A stretch of 46,112 bases of DNA from Oscillospiraceae bacterium (GTDB taxonomy: Bacteria > Bacillota > Clostridia > Oscillospirales > Ruminococcaceae), in NCBI GenBank assembly GCA_009777835.1, contig WRKZ01000007.1, forward strand, positions 1-46,112, read 5' to 3'. The notes beneath the pieces were generated by a model. The model was not told where the DNA came from, did no database searches, and worked only from the letters and a program-made list of their open reading frames with translations. The stretch's first letter is position 1; each line of letters opens with the position of its first letter. The translations under genes were made by a program, and so were the position numbers. Positions 1 to 46,112 of the stretch are shown one piece after another.

Positions 1-1
1 C

Positions 2-217
2 AACTTCGACACGCTTGAAATCCAAATCGAAATGCGGGACGGTCTACTTGATTCAATCGGGGATATTGAGGTTTATCGCAGTAAAGCGAAAATGATTATT
101 TCCTCGGCAATCGGGGTCGGGATTAACGTCAAATTGGTGGATAATAAGTCTCTTGCACGCTCAATGGGCAAAGCGGTAAGGGTCATGGATAAGAGGAAAG
201 AAGGGAAAGGCGGGTAA
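2..217 (+). CDS. paaK: Phenylacetate-CoA ligase, C-terminal end (partial)
   Basis: The reading frame is open from base 2, so only the last 71 residues are present. They resemble the C-terminal AMP-binding subdomain of phenylacetate/aryl-CoA ligases: a beta-strand of the type LEIQIEMRDG, a helix, then IGVGINVKLVD and a closing segment SMGKAVRVMDKR that matches the family's usual ending with a conserved GKAxRVxD. The enzyme activates aryl acids with ATP and CoA. In Clostridia and archaea this gene often sits with indolepyruvate:ferredoxin oxidoreductase and an ACT-domain protein. An ACT protein does follow 5 bp downstream, which supports the call. The N-terminal catalytic part lies outside the window. 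Confidence 0.75.
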   Translation, partial: NFDTLEIQIEMRDGLLDSIGDIEVYRSKAKMIISSAIGVGINVKLVDNKSLARSMGKAVRVMDKRKEGKGG

Positions 218-222
218 TAATC

Positions 223-630
223 ATGCTTAATCAAGTATCTGTATTTGTGGAAAATAAACCCGGTAGGGTTCATTCGGTTATGGAAACGTTAGCGCAGGGC
301 GAAATAAACGTTCGCGCTATGACTATAGCCGAAACGTCCGAATTTGGGATTATACGTCTTGTGGTCAATGCACCGGAGAAAGCGAAAATCCTCCTCCGTG
401 AAGGCGGATTCACCGTCAAAATAACCGAACTGCTCGGAATTGCAATTCCCGACAAATTCGGGGCACTGCGAGACGTTGTGAAACTCCTCGGCGAAAACGG
501 TATAAATATAGAGTACTCGTATTCGCTTATGAGTAGCGAACCCGGCGAAGCCAACATCGCAATTCGCGTTAAAGACCGTGAAAAGGCATCGGTTATTCTG
601 TCGGGAGCGGGAGTGAAAACAATACAATGA
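223..630 (+). CDS. Tandem ACT-domain protein
   Basis: A protein of 135 residues made of two ACT modules (about 1-65 and 70-135). Both begin with the typical beta-strand and Gly-containing turn (QVSVFVENKPGRVHSVMETL, and LGIAIPDKFGALRDVVKLL). ACT domains bind amino acids or other small ligands and usually regulate enzymes. No catalytic domain is attached. It lies directly after the aryl-CoA ligase and overlaps engB by 4 bp (ATGA), so it is co-transcribed. The paaK-ACT pairing is common in anaerobes that degrade aromatic amino acids, which makes a sensor role for aromatic amino or keto acids a reasonable inference. The ligand cannot be read from sequence. Confidence 0.8.
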   Translation: MLNQVSVFVENKPGRVHSVMETLAQGEINVRAMTIAETSEFGIIRLVVNAPEKAKILLREGGFTVKITELLGIAIPDKFGALRDVVKLLGENGINIEYSYSLMSSEPGEANIAIRVKDREKASVILSGAGVKTIQ

Positions 631-1190
631 ACTGGCATAATGCTGCACATCATTCGAGTTACGGGAAATTCACGCAGATTCCGGCGGTTGCAAAGCCCGA
701 AATCGCTTTTTCAGGTCGTTCAAACGTGGGAAAGTCGTCATTGATTAACAAACTGCTGAACCGAAAATCGCTTGCAAGAGTAAGCAGCCGACCGGGGAAA
801 ACAGTCACTATCAATTTCTTTGACATTGATGAGACTGTCTTCATCGTTGATTTACCCGGGTACGGTTACGCTAAAATCGCTAAAAGCGAAAAAGAGCGAT
901 TCGGAGTTTTGACTGAACGGTATTTGAAATCTAAACGGGTTTCGCTGTTGGTGCAACTGCTTGACTTTCGGCATCCGCCGACTAAAGATGATTTACTCAT
1001 GTTGGATTTTCTGGAAGAATCGAAAATCCCACACGTGATTATCTTGACCAAAGCAGATAAACTCAAAAAAAGCCAACGCGAAAAACAGCGTGAAATCTAT
1101 AAGAGATGGGAAAACGTCATCGAGTTTTCGTCCGAAACAGGGGAAGGTGTCGAAGAATTGAGACGGGTGATTGAATCGCATGGAGAATAA
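627..1190 (+). CDS. engB: Ribosome biogenesis GTPase EngB/YsxC
   Basis: A 187-residue TRAFAC-class GTPase with all G motifs visible: G1 GRSNVGKSS near residue 31, a G2-region Thr in GKTVTINFF, G3 DLPGYG near residue 74, G4 TKAD near residue 139 and a G5-like SSETGEG near residue 168. This matches EngB (YihA/YsxC), which acts in late 50S subunit assembly and is essential in many bacteria. Length is slightly under the usual 190-210. The start codon overlaps the stop of the ACT gene, and the 3' end overlaps miaB by 11 bp, so translation is probably coupled. Confidence 0.93.
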   Translation: MNWHNAAHHSSYGKFTQIPAVAKPEIAFSGRSNVGKSSLINKLLNRKSLARVSSRPGKTVTINFFDIDETVFIVDLPGYGYAKIAKSEKERFGVLTERYLKSKRVSLLVQLLDFRHPPTKDDLLMLDFLEESKIPHVIILTKADKLKKSQREKQREIYKRWENVIEFSSETGEGVEELRRVIESHGE

Positions 1191-2511
1191 ACAGCTTTTG
1201 GCATTCACACGGACTTTCGGATGCAGAGGTAATGTCACCGACGGGGAGAAAATCAACGGAATGTTGGCTAAAATGGGCTACGGATTCACACGTAATCAAG
1301 ATGAAGCCGACTTGATTTTATTCAACACCTGTGCCGTCCGTGAAAATGCCGAAACCAGGGTTTTCGGGAATGTCGGTTCGTTGATTCATCACAAACGCCG
1401 CAATCGCGATTTAATCGTGGTGGTCTGTGGGTGTATGGTTCAAAAGGAAGACACTGCAGAAAAATTGCGACAGACTTTCCCGTTTGTTGACCTGGTCTTC
1501 GGAACCCATGTAATCCACAAGTTCCCGGAAATGCTGGAAAGATTCAAAGAAACACGAAAACGAATCATCGACATTTCGGAGAATCACGAAATTACCGAAA
1601 TGTTCGAGAATATGCCGGTTCGTCGGGAAAGTAAGCTCAAAGCCGATGTTCCTGTTATGTATGGGTGCGACAACTACTGCTCTTATTGCGTGGTACCGTA
1701 TGTGCGCGGGAGGGAGCGTTCCCGTAACCCTGATGTAATTCTGGGTGAAATCCGAGATTTAATCACGGACGGCGTAAAGGAAATCATGCTGTTAGGACAG
1801 AATGTCAATAGCTACAGCCACGGATTCCCGCGATTACTGCATGAAATCGATACTATCCCGGGAGAGTTCAGGGTTTTTTACATGACCTCCCACCCGAAGG
1901 ACTTATCGCACGAATTAATCGATGTAATCGCCGATTCAAAGAAAATTTCTCATCATCTGCATCTGCCTGTCCAATCAGGAAGCAATCGGATTTTGCAACT
2001 CATGAACCGCGGCTACACCGTTGAACAATATCTGGAAACCATCGACTATGCACGAAAGCGGATTCCGAAAATCTCACTCACCACCGATATTATAGTCGGT
2101 TTTCCGGGGGAAAACAGGGCGGACTTCGAAAAGACGTTGGAGCTTATTCGTAAAGCTCGATTCGATTCTGCGTACACCTTTATATATTCTAAGCGCGATG
2201 GGACGAAGGCTGCGAATTTGCCCGACCCTATTTCCAAAGAAGAGAAAAGCACGTGGTTTTCCGAGATGTTGGACGTTCTCGATGAAGTCAGCGGTGACGC
2301 GTACTCCCGCTATGTGGGGGAGACACTTCGGGTGCTGTGCGAAGGCGAAGGGAGGGCGGGGTGCGCTTATTCCGGCAGAAGCAGAGAAGGCATAATCGTA
2401 GATTTCAACTGCGATAATATGAATAATATCGGCGAATTCGTCGATATTAAAATAAAAGAAGCCCTCAAATGGGCGGTGAAAGGTACGGTAACAAAACATG
2501 GAAGCAATTAA
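1180..2511 (+). CDS. miaB: tRNA-2-methylthio-N6-dimethylallyladenosine synthase MiaB
   Basis: A radical-SAM methylthiotransferase of 443 residues from the ATG at 1180; an upstream in-frame TTG at 1171 is less likely. The N-terminal UPF0004 domain carries three cluster Cys (FGCRGN, NTCAVREN, VCGCMV). The radical SAM motif CDNYCSYC follows near residue 163, with the family hallmark VPYVRGRERSR after it. A TRAM-like RNA-binding segment closes the protein. It converts i6A37 to ms2i6A37 in tRNAs reading UNN codons, using two [4Fe-4S] clusters. It overlaps engB upstream and the YlbF-like gene downstream. Confidence 0.94.
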   Translation: MENKQLLAFTRTFGCRGNVTDGEKINGMLAKMGYGFTRNQDEADLILFNTCAVRENAETRVFGNVGSLIHHKRRNRDLIVVVCGCMVQKEDTAEKLRQTFPFVDLVFGTHVIHKFPEMLERFKETRKRIIDISENHEITEMFENMPVRRESKLKADVPVMYGCDNYCSYCVVPYVRGRERSRNPDVILGEIRDLITDGVKEIMLLGQNVNSYSHGFPRLLHEIDTIPGEFRVFYMTSHPKDLSHELIDVIADSKKISHHLHLPVQSGSNRILQLMNRGYTVEQYLETIDYARKRIPKISLTTDIIVGFPGENRADFEKTLELIRKARFDSAYTFIYSKRDGTKAANLPDPISKEEKSTWFSEMLDVLDEVSGDAYSRYVGETLRVLCEGEGRAGCAYSGRSREGIIVDFNCDNMNNIGEFVDIKIKEALKWAVKGTVTKHGSN

Positions 2512-2914
2512 ACAAGCGAGAGCGTTAGGTAAGGCGATTCAAGCAGACGAACGCTATGCAGAATATCATGCGGCGAAGGAAGTCAACGATTCGGACGAGC
2601 CTTTGCAGGATTTAATCGGGGAGTTTAACCTGGTTAGGCAGCAACTCGGACTGGAAGCGACCAAACATGACGATGACTCTACGAAAGACAAGGATAAAAT
2701 CGACCGATTGAATCTGCAAGCGCGGGAAATCCATGCGAGAATCATGGATAACGAGAGCATGAAGCGATTCACGAATGCGAAAACCGCAATGGATGCCATG
2801 ATTAGCGAAGTAAGTGCGATTATCAGTCTCTGCTGTGACGGGGAAGACCCCGACACCTGCCAACCCGTAAACGACTGTTCGGGAGGATGTTCAAGTTGTG
2901 CAAAATGTGGATGA
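2498..2914 (+). CDS. YlbF/YmcA-family protein with Cys-rich tail
   Basis: A 138-residue helical protein whose first 110 residues match the YlbF/YmcA family (DUF964): ARALGKAIQADERYAEYHAA at the N-terminus, and a second long helix ending in the usual AMDAMISEVSAII. The last 28 residues hold seven Cys (CC, then single Cys, ending CSSCAKC). In Bacillus subtilis, YlbF, YmcA and YaaT form a complex that carries iron-sulfur clusters and directs RNase Y processing. The tail here could bind a cluster, which is inference. The gene overlaps miaB by 14 bp and mutS by 17 bp. Confidence 0.8.
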   Translation: MEAIKQARALGKAIQADERYAEYHAAKEVNDSDEPLQDLIGEFNLVRQQLGLEATKHDDDSTKDKDKIDRLNLQAREIHARIMDNESMKRFTNAKTAMDAMISEVSAIISLCCDGEDPDTCQPVNDCSGGCSSCAKCG

Positions 2915-5504
2915 CGTAAAAAACAACCCCAACTTGACCCCGATGTTGCGGCAATATCTAGAAATCAAGGAACAGCACAAGGGATTCGTTCTGTTTTATC
3001 GGCTAGGTGATTTTTACGAAATGTTTTTCGATGATGCGGTGACTGTTTCAAAAGAGCTCGGTCTCACCTTAACGGCGAGGGCGGGTACACCTATGTGCGG
3101 CGTTCCGCATCATTCAGCGGAAGGATACCTTCAAAAGCTGCTCAAGAAAGGATTTCGAGTTGCAGTATGCGAGCAGGTTGAGCTGGAATCCGGCAAGTTC
3201 ACCCGTGAAGTCGCGCGGTTAGTCACTCCCGGTACAGTCACACTGGACTCCATGCTCGAAGCCGGAAAAAACAACTATATCGGGAGTTTCTGCGCAATTG
3301 ATTCACTTTACGGAATGGCGTTCGCTGATTTATCAACCGGGGTGCTTTACGTAAGCCTCACTTCAAACGAGCAGGAAATCATTTCGCAAATCGCGCGATT
3401 TATGCCGTCTGAAGTGCTGTTCAACTCGGCTTTCCTGGACTGCTTAAAGGCAGGGGAATTCCTCCGCACTAAGACGCAATGCCTTGCCGAAGTGTTCGAA
3501 GACGGGCAATTTTCACCCGACAGAGGATATATCAAAAATCAACTCAGCGGACTCCCCGCCGATGCTTTTTCCCTGCTAGAAAACGAAGCAACTGCGGGTG
3601 CACTGTCGGCGTTGTTGCGATACATAGAACACACCCAAAAAACCGATTGTCGTAACTTCACCTCAATGAGTTCCTGCAATGATAACTACAAACATCTCGA
3701 AATCGGAGCGACTGCACAGTATAATCTCGAGCTGACCGAGACTATGCGAATCCGTGAGAAAAAAGGCTCGCTTTTGTGGGTACTCGACCGGACTAAAACA
3801 GCTATGGGCAAACGCCGAATGAGGGGACTTATAACCCAACCGTTCAAGAATCATCTCACTGTTATTCGGCGGCTTGATGCAGTGGGAGAATTCATCGAGA
3901 ACACGCCGAAACTCTCTGAATTGAGGGAAACACTTTCGGGAATTTACGACCTTGAACGACTGATTTCCCGCGTAGTTTACAAAACCGCAAATCCGCGCGA
4001 CCTTTTCACGTTAGGGAGCACCTGCTCAAGCATCCCGATTCTGAAAAGTTGTTTGGCAGGATTTCAATCGCCGCCCGACTCATTAATCAGTGAAACAGAC
4101 AACGATATAAATCCGCTTACAGAAGTGAGTACGCTACTCGAGAACGCAATCATGCCTAACCCGCCGGTCTCCACCCGTGACGGAGGTTATATCAATGATG
4201 GTTTCAACCCGGAACTAGACAGATTACGCAGTCTGACTACAGGGGGGCAGGAGCTGCTGTCCGAAATAGAGACGAGAGAGAGAGAATCTACCGGAATCAA
4301 GAATTTGAAGGTCGGGTATAACCGCGTTTTCGGGTATTATATTGAGATTTCCAAGTCCAACATAGGTTCTGCGCCCGAACATTATCAGCGTAAGCAAACC
4401 CTCACAAACGGCGAACGATATATCACCGAAGAACTCAAGAAAATTGAAGAAGATATCCTTTCAGCGAAAGACAAAATCAACGGATTAGAGGCAGAAATCC
4501 TGAACGACGTGAAAGCGTTCGTTGAAAGTAATGTAGAAAAGATTCAATCCACCGCGCGCGCAATTGCTGAAATAGACGTATTGGCTTCACTGGCTGATGT
4601 AGCGGTACGTGAAAATTATTGCCGACCGGAAATCACTCTCGACAACGTAATCTCACTGAAAGATTCTCGTCATCCCGTTGTGGAAAAGATGGCGGACGGC
4701 GGCAACTTCACGCCTAACGACTGTTTCCTTGATTCGCGAACTAAAAGCGACTCTCGCCTTGCAATCATAACCGGCCCGAACATGGCGGGAAAATCTACCT
4801 ATATGCGACAAGTCGCGCTTATCATGATTATGGCGCAAATGGGGAGTTTTGTCCCGGCGAAATCGGCGCGAATCGGCATAGTCGATAAGATTTTCACACG
4901 GGTCGGCGCAAGTGATGATTTAAGCTCCGGTCAATCGACTTTCATGGTGGAAATGCTGGAAGTCGCCGAAATCTTAAACAACGCCACCGCCGACAGTTTC
5001 GTAATCCTCGACGAAATCGGCAGGGGAACTTCTACCTTTGACGGCATTTCAATTGCTAAAGCCGTTGCTGAATATATCAACGGTAAAATCGGGTGCAAAA
5101 CACTCTTCGCGACACACTACCATGAACTAATCAAGCTCGAAAAAGCCCATACGGGTATAAAGAATCTCAGTGTAAGCGTTACCAAACGTGACGGGAATCT
5201 CACCTTCCTGCATAAGATTGCCGAGGGAGGAGTCAATAAGAGCTACGGGATTGAAGTTGCGAAATTGGCGGGTCTTCCCGATAAGGTGGTTACGGAAGCT
5301 AAAAGAGCACTCAAACAAATGGAATTGGTCTCAAACACACAACGAGAAGAACAATTATCCCACTCGGAAGAGTCCGAGATGCAATTCGATTTTTCACTAA
5401 TCGAGCGTGACAACGCAATCAGCCGATTGAAATCACTCGATTTGAACTCTATCACTCCGCTTGATGCCCTGGCTGAATTATCCGAGTTAAAGAAATCACT
5501 ATAA
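2898..5504 (+). CDS. mutS: DNA mismatch repair protein MutS
   Basis: 868 residues, the usual length for MutS1. The mismatch-reading Phe-X-Glu motif is in GDFYEMF (residues about 37-43). The connector, lever and clamp regions follow, then the ATPase with Walker A GPNMAGKST near residue 630, Walker B VILDEIGRGTSTFDG, and the FATHYHEL motif. A small C-terminal tail ends the protein. I chose the GTG at 2898 because GGGAGGA lies at 2881-2887; translation begins inside the YlbF-like gene. No mutL follows, although mutS-mutL pairs are common in Clostridia. Confidence 0.96.
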   Translation: MQNVDDVKNNPNLTPMLRQYLEIKEQHKGFVLFYRLGDFYEMFFDDAVTVSKELGLTLTARAGTPMCGVPHHSAEGYLQKLLKKGFRVAVCEQVELESGKFTREVARLVTPGTVTLDSMLEAGKNNYIGSFCAIDSLYGMAFADLSTGVLYVSLTSNEQEIISQIARFMPSEVLFNSAFLDCLKAGEFLRTKTQCLAEVFEDGQFSPDRGYIKNQLSGLPADAFSLLENEATAGALSALLRYIEHTQKTDCRNFTSMSSCNDNYKHLEIGATAQYNLELTETMRIREKKGSLLWVLDRTKTAMGKRRMRGLITQPFKNHLTVIRRLDAVGEFIENTPKLSELRETLSGIYDLERLISRVVYKTANPRDLFTLGSTCSSIPILKSCLAGFQSPPDSLISETDNDINPLTEVSTLLENAIMPNPPVSTRDGGYINDGFNPELDRLRSLTTGGQELLSEIETRERESTGIKNLKVGYNRVFGYYIEISKSNIGSAPEHYQRKQTLTNGERYITEELKKIEEDILSAKDKINGLEAEILNDVKAFVESNVEKIQSTARAIAEIDVLASLADVAVRENYCRPEITLDNVISLKDSRHPVVEKMADGGNFTPNDCFLDSRTKSDSRLAIITGPNMAGKSTYMRQVALIMIMAQMGSFVPAKSARIGIVDKIFTRVGASDDLSSGQSTFMVEMLEVAEILNNATADSFVILDEIGRGTSTFDGISIAKAVAEYINGKIGCKTLFATHYHELIKLEKAHTGIKNLSVSVTKRDGNLTFLHKIAEGGVNKSYGIEVAKLAGLPDKVVTEAKRALKQMELVSNTQREEQLSHSEESEMQFDFSLIERDNAISRLKSLDLNSITPLDALAELSELKKSL

Positions 5505-5519
5505 AGAAAGCATCATCAC

Positions 5520-7463
5520 ATGATTATAACGCTTGAAAATATCTGCAAGTCCTACAACGGCGAAAAAGTCCTCGACAACGTCGCCCTAACAATAGAAAAC
5601 ACTGACCGCATCGGGTTAATCGGGATTAACGGGTGCGGTAAGTCTACGTTGTTGCGAATAATCTCAGGACTAGAAAACGCCGACTCTATGCCGGAACCGA
5701 ATCCTCCGCGAATTTTCAAAGGAAAAAATTGCAGAATCGGGTTTTTACAACAGGATTCAGGGCTTCAGGGGGAATCAAGCGTGTTCGAGGCTATGAGGGA
5801 AGTCTTTGCCGAACTCCTTTCCATAGCGAAAAGGCTTGACGAATTGCGTGAGGGGGTTCTTGACGAGAAACACGCCGACGAATACTCCAAAAAATCAGCT
5901 TATTTTGAATCAAACGATGGTTACTTGATTGACATGAAAATCAACAAAGTCCTGCACGGAATGGGTTTTCCGCCCGAAAGCTATGAACGTATAGTTTCAA
6001 GTTTAAGCGGCGGCGAAAGAACCCGCCTGGCACTCGCCAAACTGCTTTTGGAGTCGCCCGACCTGCTTATTCTGGATGAGCCTACAAATCACCTTGACTT
6101 CGACACGGTTCTATGGTTGGAGGATTATCTGAAAGATTATAACGGCGGGCTACTAATAGTCTCGCATGACCGATATTTTCTCGATAAGCTGGTCAATTCC
6201 GTCTGTGAAATCGAACGTGGAACTCTTCGGCGTTTCAAGGGGAATTACACATCATTCATGCCACAAAAAAAGCAATTGTGCGAACATCAATTGAAGGAAT
6301 ACGAATCCCAGACAGAGGAAATCGCCAAACTAAAAGACTACATCGCACGAAACATTGTTCGTGCGTCTACTTCAAATATGGCGAAAAGCCGGGTAAAACA
6401 ACTTGAAAAAATTGAAGCGAATCGGCTAATCAAACCTGTTTTGGGGGAGAAATCAGCGAAAATCAGGTTCGAATATGATCGTGAACCTCCTAAAGAAATC
6501 CTCACGGTTAAAAACGTTGATTTAACAGTTGGGGAAGGCACGGAAAAGAAAACCCTTGTCGAATCGCTCAGCTTTGATTTAAGACGGCGCGAACGTCTCG
6601 CCGTAATAGGTGCAAACGGGACAGGTAAATCTACCTTATTGAAAGTCTTACAGCGAAAACACCCTCATTTTCACGGGTTAGTCGAGTGGGGGGAGAATGT
6701 CAAGATTTCCTACTTTGACCAGACGAATTCGGATGTTTTTTTCCCCGGGGACACCGCCATGAACGCTGTTCATCGCCGTTACCCGAAGTTGAGCGAACTC
6801 GCTGTGAGGAGTCTGCTGGCGAGCGTCCGCTTAACCGGTGAAGACGTTTTCAAAAGAGTAGAAAGCCTTTCCGGCGGAGAACGTGCAAAACTGAGATTTG
6901 CACTCATGTCCCTCGAACGCGGAAACGTCCTGATTCTCGACGAACCCACCAACCATTTAGATATCAGCACCCGCGATGTTCTTGAGTCCGCGCTGTTAAA
7001 TTATCCGGGGACTGTCGTGTTCGTTTCGCACGACCGATACCTCCTCGACAAGTTAGCCACACATATCATCGAAATCGCGCCCGAATCATCCGAAGGCGTA
7101 AAAAAATACAACGGCGGTTTTGCCGAATTCACCGAACACGCAAAAGAACGTATAAAAGAAAACCGACGGAATCAAGAACAAGATTCGCCCCTTTCAGACA
7201 AGTTAAGCGAAAAGAAAAGCGTTCCCAATCGCTCACGTTCGAAACAGCAACGCGCCCATGATGCGCAAAAACGCACACGAATCAGGGAACTTGAAGCCGA
7301 AATAGAGAGTTTAGAAACGCTGTTATCGGAAATTCAATCCGATATGGAGAAACCCGACGTGTTCGCCAACCACGAGATTTTGCAGGAGAAGTGCGCACTC
7401 TACGAAGAAACGAAAATCCGTCTGTCGAATCTGGGTGATGAATGGCTTGAACTCACAGATTAG
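5520..7463 (+). CDS. ABC-F family ATPase
   Basis: A soluble protein of 647 residues with two ABC ATPase domains and no membrane segments. Domain 1 has Walker A GINGCGKST, signature LSGGERTRLA and LILDEPTNHLD. Domain 2 has GANGTGKST, LSGGERAKLR and LILDEPTNHLD. The linker between them holds the charged helical ABC-F interdomain arm, including RASTSNMAKSRVKQLEKIE. The C-terminal ~100 residues are charged and predicted coiled coil, as in Uup/YdiF-type members. ABC-F proteins act on the ribosomal E site in translation quality control or antibiotic protection. The subfamily cannot be fixed here. The 3' end overlaps argH by 11 bp, tail to tail. Confidence 0.9.
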   Translation: MIITLENICKSYNGEKVLDNVALTIENTDRIGLIGINGCGKSTLLRIISGLENADSMPEPNPPRIFKGKNCRIGFLQQDSGLQGESSVFEAMREVFAELLSIAKRLDELREGVLDEKHADEYSKKSAYFESNDGYLIDMKINKVLHGMGFPPESYERIVSSLSGGERTRLALAKLLLESPDLLILDEPTNHLDFDTVLWLEDYLKDYNGGLLIVSHDRYFLDKLVNSVCEIERGTLRRFKGNYTSFMPQKKQLCEHQLKEYESQTEEIAKLKDYIARNIVRASTSNMAKSRVKQLEKIEANRLIKPVLGEKSAKIRFEYDREPPKEILTVKNVDLTVGEGTEKKTLVESLSFDLRRRERLAVIGANGTGKSTLLKVLQRKHPHFHGLVEWGENVKISYFDQTNSDVFFPGDTAMNAVHRRYPKLSELAVRSLLASVRLTGEDVFKRVESLSGGERAKLRFALMSLERGNVLILDEPTNHLDISTRDVLESALLNYPGTVVFVSHDRYLLDKLATHIIEIAPESSEGVKKYNGGFAEFTEHAKERIKENRRNQEQDSPLSDKLSEKKSVPNRSRSKQQRAHDAQKRTRIRELEAEIESLETLLSEIQSDMEKPDVFANHEILQEKCALYEETKIRLSNLGDEWLELTD

Positions 7464-8859
7464 ACGAATCACCGGAAGCGGTAAACTGCAAAAATGCCTC
7501 AGCACTCTTGATTGCTTCGAGAACGGCACTTTCGGCGGGCGCACCGATTATACTGCGGGAATTCACACATTCCTCCAACGAAATCGCCGCATACACACTT
7601 TCATCAAACGCTTCCGAAACACGCTTGAAATCATCAAGCGATAATTCGTCCAGACAAACGCCTTTATCAATGGCAAGGAGTACAAGTTTGCCCGAAATTT
7701 CGTGGGCCTCCCTGAAAGCCACACCCTTTTTGACTAACCAGTCGGCCGCATCGGTAGCGTTGGTGTAGCCACCCTTCGCACTTTTACGCATATTCACAAC
7801 GTTGAACTTTGCGGTGCTAATCATTCCGACGAACACCCCCAAACACGATTTAACCGTATCAACCGCATCGAAAGTAGCCTCTTTATCTTCCTGCATATCC
7901 TTGTTATAAGCGAGGGGCAACGACTTCATGGTTGTGAGCAATGCAACAAGACTCCCGTATACCCTCCCGGTTTTACCGCGGATTAACTCCGCCATATCGG
8001 GATTTTTTTTCTGCGGCATTATAGAAGAACCGGTCGAATAAGCATCGGACATTTCAACAAAACCAAAATCCTCACTCGCCCACAGGATTAACTCTTCGCA
8101 GAATCTGCTCAAATGAAGCATGATTAACGATAAGACGAAGATGAATTCTATACAGAAATCCCTGTCGGAAACACCATCCAGGCTGTTTTCGGTAAGCCGT
8201 GAAAAGTCGAGGTTTTCACGTACATAATCCCGATTTAACGGATAAGTCGTAGCCGCCAACGCACCTGAACCGAGCGGCATTTCATCCGCTGAATCAAAAC
8301 AGTTATTCAGCCGCCTGTAATCCCGCTTGAACATCTGAAAATAACACATTAGATGGTGCGCCAACGTAAGCGGTTGCGCCTTCTGCAAATGTGTAAATCC
8401 CGGCATGATTGTCTTGGTATGCGACTTCGACAAATCGAGAATCACGCCGAGCAAATCCGATACCAATCGCTTGACTTCACCGATTTCCTCCCGCACGTAC
8501 ATTCGCATATCGAGGGCAACCTGGTCATTACGACTTCTCCCGGTATGGAGCCGCCGACCTGCATCACCAATCCGCGAAATCAGCTCGGCTTCCACAAAAG
8601 AGTGTATGTCTTCCGAATCAGGCGTGATTTCAAGCGTTCGGGATTCAATATCGGCGAGGATTCCCCGCAAACCCTCAACAATCGCCAACGAATCACCCGC
8701 AGAAATAATCCCCTGCTTTCCCAGCATTTCGGCATGGGCAATACTCCCGATTATATCGTATTTATACAACCGTTGGTCAAACATAATCGATGAATGGAAC
8801 GAATTTGCCGCACTATCTAATCCGACCTTCCCGGAGAATCTCCCGCCCCATAGTTTCAT
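7453..8859 (-). CDS. argH: Argininosuccinate lyase
   Basis: 468 residues, standard length. It begins [10 protein letters not shown] and carries the fumarase/aspartase superfamily signature [12 protein letters not shown], which includes the catalytic Ser of the flexible loop. [16 protein letters not shown] and [14 protein letters not shown] are further hallmarks of ArgH. It cleaves argininosuccinate to arginine and fumarate, the last step of arginine synthesis. Its start overlaps the argG stop by 4 bp, so the two are an operon transcribed from the promoter at 10293-10321. Its last codons overlap the convergent ABC-F gene. Confidence 0.97.
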
Positions 8860-10169
8860 TGTCCGATTTCTCCTTTATTGCAAGTCTTGTGGTCATGAAC
8901 GCAAGTTCCGTGACTACGCATAGCATTTTCGCTTGACTCAATATCAACCGGAAATGCTATATCCTGCCGTTTCTGTTCCATAAGTGCGCGAACCGTCAAC
9001 GGAAGTGCAGTCAGGTTGATAAAACCTTCAGCGTCCTTGTGGTCGTACAGTTCCCCTGTGGTGAATCCTGCGATTTCCTCGTTATAAAGCGAATACGGCG
9101 ACGTGCTTCCTGCCGGGATTATATTCCCTTTGTACAGTTTCAGCTTTACCTCACCGGTAACGGTTCGTTGGGTTGAATCCACGAATGCCGACAACGCTTC
9201 CCTCAATGGGGTGAACCATTCGCCTTTGTAAATCAGTTGCGCATATTTGCTCGACACGACCTCCTTAAACTCAATCGTGCTACGGTCATGGCAGAGATGT
9301 TCGAGTTCACGGTGCGCCGCATAAAGAATACTGCCACCCGGTGTTTCATACACCCCGCGTGATTTCATACCGACTACGCGATTCTCTACGATATCGGTAA
9401 TGCCGACCCCATTTCTGCCGCCGATTTCGTTCAGCGAATTAACAAGTTCAACCGGGGTAACTGATTTTCCGTTCAACTTAACGGGAACCCCCTTATCGAA
9501 CTCCAACGCAACATATTCGGGCTTGTCCGGTGCATCTTCCGGTGAGACCGACAACTGCAACAAATGGCGGTAATTCGGCTCGGCGGACGGGTCTTCAAGC
9601 TCTAACCCCTCATGACTTAAATGCCAAACGTTTTCATCACGGCTGTAGCTTTGCGACTTCTTCATCGGGACTTCTAACCCACGATTCTCCAGAAACTTCA
9701 TCAAGTCATCACGAGACTGAATGTCCCAAATTCGCCAGGGAGCGATTATTCTAATCTGCGGGGCGAACGCCTTTATTGTCAACTCAAAACGAATCTGGTC
9801 ATTGCCTTTCCCGGTCGCACCATGACAAATTGCATCGGCTTTCTCTGCAAGCGCAACATCGACTAATTTCTTCGCAATCAATGGGCGCGCAATCGCTGTT
9901 CCGAGGAGATACTTATCCTCATACACCGCAGTTGCCTTGAGCATCGGGTAAACGTACTCTCTTATGAACTCGTCCTGCACGTCCATAATGTGGATTCTGT
10001 CTGCTCCCATCACTTTCGCTTTTCTCTCGATTTCGCTGTAATCGGACTTGTTTACCTGCCCTAAATCTACGCATACCGCGATAATCTCACAATCTGCGTA
10101 GTTTTCCTTAAGCCAGGGAATAATGACCGACGTATCGAGTCCGCCTGAATATGCTAACACCACTTTCAA
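8856..10169 (-). CDS. argG: Argininosuccinate synthase
   Basis: A protein of 437 residues with the N-type ATP pyrophosphatase P-loop AYSGGLDTS at residues 5-13. [15 protein letters not shown] and [19 protein letters not shown] are family signatures. It joins citrulline and aspartate at the expense of ATP. The length is above the usual ~400 because of a C-terminal extension of about 30 residues that contains His and Cys ([11 protein letters not shown]). The start is TTG at 10169 behind a purine-rich AAGGTAGG site with an 8-nt spacer. A 22-codon Arg-rich reading frame lies in the leader at 10202-10270. Confidence 0.96.
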
Positions 10170-10201
10170 AATAAATACCTACCTTCCTGAATTAAAACTA
10201 A

Positions 10202-10270
10202 TTAAAAAACGACCATCACGCAACAGCAACGCCATCGCATAACGAACGCCCTTGTCCGTGTATTCCGCAT
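10202..10270 (-). CDS. Possible Arg-rich leader peptide upstream of argGH
   Basis: An ATG-initiated frame of 22 codons in the argG leader, ending in TAA about 35 bp before argG. Five of 22 residues are Arg, read by CGG, CGG, AGG, CGA and CGT, and three consecutive Cys codons occur near the end. A 9-bp potential stem (AATGAACGC with GCGTTCGTT, one wobble) encloses the start. The Shine-Dalgarno match is weak (GTGAG). A leader peptide that stalls ribosomes when Arg-tRNA is short would fit the operon, but I see no clear terminator hairpin after it, so this stays a hypothesis. Confidence 0.25.
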   Translation of the reverse strand: MRNTRTRAFVMRWRCCCVMVVF

Positions 10271-10292
10271 GAAACTCACGCGTTCATTTGTC

Positions 10293-10321
10293 AGTATAAC
10301 GGATTTAAGCCCGGTTGTCAA
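10293..10321 (-). promoter_or_regulatory. Promoter of argGH
   Basis: On the minus strand TTGACA (10321-10316) and TATACT (10298-10293) are separated by 17 bp, a near-perfect housekeeping sigma promoter. Transcription would start near 10286 and give a leader of about 117 nt before argG. No clear ARG-box palindrome was seen. Confidence 0.85.
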
Positions 10322-10369
10322 GAGATTTCGAATAATTCCTGAAAATTTCAACCTTTTTTCGAAAATGTA

Positions 10370-10398
10370 TTGACAATCGTCTTTTTTTATGCTAGACT
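10370..10398 (+). promoter_or_regulatory. Promoter for structured leader / flavoprotein gene
   Basis: TTGACA (10370-10375) and TAGACT (10393-10398) with a 17-bp spacer. The predicted start is near 10405. About 280 nt separate this from the ATG at 10688, leaving room for the candidate RNA at 10405-10565. Confidence 0.7.
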
Positions 10399-10404
10399 AT
10401 CTCT

Positions 10405-10565
10405 CAAGTAAACAAAGGCGTTTACCGAACGACCGATTAATATAATGGATACTTAATAGCTTGCTTTGCGGGTTAGTGCCATTCTGAATGTCGCTGAATA
10501 AATTTTTCAGCAGGCGTTATATATCGGCTACCGGTAGGCGTCGTTTTTGTGGTTTTTACAAATTT
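10405..10565 (+). ncRNA. Candidate structured RNA (6S-like rod shape)
   Basis: This stretch directly follows a good promoter and encodes no protein. Its ends pair over a long interrupted stem: ACAAA 10412-10416 with TTTGT 10546-10550, TACCG 10423-10427 with CGGTA 10532-10536, CCGAT 10433-10437 with ATCGG 10523-10527. An inner hairpin pairs GCTGAA 10493-10498 with TTCAGC 10506-10511. T-runs follow the closing stem at 10544-10548 and 10553-10557. A rod with internal bubbles closed by the RNA's own ends resembles 6S RNA, but I do not recognise conserved 6S sequence. It may instead be a 5' leader. Confidence 0.35.
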
Positions 10566-10617
10566 TTCAAAATCGGAGCCTATAAGTTTGAATTAAAGCT
10601 CACAGGTCGGTGACTTT

Positions 10618-10686
10618 GCCGCCGAGCAGGTGAGCCGGACAGGCTTGATTCATGCCACGTTTGTGGTAGAAAGGCATGGTCATAAT
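10618..10686 (+). repeat. Dispersed repeat B, copy 1
   Basis: A 69-bp element with 60 of 69 bases identical to 33290-33358 on the other strand. It contains nested inverted repeats (CATGCC with GGCATG around CCACGTTTGTGG), and GTGAGC (10631-10636) can pair with GCTCAC just upstream. In this copy it ends two bases before the ATG of the downstream gene and supplies an AGAAAGG ribosome-binding sequence. Confidence 0.75.
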
Positions 10687-10687
10687 T

Positions 10688-12529
10688 ATGATTAAAATCA
10701 ATGGTCAAGAGATAGAATTTCAACCGGGTAAGACAATCCTGCAAACGGCGACTGCGAACGGGATTGAAATCCCGGCTTTGTGTTGTGATTCCGCGGTGGA
10801 ATTGCCGCCTTTCGGTGCGTGCGGAATCTGCATAGTCGAAGTCGAAGGGAATCTGCGGCTGTTACGTGCCTGCACGACTTTTGCGGCAGACGGAATGACA
10901 ATCCATACCGAAAGTGAGCGGATTCGTAAAAACCGCAAAATGACGTTGGAACTGCTGATTTCCGACCATTGCGGCGATTGTAAACCACCGTGTTCTCTTG
11001 CCTGTCCCGCCGAGACTGATTGTATGGGGTATGTTCGGCTAATCGGAAAAGGCGAACACGAAAAAGCATGGAATCTAATACGTGAAAAAGTACCGTTCCC
11101 CGGCTCAATCGGTCGGGTTTGCCCTCGTCCGTGCGAAAAAGAATGTCGCCGACAAACGGTCGATGAAGCGATTGCTATAGGCGACTTAAAGGTCTTCTCT
11201 GCAAAATCGGAACATCTGCATCAACCGACTCTTCCCAAACCGACAAACAAGTCGATTGCGATAATCGGCGGCGGTCCGGGCGGACTTTCGGCGGCATACT
11301 ATCTGCGATTAAAAGGTCATAACGTCACGATTTATGAGGCTCAACCCCAATCGGGAGGAATGTTGCGGTACGGAATTCCCGAGTTTAGATTGCCTAAAGC
11401 GGTTCTTCAAAAGGAAATCGACCTAATCGAGCAAATCGGGGTGGAAATCCGAACCAACGCTAAAGTCGCATTGAGCGACGTGGTCGGAAAACATGATGCG
11501 ATTATCGTTGCAATCGGCGCATGGAGTTCAACCATGCTGAACATTCCGGGTGAAATCGCCGGGATTGACTACCTGCGTGAGCTTCCGTCGGTAAAAGGCA
11601 AGCGTGTTGCGGTAATCGGCGGCGGAAACACCGCGATGGATGCTTGCAGAGTTGCCGTGCGGGAGGGTGCGGCAAAGGTCTACTGCGTATATCGCAGAAC
11701 ACGAGACGTTATGCCCGCCGACAAACACGAGGTCGATGGTGCGGAAAATGAAGGCGTTGAATTCATGTTTTCGACCCCGCCGGATGCTATGCCGAAAGAC
11801 TTATCTGATGTGGTAATCACCGCTATCGGTCAACGCGCAAATTTAGACGGATTCGCCGAACTTGAATTAACCGATTGGCGTACGATTAAAGCTGATTCCC
11901 ACACCTTCTTAACGAATATCGACGGTGTTTTCGCTATTGGAGATGCAACCAACAAAGGCGCGGACATAGCAGTCTCGGCAATCGGGGAAGGGCGAAAATG
12001 CGCCGAATCGGTGGATATGTATCTGAACAACAATCTAATCGAAATCTGCGAACAAAAACAAGAAGTCCTCGTAAAATCGGAAGAAGCGGAAGTACTCAAA
12101 CGTCTCGCCGCAGAAAAGCATGAAAAGCAATCCCGCTGTTCCGACCTGCACAAAGAAGCCGAACGCTGTCTCGCTTGCGGGTGTAGCGCGTATCACGATT
12201 GCAAACTCATTCGATACGCTAACGAGTACGGTGTTCAAGTCGGGCGATTCGCCGGTGAAAAATCACCCACCGACAGCAGACGAATCGACCGCTCTGACCA
12301 TGATAACATAATCCGCAACCCCGACAAATGCGTAAAATGCGGACTATGCGTCCGCACCTGCGATAAAATCGAAGGAAAATACGCACTCGAACGTATCGGT
12401 CGCGGATTCAATGTGAAAATCGGTACCGCATTCGAACGCCGACTAAAAGACACCGCTTGCAATGGTTGCGGAAAATGCGCTCAAGTCTGTCCGACAGGTG
12501 CCATAACGAAATCGAAATCCGAAGGATAA
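10688..12529 (+). CDS. GltD-like FAD/NAD(P) oxidoreductase with [2Fe-2S] and ferredoxin domains
   Basis: A protein of 613 residues from the ATG at 10688, which lies 13 nt after AGAAAGG, the expected distance for that part of the anti-SD match; an in-frame ATG at 10676 is too close. Domains in order: a plant-type [2Fe-2S] ferredoxin (CC..FGACGIC..RAC), a NuoG-like Cys segment (HCGDC), a GltD/NfnL-type flavoprotein with FAD motif GGGPGGLSAAYYL and NAD(P) motif GGGNTAMDA, and a C-terminal pair of [4Fe-4S] motifs (CVKCGLCVRTC, CNGCGKCAQVCPTG). It should pass electrons between NAD(P)H and ferredoxin-like carriers. The NAD(P) domain lacks about 40 residues found in GltD between EGVEF and AIGQ. No catalytic partner is nearby. 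Confidence 0.82.
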   Translation: MIKINGQEIEFQPGKTILQTATANGIEIPALCCDSAVELPPFGACGICIVEVEGNLRLLRACTTFAADGMTIHTESERIRKNRKMTLELLISDHCGDCKPPCSLACPAETDCMGYVRLIGKGEHEKAWNLIREKVPFPGSIGRVCPRPCEKECRRQTVDEAIAIGDLKVFSAKSEHLHQPTLPKPTNKSIAIIGGGPGGLSAAYYLRLKGHNVTIYEAQPQSGGMLRYGIPEFRLPKAVLQKEIDLIEQIGVEIRTNAKVALSDVVGKHDAIIVAIGAWSSTMLNIPGEIAGIDYLRELPSVKGKRVAVIGGGNTAMDACRVAVREGAAKVYCVYRRTRDVMPADKHEVDGAENEGVEFMFSTPPDAMPKDLSDVVITAIGQRANLDGFAELELTDWRTIKADSHTFLTNIDGVFAIGDATNKGADIAVSAIGEGRKCAESVDMYLNNNLIEICEQKQEVLVKSEEAEVLKRLAAEKHEKQSRCSDLHKEAERCLACGCSAYHDCKLIRYANEYGVQVGRFAGEKSPTDSRRIDRSDHDNIIRNPDKCVKCGLCVRTCDKIEGKYALERIGRGFNVKIGTAFERRLKDTACNGCGKCAQVCPTGAITKSKSEG

Positions 12530-12571
12530 TATTGCGGCAAAGTCGCTGTCATATAGCATTTCCACGTGTTA

Positions 12572-13402
12572 TTACTCCGCAACGGGAATTTTCTTGTCGA
12601 ACCTGTTAAATTCGTAGCCGGAAAAGTCAAAACTCTCCACCGTGAAATCGTAGAACGATTTCACGGTGTTGTCAATTGAAACAGCGGGCGCATCATAAGT
12701 CGGCGATTCCAGCAACTCCTCAACCATGGGAATATGACGGTCGTATATATGCGCATCTGCGATTACATGAACCAACTCACCGACCCGTAATGCGTTCACC
12801 TGTGCGAACATCATAAGCAAAGCAGAATACTGACAGACGTTCCAGTTATTCGCAACAAGCATGTCCTGCGAACGCTGATTCAAAATCCCATTGAGTGTAT
12901 TTCCACTGACGTTCAAGGTCAAGCTGTAGGCACACGGATAGAGATTCATGTACTGCAGGTCGGAATGTACATATATGTTGGTGAGTATTCGTCTGCTTGC
13001 GGGATTATGCTTAAGCTCATACAGAAGTCGGTCAACCTGGTCAAACTCGCCCTCGGGGTAGGAATGTTTCACCCCTAATTGATACCCGTAGGCTTTGCCT
13101 ATACTCCCGTCGGAATCTGCCCATTGCTCCCAGATTTTACTGTTCAAATCCCGTGTGTTGTTGGATTTCTTCTGCCAAATCCACAGAATCTCATCAATCG
13201 CCTTTTTGTAGAAGGTCTGTCTCAATGTCAAGATAGGGAATTCCCTCGACAGGTCGTACCGATTGACAATCCCGAATCTCTTCACTGTATGCGCCGGCGA
13301 ACCATCTTCCCATTTAGGACGAACTTGCAAACTCGTATCCCAAAACCCATTTTGCAGTATGTCTTTACAGTTTTCGATAAAAATTTTATCGGCATAACTC
13401 AT
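12572..13402 (-). CDS. thyA: Thymidylate synthase ThyA
   Basis: 276 residues, aligned along its whole length with the Bacillus subtilis ThyA type. The catalytic Cys is in YPCAYSLTL, and the phosphate-binding and folate motifs appear as SRRILTNIY, NQRSQDMLVANNWN and HIYDRHI. It makes dTMP from dUMP using methylene-tetrahydrofolate. No dihydrofolate reductase gene accompanies it. It is the last gene of the minus-strand pyrimidine run, 27 bp after aspartate kinase. The 42 bp to the convergent flavoprotein gene contain no clear terminator. Confidence 0.94.
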   Translation of the reverse strand: MSYADKIFIENCKDILQNGFWDTSLQVRPKWEDGSPAHTVKRFGIVNRYDLSREFPILTLRQTFYKKAIDEILWIWQKKSNNTRDLNSKIWEQWADSDGSIGKAYGYQLGVKHSYPEGEFDQVDRLLYELKHNPASRRILTNIYVHSDLQYMNLYPCAYSLTLNVSGNTLNGILNQRSQDMLVANNWNVCQYSALLMMFAQVNALRVGELVHVIADAHIYDRHIPMVEELLESPTYDAPAVSIDNTVKSFYDFTVESFDFSGYEFNRFDKKIPVAE

Positions 13403-13429
13403 TTTCGCGAAACCGCCTTCTTACTTAAT

Positions 13430-14761
13430 TTAAGATTCACTCAACATGAACACATCATATAGAGACTTTATCGCCTTCTCGAAGTCACTCTCTTTAATTC
13501 CGACTATAACGTTCAGCTCGGACGAACCCTGGTCGATTACTCTTATATTGATTCTCGCGTGACTCAACGCCGAGAAAATCCTTGCTGCTGTTCCCCTGCG
13601 TTCTTTCATTCCGCGACCCACGATTGCAATCATTGAAATCCCGTGCTCCACCTCAATATGATTCGGTCTGGCAACTTGATTGATTAACTCGATTATATTC
13701 GGGTGCTTTTCGATAACCGCAGTTGACAAAACAACGCTCAACGTATCGATTCCCGACGGAATATGCTCAAAGTTAATCCCCTGTGATTCAAACAAGGTGA
13801 GAATCCGCCGTAAGAATCCGACTTCATTGTTCATTCCGTCCTTTTCCATCGAAATAACGCTGAAGTTCTTTCGCCCGGCAATTCCCGTGATAACAGGGGT
13901 ATCGCCGTCTTCGGGTGCATCATGAACAATCATAGTTCCGGGCGCAGAAGGCTCGTTCGTATTACGTATGTTAATCGGAATTTTAGCTGCCCTTACCGGG
14001 AAAATCGAGTCTTCGTGGAGTACCGTCGCACCCATATACGAAAGTTCCCGCAACTCACGATAAGTAATCACACGAATCACTTTCGGCTCGTCTACGATTC
14101 GCGGGTCGGCAGCTAAGAATCCCGAAACATCAGTCCAGTTCTCGTACAGATTCGCCTTAATTGCACGCGCAACAATCGAACCTGTGACATCGCTCCCCCC
14201 GCGTGAAAAAGTCTTGATGGTTCCGTCGGGTAAAGCCCCATAGAATCCCGGAATGACTGCGTAACGTTCTTTCTCCAACAAGGCGGTCAATGCCGCATTA
14301 GTCAAATCCGCATCAAACTCACCGCCGGATTCACTGTTACGAAAAAAAATCGCTTTAGCCGCATCAACGAAGGCAAACCCCAGAAAATTCGCCAGTATAA
14401 TTCCGTTTAGATATTCCCCGCGGCTTGCCGCGTAATCCCTGCCGGCTTTATTCTTGAAGTTTTCGAGTATAACAGCATATTCGTTCTCGAGTGATAAGTC
14501 CAGTCGCAAATCGTTGATTATTCCGTCGAATCGTTCGGCAATCGCCTTAAATTCTTTTTCGGGCGTACCGCCGTTCGTGACTGCATCATAGCAATCGTAC
14601 AGCATATCGGTGACTTTAGTGTCAGCACCGAACCGTTTTCCCGGCGCAGACGGAATCACGTATCTGCGTTTACCATCACTTTCGATTATACTCTTTACTT
14701 TGCGGAACTGTTCCGCATCTGCGAGGGAAGAACCCCCAAATTTTACTACATATTTAGCCAT
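13430..14761 (-). CDS. Aspartate kinase
   Basis: A 443-residue amino-acid kinase starting KYVVKFGGSSLADAEQF (KFGGSS phosphate loop). FSRGGSDVTGSIVARA and the following WTDVSGFLAADPR are aspartokinase hallmarks. The C-terminal ~150 residues form two ACT domains (FSVISMEKDGMNNEVGFL; ISMIAIVGRGM...ARINIRVIDQGSSELNVIVGI). It phosphorylates aspartate as the first step to lysine, threonine and methionine, and ACT domains usually give feedback inhibition. Whether it is lysC or a threonine-sensitive form cannot be told. It lies between a small membrane protein and thyA on the same strand. Confidence 0.93.
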   Translation of the reverse strand: MAKYVVKFGGSSLADAEQFRKVKSIIESDGKRRYVIPSAPGKRFGADTKVTDMLYDCYDAVTNGGTPEKEFKAIAERFDGIINDLRLDLSLENEYAVILENFKNKAGRDYAASRGEYLNGIILANFLGFAFVDAAKAIFFRNSESGGEFDADLTNAALTALLEKERYAVIPGFYGALPDGTIKTFSRGGSDVTGSIVARAIKANLYENWTDVSGFLAADPRIVDEPKVIRVITYRELRELSYMGATVLHEDSIFPVRAAKIPINIRNTNEPSAPGTMIVHDAPEDGDTPVITGIAGRKNFSVISMEKDGMNNEVGFLRRILTLFESQGINFEHIPSGIDTLSVVLSTAVIEKHPNIIELINQVARPNHIEVEHGISMIAIVGRGMKERRGTAARIFSALSHARINIRVIDQGSSELNVIVGIKESDFEKAIKSLYDVFMLSES

Positions 14762-14789
14762 GAATACTTACTCCTTTTATCATGAATAT

Positions 14790-15029
14790 TTACCTAAAAA
14801 GACCACCGCAAACGCAAACCAACTGATATATCACGCAAAGCGGTAAAATCGGTATAAAGACGGTGAAAATAAATGCGTGCATGAAAAAACTATCCCATAC
14901 GGCATCCCACCCGTATACGGTACCGAACATAGAAAAGCCGTTCCAATATGACAAAATTGAGCTACCGAGGATAAAAACATAAGGCACAAGCGATATAAAA
15001 AAGAAAACCTTCGCAACTTTCAGTTTCAT
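14790..15029 (-). CDS. Small membrane protein, unknown function
   Basis: 79 residues from the ATG at 15029, which has AGGAG 9 nt upstream. An in-frame start at 15062 would overlap pyrD and lacks such a site. Two hydrophobic segments are visible (about residues 5-25 and 45-72), separated by a Trp-rich polar stretch (GWDAVWDSF). I recognise no family. It sits between pyrD and aspartate kinase in the same run and is probably co-transcribed. Confidence 0.6.
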   Translation of the reverse strand: MKLKVAKVFFFISLVPYVFILGSSILSYWNGFSMFGTVYGWDAVWDSFFMHAFIFTVFIPILPLCVIYQLVCVCGGLFR

Positions 15030-15045
15030 AAAGAAAATCTCCTGC

Positions 15046-15972
15046 TCACTGCCACTTCTCAACTTTTCCTATGACTTCGCTGAGATTCTTCACATCGTTG
15101 ACGTTCATATAATGCTCAATCCCGCCAATGATTTTCAACGGAGCATATGGGTCACTTATAATCACAGTCCCGATTTGTATGGCTTTCGCCCCTGCCAGCA
15201 TCATTTCGATTGCGTCTTCGGCATTCATAATACCACCCATACCCACTACATCGATTTTGACTGCATTCGCTACCTGCCACACCATTCTCACTGCAACAGG
15301 GAAAACCGCCGCCCCGGATAATCCGCCTACGTTATTGCGAAGAATGGGTCTGCGGGTCTTAATATCAATTCTCATACCGAGGAGCGTATTAATCAGCGAA
15401 ACACAGTCCGCCCCCTCCGACTCGACCGCTTTAGCGATTTCGGTTATATCCGAAACGTTAGGTGTAAGTTTGACCATCAGCGGCTTTTTCGTGACAGCCC
15501 TTACCGCTTTGGTGACTTTTGCCGCACTTTCGGCGGTCACACCCCATGCCGCCCCACCTTCCTTGACGTTCGGGCAGGAGATGTTAAGCTCAAGCATAGA
15601 AACATCGGTCTGTTCGAGTTTTTCGGCGGTCTGAACATAATCCTCGATGGTCGCCCCCGCAAAATTCGCAATGACTACCCCGCCTTTTTTTTGCATGAAC
15701 GGCAGATGCTTTTCAATGAACGTATCCACACCGGGATTCTGCAATCCCACCGAATTAAGCATACCCGCCGGTGTTTCGGCGATTCGAGGGGGGGTATTAC
15801 CTTCCCGCGGCTCCAAAGTCAACCCCTTACACGAAATCCCGCCGAGAATATTAATCGGATATAACTCATTATAGTCCTCACCGAACCCATACGTTCCCGA
15901 TGCGGCGATTACCGGATTTGCAAAACGTACCCCTGCAACCGTCACCGATAAATCCCTCTTTTTCCTGCTCAC
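15046..15972 (-). CDS. pyrD: Dihydroorotate dehydrogenase B, catalytic subunit
   Basis: A 308-residue FMN TIM barrel of class 1B. Visible motifs are ASGTYGFG near the N-terminus, NSVGLQNPG, the active-site loop ELNISCPNVKEGG with catalytic Cys, and GMGGIMNAEDAIEMMLAGA for phosphate binding. It oxidises dihydroorotate to orotate and passes electrons through PyrK to NAD+. The start is GTG at 15972, overlapping the pyrK stop by 4 bp (GTGA), which supports coupled translation of the two subunits. Confidence 0.95.
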   Translation of the reverse strand: MSRKKRDLSVTVAGVRFANPVIAASGTYGFGEDYNELYPINILGGISCKGLTLEPREGNTPPRIAETPAGMLNSVGLQNPGVDTFIEKHLPFMQKKGGVVIANFAGATIEDYVQTAEKLEQTDVSMLELNISCPNVKEGGAAWGVTAESAAKVTKAVRAVTKKPLMVKLTPNVSDITEIAKAVESEGADCVSLINTLLGMRIDIKTRRPILRNNVGGLSGAAVFPVAVRMVWQVANAVKIDVVGMGGIMNAEDAIEMMLAGAKAIQIGTVIISDPYAPLKIIGGIEHYMNVNDVKNLSEVIGKVEKWQ

Positions 15973-16733
15973 AAAATCACCTCATTCCCGTCGAATACCG
16001 GGCCGTCCTTACAGACCCTCCTAACACCGGATTCGGTCTTACACGCACAGACTACACACGCACCGACCCCGCAACCCATTCTTTCTTCCAACGAAACCTC
16101 GCACGCGACCGAATTTCGTCGGCACTCCTCTATGACTGCTTTCAGCATGGGTTCAGGACCGCAAGCATAGACTTGAACGACATCGCCCTTCGCCAACTCC
16201 TGCGCCAGGGGAGTCGTCACCGCACCGCGAAAACCGACACTTCCGTCATCGGTGCAGGTGATAACATGAGAATCCGCACGTTTGAAATCCCCCGCAAGAA
16301 TAATCCTATCATAGCTGCGGAATCCCAAAATAGCCGTCGAACTCTCCTTCATGACTTTTGCAATCGCCAACAACGGGGGAACACCGATTCCCCCTCCGAC
16401 TAAAACCACCCTCTTATTCGGGTGGATTTCCGATGGAAGCGTGAACCCTTTGCCGAGCGGGGCAATCATATCGATATTATCGCCCACATTAAGGGCGGTA
16501 AGTTTTGCCGTACCTTGACCGCGAATTTCAAAAACGATTCGCAACGCCCCGTTCTTATGGTCGATTTCGCAAATTGAGACCGGTCTGCGCAAAGTAAATC
16601 CATCGATTTTTATATGAACGAACTGACCCGGCTTCGCCAGCTCCGCCATATCAGGACAAAGAATCTCGTAGGAGTATATTCCCGCTGAAATAGCCGTCTT
16701 TTCAATCACCGGATACGCACCGCATTTATACAT
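15969..16733 (-). CDS. pyrK: Dihydroorotate dehydrogenase electron-transfer subunit
   Basis: A 254-residue ferredoxin-reductase-like protein. The FAD site is RRPVSICEID, the NAD-binding fold has LVGGGIGVPPLLAIA, and the C-terminal [2Fe-2S] site is ERMGCGVGACVVCACKT with a fourth Cys in RRVCKDGPVF. It links PyrD to NAD+. A strong AGAAAGGA ribosome-binding site lies upstream. The 79 bp between it and the upstream lipoprotein gene show no terminator, so it likely belongs to the long pyr transcript. Confidence 0.95.
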   Translation of the reverse strand: MYKCGAYPVIEKTAISAGIYSYEILCPDMAELAKPGQFVHIKIDGFTLRRPVSICEIDHKNGALRIVFEIRGQGTAKLTALNVGDNIDMIAPLGKGFTLPSEIHPNKRVVLVGGGIGVPPLLAIAKVMKESSTAILGFRSYDRIILAGDFKRADSHVITCTDDGSVGFRGAVTTPLAQELAKGDVVQVYACGPEPMLKAVIEECRRNSVACEVSLEERMGCGVGACVVCACKTESGVRRVCKDGPVFDGNEVIL

Positions 16734-16812
16734 ACAGTTTTTTCCTTTCTGGTAGTATTACCTCGCAACCCACATGAAAATTTCGTCAATAAAGAAAACT
16801 TCGTCTGTTTTT

Positions 16813-17118
16813 TCAGCCAACGACCATAGCAGCTCCTCTGCCCGGGATTTTTGTGAAAACATCGTCACCTCTGCGATAACAATAAGACGCTCCGTCTGTG
16901 ACGGTATAGATATCCCCCTTGAAAATCTCGATTATCTTATCAAGTCTCAAAACATCCTCACCCGAGCCGGTCTCCTCCGAAACAAATTCAGTCGATTCAC
17001 CGTCATGGGTTGTCTGCTCTCTGCGGGCAGGTGGTTCTTCCGTCACTTCCGGGGTTGAAGTCGTACAAGCCGTACACGCAATCGCCATTGACAATAATAG
17101 TAAAGCAAATCTTTTCAA
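16813..17118 (-). CDS. Putative lipoprotein, unknown function
   Basis: 101 residues with a lipoprotein signal peptide (KR, hydrophobic LLLLSMAI, then Cys15 or Cys18 as the likely lipid anchor). A low-complexity Thr/Glu-rich linker follows, then a short C-terminal segment with YTVTDGASYCYRR. I recognise no family. It starts 2 bp after the stop of the membrane protein upstream and is probably translated with it. It lies inside the pyrimidine operon, between carB and pyrK, an unusual place for an exported protein. Confidence 0.6.
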   Translation of the reverse strand: MKRFALLLLSMAIACTACTTSTPEVTEEPPARREQTTHDGESTEFVSEETGSGEDVLRLDKIIEIFKGDIYTVTDGASYCYRRGDDVFTKIPGRGAAMVVG

Positions 17119-17120
17119 AG

Positions 17121-17696
17121 CTAATCCTCCACGATTCGTTTTTTAGGCTTTTCAGATTTATCCGACTCCCCCGACTCAGACTTAGCCGAGACAACATGAG
17201 CAGCCGCACGAATCCTGATTTTCGTGAACTTAACAAGGATAGAGATTACAACGGCTGTCGCCACTATCGAAAAGCTGAAAATCCCCTCCGGCTCGTGCCG
17301 CAAACTGATGAAGCTCAAGTGTTTCCCCAAAAACTCGTATAACGTCATAATCAAAAGAATCCGTATTAGCAATACCGAATACACCCATATATTATACTGA
17401 TTCTGATTGAGTTTCGTTCGTTTGCGAAAAATAAACGGCAGAACGATTCCCGCAATGAAAATCAGAAGCCCCGCGACCGCCCAGATAATAATCGGGTAGG
17501 GGTTCACGTGAATCGATTCATCGGCTTTTATTTCCCGATTTAACGCCAAATCGTGACCGATTTCCGAGACAATCGTACTTACAAGCACATACAGCAGAAA
17601 CAATGCCAGAAAATCAAGCAAAAACTGCACGAACTGGTAATTCCGCTTCGGTTTGGCGGTGAGTTTCAAGATTTTGTTTTTCATGTTTATGACCAT
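17121..17696 (-). CDS. Membrane protein, unknown function
   Basis: 191 residues with four hydrophobic segments (about 25-45, 68-90, 108-125 and 145-160) and a Lys/Ser/Glu-rich cytoplasmic-looking tail. I recognise no family. The start may be the ATG at 17696 (AGGA about 4-5 nt upstream) or the one at 17684. It follows carB by 6 bp and precedes the lipoprotein gene by 2 bp, so it belongs to the same transcript. A role linked to pyrimidine uptake or to the envelope would be a guess. Confidence 0.6.
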   Translation of the reverse strand: MVINMKNKILKLTAKPKRNYQFVQFLLDFLALFLLYVLVSTIVSEIGHDLALNREIKADESIHVNPYPIIIWAVAGLLIFIAGIVLPFIFRKRTKLNQNQYNIWVYSVLLIRILLIMTLYEFLGKHLSFISLRHEPEGIFSFSIVATAVVISILVKFTKIRIRAAAHVVSAKSESGESDKSEKPKKRIVED

Positions 17697-17702
17697 ACAT
17701 TC

Positions 17703-20700
17703 CTAAATTTTCGTTATATCAACCATTTCCAAATCGTCGATTGTCCTGTTCATTTCGAGACAGCTTAACAGTGCCGAAGCCGTATCAAGAGAAGTCAAAC
17801 ACGCAATTCCTCTTTCGACCGACTTTCTGCGGATTTTCACGCTGTCTAATGCAGGCTTCCTCCCGGTCTCGGACGTTGAAATGACATACTGGATTTTCCC
17901 GCTCTCCAGGAGACTCATTACGTTTGGTTCCTGCGATTCACTCACTTTAAAAGCGAAATTGGTCGCAATCCACTCACGGTTCAATTTTGAACAAGTCCCG
18001 CTTGTAGCGTACAGATTGAATCCCAATTTATCGAAACGTTCGGCGATTGCCACAACCTCCGGCTTATCGGAATTTCGCACCGTGAACAGCACCCCACCTT
18101 CTCTGTGCATTTTGTGACCTGCTGCCATCAACCCCTTGAACAGGGCTTCATCGAAAGTCTTCGCAATGCCGAGAACTTCTCCTGTGGATTTCATTTCCGG
18201 CCCCAGTTGTGTATCAACATCATGCAGTTTCTCAAAACTGAACACCGGGACTTTCACGGCAATATAATCACTTTCCGGATGAACACCACTACCATAACCT
18301 TGGGACTTCAGCGAAATACCCAACATCGCTTTAGTCGCGACTTTTACCATAGGAACACCGGTTACTTTGCTGATATACGGAACGGTTCGGGACGAACGCG
18401 GATTAACTTCAATCACGTAAACCCGGGAATCATATACCACATATTGAATATTGACAAGTCCGATGACTTTTAACGCTTTTGCCAATTTTTCGGTGTAATT
18501 TACAATAGTTTTTTTAATTTTGTCAGAGAGATTCTGGGTAGGATAAACCGAAATACTGTCCCCCGAATGAACCCCCGCCCTTTCGATATGCTCCATAATC
18601 CCCGGAATAAAGAAATCGGTTCCGTCGCATATAGCGTCCACCTCAACCTCTATTCCCTGCATATATTTGTCAATCAAAACAGGATTTTCGAGTTTTACGG
18701 CGGTAATTATATCCATGTATTCACTCACGTCACGGTCGCTGTGAGCGATAATCATGTTCTGTCCACCCAACACGTAAGAGGGTCGAAGCAGCACCGGGTA
18801 GCCCAACACGTTCGCAGCTTCGACTGCTTCGTCGGTCGTGAATACGGTTAACCCTTCCGGTCGTGGAATACCACACTGCTCAAGCAAAGCATCGAATTTC
18901 TCGCGGTCTTCGGCAGCATCGATACTCTCAGCAGGTGTGCCGAGGATTTTCACACCCGATTTTTGGAGGTGCTCTGTAAGCTTAATCGCAGTCTGCCCGC
19001 CGAACTGAACTACAACCCCGTCGGGCTTTTCGGTTGCTATGAGGTTGTCTACATCTTCGGGGGTCAGCGGGTCAAAATAAAGACGATCGCCTGTGTCAAA
19101 GTCGGTCGAAACAGTTTCGGGGTTGTTATTGCATATAATTGCTTCGTATCCCATTTCTTTCAATGCCCAGACACAATGAACCGAACAGTAATCAAACTCA
19201 ATTCCTTGACCTATGCGAATCGGTCCCGAACCGAAAACAATGATTTTCTTCTTGTTAGCGAGAGACGTTTTTTGAATAAACTGCGCCGCCTCACAAGTCG
19301 GGCTTTCATCATAAGTCGAGTAAAAATACGGTGTGTTGGATTTATGGTTGGCGGCACAGGTATCCACCGTCTTATAAACCGCCTTCTTTTTCATGATTTC
19401 GTCAAGACTCTTGCCCGAAATCCGCTCAATGGTCTTATCAAGATACCCGTAATTCTTCGCCCGTTCGTACAATTCTTGCGTAATCAACGGAGAATCTGCC
19501 ATTTCAGCCTCGATTTTAACGAGATTGTCCAGTTTTCGAATGAACCACCTGTCAAATGCAGTGATTTCGTTGATTTGTGACTCACCGATTCCCCGCTTCA
19601 ATGCCTCGAATATGCAGAAGAGTCGGTCTACATCTATATCGCTCAGTTTAGCAACGACTTCTTCGTCCGAAAGTGCGGCAAAAGCCGGCTTCGTGAGCGT
19701 GTCCATGCCGAGCTCCGCCCCGCGAACCGCTTTCATAAGTGCGTTCTCGAAACTCAACCCCATAGACATGACTTCACCGGTTGCCTTCATTTGCGTTCCG
19801 AGTGTTTTACGCGCAAACACGAACTTATCGAAAGCAAACCGCGGAAACTTCACCGCAACATAGTCAAGAACAGGTTCGTCACAGGCATAGGTTGTCCCGG
19901 TGACTTGGTTTATGATTTCATCAAGCGCGTATCCGACAGCGATTCTCGCCGCAACTTTCGCAATGGGATACCCGGTTGCCTTGGAAGCCAGTGCCGACGA
20001 ACGGCTCACCCGCGGATTAACCTCAATCACACCGTAATCCAAGCTATTAGGGTCGAGTGCGTACTGAACGTTACACCCTCCTTCCACGCCGAGAGCGTTT
20101 ATGATGTTCAACGCAGAATTATGCAGCATCCTGTACTCTTTCTCGCCGAGGGTTACGGCAGGTGCGATTACGATACTATCACCGGTGTGAACACCTACCG
20201 GATCTATATTCTCCATTGAACAGACTATGATTGCATTGCCCTTACTGTCCCGAATCACTTCAAACTCGATTTCTTTCCAACCGGAAACACATTTCTCGAC
20301 CAGAATCTGGGTAATCGGTGATAATCGCAGACCATTTTCCGCAATTGACGAAAGCTCGGTCTCATTTGCGGCGATTCCGCCGCCGGTTCCGCCGAGGGTA
20401 AATGCAGGTCGCACGATTACAGGGTAATTGATTACCTTTGCGAAATCCAGTGCATCTTCAAGTGTTGTCACCACTTTGGAGGGAATACACGGCTCTCCTA
20501 TCGACTCCATCGTGTCCTTGAAGAGTTGACGGTCTTCCGCTTTATCGATTGTTTCAGGCTTCGCTCCGAGAAGTTTTACGTTGTTCTCGTCAAGGAATCC
20601 CTCTTTAGCCAACTGCATTGAGAGGGTGAGCCCGGTTTGCCCCCCCAAAGTCGAAAGCAGGCTGTCCGGCTTCTCGATTTTGATAATCCGCTTGACTATA

Positions 20701-20915
20701 TCTAAAGTCAACGGTTCAATGTAAATCTTGTCTGCCATATTTTTGTCGGTCATAATAGTTGCCGGGTTAGAATTTATAAGGACAACCTCCAGCCCCTCCT
20801 GCTTTAATGCGCGACAAGCCTGCGTTCCCGCATAATCGAACTCTGCCGCCTGACCTATTACAATCGGCCCCGAACCGATTACCAAAACCTTCTTTATATC
20901 TTTTCTGAGTGCCAT
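17703..20915 (-). CDS. carB: Carbamoyl phosphate synthase large subunit
   Basis: 1070 residues from the ATG at 20915, a full-length CarB. Two homologous ATP-grasp halves are complete: KKVLVIGSGPIVIGQAAEFDYAG opens the first, and IIVFGSGPIRIGQGIEFDYC opens the second. Each has VRPAFTLGGTGGG or LRPSYVLGGQNM in its nucleotide site and a VNPRxSRSSAL or VNPRSSRTVPY magnesium loop. A C-terminal allosteric MGS-like domain follows (GFNLYATSGTCSKL). It makes carbamoyl phosphate from bicarbonate, ATP and ammonia. Its partner small subunit upstream lacks the glutaminase domain. The ribosome-binding site GGGGGAGGAA overlaps the end of that gene. Confidence 0.96.
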   Translation of the reverse strand: MALRKDIKKVLVIGSGPIVIGQAAEFDYAGTQACRALKQEGLEVVLINSNPATIMTDKNMADKIYIEPLTLDIVKRIIKIEKPDSLLSTLGGQTGLTLSMQLAKEGFLDENNVKLLGAKPETIDKAEDRQLFKDTMESIGEPCIPSKVVTTLEDALDFAKVINYPVIVRPAFTLGGTGGGIAANETELSSIAENGLRLSPITQILVEKCVSGWKEIEFEVIRDSKGNAIIVCSMENIDPVGVHTGDSIVIAPAVTLGEKEYRMLHNSALNIINALGVEGGCNVQYALDPNSLDYGVIEVNPRVSRSSALASKATGYPIAKVAARIAVGYALDEIINQVTGTTYACDEPVLDYVAVKFPRFAFDKFVFARKTLGTQMKATGEVMSMGLSFENALMKAVRGAELGMDTLTKPAFAALSDEEVVAKLSDIDVDRLFCIFEALKRGIGESQINEITAFDRWFIRKLDNLVKIEAEMADSPLITQELYERAKNYGYLDKTIERISGKSLDEIMKKKAVYKTVDTCAANHKSNTPYFYSTYDESPTCEAAQFIQKTSLANKKKIIVFGSGPIRIGQGIEFDYCSVHCVWALKEMGYEAIICNNNPETVSTDFDTGDRLYFDPLTPEDVDNLIATEKPDGVVVQFGGQTAIKLTEHLQKSGVKILGTPAESIDAAEDREKFDALLEQCGIPRPEGLTVFTTDEAVEAANVLGYPVLLRPSYVLGGQNMIIAHSDRDVSEYMDIITAVKLENPVLIDKYMQGIEVEVDAICDGTDFFIPGIMEHIERAGVHSGDSISVYPTQNLSDKIKKTIVNYTEKLAKALKVIGLVNIQYVVYDSRVYVIEVNPRSSRTVPYISKVTGVPMVKVATKAMLGISLKSQGYGSGVHPESDYIAVKVPVFSFEKLHDVDTQLGPEMKSTGEVLGIAKTFDEALFKGLMAAGHKMHREGGVLFTVRNSDKPEVVAIAERFDKLGFNLYATSGTCSKLNREWIATNFAFKVSESQEPNVMSLLESGKIQYVISTSETGRKPALDSVKIRRKSVERGIACLTSLDTASALLSCLEMNRTIDDLEMVDITKI

Positions 20916-20922
20916 ATGCTTA

Positions 20923-21336
20923 CTATTCCTCCCCCACAACTATTTTTCCCTTAAGCGAACCGCCGTTATCTCGAATCATATGTGTTAATCGGCGGGTATC
21001 GATTCCTTGCAATCCAACTATTCCTCGCTTCTCCATGAACTCACCCAACGTAGATTCACACCGGAAGTTAGACGGTTCGTCGCAATATTCACGCAGAATG
21101 TATCCCGCCGCATTACACTTTGAAGCCATGACTTCCTCATCTACCCCTACATTTCCGACCAGGGGAAACGTCTGCAACAGAATCTTATCGCTATGTTTCG
21201 GTGAAGTCAAGGACTCACCGAACCCCGTCATGTTGGTGGAATAGACGACTTCCCCCTCTACCTCGCCTTTCGCCCCGAAAGCCTTGCCTTTGAATACCGT
21301 TCCGTCTTCTAATAACAAGTATGCCGCACTGCTCAT
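20923..21336 (-). CDS. carA: CarA N-terminal domain only (glutaminase domain absent)
   Basis: 137 residues that align with the first ~150 of normal CarA (about 360-380 residues): AYLLLEDGTVFKGKAFGA, then GEVVYSTNMTGFGESLTSP, the FPLVGNVGV strand and GIDTRRLTHMIRDNG. The protein stops at a TAG at 20925-20923. No class I glutamine amidotransferase domain follows in any frame, because carB starts 7 bp later. The last codons also form the carB ribosome-binding site, so the junction looks settled rather than a recent break. The N-domain contacts CarB and frames the ammonia tunnel; ammonia must come from free ammonium or a separate amidotransferase. Confidence 0.85.
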   Translation of the reverse strand: MSSAAYLLLEDGTVFKGKAFGAKGEVEGEVVYSTNMTGFGESLTSPKHSDKILLQTFPLVGNVGVDEEVMASKCNAAGYILREYCDEPSNFRCESTLGEFMEKRGIVGLQGIDTRRLTHMIRDNGGSLKGKIVVGEE

Positions 21337-22271
21337 AACCGAACCTCCCCTATTTCTTTCATTAAATCTTCCCTCATGCGGACAGCCTCTCTGTATGCCG
21401 CCCCCGCGAAGTCTTGTTCATCGCAACCCTCTTTCTTGTAAGCCGCAATTATTCCGCGTGAGCTGTTGACTATGCCGCCCAATCCGTTTTTGTCGAATGC
21501 GGCGGATAAATCTTTAGCCGTCCCGCCCTGTGCACCATAACCGGGAATCAAGAAAAACGTGTGCGGCAACTTCTCCCGCAGAATCTTGATTTGTTCGGGA
21601 TAAGTCGCCCCGACTACAGCCCCGACCGACGAGTACCCATATTTTCCGATAGATTTCTCACCCCACTCACGAACTTTTGCCCCCATGTGCTCATACACCG
21701 GGACACCGTCAATAAGCTTGTCCTGCAATTCCCCCGACGAAGGGTTAGAAGTCTTCACAAGGATGAAAATCCCCTTATCATATAAATCGCACGCTTTTAT
21801 AAACGGTTCTGTTCCGTCACTACCTAAATAAGCATTCACGGTGAGTGCATCGACAGGAAACGGTTCAAACTCTTCTTCACCGACTTCATCTATTTTGATT
21901 TTTCCGAGAAAAGCAGTCGCATACGCTTCAGCCGTTGAACCGATGTCGCCGCGTTTAGCGTCGGCAATTACATACATTCCGCGACTCCGTGCGTATTCGG
22001 CAGTTCTGTGAAATGCCGTCACCCCTTCTGTCCCTAATGCTTCATAAAAGGCTAATTGAGGCTTTACGGCAGGTACTACCTCGTAAAGCACATCAATCAG
22101 CCCTTTGTTAAATTCGAATACGGCTTCCGCCGCCCCTTTGAGATTTTTTCCGTGCTGTTCGTAACAGCGTTTCTTGAGAAATCCGGGTACTAAATCCAAT
22201 GCCGGGTCTAATCCCACCACCGTAGGATTCCCCGTTTTCGCAATTTTCTCAATCAGTTTGTTAAATGCCAT
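21333..22271 (-). CDS. pyrF: Orotidine 5'-phosphate decarboxylase (long form)
   Basis: 312 residues from the ATG at 22271, chosen because AGAAAGG lies 13 nt upstream; an ATG at 22283 is only 1-2 nt from it. The catalytic motif is VIADAKRGDIGSTA, with Lys-Asp pairs typical of OMP decarboxylase, and NPTVVGLDPALD begins the barrel. Length and motif spacing fit the subfamily 2 (PyrF2, about 280-310 residues). It converts OMP to UMP, the last pathway step. Its stop overlaps the carA start by 4 bp. Confidence 0.94.
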   Translation of the reverse strand: MAFNKLIEKIAKTGNPTVVGLDPALDLVPGFLKKRCYEQHGKNLKGAAEAVFEFNKGLIDVLYEVVPAVKPQLAFYEALGTEGVTAFHRTAEYARSRGMYVIADAKRGDIGSTAEAYATAFLGKIKIDEVGEEEFEPFPVDALTVNAYLGSDGTEPFIKACDLYDKGIFILVKTSNPSSGELQDKLIDGVPVYEHMGAKVREWGEKSIGKYGYSSVGAVVGATYPEQIKILREKLPHTFFLIPGYGAQGGTAKDLSAAFDKNGLGGIVNSSRGIIAAYKKEGCDEQDFAGAAYREAVRMREDLMKEIGEVRL

Positions 22272-22341
22272 TTTAAATACCATACCTTTCTGACACAGAT
22301 GTGCCTTGAAAACCAGTTTCTTAATCTTAATATTTATTCTT

Positions 22342-22587
22342 TCACATCACAAGCCCGTATGCCAACAAAACTCCCGCTATTCCGAAGACCGTCAAAATGA
22401 TTCCGTAAATAGCCGAGCGTCTCCCTTCGTTTCGTATCATTGCGGAAATCCCCGTAATCACCCCCAGGGGAATCGTGATACCGACAATAAAAATCTGAAA
22501 CACGCTGATGAAAAAAAACGAAATTACAATCACAACGCTGAGAATTCCCGAAATCAAAGAAATCGTTCCGCTACTGATTTTTCTCAT
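22342..22587 (-). CDS. Small membrane protein, possibly DUF4190-like
   Basis: 81 residues with two or three hydrophobic segments: SLISGILSVVIVISFFF, IFIVGITIPLGVITG, and AIYGIILTVFGIAGVLL after a short charged loop (RNEGRRS). This pattern resembles DUF4190-type small membrane proteins, but the match is weak. It lies 26 bp after another membrane protein and 70 bp before pyrF in the pyr run. Confidence 0.55.
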   Translation of the reverse strand: MRKISSGTISLISGILSVVIVISFFFISVFQIFIVGITIPLGVITGISAMIRNEGRRSAIYGIILTVFGIAGVLLAYGLVM

Positions 22588-22613
22588 CTCCCAGACCTCC
22601 CTTCACACCTATT

Positions 22614-23054
22614 TTAAGTCAAGTATTCCCTCTTGAAGCCGGAGAATAAGTCAATTCCGAAAGCCCAAAGCAAACCGAACGCAAAAACCCCGAACCCCGC
22701 AAGGATAATCGTTATGAAAAAGGACAACAGCTTTGACTTCCAACCGACATCATTTCTCGAAATAGTAACAAACAAATAAATGAGGAACACCACAATCAGC
22801 CCAAGAAACGTGATTAAAGCGCAAATCTCATTAAACGGAATACGATAGGGATAATAGCCGTAACGCGCGAAATAAATCACTAACAAATCAAGCGTACTCC
22901 CGAAAGTGATTCCGCCGAAGAAAACCATCAACACCAAAGCCATATTATCGGCGAATTTCACGCTTTTTAAGAACAGTTTCTCGCTTATTTCAGTTTTTCC
23001 GTTTTCTTCGGTTTCTTCAATCTCCTCCGACTGAATGTCATGCTCTTGAATCAT
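22614..23054 (-). CDS. Membrane protein, unknown function
   Basis: 146 residues from the ATG at 23054; a more distal in-frame start exists at 23075. The first ~30 residues are acidic (SEEIEETEENGKTEISE). Three hydrophobic helices follow (MALVLMVFFGGITFG, ICALITFLGLIVVFLIYLFV, LSFFITIILAGFGVFAFGLLWAFG). I recognise no family. It overlaps the 3' end of pyrC by 17 bp, so its expression is tied to pyrC. Confidence 0.6.
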   Translation of the reverse strand: MIQEHDIQSEEIEETEENGKTEISEKLFLKSVKFADNMALVLMVFFGGITFGSTLDLLVIYFARYGYYPYRIPFNEICALITFLGLIVVFLIYLFVTISRNDVGWKSKLLSFFITIILAGFGVFAFGLLWAFGIDLFSGFKREYLT

Positions 23055-24264
23055 CGTACACGACCTCTCCGTCAACCAATGTATACTTCACGCGGCCTTT
23101 CAGTGTCAACCCCTTGAAACAGGTATTCTTGGATTTAGAGTGAAGTTTCTCCGGCACTACCGTCCATTCTTCATCAGGAGCGAACACACATAAATCCGCA
23201 GCCGCCTCTTCTTTGATTTCACCGCCGGGAATCCCCAGAATCCGTCTGGGATTCACACATAGCAAATCCACGATTTTACTCATCGGGAGGATTCCCGTAT
23301 GATACAATTGTGTCAACGTCACCGAAAGAATCGTCTCAAGTCCGATTACACCATTAGGTACACCCTCGAAATCGGCTTTTTCTTCGGCGGTATGCGGCGC
23401 ATGGTCGGAAGCTATACAGTCAATCGCCCCCAGCGACAGCGAACGTATGATTTCACGTATATCATCATCTTGTCGCAAAGGCGGATTCATACAGTAATCA
23501 CCATCACGCTTGAGGAGTTCTTTCTCGGTCAACGTGAAATGGTGCGGCGTGACTTCACAAGTAACCGGCGGAAATCCGCTTATTTTATGCGTACACGTTG
23601 CCTTTGCACGCCTGATGTGGTCGAGTGCTTCTTTCGTCGAAACGTGGGCTATATGAATCGGGGCATTCAGCTCTTCCGAAATGCTGACCTCCCGCTCGGT
23701 AATTGTATTCTCACCGATTCGCGGATTCGCCGCGTTCAAATCCTCACAATGGGAAATAATCTTCAATCCCGCTTGTTTCGCGAGAACCATGGCGCGCCGC
23801 ATCAGATTATCGTTTTCGACCGGTCGGCCATCATCCGAAACAGCAATCGCGCCTGCCTTTTTCAGCTCACGGAAGTCTGTCAGTTCTTTTCCGCGTAAAC
23901 CTTTTGTGATTGACGCACAGGGATAGACCTTGATTTTCGTGATTTTCGCACGTTTTATAATCTCACGTACCAACTCGGGGGAATCAATCACAGGGCTTGT
24001 GTTGGGCATACACATTAATCCCGTGACCCCTCCCGCTGCTGCCGCTTTTCCACCGGTAGAGATGTCTTCCTTGTGGGTTTGACCCGGTTCACGGAGATGA
24101 ACGTGCATATCAAAGATTCCCGGAATGATGAACAGACCGGTACAGTCAATGACTTTAGCGGAGGCGCAGAAAATGTCCTTTCGGACACTGAAAATCGTTT
24201 CGTTTTCAATCAAAACGTCGGAAATTTCGCCGTTGACAGTCCCGTTTTTTAACAATACGAACAT
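23038..24264 (-). CDS. pyrC: Dihydroorotase
   Basis: 408 residues of class I dihydroorotase. The metal site is DMHVHLREPG, the GVTGLMCMPNT strand follows, and later metal ligands sit in ISHCED, IHIAHVST and CIASDHAPH. It closes carbamoyl aspartate to dihydroorotate. The segment between HCED and AHVST is shorter than usual, lacking part of a helix. It is the first gene after the promoter at 24327-24355, so it leads the pyrimidine run. Neither pyrB nor pyrE is present in the window. Confidence 0.95.
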   Translation of the reverse strand: MFVLLKNGTVNGEISDVLIENETIFSVRKDIFCASAKVIDCTGLFIIPGIFDMHVHLREPGQTHKEDISTGGKAAAAGGVTGLMCMPNTSPVIDSPELVREIIKRAKITKIKVYPCASITKGLRGKELTDFRELKKAGAIAVSDDGRPVENDNLMRRAMVLAKQAGLKIISHCEDLNAANPRIGENTITEREVSISEELNAPIHIAHVSTKEALDHIRRAKATCTHKISGFPPVTCEVTPHHFTLTEKELLKRDGDYCMNPPLRQDDDIREIIRSLSLGAIDCIASDHAPHTAEEKADFEGVPNGVIGLETILSVTLTQLYHTGILPMSKIVDLLCVNPRRILGIPGGEIKEEAAADLCVFAPDEEWTVVPEKLHSKSKNTCFKGLTLKGRVKYTLVDGEVVYDDSRA

Positions 24265-24326
24265 ATTTATCCCCCGCCTTTACTTCAGATTTTCGGATTT
24301 TCACTGAAATTAATTTAAACGATTAT

Positions 24327-24355
24327 ATTATACACCATATTGGATTTTTTTGCAA
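24327..24355 (-). promoter_or_regulatory. Promoter of the pyrimidine run
   Basis: On the minus strand TTGCAA (24355-24350) and TATAAT (24332-24327) are 17 bp apart. Transcription would begin near 24320, leaving only about 55 nt before pyrC. That is too short for a PyrR-type attenuator, and no hairpin with a T-run is seen. Confidence 0.75.
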
Positions 24356-24384
24356 GGGTTTCTCAAAGAAAAAATACGAAAAAA

Positions 24385-24407
24385 TACGGTCGAATTTATC
24401 GACCGTA
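24385..24407 (-). terminator. Terminator overlapping the stop codon of the DUF1624 gene
   Basis: TACGGTCGA and TCGACCGTA form a perfect 9-bp stem with a 5-nt loop. On the minus strand it is followed by TTTTTT. The stem includes the last codons and stop of the acyltransferase gene and separates the clpC cluster from the pyr promoter. Confidence 0.75.
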
Positions 24408-25130
24408 AATCAAAAACAGAACAAGCGTAATAATCGGCATATGTAGGAGATAAATCCAAATCGTGTGCCTGCCTGCCGCCGCCAAAAAGCGTATCCGCGT
24501 AGAGTAAAAGAACTTCGGGCAGGCACCGTCACGCACATACACACCGAAGTACGCCCCTGCGAAAAACAGGAAAATCCACGGAAACAGCGGAAAATAATCC
24601 GCAGAACCCACCTTCGCGAATCCCAAAGGGAAAAACACCCATGATTCGTACAAAACCGCCGGAAGCGTAAACGAGAACGTGCCAATTCCGATAACTCCGC
24701 TTTCTATGTTCCAAGTAAAGATTAAAAGCAAAACGCTGATAATCAGTCCGACTAAAGCCGGCACGAAATCCCACAAAGCCTCTCCCACCCCGAAAATCAT
24801 CATACTAATTCCCATAAAGTGGAGAATCCCGAATAAAATCGTCAGTTCCGGTGTGAAGATTGCAGTCACGAACGTCACCAACATTCCCATGAAAAAGCAC
24901 TGCGCCCCGCGTTTCGTATTATCGCGGGAATAACGGCAGACTATTCCCGATATAAAAATAAACGAACCGGCAAAGACCGCCCATACATAATAAAACCAGT
25001 TATCGAACAAAATCGGAATTTTAACTTTGTAGACCTCTTTCAGATAAAACGCGGCATGATACACCACCATACAAATGATTGCGAACCCGCGGACTTCATC
25101 TAAAAATCCAACACGCTGTTTGTCTTTCAC
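24396..25130 (-). CDS. DUF1624 / heparan-alpha-glucosaminide N-acetyltransferase-like membrane protein
   Basis: A 244-residue polytopic protein with about seven hydrophobic segments. The N-terminus FLDEVRGFAIICMVVYHAAFYL matches the HGSNAT/DUF1624 catalytic-domain opening (R-G-x-A-I, then a conserved His). The end (AAAGRHTIWIYLLHMPII) matches the family's last helices with a second conserved His. Members transfer acetyl groups across a membrane to sugars; the substrate here is unknown. It is 36 bp downstream of the M50 protease gene and ends in its own terminator. Confidence 0.75.
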   Translation of the reverse strand: MKDKQRVGFLDEVRGFAIICMVVYHAAFYLKEVYKVKIPILFDNWFYYVWAVFAGSFIFISGIVCRYSRDNTKRGAQCFFMGMLVTFVTAIFTPELTILFGILHFMGISMMIFGVGEALWDFVPALVGLIISVLLLIFTWNIESGVIGIGTFSFTLPAVLYESWVFFPLGFAKVGSADYFPLFPWIFLFFAGAYFGVYVRDGACPKFFYSTRIRFLAAAGRHTIWIYLLHMPIITLVLFLIYGR

Positions 25131-25166
25131 TTCGGACTCCCCTCACATAGCATTATGAACAGTATA

Positions 25167-25727
25167 TCACACTCCCGAAAAAAAATCAACAGCCATAATG
25201 TAAATTATTGCCCCCACAATCGTGAAATTGATGTACCCCTCAAAAAAAGCCGCCGCAATCACAATTACGGTGAGTAATGTCACAACCGTCTCAATCACGG
25301 CGAGCGGTCTCTCCGGAAGAAATATAGAGAGTAACCGCTTACCATCAAGACAACCGATTGGCAGGAGGTTAAACACACCCGTCACCAGATTCAAAACCGC
25401 AAACATAACAGGGTAGAGTGCGTTCTTCGGCAGGGTGAAGTAAAGCAAGAAAAATAACCCGATGTTCACTGCACTGCCCGCAACAATTACCGACAAAGAT
25501 TGTCGCCCGCTAACAGTGATTCTCACTCCGCCGCCGCTGAACACAATCGATTTCGGTTTCTTCTTTGTGAACAGCATGGCGGCAAGATGTCCCGCCTCAT
25601 GAATCAAACATACAGACAAACTCATAATGGCGAATCCGGTGGAATCTAAACTCAAAAACATTGCTAGCACGGCAAAAAAAGTAAAATCAGCACCGATTTC
25701 TACTCCGCGTAATCTTGTTTTAATCAT
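25167..25727 (-). CDS. Site-2 (M50) metalloprotease, SpoIVFB-like
   Basis: A membrane protein of 186 residues. The zinc motif HEAGH is at residues 43-47 inside a hydrophobic segment, and the third ligand is the Asp of NLLPIGCLDG (Asp128). Both fit M50 intramembrane proteases of the SpoIVFB branch, which cleave within membranes. No CBS or PDZ domain is present. In spore formers SpoIVFB releases sigma-K, but the target here is unknown. It overlaps the upstream single-pass protein by 4 bp, suggesting the two work together. Confidence 0.82.
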   Translation of the reverse strand: MIKTRLRGVEIGADFTFFAVLAMFLSLDSTGFAIMSLSVCLIHEAGHLAAMLFTKKKPKSIVFSGGGVRITVSGRQSLSVIVAGSAVNIGLFFLLYFTLPKNALYPVMFAVLNLVTGVFNLLPIGCLDGKRLLSIFLPERPLAVIETVVTLLTVIVIAAAFFEGYINFTIVGAIIYIMAVDFFSGV

Positions 25728-26104
25728 AATCCGAGCAAATGCGATATTCGCTCGAATGTTTCGGGAACGGAGAATCTTATAAAAAGGCCGATTATAGTAA
25801 TTACGGCGGCGGCAATAGTCTGAACAGCCACTATTCGCAAGAAAGAACCTCCCCCCCGCTCGGTTCTGTCTTTGCTTTTTTTAATCGAATACGATTCCGA
25901 CACAGCAAAAATCGGAGACTTTTCAGGGACGGCTATTTCAGGTGCTTCGTGAATCACTTCAAATTCGGAAGCTCGGCAAATCCCATCAACAGGCGTTTTT
26001 TGTGTGACAACTTCATAATGTTTACGGTCTATTTCGTTCTCGGATTGTGAATGTTTGCGGCGAAAATCCGCTAAAACTTCTTCAATAGGTCTCACGCACT
26101 GCAT
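25724..26104 (-). CDS. Single-pass membrane protein of the clpC-M50 operon
   Basis: 126 residues with a charged N-terminal ~85 residues, then a polybasic/Gly stretch and one transmembrane helix (IVAVQTIAAAVITIIGLFI, about 90-110). I recognise no family. It overlaps clpC by 13 bp and the M50 protease by 4 bp. The arrangement (single-pass protein directly ahead of a SpoIVFB-like protease) recalls SpoIVFA-SpoIVFB. No LytM domain is present, so it could be a holder, inhibitor or substrate of the protease; that is inference from position only. Confidence 0.6.
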   Translation of the reverse strand: MQCVRPIEEVLADFRRKHSQSENEIDRKHYEVVTQKTPVDGICRASEFEVIHEAPEIAVPEKSPIFAVSESYSIKKSKDRTERGGGSFLRIVAVQTIAAAVITIIGLFIRFSVPETFERISHLLGL

Positions 26105-28656
26105 ATTTCGAACTCCTCCTCTTTCATCACAATTTCTATAACATCGCCGGACTCGATTTCCCCTGCCAACATTTTTTTCGAAAGCAGGTTCTCAATTTTT
26201 GTTGTCACCGCACGCCGAAGAGGTCTTGCGCCATATGCCTTGTCAGAACCTGCCCGAGAAAGTTCGGTTACGCTTTCGTCCGAGAAAGTTAGGGTCACTC
26301 CCAGTTCAGCTGCCCTCTTCGCAACATCTTTGAGGAGCAGACGGCAAATTTGCTCGATGTGTTCGGGCAATAACTTAGAAAATATGATTATATCATCGAT
26401 TCTATTGAGAAATTCCGGTTTGAAGGTCTTCTTAAGTTCGTCCATGACACGTTCACTCGCTACCGCCGATTGACTGTCAACATCTGCAGCAAATCCGATT
26501 GACTTCTTGTTGTCGGTGATAAGCGAAGCCCCCACGTTAGAAGTCATGATAATGACGGCGTTCTTGAACGAGACTCTGCGACCGTCGGAAGAAGTCAAAA
26601 CACCATCTTCCATGATTTGCAGAAAGATATTATACACGTCGGGGTGGGCTTTCTCGATTTCATCGAACAAGACAACCGAATAAGGTTTACGCCGAATCCT
26701 TTCGGTAAGTTGCCCGCCGTCATCGTAACCAACGTATCCCGGCGGCGAACCGATTAGTTTCGAGACTGCGTGTTTCTCCATATATTCCGACATATCAAAT
26801 CGAATCAACGACGATTCATCCCCGAAAAGGTTGCCGGCTAACGCTTTGCAGAGTTCGGTCTTACCGACCCCTGTGGGGCCTAAAAACACGAAACTTCCGA
26901 TTGGGCGGGCGGGGTTCTTGAATCCTGCCCGGCTTCTTTTTATGGCATGGGAAATCACCGAAACAGCCTCATCCTGACCGATTACCCGCTGTTTCAACTC
27001 ACTTTCGATATTGCAGAGTTTCGCCGCTTCGTCCACGTCAATCCGCGAAACCGGGATTCCCGTTTGCTTCGCCACCAATTCAGCTATGGAAGCTGCATCT
27101 ATTTCACCGCAGGCATCCCGCCTGAAGGGGAGCGGGAATCCCATGTTCTCTTTTAACTCGTCCAATTTTTCGGCGACTTCGCGTTCCTTGTCCCGCAAGG
27201 CTGCCGCCTCCTCGAAATCCTGTGCGTTAATTGCGGTTGACTTCTCCTCGCTCAATCGCAGAAGTTGCTCTTCCAGCTCCTGCATATTCGGCGGGGCAGT
27301 GAATGCCCTGAGCCGTAACAGCGCACTCGCCTCATCAATTAAGTCAATGGCTTTATCGGGTAGAAATCTGTCGTTGATATACCGTGCCGAAAGATGAACC
27401 GCCGCTTTTATTGCGGAATCGTTGATTTTAACTTTGTGATGCGCTTCATATTTATCCCTTAACCCCTCAAGAATCAGTACTGCCGAGTCTTCATCGGGTT
27501 CTTCCACTGTAATAGGCTGGAATCGGCGTTCCAAAGCCGAATCTTTCTCAATAAAACGACGATATTCTTCGATTGTCGTCGCTCCTATCAACTGAATCTC
27601 CCCCCTCGCCAAGAGAGGCTTGATTATATTCGCCGCGTCGATTGCGCCTTCTGCCGCACCTGCCCCTATAATCGAGTGGAGTTCGTCTATGAAAAGCACG
27701 ACGTTTCCATCATTGATACTCTCGTCCAGTGCGGATTTTATACGCTCCTCAAAATCGCCCCTATACTTCGCCCCGGCGAGCATGGCAGGTAAATCAAGCA
27801 TGAGAATCCGCTTATTCTTAATGTTTTCGGGAACGAGAGACTGCGAGATTTTCAATGCCAAACCCTCAGCAATCGCGGTTTTACCCACCCCGCTTTCGCC
27901 GATTAGGCATGGGTTGTTCTTTCGGCGGCGCATTAACGCTTGAATAACCCGCTCGATTTCATTATCACGGTTGACCACCGGGTCGATTTTATTCTGTTTT
28001 GCCATTTCGGTTAAATCCCGACAATATTTGTCCAGTGCGGTCTTGTTCTTTTTGGTGGAAGTCGCAGTCCCTCCGCTATTTTTAGAACTTCCGCCAAAAC
28101 TCCCCCCGCTCCCGAACAAATCGTCAACGTCAGAGGCATCGGAATTCGCATTGTTTGAGTTATTCACAGAAGAATCCCCACCGCTCATACAATCACCGTA
28201 AAGCGAAGGAATGTTCACCCCCATCTCACGCATCAGAAGGACGGCATAACAGTCTGAATCTTTTATAATCGCCCGCAAGACATGTTCAGTCCCCACGAAA
28301 GTCTGTCGGCGTTGAGAATTGCGGACTTCAGTCAGAGCCGTTTCGAGAATCCGCTTGCTACGCGGCGTGAAGTCGGCAGAACCCAACTTAGTGGGGATTC
28401 CCTTGCCCACGACAACCTCGATTTTCCTTGTGATTTCGTCTTTCGTAATTCCGTGCTTGGTCAAAGCACGGAAAGCCACGCTCACCGTTCGCGGAGTTGT
28501 CGTTGTGCTTGAATCGGCAGGTGTGTCTTCCTCCGCCAGCAGGCCACACAAAATATGCTCACTCCCGATATAAATATGGCCGAGGGATTGCGCGGTCTTC
28601 ACCGCAGAGTTGAGGGCTTTGTTAGCTTTTTCGGTAAAATCGTTAAATTGAATCAT
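26092..28656 (-). CDS. clpC: ATP-dependent Clp protease ATP-binding subunit ClpC
   Basis: A class I Hsp100 protein of 854 residues. An N-terminal double Clp_N repeat (1-150) is followed by a Gly/Ser/Asn-rich linker. AAA1 has Walker A GESGVGKTA and AAA2 has GPTGVGKTE, with LFIDELHSIIGAG and LFDEIEKAHPDV as Walker B motifs. A UVR-like middle segment (EEKSTAINAQDFEEAAALRDKERE) marks ClpC rather than ClpA or ClpB. It unfolds substrates for ClpP. The ctsR-mcsA-mcsB genes that usually precede clpC are absent, and I see no CtsR heptad repeats upstream. Confidence 0.93.
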   Translation of the reverse strand: MIQFNDFTEKANKALNSAVKTAQSLGHIYIGSEHILCGLLAEEDTPADSSTTTTPRTVSVAFRALTKHGITKDEITRKIEVVVGKGIPTKLGSADFTPRSKRILETALTEVRNSQRRQTFVGTEHVLRAIIKDSDCYAVLLMREMGVNIPSLYGDCMSGGDSSVNNSNNANSDASDVDDLFGSGGSFGGSSKNSGGTATSTKKNKTALDKYCRDLTEMAKQNKIDPVVNRDNEIERVIQALMRRRKNNPCLIGESGVGKTAIAEGLALKISQSLVPENIKNKRILMLDLPAMLAGAKYRGDFEERIKSALDESINDGNVVLFIDELHSIIGAGAAEGAIDAANIIKPLLARGEIQLIGATTIEEYRRFIEKDSALERRFQPITVEEPDEDSAVLILEGLRDKYEAHHKVKINDSAIKAAVHLSARYINDRFLPDKAIDLIDEASALLRLRAFTAPPNMQELEEQLLRLSEEKSTAINAQDFEEAAALRDKEREVAEKLDELKENMGFPLPFRRDACGEIDAASIAELVAKQTGIPVSRIDVDEAAKLCNIESELKQRVIGQDEAVSVISHAIKRSRAGFKNPARPIGSFVFLGPTGVGKTELCKALAGNLFGDESSLIRFDMSEYMEKHAVSKLIGSPPGYVGYDDGGQLTERIRRKPYSVVLFDEIEKAHPDVYNIFLQIMEDGVLTSSDGRRVSFKNAVIIMTSNVGASLITDNKKSIGFAADVDSQSAVASERVMDELKKTFKPEFLNRIDDIIIFSKLLPEHIEQICRLLLKDVAKRAAELGVTLTFSDESVTELSRAGSDKAYGARPLRRAVTTKIENLLSKKMLAGEIESGDVIEIVMKEEEFEICSA

Positions 28657-28692
28657 GTGAACCTCTTTTTTACTAATTCCCTTTTTATTCCT

Positions 28693-28786
28693 TTTATTGA
28701 AAGTAAGGGTGTAATATCCCTTTGGGGCGGCTCTCTCGCCCGCAAGACTAGGGGTGCAGGGCTTGCCCTGCGGTGTTACCTTACAT
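28693..28786 (+). repeat. Dispersed repeat A, copy 1
   Basis: A 94-bp palindromic element that shares long identical blocks with 34752-34829 (opposite strand). It opens with TTTATTGAAAGTAAGGGTG, has a central GCAGGGCTTGCCCTGC palindrome, and closes with TTACCTTACAT, so its ends (GTAAGG and CCTTAC) are inverted. The copies differ by an indel in the variable G+C-rich middle. It lies between clpC and the GH25 gene. The rest of the 305-bp gap holds the GH25 promoter and no other gene. Confidence 0.75.
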
Positions 28787-28908
28787 TTTGGGCAGTAAAG
28801 CCTGTCCTATACAGTATACTGGCGGCAAGGCTAATTAATTCCGAAGAGATTCCCAAAAATTGAAGAAAATTTGGTGCGAATTTCCAAAGTTAAAAAGTAT
28901 GCAAAGAC

Positions 28909-28937
28909 TTGACAATGCTCGACAATTATGTTAAAAT
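28909..28937 (+). promoter_or_regulatory. Promoter of the GH25 gene
   Basis: TTGACA (28909-28914) and TAAAAT (28932-28937) with 17 bp between. A purine-rich AGGGGGTGG site follows before the TTG start at 28962. Confidence 0.8.
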
Positions 28938-28961
28938 CGTCAAAAGATAGGGGGTGGGCTT

Positions 28962-30401
28962 TTGAAACCGGAAAAAATACATAAATTTACAAGATTCACG
29001 GTGTTTATGCTGATATTGGCGATTTTTACCGCTTTTACGTCGGTCACGGTTTTCGCCGACGAACTCCCCGATATTCGTGAATGGGATGGTGAAAGCCGAC
29101 TTCGGAGCGGTTTTACATATATCGTTTCGGAAAAGTTGCTCATAAACTCAGACGTTACCTTCCCGGCGAACTCAACGGTTCGCATTGTTTCGGGGGGCGA
29201 AATAACTTTCACGACCGCCGCAAGCGTCAATGTATACGGCAAGATTTATGTCGAGAAAATGGGCAGACTCTTCACCTCGGGCGAATTAACGGTTCGCTCA
29301 CAAGGAACAATCAACATCTCGGGGGAATTCCTGTGCTCGTTAAGCTCGAAGGTTCGGATAATGGGTTCGGTAAACGTCAACCCCAACGGAAGTCTCGACA
29401 CTTCGGGTGAGTTTAACCTGCACACCGGTTCTGCCCTTGAGAATTCGGGATTTATCCGCTTCTTAAACTCGGGGAACGGGATTTTCAGCGGAAAACTCAC
29501 AAATAAAGAAGCTGCCCACCTGCGAATCGCGGGGGAGCTTAAGTTTTCTTCTTCGGGGCGGTTCGAAAATGCGGGAATAATCACCGTAACCGACAACGGA
29601 GTTTTGCTCAACAGCGGAATAATCACCCTCGAAACAATTTCTCTGGTTAATCGATTCGGGACGTTCCAAAACACCGAGAGCGGCAGAATAATCGATAAGA
29701 ATCGCCACCCCACGGTAGAACGATATTGGCTGTCACCGCAAGCAATTGAGCTTGAACCGGCGGCAATAATCCACGGGATTGACATTTCTCGTTGGAACGG
29801 CGATATCAACTGGGAAGAAGTCGGTCGTACCAACATTGAATTTGCAATGATTCGAATCGGGTTCGGTGCTTTCGTTGACAGTAACGGCGTTCACCATAAA
29901 ACCGACATGGACCGGCGATTCCGCGAATACATAGCAGGCGCGCAAGAAAACGGAATCGAGGTAGGGGTATATTTTTACAGTTATGCCCAAACGCTTGACC
30001 AAATCATAGACGAAGCGTATCACCTGCTCAATATGCTCGATGAGTTTAAAATCACCTACCCCATCGCCCTGGACATGGAAGAACCACGCGAAGATTATAT
30101 CGATAACCCGTCGGAAATGGCAGATGCGTTCTTGAATATAATAGCCGACGCGGGCTATTTCCCGATGATGTACTCCTACAAATCGTGGCTTGAAAACTAC
30201 CTCACCGCCGAAATCCGCGAAAAGTACACCGTCTGGGTTGCTCACATAGAAGTCCCGGCAACAACCTACAAAGACCGATATTATATGTGGCAATACACCT
30301 GGAAAGGCAGGGTTTCGGGAATAAACGGTGATGTTGACCTCAACATTGCGTACAGAGACTTCTCCGCTTACATCAAACATCACGGACTGAATAATCTATA
30401 A
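28962..30401 (+). CDS. Secreted GH25 muramidase with N-terminal solenoid domain
   Basis: 479 residues from a TTG codon with a strong G-rich ribosome-binding site. A signal peptide (basic start, hydrophobic core, likely cleavage VFA|DE at residue 32) is followed by about 200 residues of repeating short beta-strand units rich in Ser, Gly and Asn (SGGEI, SGELT, SGEFL, SGEFN patterns), suggesting a beta-helix. The GH25 lysozyme domain runs from about 268 to the end, with IHGIDISRWNGDINW and IALDMEEP carrying the acidic catalytic residues. It should cut peptidoglycan between MurNAc and GlcNAc. The solenoid probably binds cell wall or keeps distance from it. Confidence 0.88.
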   Translation: MKPEKIHKFTRFTVFMLILAIFTAFTSVTVFADELPDIREWDGESRLRSGFTYIVSEKLLINSDVTFPANSTVRIVSGGEITFTTAASVNVYGKIYVEKMGRLFTSGELTVRSQGTINISGEFLCSLSSKVRIMGSVNVNPNGSLDTSGEFNLHTGSALENSGFIRFLNSGNGIFSGKLTNKEAAHLRIAGELKFSSSGRFENAGIITVTDNGVLLNSGIITLETISLVNRFGTFQNTESGRIIDKNRHPTVERYWLSPQAIELEPAAIIHGIDISRWNGDINWEEVGRTNIEFAMIRIGFGAFVDSNGVHHKTDMDRRFREYIAGAQENGIEVGVYFYSYAQTLDQIIDEAYHLLNMLDEFKITYPIALDMEEPREDYIDNPSEMADAFLNIIADAGYFPMMYSYKSWLENYLTAEIREKYTVWVAHIEVPATTYKDRYYMWQYTWKGRVSGINGDVDLNIAYRDFSAYIKHHGLNNL

Positions 30402-30408
30402 AAAAATC

Positions 30409-30447
30409 GGGCTAAAACGAGAAGAATGAATTCTCTCATTTTAGCCC
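30409..30447. terminator. Bidirectional terminator between GH25 and topA genes
   Basis: GGGCTAAAA (30409-30417) pairs with TTTTAGCCC (30439-30447). An inner GAGAA/TTCTC extends the stem. An A-run lies on the left side and a T-rich tail on the right, so it can serve both converging genes. Confidence 0.85.
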
Positions 30448-30457
30448 TTGTTTCTGT

Positions 30458-32521
30458 CTATTCAGATTCGCCATCGCATTTCACGCAATAGATTTTCTTT
30501 TCCTTACCGGTTTTCTTGAAGAGAGTGCGCTCACATTTCGGGCATTTTTCGGGAACAGGCGTGTCCCATGTCATGAACTTGCAATCGGTGTAATCCTCAC
30601 ACCCGAAGAAGGTCTTACCTTTCTTGGACTTCCTGGTTAGCATCTTTTTCCCGCATGACGGACAGTTCCCTCCGGTTGTCTGAACTATTTGACGAGTGAC
30701 TTTACACTCAGGAAAACCCGAACACCCCATAAACTTCCCGAATCTGCCGAGTTTAATTACCATATGCTTGCCACATTCCTCGCAAATGACATCGGTAGGT
30801 TCATCCGGGATTTTAATCCGCTTGCCTTCCATTTCGACTTCGGCTTTTTCCAAAGTAGAAGCGAAATCACCGTAAAAATCCTTCAAGACATTCACCCAAA
30901 CTTGATTCCCGTCTTCAATACTGTCGAGATTGCTTTCCATTTGCGCGGTGAATTTCGTATCAACTATATTCCCGAAATGCGCCTCAAACAATTCGGTAGT
31001 CACGTCCCCCAGAACGGTGGGTTTGAGTTGTTTTTGCTGTTTTTCTACATACTGACGGTCAAGAATCGTCGAAATGGTCGGCGCATAGGTAGAAGGTCTC
31101 CCTATGCCGAATTCCTCCATTGCTTTGATTAACGATGCTTCGGTATAACGAGGTGGCGGCTGCGTGAAATGCTGATTCCCTGCCTTCTCTTTAACGCTGA
31201 GTTTCTCACCGGTGACTAATTCGGGCAAGAATCCGCCTTCTTCCCTTTGACTTTCGTTCATCTCATACAGCTTCGTAAATCCGTCAAACGCCACAGTATA
31301 TCCGTTCGCCCTAAACATACAATCGTTCGCAGCTACATCCACCGAAACCGTATTGAAAACAGCATTCGCCATCTGACTCGCCATGAATCGTTCCCAAATC
31401 AGCTTATACAGCTTATACTGGTCGGGGGTGAGTACGCTTTTCACCGAATCCGGTGTGATTTCCACATGGGTCGGTCTAATCGCCTCATGCGCATCTTGAG
31501 AATTACTTTTCCCTTTATACACACGGGGTTTAGGGGGAAGATATTCTTTACCGTAAAACTGCATAATCAACTCAGAAGCGGCGGTACGCGCTTCGTCCGA
31601 AATACGCAGACTGTCGGTTCGCATATAGGTAATCAAACCCACTGCACCGTAACCCGGGACGTTGACCCCTTCATACAACTCTTGTGCCGCCCGCATAGTC
31701 CGTTTTGAACCAAACGACAATTTTCCCGACGCTTCTTGCTGCATAGTAGAAGTCGTAAACGGCGGTGACGGTTGCTTGTTCCGTTTGGATTTCTTCACCC
31801 CGGCAACCGTGAACTCCGCACCTTCGAGTGCAACAAGAATCGTATCGGTTTGTTCCTTGTTTTCGAGATTGATTTTCTTTCCGCTCACTTCCACCAACTT
31901 AGCATCGAATGGTTTTTTTGAACTTTTAGAAAGAAGCTTAACATCAATACTCCAGTATTCACGCGGGACAAATGCCGCTATTTCTTTCTCGCGCTGAACA
32001 ACGATTCTCACCGCTACCGATTGTACCCGCCCCGCCGATAATCCCTTACGGACTTTCTTCCACAAGAACGGTGACAACTGATAACCGATAATCCTGTCTA
32101 ATATTCTGCGTGCCTGTTGCGCATTGACTAATCCCATATCAAGACTGCGCGTATTATCCATTCCGCTTCTGATTCCGTTCTTGGTAATTTCACTGAACGT
32201 AACACGAATCGGCGCAGTTTCATCCAGTTCGAGAATGTTAGCCAAATGCCAAGAAATCGCCTCCCCTTCTCTATCAGGGTCGGTAGCAAGGAAAATCATA
32301 TCAGACTTCCTTGCTTTACTCTTGAGTTCTTTTATAACTCCTGATTTGTCCTTCATGTTCTCGTACATCGGGGCGAAATCGTTTTCGATATCCACCCCTA
32401 ACTTAGACTTCGGCAAATCACGAATATGCCCCACCGATGCAATTACACTGAAATCTTTACCGAGATATTTCCCGATTGTTTTCGCCTTCGCCGGCGACTC
32501 TACTATAACAAGATTATTCAT
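30458..32521 (-). CDS. topA: DNA topoisomerase I
   Basis: A type IA topoisomerase of 687 residues. The Toprim domain starts NNLVIVESPAKAKTIGKYLG and has the acidic DPDREGEAISWHL motif. The active-site Tyr is in GLITYMRTDSLRIS near residue 300. Three C-terminal Cys4 zinc ribbons follow (CEECGKHM...CSGFPEC, CPSCGKKM...CEDYTDC, CPKCERTL...CVKC). It relaxes negative supercoils. It begins 3 bp after the RNA methylase gene on the same strand. Confidence 0.96.
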   Translation of the reverse strand: MNNLVIVESPAKAKTIGKYLGKDFSVIASVGHIRDLPKSKLGVDIENDFAPMYENMKDKSGVIKELKSKARKSDMIFLATDPDREGEAISWHLANILELDETAPIRVTFSEITKNGIRSGMDNTRSLDMGLVNAQQARRILDRIIGYQLSPFLWKKVRKGLSAGRVQSVAVRIVVQREKEIAAFVPREYWSIDVKLLSKSSKKPFDAKLVEVSGKKINLENKEQTDTILVALEGAEFTVAGVKKSKRNKQPSPPFTTSTMQQEASGKLSFGSKRTMRAAQELYEGVNVPGYGAVGLITYMRTDSLRISDEARTAASELIMQFYGKEYLPPKPRVYKGKSNSQDAHEAIRPTHVEITPDSVKSVLTPDQYKLYKLIWERFMASQMANAVFNTVSVDVAANDCMFRANGYTVAFDGFTKLYEMNESQREEGGFLPELVTGEKLSVKEKAGNQHFTQPPPRYTEASLIKAMEEFGIGRPSTYAPTISTILDRQYVEKQQKQLKPTVLGDVTTELFEAHFGNIVDTKFTAQMESNLDSIEDGNQVWVNVLKDFYGDFASTLEKAEVEMEGKRIKIPDEPTDVICEECGKHMVIKLGRFGKFMGCSGFPECKVTRQIVQTTGGNCPSCGKKMLTRKSKKGKTFFGCEDYTDCKFMTWDTPVPEKCPKCERTLFKKTGKEKKIYCVKCDGESE

Positions 32522-32524
32522 ATT

Positions 32525-33286
32525 CTAACCCTTAACTCCCAACTCATAACATATAATTCCCGCGGCAACCCCTGCATTAAGTGACTCCGCACCTTTTATG
32601 GGAATATACAGCTTACGGTCGCAAAACGCCAACATTTCCGCAGAAATTCCTTTACCCTCATTCCCGATTATGACCGCCACTTTCCCGTCGCAAACCGCCG
32701 AAACCTCCTCCGCGGCTTTTTTGAGAGGAACAGCATCATCATCCAACACCGAAGCCAATACGAGAAAACCCGACCGCTTCAATTTCCCGATAAGTTCATG
32801 AAGCTCTCCCTGCAATTCGGTAAGCCTAAAGACACTCCCCGCGGAAGCGCGTATAACCTTCGGATTATAAAAGTCAACAGAATCGTTTGAACGAATTATG
32901 AAATCGAAACCAAACGCCTCACACGAGCGAATAATCGCCCCCGCATTACCGGGGTCTTGAACCCGGTCAAGGATAATCACTCGTCTCGCCTCGCCGAAAT
33001 CAACGAAATTCCGTTTCCTCTCAAACTTAGCAAAAATCCCCTGCGGATTCTTGGTGTCGGCTATATACTCAGCTAAGTAAGGGGTTATGAGCGACGTTTC
33101 AATTATACCCGATAAACGTGCGAATAATTCCGGATGTTCATTCCGTGCAGATTCGCCGAATGCCGCAAGTTTAGGTAGAAAACCCGCTTCCAACGCTTCC
33201 TTGACGAGTTTTGCCCCCTCAACAAGGAACAAATCATCGGAAGCACGAAAAGCACGGATTAAATGGTTTTGTTTCGAAGTTATCAT
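32525..33286 (-). CDS. TrmH/SpoU-family RNA 2'-O-methyltransferase
   Basis: A SPOUT methylase of 253 residues from the ATG at 33286. The three family motifs are VQDPGNAGAIIRSCEAFG, VAVIIGNEGKGIS and IPIKGAESLNAGVAAGI. The N-terminal substrate-binding region (QNHLIRAFRASDDLFLVEGAKLVKEAL) resembles rRNA methylases of the TsnR/RlmB type. The frame is open to 33346, but those extra 20 codons are encoded by dispersed repeat B and I treat them as non-native. Target nucleotide unknown. It is followed by topA. Confidence 0.87.
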   Translation of the reverse strand: MITSKQNHLIRAFRASDDLFLVEGAKLVKEALEAGFLPKLAAFGESARNEHPELFARLSGIIETSLITPYLAEYIADTKNPQGIFAKFERKRNFVDFGEARRVIILDRVQDPGNAGAIIRSCEAFGFDFIIRSNDSVDFYNPKVIRASAGSVFRLTELQGELHELIGKLKRSGFLVLASVLDDDAVPLKKAAEEVSAVCDGKVAVIIGNEGKGISAEMLAFCDRKLYIPIKGAESLNAGVAAGIICYELGVKG

Positions 33287-33289
33287 GAG

Positions 33290-33358
33290 ATTATGACCAT
33301 GCCGTTCTGCCACAAACGTGGCATGAATTAAACCTGTCAAGCTCATCTGCTTGACGGC
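33290..33358 (-). repeat. Dispersed repeat B, copy 2
   Basis: 69 bp, 60 identical to 10618-10686 in inverted orientation. It ends 3 bp before the methylase start codon. The same ~20-codon reading frame is open in both copies, and here it runs in frame into the methylase. Confidence 0.75.
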
Positions 33359-33446
33359 GAAGCCCGCCGCACCGCGGCTCTTGTTTTGCTTTCGTCAAGC
33401 CGCCTGCCGTCGGGCGAAGCCCGCCGCACCGCGGCTCTTGTTTTGC
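33356..33446. repeat. 34-bp direct repeat, two copies
   Basis: An identical 34-bp G+C-rich unit occurs at 33356-33389 and 33413-33446 (57-bp period, 23-bp spacer). It begins GGCGAAGCCCGCCGCACC and ends CTCTTGTTTTGC. On the minus strand each unit can form GCCGCGGTGCGGC-type hairpins. It lies in the leader of the RNA methylase, next to repeat B. Nothing else was recognised in the 33287-33462 gap. Confidence 0.8.
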
Positions 33447-33462
33447 AAACTTTCTCTCAAAA

Positions 33463-33490
33463 AAGCAGTATAGTAATTACTATACTGCTT
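33463..33490 (-). terminator. Terminator after rplT
   Basis: A perfect 14-bp inverted repeat (AAGCAGTATAGTAA and its complement) with no loop spacer. On the minus strand it is followed by a T-run. It ends the infC-rpmI-rplT operon. Confidence 0.85.
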
Positions 33491-33509
33491 TTCGATTTTT
33501 GCTTTTCGG

Positions 33510-33863
33510 CTATACTGCCGCTTTCGCTTGCTCGCAAAGTGTTTTGAAACCCTTCGCATCGTTGATTGCAATCTCAGAAAGCATTTTACGATTCAGCCCT
33601 ATATTAGCCTTTTTAAGTCCGTTAATAAAAGTCGAGTAGTTCATCCCGTTAGACTTACAAGCTGCTGAAATCCTTGTAATCCACAACCGCCTGAAGTCTC
33701 TCTTCTTGAGCCTTCTGCTAATGTAGGCATACTGCCCGGATTTATATACCGCCTCTTTTACGGTCTTAAAGAGTCTGCTCTTCCCACCCCAGTATCCTTT
33801 AGCGAGTTTAAGAACAGCGTTTCTCCTTTTGCGTGTCGTAACGGCACCTTTTATCCTTGCCAT
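33510..33863 (-). CDS. rplT: Ribosomal protein L20
   Basis: 117 residues, normal length. It starts [24 protein letters not shown] and contains the L20 core [23 protein letters not shown]. It binds 23S rRNA early in 50S assembly. In B. subtilis L20 also represses its own operon through the infC leader. It lies 74 bp after rpmI and is followed by a terminator. Confidence 0.97.
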
Positions 33864-33937
33864 AATATTTCATCCTCCTTTGTATTTGCTTTTTTACTCG
33901 TCTGCGGGTCGGTCATCAAATAGTCACCCGCTCATTC

Positions 33938-34138
33938 TCACTTATACGGCAACAATGCCTTTATTTGTGCTTCGTTACTCTTATCGATATACGCACCGTT
34001 GCGGTTGATTCGTTTACGTTTCGTGTCTTTCTGGGTAAGTCTGTGGCGACGATTCACCTGGCTGTACTTAACCCTGCCGTTTTTAGTTAATTTGAAGCGT
34101 TTTTTAGCCCCGCTGTGAGTCTTAATCTTGTTTTTCAT
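33938..34138 (-). CDS. rpmI: Ribosomal protein L35
   Basis: 66 residues, highly basic, with the L35 pattern KTHSGAKKRFKLTKNGRVK and a C-terminal IKALLPYK. It is part of the 50S subunit. The start lies inside the 3' end of infC (17-bp overlap), with a GGAGGAAAC ribosome-binding site in infC codons, so translation is probably coupled. Confidence 0.96.
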   Translation of the reverse strand: MKNKIKTHSGAKKRFKLTKNGRVKYSQVNRRHRLTQKDTKRKRINRNGAYIDKSNEAQIKALLPYK

Positions 34139-34730
34139 TTGTTTCCTCCTTTATTTGATTCGTTTGATTAACTTGTTTTGGTTTCTGTGCGTTATTTTTA
34201 GGCATTTTACCGGGCTTATCGGTTTTCGGATAAATAATCGTAGTGAAGAAACGCCCCTCCAACTTAGATGGCTTTTCGTCACCGACCCCGAATTCCGCAC
34301 ATGCCTCTTTGAACCGTTCCATCAACTTACGGCCTAAATCAAGATGAGTGACTTCCCTTCCTTTAAACCGGATTGTCACCTTGACCTTGTCACCCGCCTT
34401 CAAGAATTTCTTCGCATGGTTAGCTTTGGTGTTCATGTCATGGTCGTCTATGTTGAGCGACAACCGTACTTCTTTCAAAAGGGTCTGCTGATGATTCTTA
34501 CGTTGGTCTTTCTCCCTTTTGGACTGTTCGAAGCGATGCTTCCCGTAGTCCATGATTCGACAGACCGGCGGACTTCCCTGCGGCGCAATCATCACAAGGT
34601 CAAGATTTGCTTTGTCGGCAAGTTCTTGAGCATCTTTCCCGGACATAATTCCGAGTGCTTCACCATCCACGCCGACCAGTCTCACCTGGGGTTCGCGAAT
34701 TTCGTTATTAATCGATAAATTCTTGCTGAT
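34122..34730 (-). CDS. infC: Translation initiation factor IF-3, non-AUG start
   Basis: About 202 residues. The N-domain opens ISKNLSINNEIREPQVRLV and aligns with Bacillus IF-3; PPVCRIMDYGKHRFEQ and KVTIRFKGREVTHLDLGRKL are signatures. A polar tail of about 30 residues exceeds the usual length. Start choice: GGAGG lies at 34743-34739, so the ATG at 34745 overlaps the ribosome-binding site itself. ATC at 34730 is 8 nt away, and ATT at 34736 only 2 nt. infC is known to use rare AUU/AUC starts for autoregulation. IF-3 keeps subunits apart and proofreads initiation. Confidence 0.92.
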   Translation of the reverse strand: MSKNLSINNEIREPQVRLVGVDGEALGIMSGKDAQELADKANLDLVMIAPQGSPPVCRIMDYGKHRFEQSKREKDQRKNHQQTLLKEVRLSLNIDDHDMNTKANHAKKFLKAGDKVKVTIRFKGREVTHLDLGRKLMERFKEACAEFGVGDEKPSKLEGRFFTTIIYPKTDKPGKMPKNNAQKPKQVNQTNQIKEETNEKQD

Positions 34731-34751
34731 AAGAATGCCCTCCATTCCCAC

Positions 34752-34829
34752 ATGTAAGGTAAAACCGCAGGGGAAGCCCTGCACCCCTCGCCCCAAGGGG
34801 CGAGATATTACACCCTTACTTTCAATAAA
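34752..34829 (-). repeat. Dispersed repeat A, copy 2
   Basis: 78 bp homologous to 28693-28786 in inverted orientation, with the same terminal blocks and a TCGCCCCTTGGGGCGA hairpin in the variable middle. It lies between the infC attenuator and the infC ribosome-binding site. Confidence 0.75.
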
Positions 34830-34860
34830 CACACACTGCTTAAAACTTATTCAAAACAAA

Positions 34861-34881
34861 AGCACGGGAATTTCCCGTGCT
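34861..34881 (-). terminator. Attenuator in the infC leader (likely L20-responsive)
   Basis: AGCACGGGAA and its complement form a strong hairpin with a T-rich tail (TTTTGTTTT) on the minus strand, about 120 nt after the transcription start and 130 nt before infC. Upstream, 34900-34910 contains CACAGGGAAAT (minus strand), which resembles the hairpin's own 5' arm and could pair with its 3' arm as an antiterminator. In B. subtilis L20 controls this operon by leader attenuation; the same is likely here. Confidence 0.75.
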
Positions 34882-35004
34882 TACAAAAAGACTGTACCGA
34901 TTTCCCTGTGAAAATCAAACCAATTTCTTTTCGTAAACAGCCTGCAAGCATTTAGGCAAGTCAGGCGCAGGATTTTCCGCTTTCGTTTACTTGAATACCG
35001 TAAC

Positions 35005-35033
35005 AGTATACACCATGATTTTCATTTTGTCAA
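35005..35033 (-). promoter_or_regulatory. Promoter of infC-rpmI-rplT
   Basis: TTGACA (35033-35028) and TATACT (35010-35005) on the minus strand with a 17-bp spacer, starting near 34998. It lies 31 bp beyond the 3' end of the activase gene. Confidence 0.85.
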
Positions 35034-35063
35034 GCGTTTTTCAAAAATTTTTCAATATTTTTT

Positions 35064-38000
35064 TCAGGGCTTGCCGATTACCTTCTCGTACTTGTTCGTC
35101 ATCATGATTGCGCTTTCCTCCAAACCGGATTTGTCCGCCCCCACGAAATCCATATTCTTTCGCGCTTGCGACAACATCAAACGAATCCGATTCAACTGAT
35201 TAACCTCACTCGCACCGGGGTCATAATCCACCGCAACAATGTTCGACTGGGGATTTCTCCGCTTAAGCTCACCGATAATCCCTTTTCCGACTATGTGGTT
35301 CGGCAGACAGGCGAACGGCTGCATACAGATTATATTATCGACTCCGTCACGCATTAACTCCATCATTTCAGCGGTCAGCATCCAACCTTCCCCTGCGATG
35401 TTCCCGGTCGAAACAATTCCATCTACCAATTTGCGAACTTCTCTAAACGGCATATGCTCTCCGAACTTAGTCCCTTTGATTGCTTCGGCGACGGGTTTTT
35501 GCAACCACTCAAACATATCGATTACCTTGTTTGAGATGAACCACCGCTTCCATGATACGGTCAAGAATTCATGTCGCGAATTCGCGTGGTCGCACATAAA
35601 CCCCAGGAAACTGATGAATCCCGGAACAACCGCTTCCGCCCCCTCTGACTCCACTACGTCAACCACAAAATTATTCGCCATCGGGTGGTATTTCACCAGG
35701 ACTTCGCCGACAATTCCGACCCGCGGTTTCTCAATTTCAAACACCGGCAACTCATTAAACTCCCGAACAATGTTTCGCACATTCACTGTGAATCGCTTAC
35801 GATTAAGCGATTTTACTTCCCCCTTGAGGAACTCATTCCATTTTTCATAAAGTTTGTTCGCACTGCCCTTCTCCATTTCGTAAGGACGAACCCGATATAA
35901 ACACCGACTGAGCAGGTCACCGTAAATCAATGAAATCGCCGCCCTTGCCAACAGAATCGGCGTAAGACTGAACCCCGGGTTCTTTTCCATGCCGACTATG
36001 TTAAGCGAAATCAAAGGAATATCCTTGTACCCCGCTTCCTCCATAGCCTTTTTCAACATTCCGATGTAGTTGGTCGCACGGCAAGCCCCTCCTGTCTGAG
36101 TAATCATAACCGAAGTGGTTTCAAGGTCATATTTCCCGCTTTGAACAGCGTGCATAAGCTGCCCGATTGTCAAAATAGCGGGATAACAAGCGTCATTATT
36201 GACGTATTTCAGCCCCTCATCGATAACCTGTTGAGAATAATCCTTCAAAATCACAAGATTAACCCCGGAAGCACGGAATGCGTGTTCCATTAAATTAAAG
36301 TGAATCGGCGACAACTGCGGAGCGAGAACGGTATGGGTCTTACGCATCGCTTTGGTGAACAGCGGATGCCGTTCAAACGCTTTAATCTCACCTTTAGCGA
36401 CGTAACCTTTACGCTCACGCTCTTCAACCACCGAGAACAGCGAACGCAAACGAATCCGCGCCGCACCTAGATTGTTCACCTCATCGATTTTCAAGACGGT
36501 GTAAAGCCTTCCGCACTGTTCGAGCATTTCTTGAACCTGGTCGGTCGTAACCGCATCAAGTCCGCACCCGAAAGAATTAAGCTGAACCAACTCCAATTCC
36601 TGCTTTTCGGTTACAAGAGTAGCCGAAGCATACAGTCGGGTATGATACATCCACTGGTCAACACTGCGAAGCGGTCGCAGAACCTCGGCTAAATGCGCCA
36701 CCGAATCTTCGGTAAGCACTGCATAACCGAATCCGTTTACCATTTCGGGGATTCCGTGGTTGATTTCCGGGTCAATGTGATACGGCCGCCCTGCAAGAAC
36801 AATTCCCTTGCCGCCGTTCTTTTTAAGAAGGGCGAGGGTTTCTTCACCTTTTCGACGAATATCCCCCTTAAATCTACGGTCTGCTTCATACGCTTTAGCC
36901 AATGCCCGCCCGATTTCGCCGCCGCTGATTCCCAACGGAAGAAATTCTTCTACGAGCCTTTCGGACATTCTTTCATGTTCGTAAATCGGCAGAAACGGAT
37001 TCATCAACTCAACCGAATGTTCACGCAATTCGGGAATGGAATTCTTGAGTACTTCACTGTAGGTTGCCACTACGGGACAGTTATAATGATTATCTCCGCC
37101 GTGACCTTCGTCCATCTCATAAGTCAAACAAGGGAAGAAAATCAACTTAACACCATCGTCAATCAGCGACATTACATGACCGTGCGCCAATTTCGCAGGG
37201 TAGCAAACCGACTCCGACGGCATAGTTTCAATTCCGTAATCGTAGATTTCCCGCGACGATTTCGGCGACAGCTTCACACTGTAGCCGAGTTCGGTGAAGA
37301 ACGTATGCCAGAACGGATAATTCTCGTAAAATCCCAACACCCGCGGAATGCCAATTACACCACGCTTCGCCGCAGACTCCGGCAGAGACTTATAATCAAA
37401 CACGCGGTTATACTTATACTCGTACAGATTCGGCAACTCGAACTTTTTCGAATTTATTCCCACACCGATTTCACAGCGATTATTCGTAATAAATTTCGAA
37501 TCGTCATCAAACTTGCTGATTGTCAGCAAGCAATTATTGGCACATTTCGCACACCTTGCGGTAGACTTCTTAATAGTAAAAGTTTCGAGCCGCTGTAAAT
37601 CGGCAATGGTTGAACCTTTTTTATCATCCCGCTCAAATGCGATTAACGCACTCCCATATGCACCCATAAGCCCGGCTTGAGCAGGACGAACTACGTTTCG
37701 ACCGCAAGTAAGCTCAAACGCACGAAGCACCGAGTTGTTCAGGAACGTCCCCCCCTGCACAATGATTTTTTCCCCCATTGATTCCGGTTCACGGACTTTG
37801 ATTACCTTAAACAACGCATTCTTCACTACCGAATAGCTCAATCCCGCAGAAATATCCGCAACCGAAGCCCCCTCTTTCTGCGCCTGTTTGACCCGGCTGT
37901 TCATAAATACGGTACAGCGAGAACCCAAATCTACCGGATTCTCGGCTGAAAGACCAACTTCAGCGAATTCGGCAGCTTTCATACTCAAAGCGTTAGCAAA

Positions 38001-39365
38001 GTTCTCAATAAAAGAACCGCACCCCGACGAACAGGCTTCGTTAAGCAAAATAGATTCAATTTCACCGTTTCTGACCCGCATACATTTCATGTCTTGCCCA
38101 CCGATGTCGAGAATAAACTCCACCCCCGGCAGGATTTTCTCTGCCGCTTTATAATGCGCCATCGTCTCAATTTCACCGAAATCAATTCCCAGTGCTGCCT
38201 TCACAAGATGTTCCCCGTAACCCGTAGCTGTCGCTTTTGCTATGTATGCTTTTTCGGGGAGTTTTCCGTAAATGTCTTTCAAAATCCCAATGACCGACTT
38301 CAGCGGGTCTCCCATATTGTTATCGTAATGGGTATAAAGAATTTCCGCTTTTTCGTTAATCAGAACAGCTTTTGTAGTCGTACTGCCCATATCAACGCCG
38401 AGGTAGCACCCGCCGGAATGTTTCGCCAAGTCACCTTCGGGGATTACGTCCGACTTATGCCGCTCTGTAAACTCACGCTTGTCCGATTCATCTTTAAACA
38501 ACGGTTGAAGCCGCTCGACTTCATGCACCACCACCGAATCCAAGGCTGAAATCTTTTCCTTTAAATGCTGAAGAGTAACTTCTTCGGTACTTTCGCCGAC
38601 ACCTTCCGATAATGCCGCCCCCATAGCCACGAACAAATTCGCATCTTCAGGAAATATAATGTTTTCGTCCGTCAATTCCAGCGTTTCAATAAAACGATTG
38701 CGAAGTTCCGATAAATAATGCAACGGACCGCCCAAGAACGCAATTTTCCCGCGAATCGGCTTACCGCAAGCAAGTCCGCTAATCGTCTGATTCACCACCG
38801 ACTGGTAAATCGATGCGGCAATGTCAGACTTTTTCGCCCCGTCATTCATCAGTGGCTGAATATCGCTTTTAGCGAAAACCCCGCAACGAGAAGCAATCGG
38901 GTAAATAGTCTCGTAATTCTTTGCCATTTCGTTGAGTCCGGTAACGTCGGTGTTCAAGAGTGCCGCCATCTGGTCAATGAACGCACCCGTTCCGCCGGCA
39001 CAACTGCCGTTCATTCGCTGTTCGAGTCCGCCTGTGAAGTATGTAATCTTCGCATCCTCGCCGCCTAATTCAATCGCAACGTCGGTATCCGGGATTAACA
39101 CTTCGACCGCACGCGCACCTGCGCTAACCTCCTGCACAAAGGGAATGTCAAGCCACTTAGCCGCATTTATCCCCCCCGAACCCGTCACAGCAATCCGCGC
39201 CGAATCCCCTTTGAGGGAATCTACACATTCACCCAGGACTTCAGCAAGCGTTTTCTTTATATCGGAATAATGCCTTTGATATTTCTGATAAATAATCTTG
39301 TTATCCTCACCCAAAACAGCGATTTTCACCGTGGTTGAACCCACGTCAAGACCGATTCTTTTCAT
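35064..39365 (-). CDS. Acyl-CoA dehydratase activase, large fused form
   Basis: 1433 residues. Two BadF/HgdC-type ASKHA ATPase domains are in tandem: the first opens GLDVGSTTVKIAVLG with ELGGEDAKITYF and NGSCAGGTGAFIDQ, the second opens GVDMGSTTTKAVLI with DIGGQDMKCMRV and EACSSGCGSFIEN, where Cys residues of this kind hold the [4Fe-4S] cluster of the activator. A Cys-rich CAKCANNC segment and a long DUF2229/HgdB-like C-terminal region follow. This architecture is widespread in Clostridia. It should use ATP to inject a low-potential electron into a partner, but no 2-hydroxyacyl-CoA dehydratase genes are adjacent. Confidence 0.87.
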   Translation of the reverse strand: MKRIGLDVGSTTVKIAVLGEDNKIIYQKYQRHYSDIKKTLAEVLGECVDSLKGDSARIAVTGSGGINAAKWLDIPFVQEVSAGARAVEVLIPDTDVAIELGGEDAKITYFTGGLEQRMNGSCAGGTGAFIDQMAALLNTDVTGLNEMAKNYETIYPIASRCGVFAKSDIQPLMNDGAKKSDIAASIYQSVVNQTISGLACGKPIRGKIAFLGGPLHYLSELRNRFIETLELTDENIIFPEDANLFVAMGAALSEGVGESTEEVTLQHLKEKISALDSVVVHEVERLQPLFKDESDKREFTERHKSDVIPEGDLAKHSGGCYLGVDMGSTTTKAVLINEKAEILYTHYDNNMGDPLKSVIGILKDIYGKLPEKAYIAKATATGYGEHLVKAALGIDFGEIETMAHYKAAEKILPGVEFILDIGGQDMKCMRVRNGEIESILLNEACSSGCGSFIENFANALSMKAAEFAEVGLSAENPVDLGSRCTVFMNSRVKQAQKEGASVADISAGLSYSVVKNALFKVIKVREPESMGEKIIVQGGTFLNNSVLRAFELTCGRNVVRPAQAGLMGAYGSALIAFERDDKKGSTIADLQRLETFTIKKSTARCAKCANNCLLTISKFDDDSKFITNNRCEIGVGINSKKFELPNLYEYKYNRVFDYKSLPESAAKRGVIGIPRVLGFYENYPFWHTFFTELGYSVKLSPKSSREIYDYGIETMPSESVCYPAKLAHGHVMSLIDDGVKLIFFPCLTYEMDEGHGGDNHYNCPVVATYSEVLKNSIPELREHSVELMNPFLPIYEHERMSERLVEEFLPLGISGGEIGRALAKAYEADRRFKGDIRRKGEETLALLKKNGGKGIVLAGRPYHIDPEINHGIPEMVNGFGYAVLTEDSVAHLAEVLRPLRSVDQWMYHTRLYASATLVTEKQELELVQLNSFGCGLDAVTTDQVQEMLEQCGRLYTVLKIDEVNNLGAARIRLRSLFSVVEERERKGYVAKGEIKAFERHPLFTKAMRKTHTVLAPQLSPIHFNLMEHAFRASGVNLVILKDYSQQVIDEGLKYVNNDACYPAILTIGQLMHAVQSGKYDLETTSVMITQTGGACRATNYIGMLKKAMEEAGYKDIPLISLNIVGMEKNPGFSLTPILLARAAISLIYGDLLSRCLYRVRPYEMEKGSANKLYEKWNEFLKGEVKSLNRKRFTVNVRNIVREFNELPVFEIEKPRVGIVGEVLVKYHPMANNFVVDVVESEGAEAVVPGFISFLGFMCDHANSRHEFLTVSWKRWFISNKVIDMFEWLQKPVAEAIKGTKFGEHMPFREVRKLVDGIVSTGNIAGEGWMLTAEMMELMRDGVDNIICMQPFACLPNHIVGKGIIGELKRRNPQSNIVAVDYDPGASEVNQLNRIRLMLSQARKNMDFVGADKSGLEESAIMMTNKYEKVIGKP

Positions 39366-39390
39366 AATTGTTCTCTTTAACCTCCGTTAT

Positions 39391-39406
39391 CTTGTATTCG
39401 TACAAG
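39391..39406. promoter_or_regulatory. Inverted repeat at the activase transcription start
   Basis: CTTGTA (39391-39396) and TACAAG (39401-39406) flank a 4-bp centre. The site covers the predicted start about 5-20 bp downstream of the -10 box, where a repressor could block transcription, or it may form a short RNA hairpin. Confidence 0.35.
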
Positions 39407-39410
39407 TGAG

Positions 39411-39439
39411 AGTATACTATATTTTGATTTCAAAATCAA
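39411..39439 (-). promoter_or_regulatory. Promoter of the activase gene
   Basis: TTGATT (39439-39434) and TATACT (39416-39411) on the minus strand with 17 bp between. The spacer contains the A/T palindrome TTTTGAAATCAAAA. An AACGGAGG site lies before the ATG at 39365. Confidence 0.7.
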
Positions 39440-39536
39440 GATGTAATTTTTGGTCGTTTATGCGGTATATAGCAAACTTGTTTGAATTTAGGCAAAGCCA
39501 AACGCAAACGCTCGCCGCTGTCATATAGCAGTTCCG

Positions 39537-40004
39537 CTATTCGAACATCTGCGTTTCGATTTCAGCCGCTCGCTCATCGCAAATCAAATAGACTATATTC
39601 CCGTTCCTGCCCACTATTGAAGCAGCCGCCGCTATTCTGCCTTGAGGGTAGAAGGTCTCGTCAAGCAAATCCGATTGATGCTCCAGCATTGCGTTATAAA
39701 CCGCACCGGATTCGCCTTCTTTCGCCTCAATTATCAGCAACTGCACAAAAAATGACGAAATCGCCGCTTCTTTTGCGACATAGCTTACCGCTAAATCCGG
39801 CTCGACTTTATAATCGGCTATTCGACCAGGGGAAATATCCTTCATAAGCGGGGAATCGGCAACATCGAAAAAGCCGGATTCAACCAGCTTCTCGTAAATC
39901 TCTTCCGGCGAGCGCGGATTGCTTTCGGGCTTGTCCGGTGCACATGATGTCAGTGATGTCAGCAGCAAAGCCGCCGACATCAGCATTATAACGATTTTTT
40001 TCAT
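39537..40004 (-). CDS. DUF4358-like lipoprotein
   Basis: 155 residues with a lipoprotein signal peptide (hydrophobic core and LTSC, Cys21 as lipid anchor). The mature part has the pattern of DUF4358 proteins of Firmicutes: EEIYEKLVESGFF, a central GRIADYKVEPDLAVSYVAKEAAISSF, and a C-terminal GRNGNIVYLICDE. The function of the family is unknown. It follows the flavodoxin-like gene on the same strand with a 33-bp gap. Confidence 0.72.
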   Translation of the reverse strand: MKKIVIMLMSAALLLTSLTSCAPDKPESNPRSPEEIYEKLVESGFFDVADSPLMKDISPGRIADYKVEPDLAVSYVAKEAAISSFFVQLLIIEAKEGESGAVYNAMLEHQSDLLDETFYPQGRIAAAASIVGRNGNIVYLICDERAAEIETQMFE

Positions 40005-40037
40005 TTTACTTCTCTTTTCGGTTTCTTTTCGATTCTA

Positions 40038-40655
40038 TTACTTTATAAAGTTAGTCTTAACCCTGGTCACTGCTTCGGGAGGGGGCAAATTCGCTTTTTC
40101 TTTCATTTTGAGGAGATACGCCGCATTTCGCCCGATAACTTCCATCATCTGAACGCCTTCGATGTCCTGCGCCGCCTGTTCGCCGTTTAATCCGTGAATC
40201 CCGCTCCAATACACCGTCGGCACGATGAGCATTTCCGCCAATTCGAAATACTGATTAAGGGTATGCAGTGCCGCCGTCCCCCCTGCCCTTCTCATAGCGA
40301 CTATTCCGGCAGCTGGCTTGAACCGAAACTTCCCGGGGTTCGAATAAAACAGCCGGTCAAGAAAACTCTTGAGTGTTCCGTTGATTCCCGCATAATAAAC
40401 CGGCGAACCGACAATCAACCCATCGGAAGCGTGAATTTTTTCGGCGATTTCGTTCAAGCTGTCTTTATCGCCCGAAACACATTTCTTCGCCGAATAACAA
40501 CCGCCGCAAGCGACACATCCGCGCAGATTCATCTTACCGACTTGAATGATTTCAGATTCTACTCCTTCTTTTTCAAGCGATTCTGCGATTACCCCCAAAG
40601 CGAAAGCGGTTGTTCCGTTTTCGTGCGGGCTGCCGTTAATTAATGTAATTTTCAT
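40038..40655 (-). CDS. Flavodoxin-like NAD(P)H-dependent FMN oxidoreductase
   Basis: 205 residues from the ATG at 40655, preceded by AAAGGGAA. The FMN phosphate loop is INGSPHENGTT; the isoalloxazine-binding loop is GSPVYYAGINGTLKSFLDR. A Cys motif CVACGGCYSAKKC follows the first helix, as in the iron-sulfur flavoprotein-like and NADPH-dependent FMN reductases of anaerobes. It probably carries FMN and moves electrons; the partner is unknown. Its promoter is back-to-back with that of the rnf operon, which may mean shared control. Confidence 0.85.
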   Translation of the reverse strand: MKITLINGSPHENGTTAFALGVIAESLEKEGVESEIIQVGKMNLRGCVACGGCYSAKKCVSGDKDSLNEIAEKIHASDGLIVGSPVYYAGINGTLKSFLDRLFYSNPGKFRFKPAAGIVAMRRAGGTAALHTLNQYFELAEMLIVPTVYWSGIHGLNGEQAAQDIEGVQMMEVIGRNAAYLLKMKEKANLPPPEAVTRVKTNFIK

Positions 40656-40692
40656 GTTGAGTTCCCTTTCAGATTTTCGCACATAGATTAGT

Positions 40693-40721
40693 AGTATACC
40701 ATCTAACGATTTGAAAGTCAA
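40693..40721 (-). promoter_or_regulatory. Promoter of the flavodoxin-like gene
   Basis: TTGACT (40721-40716) and TATACT (40698-40693) on the minus strand with a 17-bp spacer. Confidence 0.75.
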
Positions 40722-40722
40722 G

Positions 40723-40760
40723 ACTTACCTCAAACTTACTTGAAATACCCCTTGACTTAC
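40723..40760. promoter_or_regulatory. Three phased ACTTAC direct repeats between divergent promoters
   Basis: ACTTAC occurs at 40723, 40734 and 40755, so the spacings are 11 and 21 bp, one and two helical turns. The last two extend to ACTTACTT. The third overlaps the -35 of the rnf promoter, and the first abuts the -35 of the flavodoxin promoter. This looks like an operator array, not proven. Confidence 0.4.
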
Positions 40761-40780
40761 TTAAATATATATGTTATCAT
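40752..40780 (+). promoter_or_regulatory. Promoter of the rnf operon
   Basis: TTGACT (40752-40757) and TATCAT (40775-40780) with a 17-bp spacer. The leader to rnfC is about 45 nt. Confidence 0.75.
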
Positions 40781-40832
40781 ATTTGAATAAATGTGTCAAG
40801 AATAGAGTATAACGAGAGGGTGAATCACCGCG

Positions 40833-42125
40833 ATGATAATAAATACAGTCACGCTCCCCGTCCACAACAATTCGGCAGAGAAAGCTACAGTCACCCCGGA
40901 ACTGCCCGAAAAAGTCATTATCAGTATGGCGCAAAGCATCGGCGCACCCTGCGAACCGCTGGTAAAACCCGGCGACCGTGTATTAAAAGGACAGCTAATC
41001 GGCGATTCATCGGGGAACGTATCTGCACCGGTTCATGCAAGTGTCAGCGGGAAGGTGAGCGGAGAAACCGAAATCCTCAACATTTCGGGGAAACTCAGCC
41101 GCGCAATCGTAATTGAAACCGATTCGATTCAAGAACTGCATCCCGATATAAAACCGCCGACCGTCACAGACAGAGAATCTTTTTTGAAAGCGGTACGCGA
41201 TTCGGGGAGCGTGGGTTTAGGCGGGGCAGGATTCCCTACTCATCTCAAGTTGGACTACGACAGAAAACGAGCAACCGCCGATACGTTAATCATCAACGCG
41301 GCAGAGTGTGAGCCGTTTATTACGAGCGATTACCGTGAAATCATGGAACTCCCCCACGACGTAATCGAAGGTATCAGATTGGTTATGAAATACATCGGGA
41401 TTCCGAAAGCTCTTATAGGAATTGAAGGTGACAAACCCGATGCAATCGAGAAAATGCGGGAAGTCAGTGCAAACTTCCCCGAAATAACGGTAAAACAACT
41501 CCCTGCGAAATACCCGCAAGGCGCGGAGAAAGTCATCGTATACCAAATGACGGGCAAACTGGTCAAGAAGGGCAAACTCCCGCTTGATTCGGGCTGTATA
41601 GTCATGAACGTATCGACTATTTCGTTCCTTGCCGAATATATGAGAACCGGGATTCCTTTAATCACCCGCCGCGTGACAATCGACGGTGATGAAGAGTTAA
41701 TCGATAAAGAAAACGCCAAGAACGTTTTCGTTCCGGTGGGAACAACGCTCGAACATCTGCGTAAAATCGCCGGTCTGAAACGCGAACCCGCAAGAATCAT
41801 CATCGGCGGGCCTATGATGGGTTCCTGCGTTTACGACATGAACACCCCGGTTGTCAAGACTACGGGTTCGGTGCTTTTCCTGGGAGAACCCGATTTCACG
41901 CGTGAATCGCCCTGTATTCGTTGTGGAAAATGTATTCACGTCTGCTCAATTAATTTGAATCCGTATGAAATCAATCGCGCTTACGATGCGAAAAACGTCG
42001 AAATGCTCAAAAAACTTTGTGCCGATATGTGTATGAGTTGTGCGTCGTGTTCTTTCATATGCCCTGCAAAACGTCATATCAGCGAAAAAGGCCAACTGGC
42101 GAAACAACTTGTCTTAAAAAAATGA
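40833..42125 (+). CDS. rnfC: Rnf complex subunit RnfC
   Basis: 430 residues. The N-terminal barrel-sandwich part is followed by a Gly-rich NADH/FMN site GLGGAGFPTH (residues 129-137) and INAAECEPF. Two [4Fe-4S] ferredoxin motifs lie at the C-terminus: CIRCGKCIHVC (361-371) and CMSCASCSFIC (400-410). RnfC is the NADH-binding peripheral subunit of the ferredoxin:NAD+ oxidoreductase that pumps Na+ or H+. It is first in the operon, directly after its promoter. Confidence 0.94.
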   Translation: MIINTVTLPVHNNSAEKATVTPELPEKVIISMAQSIGAPCEPLVKPGDRVLKGQLIGDSSGNVSAPVHASVSGKVSGETEILNISGKLSRAIVIETDSIQELHPDIKPPTVTDRESFLKAVRDSGSVGLGGAGFPTHLKLDYDRKRATADTLIINAAECEPFITSDYREIMELPHDVIEGIRLVMKYIGIPKALIGIEGDKPDAIEKMREVSANFPEITVKQLPAKYPQGAEKVIVYQMTGKLVKKGKLPLDSGCIVMNVSTISFLAEYMRTGIPLITRRVTIDGDEELIDKENAKNVFVPVGTTLEHLRKIAGLKREPARIIIGGPMMGSCVYDMNTPVVKTTGSVLFLGEPDFTRESPCIRCGKCIHVCSINLNPYEINRAYDAKNVEMLKKLCADMCMSCASCSFICPAKRHISEKGQLAKQLVLKK

Positions 42126-42159
42126 TTGCCATTATTATGTATAAAAAAGGACTAACCGC

Positions 42160-43098
42160 ATGAATAAACTCATTATTGAACCCAATCCGCATATACGCAG
42201 TTCGAACACGACCTCACAAATCATGGTGGGGGTTATAATAGCCGCCATTCCGTCGATTATAGCTTCGACAGTGTTTTTCGGATTGAAATCCCTGATTTTA
42301 ATCGCGACCTGCGTATCTGCCTGCATTTTTTTCGAATTCGCGTTCCGTTTGATTTTCAAAAAACCGCATACAATCGCTAACTTTTCGGCAGTAATTACCG
42401 GGATTCTGTTAGCGTTCTGTCTCCCGGTAACTTTTCCGCTCTATATGGCGGTAATAGGCTCGTTCGTTTCAATCGTGATTGTCAAAGAAATGTTCGGCGG
42501 AATCGGTCAAAACTTTGCGAACCCCGCTATCGTAGGGCGAATCGTACTTATGCTGTCATTTCCGTCGTATATGTCAAACTACGTTGAACCCTTCTTCTAC
42601 AATCATGCCGATTCATCGGTTGATGTTGTTTCAAGTGCGACCCCGCTTGCGGTCGAAGCCGGGGAAATCCTCCCTTCTTATCTGGATTTATTCCTCGGCA
42701 ATCACGGCGGCACACTGGGAGAAACCAGTGCATTAGCCCTTCTGCTGGGATTTGCTTATCTGCTCTGCATGAAAATCATTCGCTGGATTACTCCGGTGGT
42801 TTTCGTGGGAACGGTCGCTGTAGGAACGCTGGTTTTCGGCGGTGACCCATTGTTCGCCGTTTTAACGGGGGGAGTCCTGCTCGGTGCGATTTTCATGGCA
42901 ACCGATTATACGACTAATCCCATGACACCGCACGGTAAAGCGATTTTCGCTTTCGGTTGCGGACTGATTACGGTTATTATCCGACAATTCGGCGGAATGC
43001 CTGAAGGCGTAGCGTTCTCTATTCTAACCATGAACGTCTTAACCCCATTAATCGATAGAGTCACCAAAACAAAACCGTTTGGAGCGGACTCTTCTTAA
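42160..43098 (+). CDS. rnfD: Rnf complex subunit RnfD
   Basis: 312 residues with about nine hydrophobic helices. The covalent-FMN site DVVSSATPLA (flavinylated Thr161 expected) fits the Dxx(S/T)xAT rule recognised by ApbE. FGGIGQNFANPAIVGR and DYTTNPMTPHGKAIF are RnfD/NqrB signatures. It forms part of the membrane ion channel core. It follows rnfC by 34 bp. No apbE gene is in the window. Confidence 0.94.
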   Translation: MNKLIIEPNPHIRSSNTTSQIMVGVIIAAIPSIIASTVFFGLKSLILIATCVSACIFFEFAFRLIFKKPHTIANFSAVITGILLAFCLPVTFPLYMAVIGSFVSIVIVKEMFGGIGQNFANPAIVGRIVLMLSFPSYMSNYVEPFFYNHADSSVDVVSSATPLAVEAGEILPSYLDLFLGNHGGTLGETSALALLLGFAYLLCMKIIRWITPVVFVGTVAVGTLVFGGDPLFAVLTGGVLLGAIFMATDYTTNPMTPHGKAIFAFGCGLITVIIRQFGGMPEGVAFSILTMNVLTPLIDRVTKTKPFGADSS

Positions 43099-43207
43099 CT
43101 TCCTTATTACTGCTAAAGTCGTTTGAAAGACAAATATTAAACCGAAACAAATGTCAAGACTTTCGTTTCGGAGTAATATATAATAAATGTAAGGAAATAG
43201 TCGGACA

Positions 43208-44410
43208 ATGAATCCCAAAAATAGTTCTAAATCTCAATACTTCAAGCCGGCAATCGTTCTCGGCTTGATTACCGCTGTGATGAGCGCGCTTTTAATCCTA
43301 ACCACCAACTTCCTTCCGGACAACGGAAACGAAATCACTCCAAAACTGCGCGAGGCTTGCGCAACCCTCATGGACGGGGAAGAATTCACTATAGTCGAAG
43401 ATTGGGTAGAAAGCGGACTCTCACTGATTTCTAAGCCGGATAATGTCAGCAAACTCATCGTAAACGAAAACGGTGACATCGCACTCGAGATTATCACCGG
43501 CGGATTCAAGCCGCCCGACGGAATTACCGCTTTGGTTGCCATGAATCCGGACGGAAGCGTTCGCGGGGTCAAGACGGTAAACATAAAAGATGACCCGGGA
43601 ATAGGCACGAAGGTGAGCGATGGTGCGTTTTTAGACCGATTCGCCGACAAAGACGGTAAAGTCACCATTGTTAAAGGAAACCCGCAAAACAATGACGAAG
43701 TTGAGGGAATCACAGGCGCGACCTACTCATCAAAAGGGGTTGCCGAAGCGGTGAACGTAGCAATAACAGTGTATTCGGGAATGAAAACCGGTGATTTGCA
43801 AGCCGAAGAGACAGCGAAATCAAGTATAATAGGGACTTTGTTCGTGATTTTAATCGCAGGGGTCTTGACCGAGAACTTCATTCTGTCGAAGTTCCTGGGA
43901 ATTTGCCCGTTCCTGGGTGTATCGAAAACTATGCAGGGTGCGGTCGGAATGGGTCTTGCGGTGACTTTAACCATGCTGATGGCGACAGCGTTGACCTTCC
44001 CGATTTACGTTTTCGTACTCGTCCCCCTCGAAATAAGCTACATGACCACGATTGCGTTCATTTTGGTAATCGCCTTGTTTGTTCAGTTGTTGGAAATGCT
44101 GCTCAAGAAATTCCTGCCCCCTCTGTACGAAGCGTTGGGGATGTATCTCCCGCTGATTATCACCAACTGCGCAATTCTGGGGGTGACTGTCCTGAACGTA
44201 AACAGGGGATACAATTTCGGATACGCTTTGTTTAATTCCTTGTGTGCCGGGTTGGGATTCCTAATCGTTATGCTTGTTTTCTCGACTATACGGGAAAGAG
44301 TTGAACAAAACCAAAGTATTCCCGAACCGTTGAAAGGCGCGCCTATTACCTTGATTTCCGCCGCAATCATGTCGTTGGCGTTAATCGGGTTCGGCGGACT
44401 TGGAGGATGA
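43208..44410 (+). CDS. RnfG-RnfA fusion protein
   Basis: 400 residues in one frame. Residues 1-203 are RnfG: one N-terminal membrane helix (15-33), an FMN-binding domain, DDPGIGTKV, and the flavin site EGITGATYSS with acceptor Thr172. Residues about 205-400 are a complete RnfA: six helices, GICPFLGVSK (Cys233), VQLLEMLLKK, LPLIITNCAILGV (Cys321) and RERVE. The usual order is rnfCDGEAB; here G joins A directly and RnfE is absent, so a deletion of E could have made the fusion. Four Cys from RnfA and RnfE normally hold an intramembrane iron centre; only the RnfA pair is here. Confidence 0.88.
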   Translation: MNPKNSSKSQYFKPAIVLGLITAVMSALLILTTNFLPDNGNEITPKLREACATLMDGEEFTIVEDWVESGLSLISKPDNVSKLIVNENGDIALEIITGGFKPPDGITALVAMNPDGSVRGVKTVNIKDDPGIGTKVSDGAFLDRFADKDGKVTIVKGNPQNNDEVEGITGATYSSKGVAEAVNVAITVYSGMKTGDLQAEETAKSSIIGTLFVILIAGVLTENFILSKFLGICPFLGVSKTMQGAVGMGLAVTLTMLMATALTFPIYVFVLVPLEISYMTTIAFILVIALFVQLLEMLLKKFLPPLYEALGMYLPLIITNCAILGVTVLNVNRGYNFGYALFNSLCAGLGFLIVMLVFSTIRERVEQNQSIPEPLKGAPITLISAAIMSLALIGFGGLGG

Positions 44411-44411
44411 T

Positions 44412-45215
44412 ATGGATTATTTAACACCTATACTTTTTTTTGCCGGAATCGGTGTTGCAGCAGGGGTTATTCTCACAGTCGCAGCGAAGCTTTTCGCGGT
44501 TGAAGGCAATGTCATTGTAAAAAAGCTGACCGAACAACTCCCCGGCACTAACTGCGGTGCATGCGGATTCGCTAACTGCTCGAAATATGCCGAAGCAATA
44601 GCGGCAGAGAAAGTCGCACCGAATCAATGCAAACCCGGCGGGGTGGCAGTAGCGGAGAAAATCGGGGAAGTTTTGGGGAAGTCGGTCAATGCGGCAGAAC
44701 CCGAAACTGCATTTGTTTTCTGTAACGGTAAACCGCCGAATTCTCCCGATTCAAGCGCAATCGATGAAAAATACAGATACAACGGCGGACAGAGTTGTCG
44801 CGCCTGCGAACTCTATTACAACGGGAAGAACAGTTGCCGATTCGGCTGTACCGGTCTGGGTGATTGCGTTGCAATCTGCCCCGAAAATGCGATTTCGCTG
44901 GTTAATTCGATTGCTGTGGTTGACAGTCGGCGGTGTACCGCCTGCGGACTCTGCATTAAAGCCTGCCCGAAGAACATTATACGCGTTCAAAGTACGGGAC
45001 AGCGGGTCAACGTAGCATGTTCATCGAAAGACTTCGGTGCGAAGGTCAAATCCGTGTGCGTAACCGGCTGTATCGGATGCAAAATCTGCATCAAGAAGTG
45101 TCCGCAATCGGCGATTCAAATGCGGGACAATCTCGCTGAAATCAATGCCGAACTATGCGATAACTGCGGAATTTGCGCTTCTTCCTGCCCAATGAAAAGC
45201 ATAGTAAAATCGTAA
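44412..45215 (+). CDS. rnfB: Rnf complex subunit RnfB
   Basis: 267 residues from the ATG at 44412; GGAGGA at 44402-44407 lies in the last codons of the fused gene, and only one base separates stop and start. An in-frame TTG at 44400 is less likely. An N-terminal membrane helix is followed by the four-Cys motif LPGTNCGACGFANCSKY with a further Cys downstream, then ferredoxin repeats including CTACGLCIKACP, CIGCKICIKKCP and CDNCGICASSCP. RnfB takes electrons from ferredoxin. It is the last gene of the operon. Confidence 0.94.
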   Translation: MDYLTPILFFAGIGVAAGVILTVAAKLFAVEGNVIVKKLTEQLPGTNCGACGFANCSKYAEAIAAEKVAPNQCKPGGVAVAEKIGEVLGKSVNAAEPETAFVFCNGKPPNSPDSSAIDEKYRYNGGQSCRACELYYNGKNSCRFGCTGLGDCVAICPENAISLVNSIAVVDSRRCTACGLCIKACPKNIIRVQSTGQRVNVACSSKDFGAKVKSVCVTGCIGCKICIKKCPQSAIQMRDNLAEINAELCDNCGICASSCPMKSIVKS

Positions 45216-45228
45216 AATTGCTTTCAAA

Positions 45229-45675
45229 TCACGGGAGGATTCTCATATAAATCCTTCTCATACCGAACATTCTTCTGCTTGCGAAGTCATGGGCATAGAT
45301 TGCAAAAAACGACAAGAACACCCAAATCGATGAAGCATGAAGGCAAATCTGCCCGAACAAATTATACCGTTGGTCGCTGTAATCCCAGACGTTGAGACCT
45401 AACCATACGTTCACAATCAATCCGCTTATTAACTCAAGAACCGTTATGATTGCACAGGAAATCAGCATCTGAACGGTTACGGGAATAGGCGGATTTTTCC
45501 AATACTTGATGGAACCGATTAGCAGAAAGCAAAGTCCGCCGACTATAAACATTGAGATATGAGTGAATTCCCTTACCAAAACCTCGATTCCCGCATATAT
45601 AATCCCACCCAGCACAAACAAAACCAATAGAGACAGCAGCGGGGAATTGTTTTTTTTCTTATCAATCATAGTCAT
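45229..45675 (-). CDS. CmpB-like membrane protein (putative ABC transporter permease family)
   Basis: 148 residues with four hydrophobic helices. The segment LELISGLIVNVWLGLNVWDYSDQRYNLFGQICL-like region (Glu near the helix end, WDYSD, then NLxGxIC) matches the PF06541 family of small Firmicute membrane proteins. The family's transporter label is not well supported by experiment. It converges on rnfB with a 13-bp gap and shares an upstream gap with the divergent carboxypeptidase gene. Confidence 0.65.
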   Translation of the reverse strand: MTMIDKKKNNSPLLSLLVLFVLGGIIYAGIEVLVREFTHISMFIVGGLCFLLIGSIKYWKNPPIPVTVQMLISCAIITVLELISGLIVNVWLGLNVWDYSDQRYNLFGQICLHASSIWVFLSFFAIYAHDFASRRMFGMRRIYMRILP

Positions 45676-45718
45676 ATTCTAACTGCTTGTCTTCATAAAA
45701 TGTACAAGAGGTGATTAA

Positions 45719-46112
45719 ATGAAAAAATTAGCAATTTTCCTGTTGATGGTATTTTGTTGGACGAATCTCACGATAATCGTAAAAGGGGAAGAAGCCGAAT
45801 CGTCGTTACCGGATTCTAAAGCATATATCGTGACAGAGAACTCTACCGGAACGGTCTTATCGGAATACAATGCCGACGAACGACTCGCCCCTGCTTCCCT
45901 CACGAAAATCATGCTGTTACTGCTTATCGCCGAAGAAGTCAATGCAGGTCGGCTCTCGTTTGACGAACAGGTCAAAACTTCGGCACACGCTTCGTCAATG
46001 GAGGGTTCTGTAATCTGGCTTGAACCCGGTGAGACTATGTCGGTCTCGGATTTAGTCAAGTCGGTGGTCATTTCGTCTGCGAATGACTCTACCGTCACTT
46101 TAGCCGAACACA
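45719..46112 (+). CDS. D-alanyl-D-alanine carboxypeptidase, N-terminal part
   Basis: 131 codons to the window edge, starting at ATG 45719 with AGAGGTGA 7 nt upstream. A signal peptide (KK, hydrophobic LAIFLLMVF, cleavage probably near GEE) is followed by the S11 penicillin-binding protein fold. The catalytic SxxK is SLTK (Ser at about residue 61) and the SxN motif is SAND near residue 121. It trims the terminal D-Ala of peptidoglycan stem peptides. The KTG motif and C-terminus lie beyond the window. Resembles DacF/DacB of sporulating Firmicutes. Confidence 0.88.
   Translation, partial: MKKLAIFLLMVFCWTNLTIIVKGEEAESSLPDSKAYIVTENSTGTVLSEYNADERLAPASLTKIMLLLLIAEEVNAGRLSFDEQVKTSAHASSMEGSVIWLEPGETMSVSDLVKSVVISSANDSTVTLAEH

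Follow-up and report, generated by a model that had tools for sequence, protein, structure and literature searches.

An rnf operon with a fused RnfG-RnfA frame

The window analysed here, a 46,112-nucleotide stretch of contig WRKZ01000007.1 (assembly GCA_009777835.1) from an Oscillospiraceae bacterium, carries an rnf operon in the order C-D-(G-A)-B, unlike the C-D-G-E-A-B arrangement (Table 1). Positions 43208–44410 of the plus strand form a single open reading frame of 400 codons, running from ATG to TGA with no internal stops. Two Pfam domains lie within it, FMN_bind (PF04205) at residues 106–186 (52.8 bits against a cut-off of 22) and Rnf-Nqr (PF02508) at residues 212–398 (178.6 bits against 23.8). 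An earlier note on this DNA had described an uninterrupted frame joining RnfG, with its flavin threonine Thr172, to RnfA, with Cys233 and Cys321, in an operon running C, D, G-A, B. The frame, its domains and, by direct residue check, the three positions are as described, and profile matches to the neighbouring genes confirm the order. Between rnfC and rnfB of this operon, a search of open reading frames and of NCBI and Pfam profiles found no rnfE.

Table 1. Features of the rnf operon, in window coordinates.
Feature	Position	Strand	Basis and contents
Promoter-like TTGACT-17-TATCAT before rnfC	40752..40780	+	Consensus match only
rnfC	40833..42125	+	TIGR01945, 384.7 bits (cut-off 245.95)
rnfD	42160..43098	+	TIGR01946, 301.7 bits (cut-off 207.05); SSATPL flavin-site and ATDY regions present
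RnfG half, residues 1–194	43208..43789	+	PF04205, structural model, matches to 7zc6_G and 9eri_G; membrane helix 9–35, FMN domain, terminal helix 172–194 starting at flavin Thr172 (codon 43721)
Linker, residues 195–206	43790..43825	+	Between model helices 172–194 and 207–230
RnfA half, residues 207–400 and stop	43826..44410	+	PF02508 over cut-off, TIGR01943 slightly under; metal-site residues Cys233 (codon 43904) and Cys321 (codon 44168)
rnfB	44412..45215	+	ATG start; TIGR01944, 113.9 bits (cut-off 68.7)

Against the more specific RnfA model TIGR01943, the RnfA part scores 225.6 bits (cut-off 229.3) and covers positions 3–189 of 190. The RnfA parts of three further fusions, described below, score 229.0 (G006), 219.7 (G012) and 231.0 (G045), and the RnfA of an unfused relative, G015, scores 236.2, above the cut-off. 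The RnfG part reaches 35.8 bits against TIGR01947, where the cut-off is 102. This low score is not due to the fusion, since the free RnfG of G015 (locus L010) likewise falls under every NCBI cut-off.

The stretch scanned holds 11 promoter-like sites of the kind seen before rnfC, against 7.7 (s.d. 2.9) expected by shuffling. A gap of 109 bases (43099–43207) separates rnfD from the fusion, and D and G overlap in G015; in G006 the corresponding gap and the start of the frame contain, by eye, a repeat some 50 bases long. Elsewhere in the window, positions 35064–39365 of the minus strand encode a protein of 1433 residues, which by eye we take to resemble a fused 2-hydroxyacyl-CoA dehydratase activator/BadF-type ATPase.

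The fusion in related genomes

Canonical RnfA occurs in 56 of the 71 genus genomes, 52 of them unfused (one, G059, by a partial match) and four fused; the remaining 15, some of which are incomplete, show none. The fused genomes are that of the window (G000) and G006, G012 and G045, found by the search among relatives that the earlier note had proposed; these three other species are 49–60% identical. In all 52 unfused genomes rnfE lies directly upstream of rnfA on the same strand (in G044 two contigs each carry part of the E match), in agreement with the note's statement that C-D-G-E-A-B is the standard order. Relatives with rnfE between rnfG and rnfA, which the note had held to speak against its reading, thus do exist, but they represent the ancestral state and do not contradict the fusion.

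We searched more widely, in overlapping sets of genomes, using a profile built from all four fusions. None of the matches listed for the family (247 genomes, 201 with a match at E 1e-30), the phylum (398 genomes, 93 at E 1e-65) or the class (391 genomes, 28 at E 1e-76) was a new one covering both G and A, and the matches listed for the order (394 genomes, 37 at E 1e-80) included no new one, only G045 again; the limits in the phylum, class and order scans were strict enough for a divergent fusion to escape. These scans covered the window's own phylum. Beyond it, a scan of genome contigs gave two distant loci only, and a scan of viral contigs gave no match. At L047, G, E and A are separate. L048 looked fused as the query matched from residue 160 onward, and its RnfA frame has 56 extra N-terminal residues; we regard it as unfused because rnfE precedes rnfA there and the extra residues are read in a different frame across the last part of rnfE. 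Long frames in G373, G175, G306 and G530 proved to be separate G, E and A genes in all four, while others that were flagged, including G526, G184, G167, G199, G116, G157 and G902, were left unread. Apparent G-E fusions were matches crossing a stop codon, with separate genes in G036, G028, G020, G023 and G033; a similar case in G025 was left unread.

One frame need not mean one protein, and RnfA could be released from the fusion by an internal start or by cleavage of the linker. At the window junction, AGGG stands immediately ahead of in-frame TTG211 and GTG213, a weak candidate for an internal start, and the linker is presumably extracellular and would be accessible to proteases. By eye, however, the four fusions share no internal start at one position that has a ribosome-site-like stretch, and both the frame and a linker of similar length are kept in all of them despite their divergence. 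We consider separate RnfG and RnfA products unlikely.

rnfE is displaced, not lost

The window genome (1.74 Mb in 93 contigs, 95% complete) has four PF02508 matches that pass the cut-off, namely the fusion, a solitary gene on contig C47 and a divergent pair on contig C6. The C47 gene (L041, 1550–2278) encodes 242 residues with both cysteine sites kept, and at 233.3 bits it is over the cut-off of the RnfE model TIGR01948 (213.4). The rnfE of G012 is also on a separate contig, C39 (239.0 bits), and that of G045 (237.1 bits) lies directly downstream of the fusion after a gap of 147 bases, giving the order C-D-GA-E-B. In G006, which is 86% complete, we looked for rnfE and did not find it. The location of rnfE in the four fused genomes is thus another contig in two, downstream in one and not found in one. 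In the window genome rnfE has been displaced rather than lost: it is out of the operon and still in the genome. The earlier note was right that the operon lacks rnfE, and the homologue for which it advised searching is the one on C47; the gene is not missing from the genome, and the loss of E that the note saw behind the fusion is not supported. Its further proposal, that RnfE comes from elsewhere or that two RnfA halves form a symmetric centre, holds for the first option, whereas the second has no evidence of its own.

The surroundings of the displaced genes differ. The C47 rnfE ends within the first bases of a CotH-like gene (overlap ATGA), unusual company for a subunit of a redox pump, and on its other side lie divergent TetR-like and ABC transporter genes. 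Upstream of it is a promoter-like TTGACT-17-TACTAT with 9 of 12 matches, one of 5 such sites in the stretch scanned, against 2.6 expected. In G012 the displaced rnfE is followed by an MntP-like gene, and C47 and C39 have no gene in common except rnfE.

We considered the divergent pair on C6 as a source of RnfE and rejected it: at 45.2 its E-like protein is below the rnfE cut-off (213.4), and neither of the aligned sites holds a cysteine. The pair belongs to a cluster (L042, 6573–10642; about 24.6–28.6 kb of C6 in G000) of D-like, E-like and A-like genes followed by one for a DUF4015 protein. The RnfD-like protein has 502 residues and a long charged tail, and no match to RnfG, RnfB or RnfC occurs within the 18 kb around the cluster. 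The A-like gene of this type is present in 68 of the 71 genus genomes, against 56 for canonical RnfA, and these include G016 and G043, which are without the canonical gene. At E 1e-28 its profile matches in 69 of the 128 family genomes scanned, at least one of these matches, that of G157 (C31), being a canonical RnfA; in a phylum sample no match outside the window's genome is stronger than 97 bits, and several are canonical RnfA. When 12 genus loci were aligned, the A-like protein lacked the first RnfA cysteine and kept the second, and the E-like protein lacked both, with several having a cysteine five residues past the first, so that all 12 lack three of the four metal-site cysteines at the positions compared. 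From its sequence, the cluster looks like an Rnf membrane core without the metal site, perhaps a transporter core whose redox site has been lost.

Two fusion groups within one genus

Of the 56 genus genomes that have RnfA, 36 entered the trees: all four fused and 32 of the 52 unfused. The RnfA tree had 37 rows with one outgroup row, and the combined RnfA, RnfB and RnfG tree had 36 rows, with RnfB and RnfG each over the score limit in 34. Both trees group G000, G006 and G012 next to the unfused G015, and place G045 next to the unfused G008. None of 200 bootstrap trees of the combined set unites the four fusions, and constraining them to one clade costs 216 log-likelihood units (AU p = 7.4e-8). 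On the simplest reading, G and A were fused in two separate events within one genus.

The RnfE tree repeats these groups: G000 and G012 form a pair (98/91) beside G015 (91/65), and G045 stands beside G008 (99/92). RnfE therefore looks native in both lines, inherited rather than imported. Some branches are long: that of G000 in the combined tree, at 0.59, was flagged, and in the RnfE tree those of G000 (0.71) and G012 (0.83) meet directly and may be falsely joined. The long branches of the fused lineages could reflect relaxed constraint.

Cofactor residues of the fused systems

Taking four unfused relatives as reference, we scored their invariant cysteine columns in the four fused genomes. All four keep 11 of 11 columns in RnfC and 3 of 3 in RnfD. 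RnfB keeps all 25 in three genomes; in the window genome it keeps 24, the last conserved column being a serine where the other seven proteins compared have a cysteine. The flavin-site threonine of RnfD aligns in all four, of which only G000 and G045 match the strict motif. In the window genome the four cysteines of the RnfA/E site, the flavin threonine of RnfG and the flavin-site region of RnfD are all present, and there is one match to the ApbE flavin-transferase.

These residues bear on whether the lineage is shedding its Rnf complex and the fusion belongs to that decay. The genus genomes without canonical RnfA, the long branches and the lost cysteine of RnfB would fit decay, but none of the four fused genomes has an interrupted frame for C, D, G-A or B, the cofactor residues examined are otherwise intact, and the displaced RnfE is full length. 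Taken together, these observations make decay improbable.

Predicted topology and structure

Charge counts from a simple hydropathy script predict that the RnfA part is N-out/C-out and RnfE N-in/C-in, the assignments being partly by eye as the script found the six helices of RnfA in some proteins only and never all six of RnfE. The window fusion has seven positive residues in inner loops and one in outer loops. These counts agree with the inverted topology reported for RnfA and RnfE (PMC12174285). RnfG has been described as extracellular, with one membrane helix (PMC9588780). With RnfG ending outside, where RnfA is predicted to start, and with RnfE predicted to start inside, RnfG should be able to fuse to RnfA and not to RnfE. 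Membrane topology could thus account for both groups having G-A fusions even though E is the ancestral neighbour of G, and it suggests a simple evolutionary rule: once E has gone, G is free to fuse to A and not to E, owing to the inverted topology.

A structural model of the fusion was predicted from a 54-row alignment, with a mean pLDDT of 84 and a pTM of 0.63. Residues 201–240 have a pLDDT of 57–66, and the pTM is too low for the model to fix the relative placement of the two halves. Using Foldseek, the RnfA half matched 9eri_A and 7zc6_A with a TM-score of 0.86 by target (54% identity to 7zc6_A), and the RnfG half matched 7zc6_G (0.65) and 9eri_G (0.59). A linker of 12 residues can extend to some 40 Å, and a swing of RnfG would therefore be possible but bounded.

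Could the complex do without RnfE, with two RnfA halves in place of the RnfA/RnfE pair? An operon without rnfE, the failure to find the gene in G006 and the fold that RnfA and RnfE share (PMC9588780) would be in keeping with such a symmetric centre. G006 is incomplete, however, and the other three fused genomes have a full rnfE with both cysteines, whose tree groups match those of RnfA. The one-sided charge pattern of the RnfA part would also make an inverted seat in the membrane difficult, and we judge a symmetric centre very improbable. An assembly or binning error at positions 43780–43840, such as the deletion that the earlier note had allowed for, might be suspected in a draft of 93 contigs, but with the linker in frame and the same fusion in three other genomes, one of them with rnfE adjoining, its chance is negligible.

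A probable tethered Rnf complex

We think it highly likely that the window genome makes a six-subunit Rnf complex, the ferredoxin:NAD+ oxidoreductase and ion pump, in which RnfG is tethered to RnfA and RnfE is supplied from another locus, and such a complex would presumably be active. Its history may have begun when rnfE left its ancestral slot between rnfG and rnfA, and G lost its stop, and A its start, in frame. RnfE would be made from its own locus, C47 here, and pair with the RnfA half in the membrane to give the usual four-cysteine metal site. Electrons would pass from ferredoxin to RnfB, the RnfA/E metal site, the RnfG flavin, the RnfD flavins and RnfC, and finally to NAD+. The linker of about 12 residues would hold the RnfG domain on a leash while allowing it to move to and fro between RnfA/E and RnfD, and the fusion would set G and A at 1:1.

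More speculatively, and with considerable doubt, these features could be read jointly: the fusion arose twice as the only join that topology permits, the swing of RnfG is limited and coupled to the opening of RnfA/E, and RnfE from its separate locus is limiting and switches assembly on. If so, the working of the pump would have changed as well.

A central question about Rnf is how far RnfG has to travel from RnfA/E to RnfD. A natural tether, joining the flavin helix at its end to RnfA, would bound this motion, an experiment done by evolution, apparently twice, and the fused genomes should be useful for testing the shuttle model of RnfG. What is new here would be a tethered-RnfG form of the known Rnf complex, for which a symmetric RnfA/RnfA centre is not needed.

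Comparison with known Rnf and NQR systems

The operons of G015 and G008, the nearest unfused rows in the trees, run C, D, G, E, A, B, with rnfE between rnfG and rnfA. The orders rnfABCDGE and rnfBCDGEA have both been described, and order is no biochemical requirement (PMC4014512). Published departures from the standard layout include multi-flavin RnfG clusters and NQR/RNF-like systems (PMC8238504); in the main text of that paper, the words fused, fusion and RnfA do not occur. Among the open-licence PMC papers listed by our searches we found none on an RnfG-RnfA fusion, which is no proof of absence.

Na+-NQR has a homologous core, and its subunits NqrC and NqrE, which are separate chains in the PDB, are among the structural matches (7xk3_E, 8a1t_E, 8a1u_C). 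The window system is an Rnf and not an NQR, since RnfB and RnfC are over their own cut-offs.

The Rnf complexes of Acetobacterium woodii (9ERI) and Clostridium tetanomorphum (7ZC6) have the same subunits and folds, and RnfA and RnfE have the same paired cysteine sites there. The flavin threonine of C. tetanomorphum, Thr164, opens the terminal helix 164:188, as Thr172 does in our predicted model; in the C. tetanomorphum structure RnfG is seen at RnfD, 29 Å from the iron site, and a rotation between RnfA/E and RnfD has been proposed (PMC9588780). In A. woodii the major contact of RnfG is with RnfA/E and only minor movement was resolved; the RnfA/E site has been described as a [2Fe-2S] cluster, and RnfA/E as opening to either side for sodium (PMC11889175). 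In both structures RnfG, described as mobile, and RnfA are separate chains, whereas in the fused genomes they are encoded as one.
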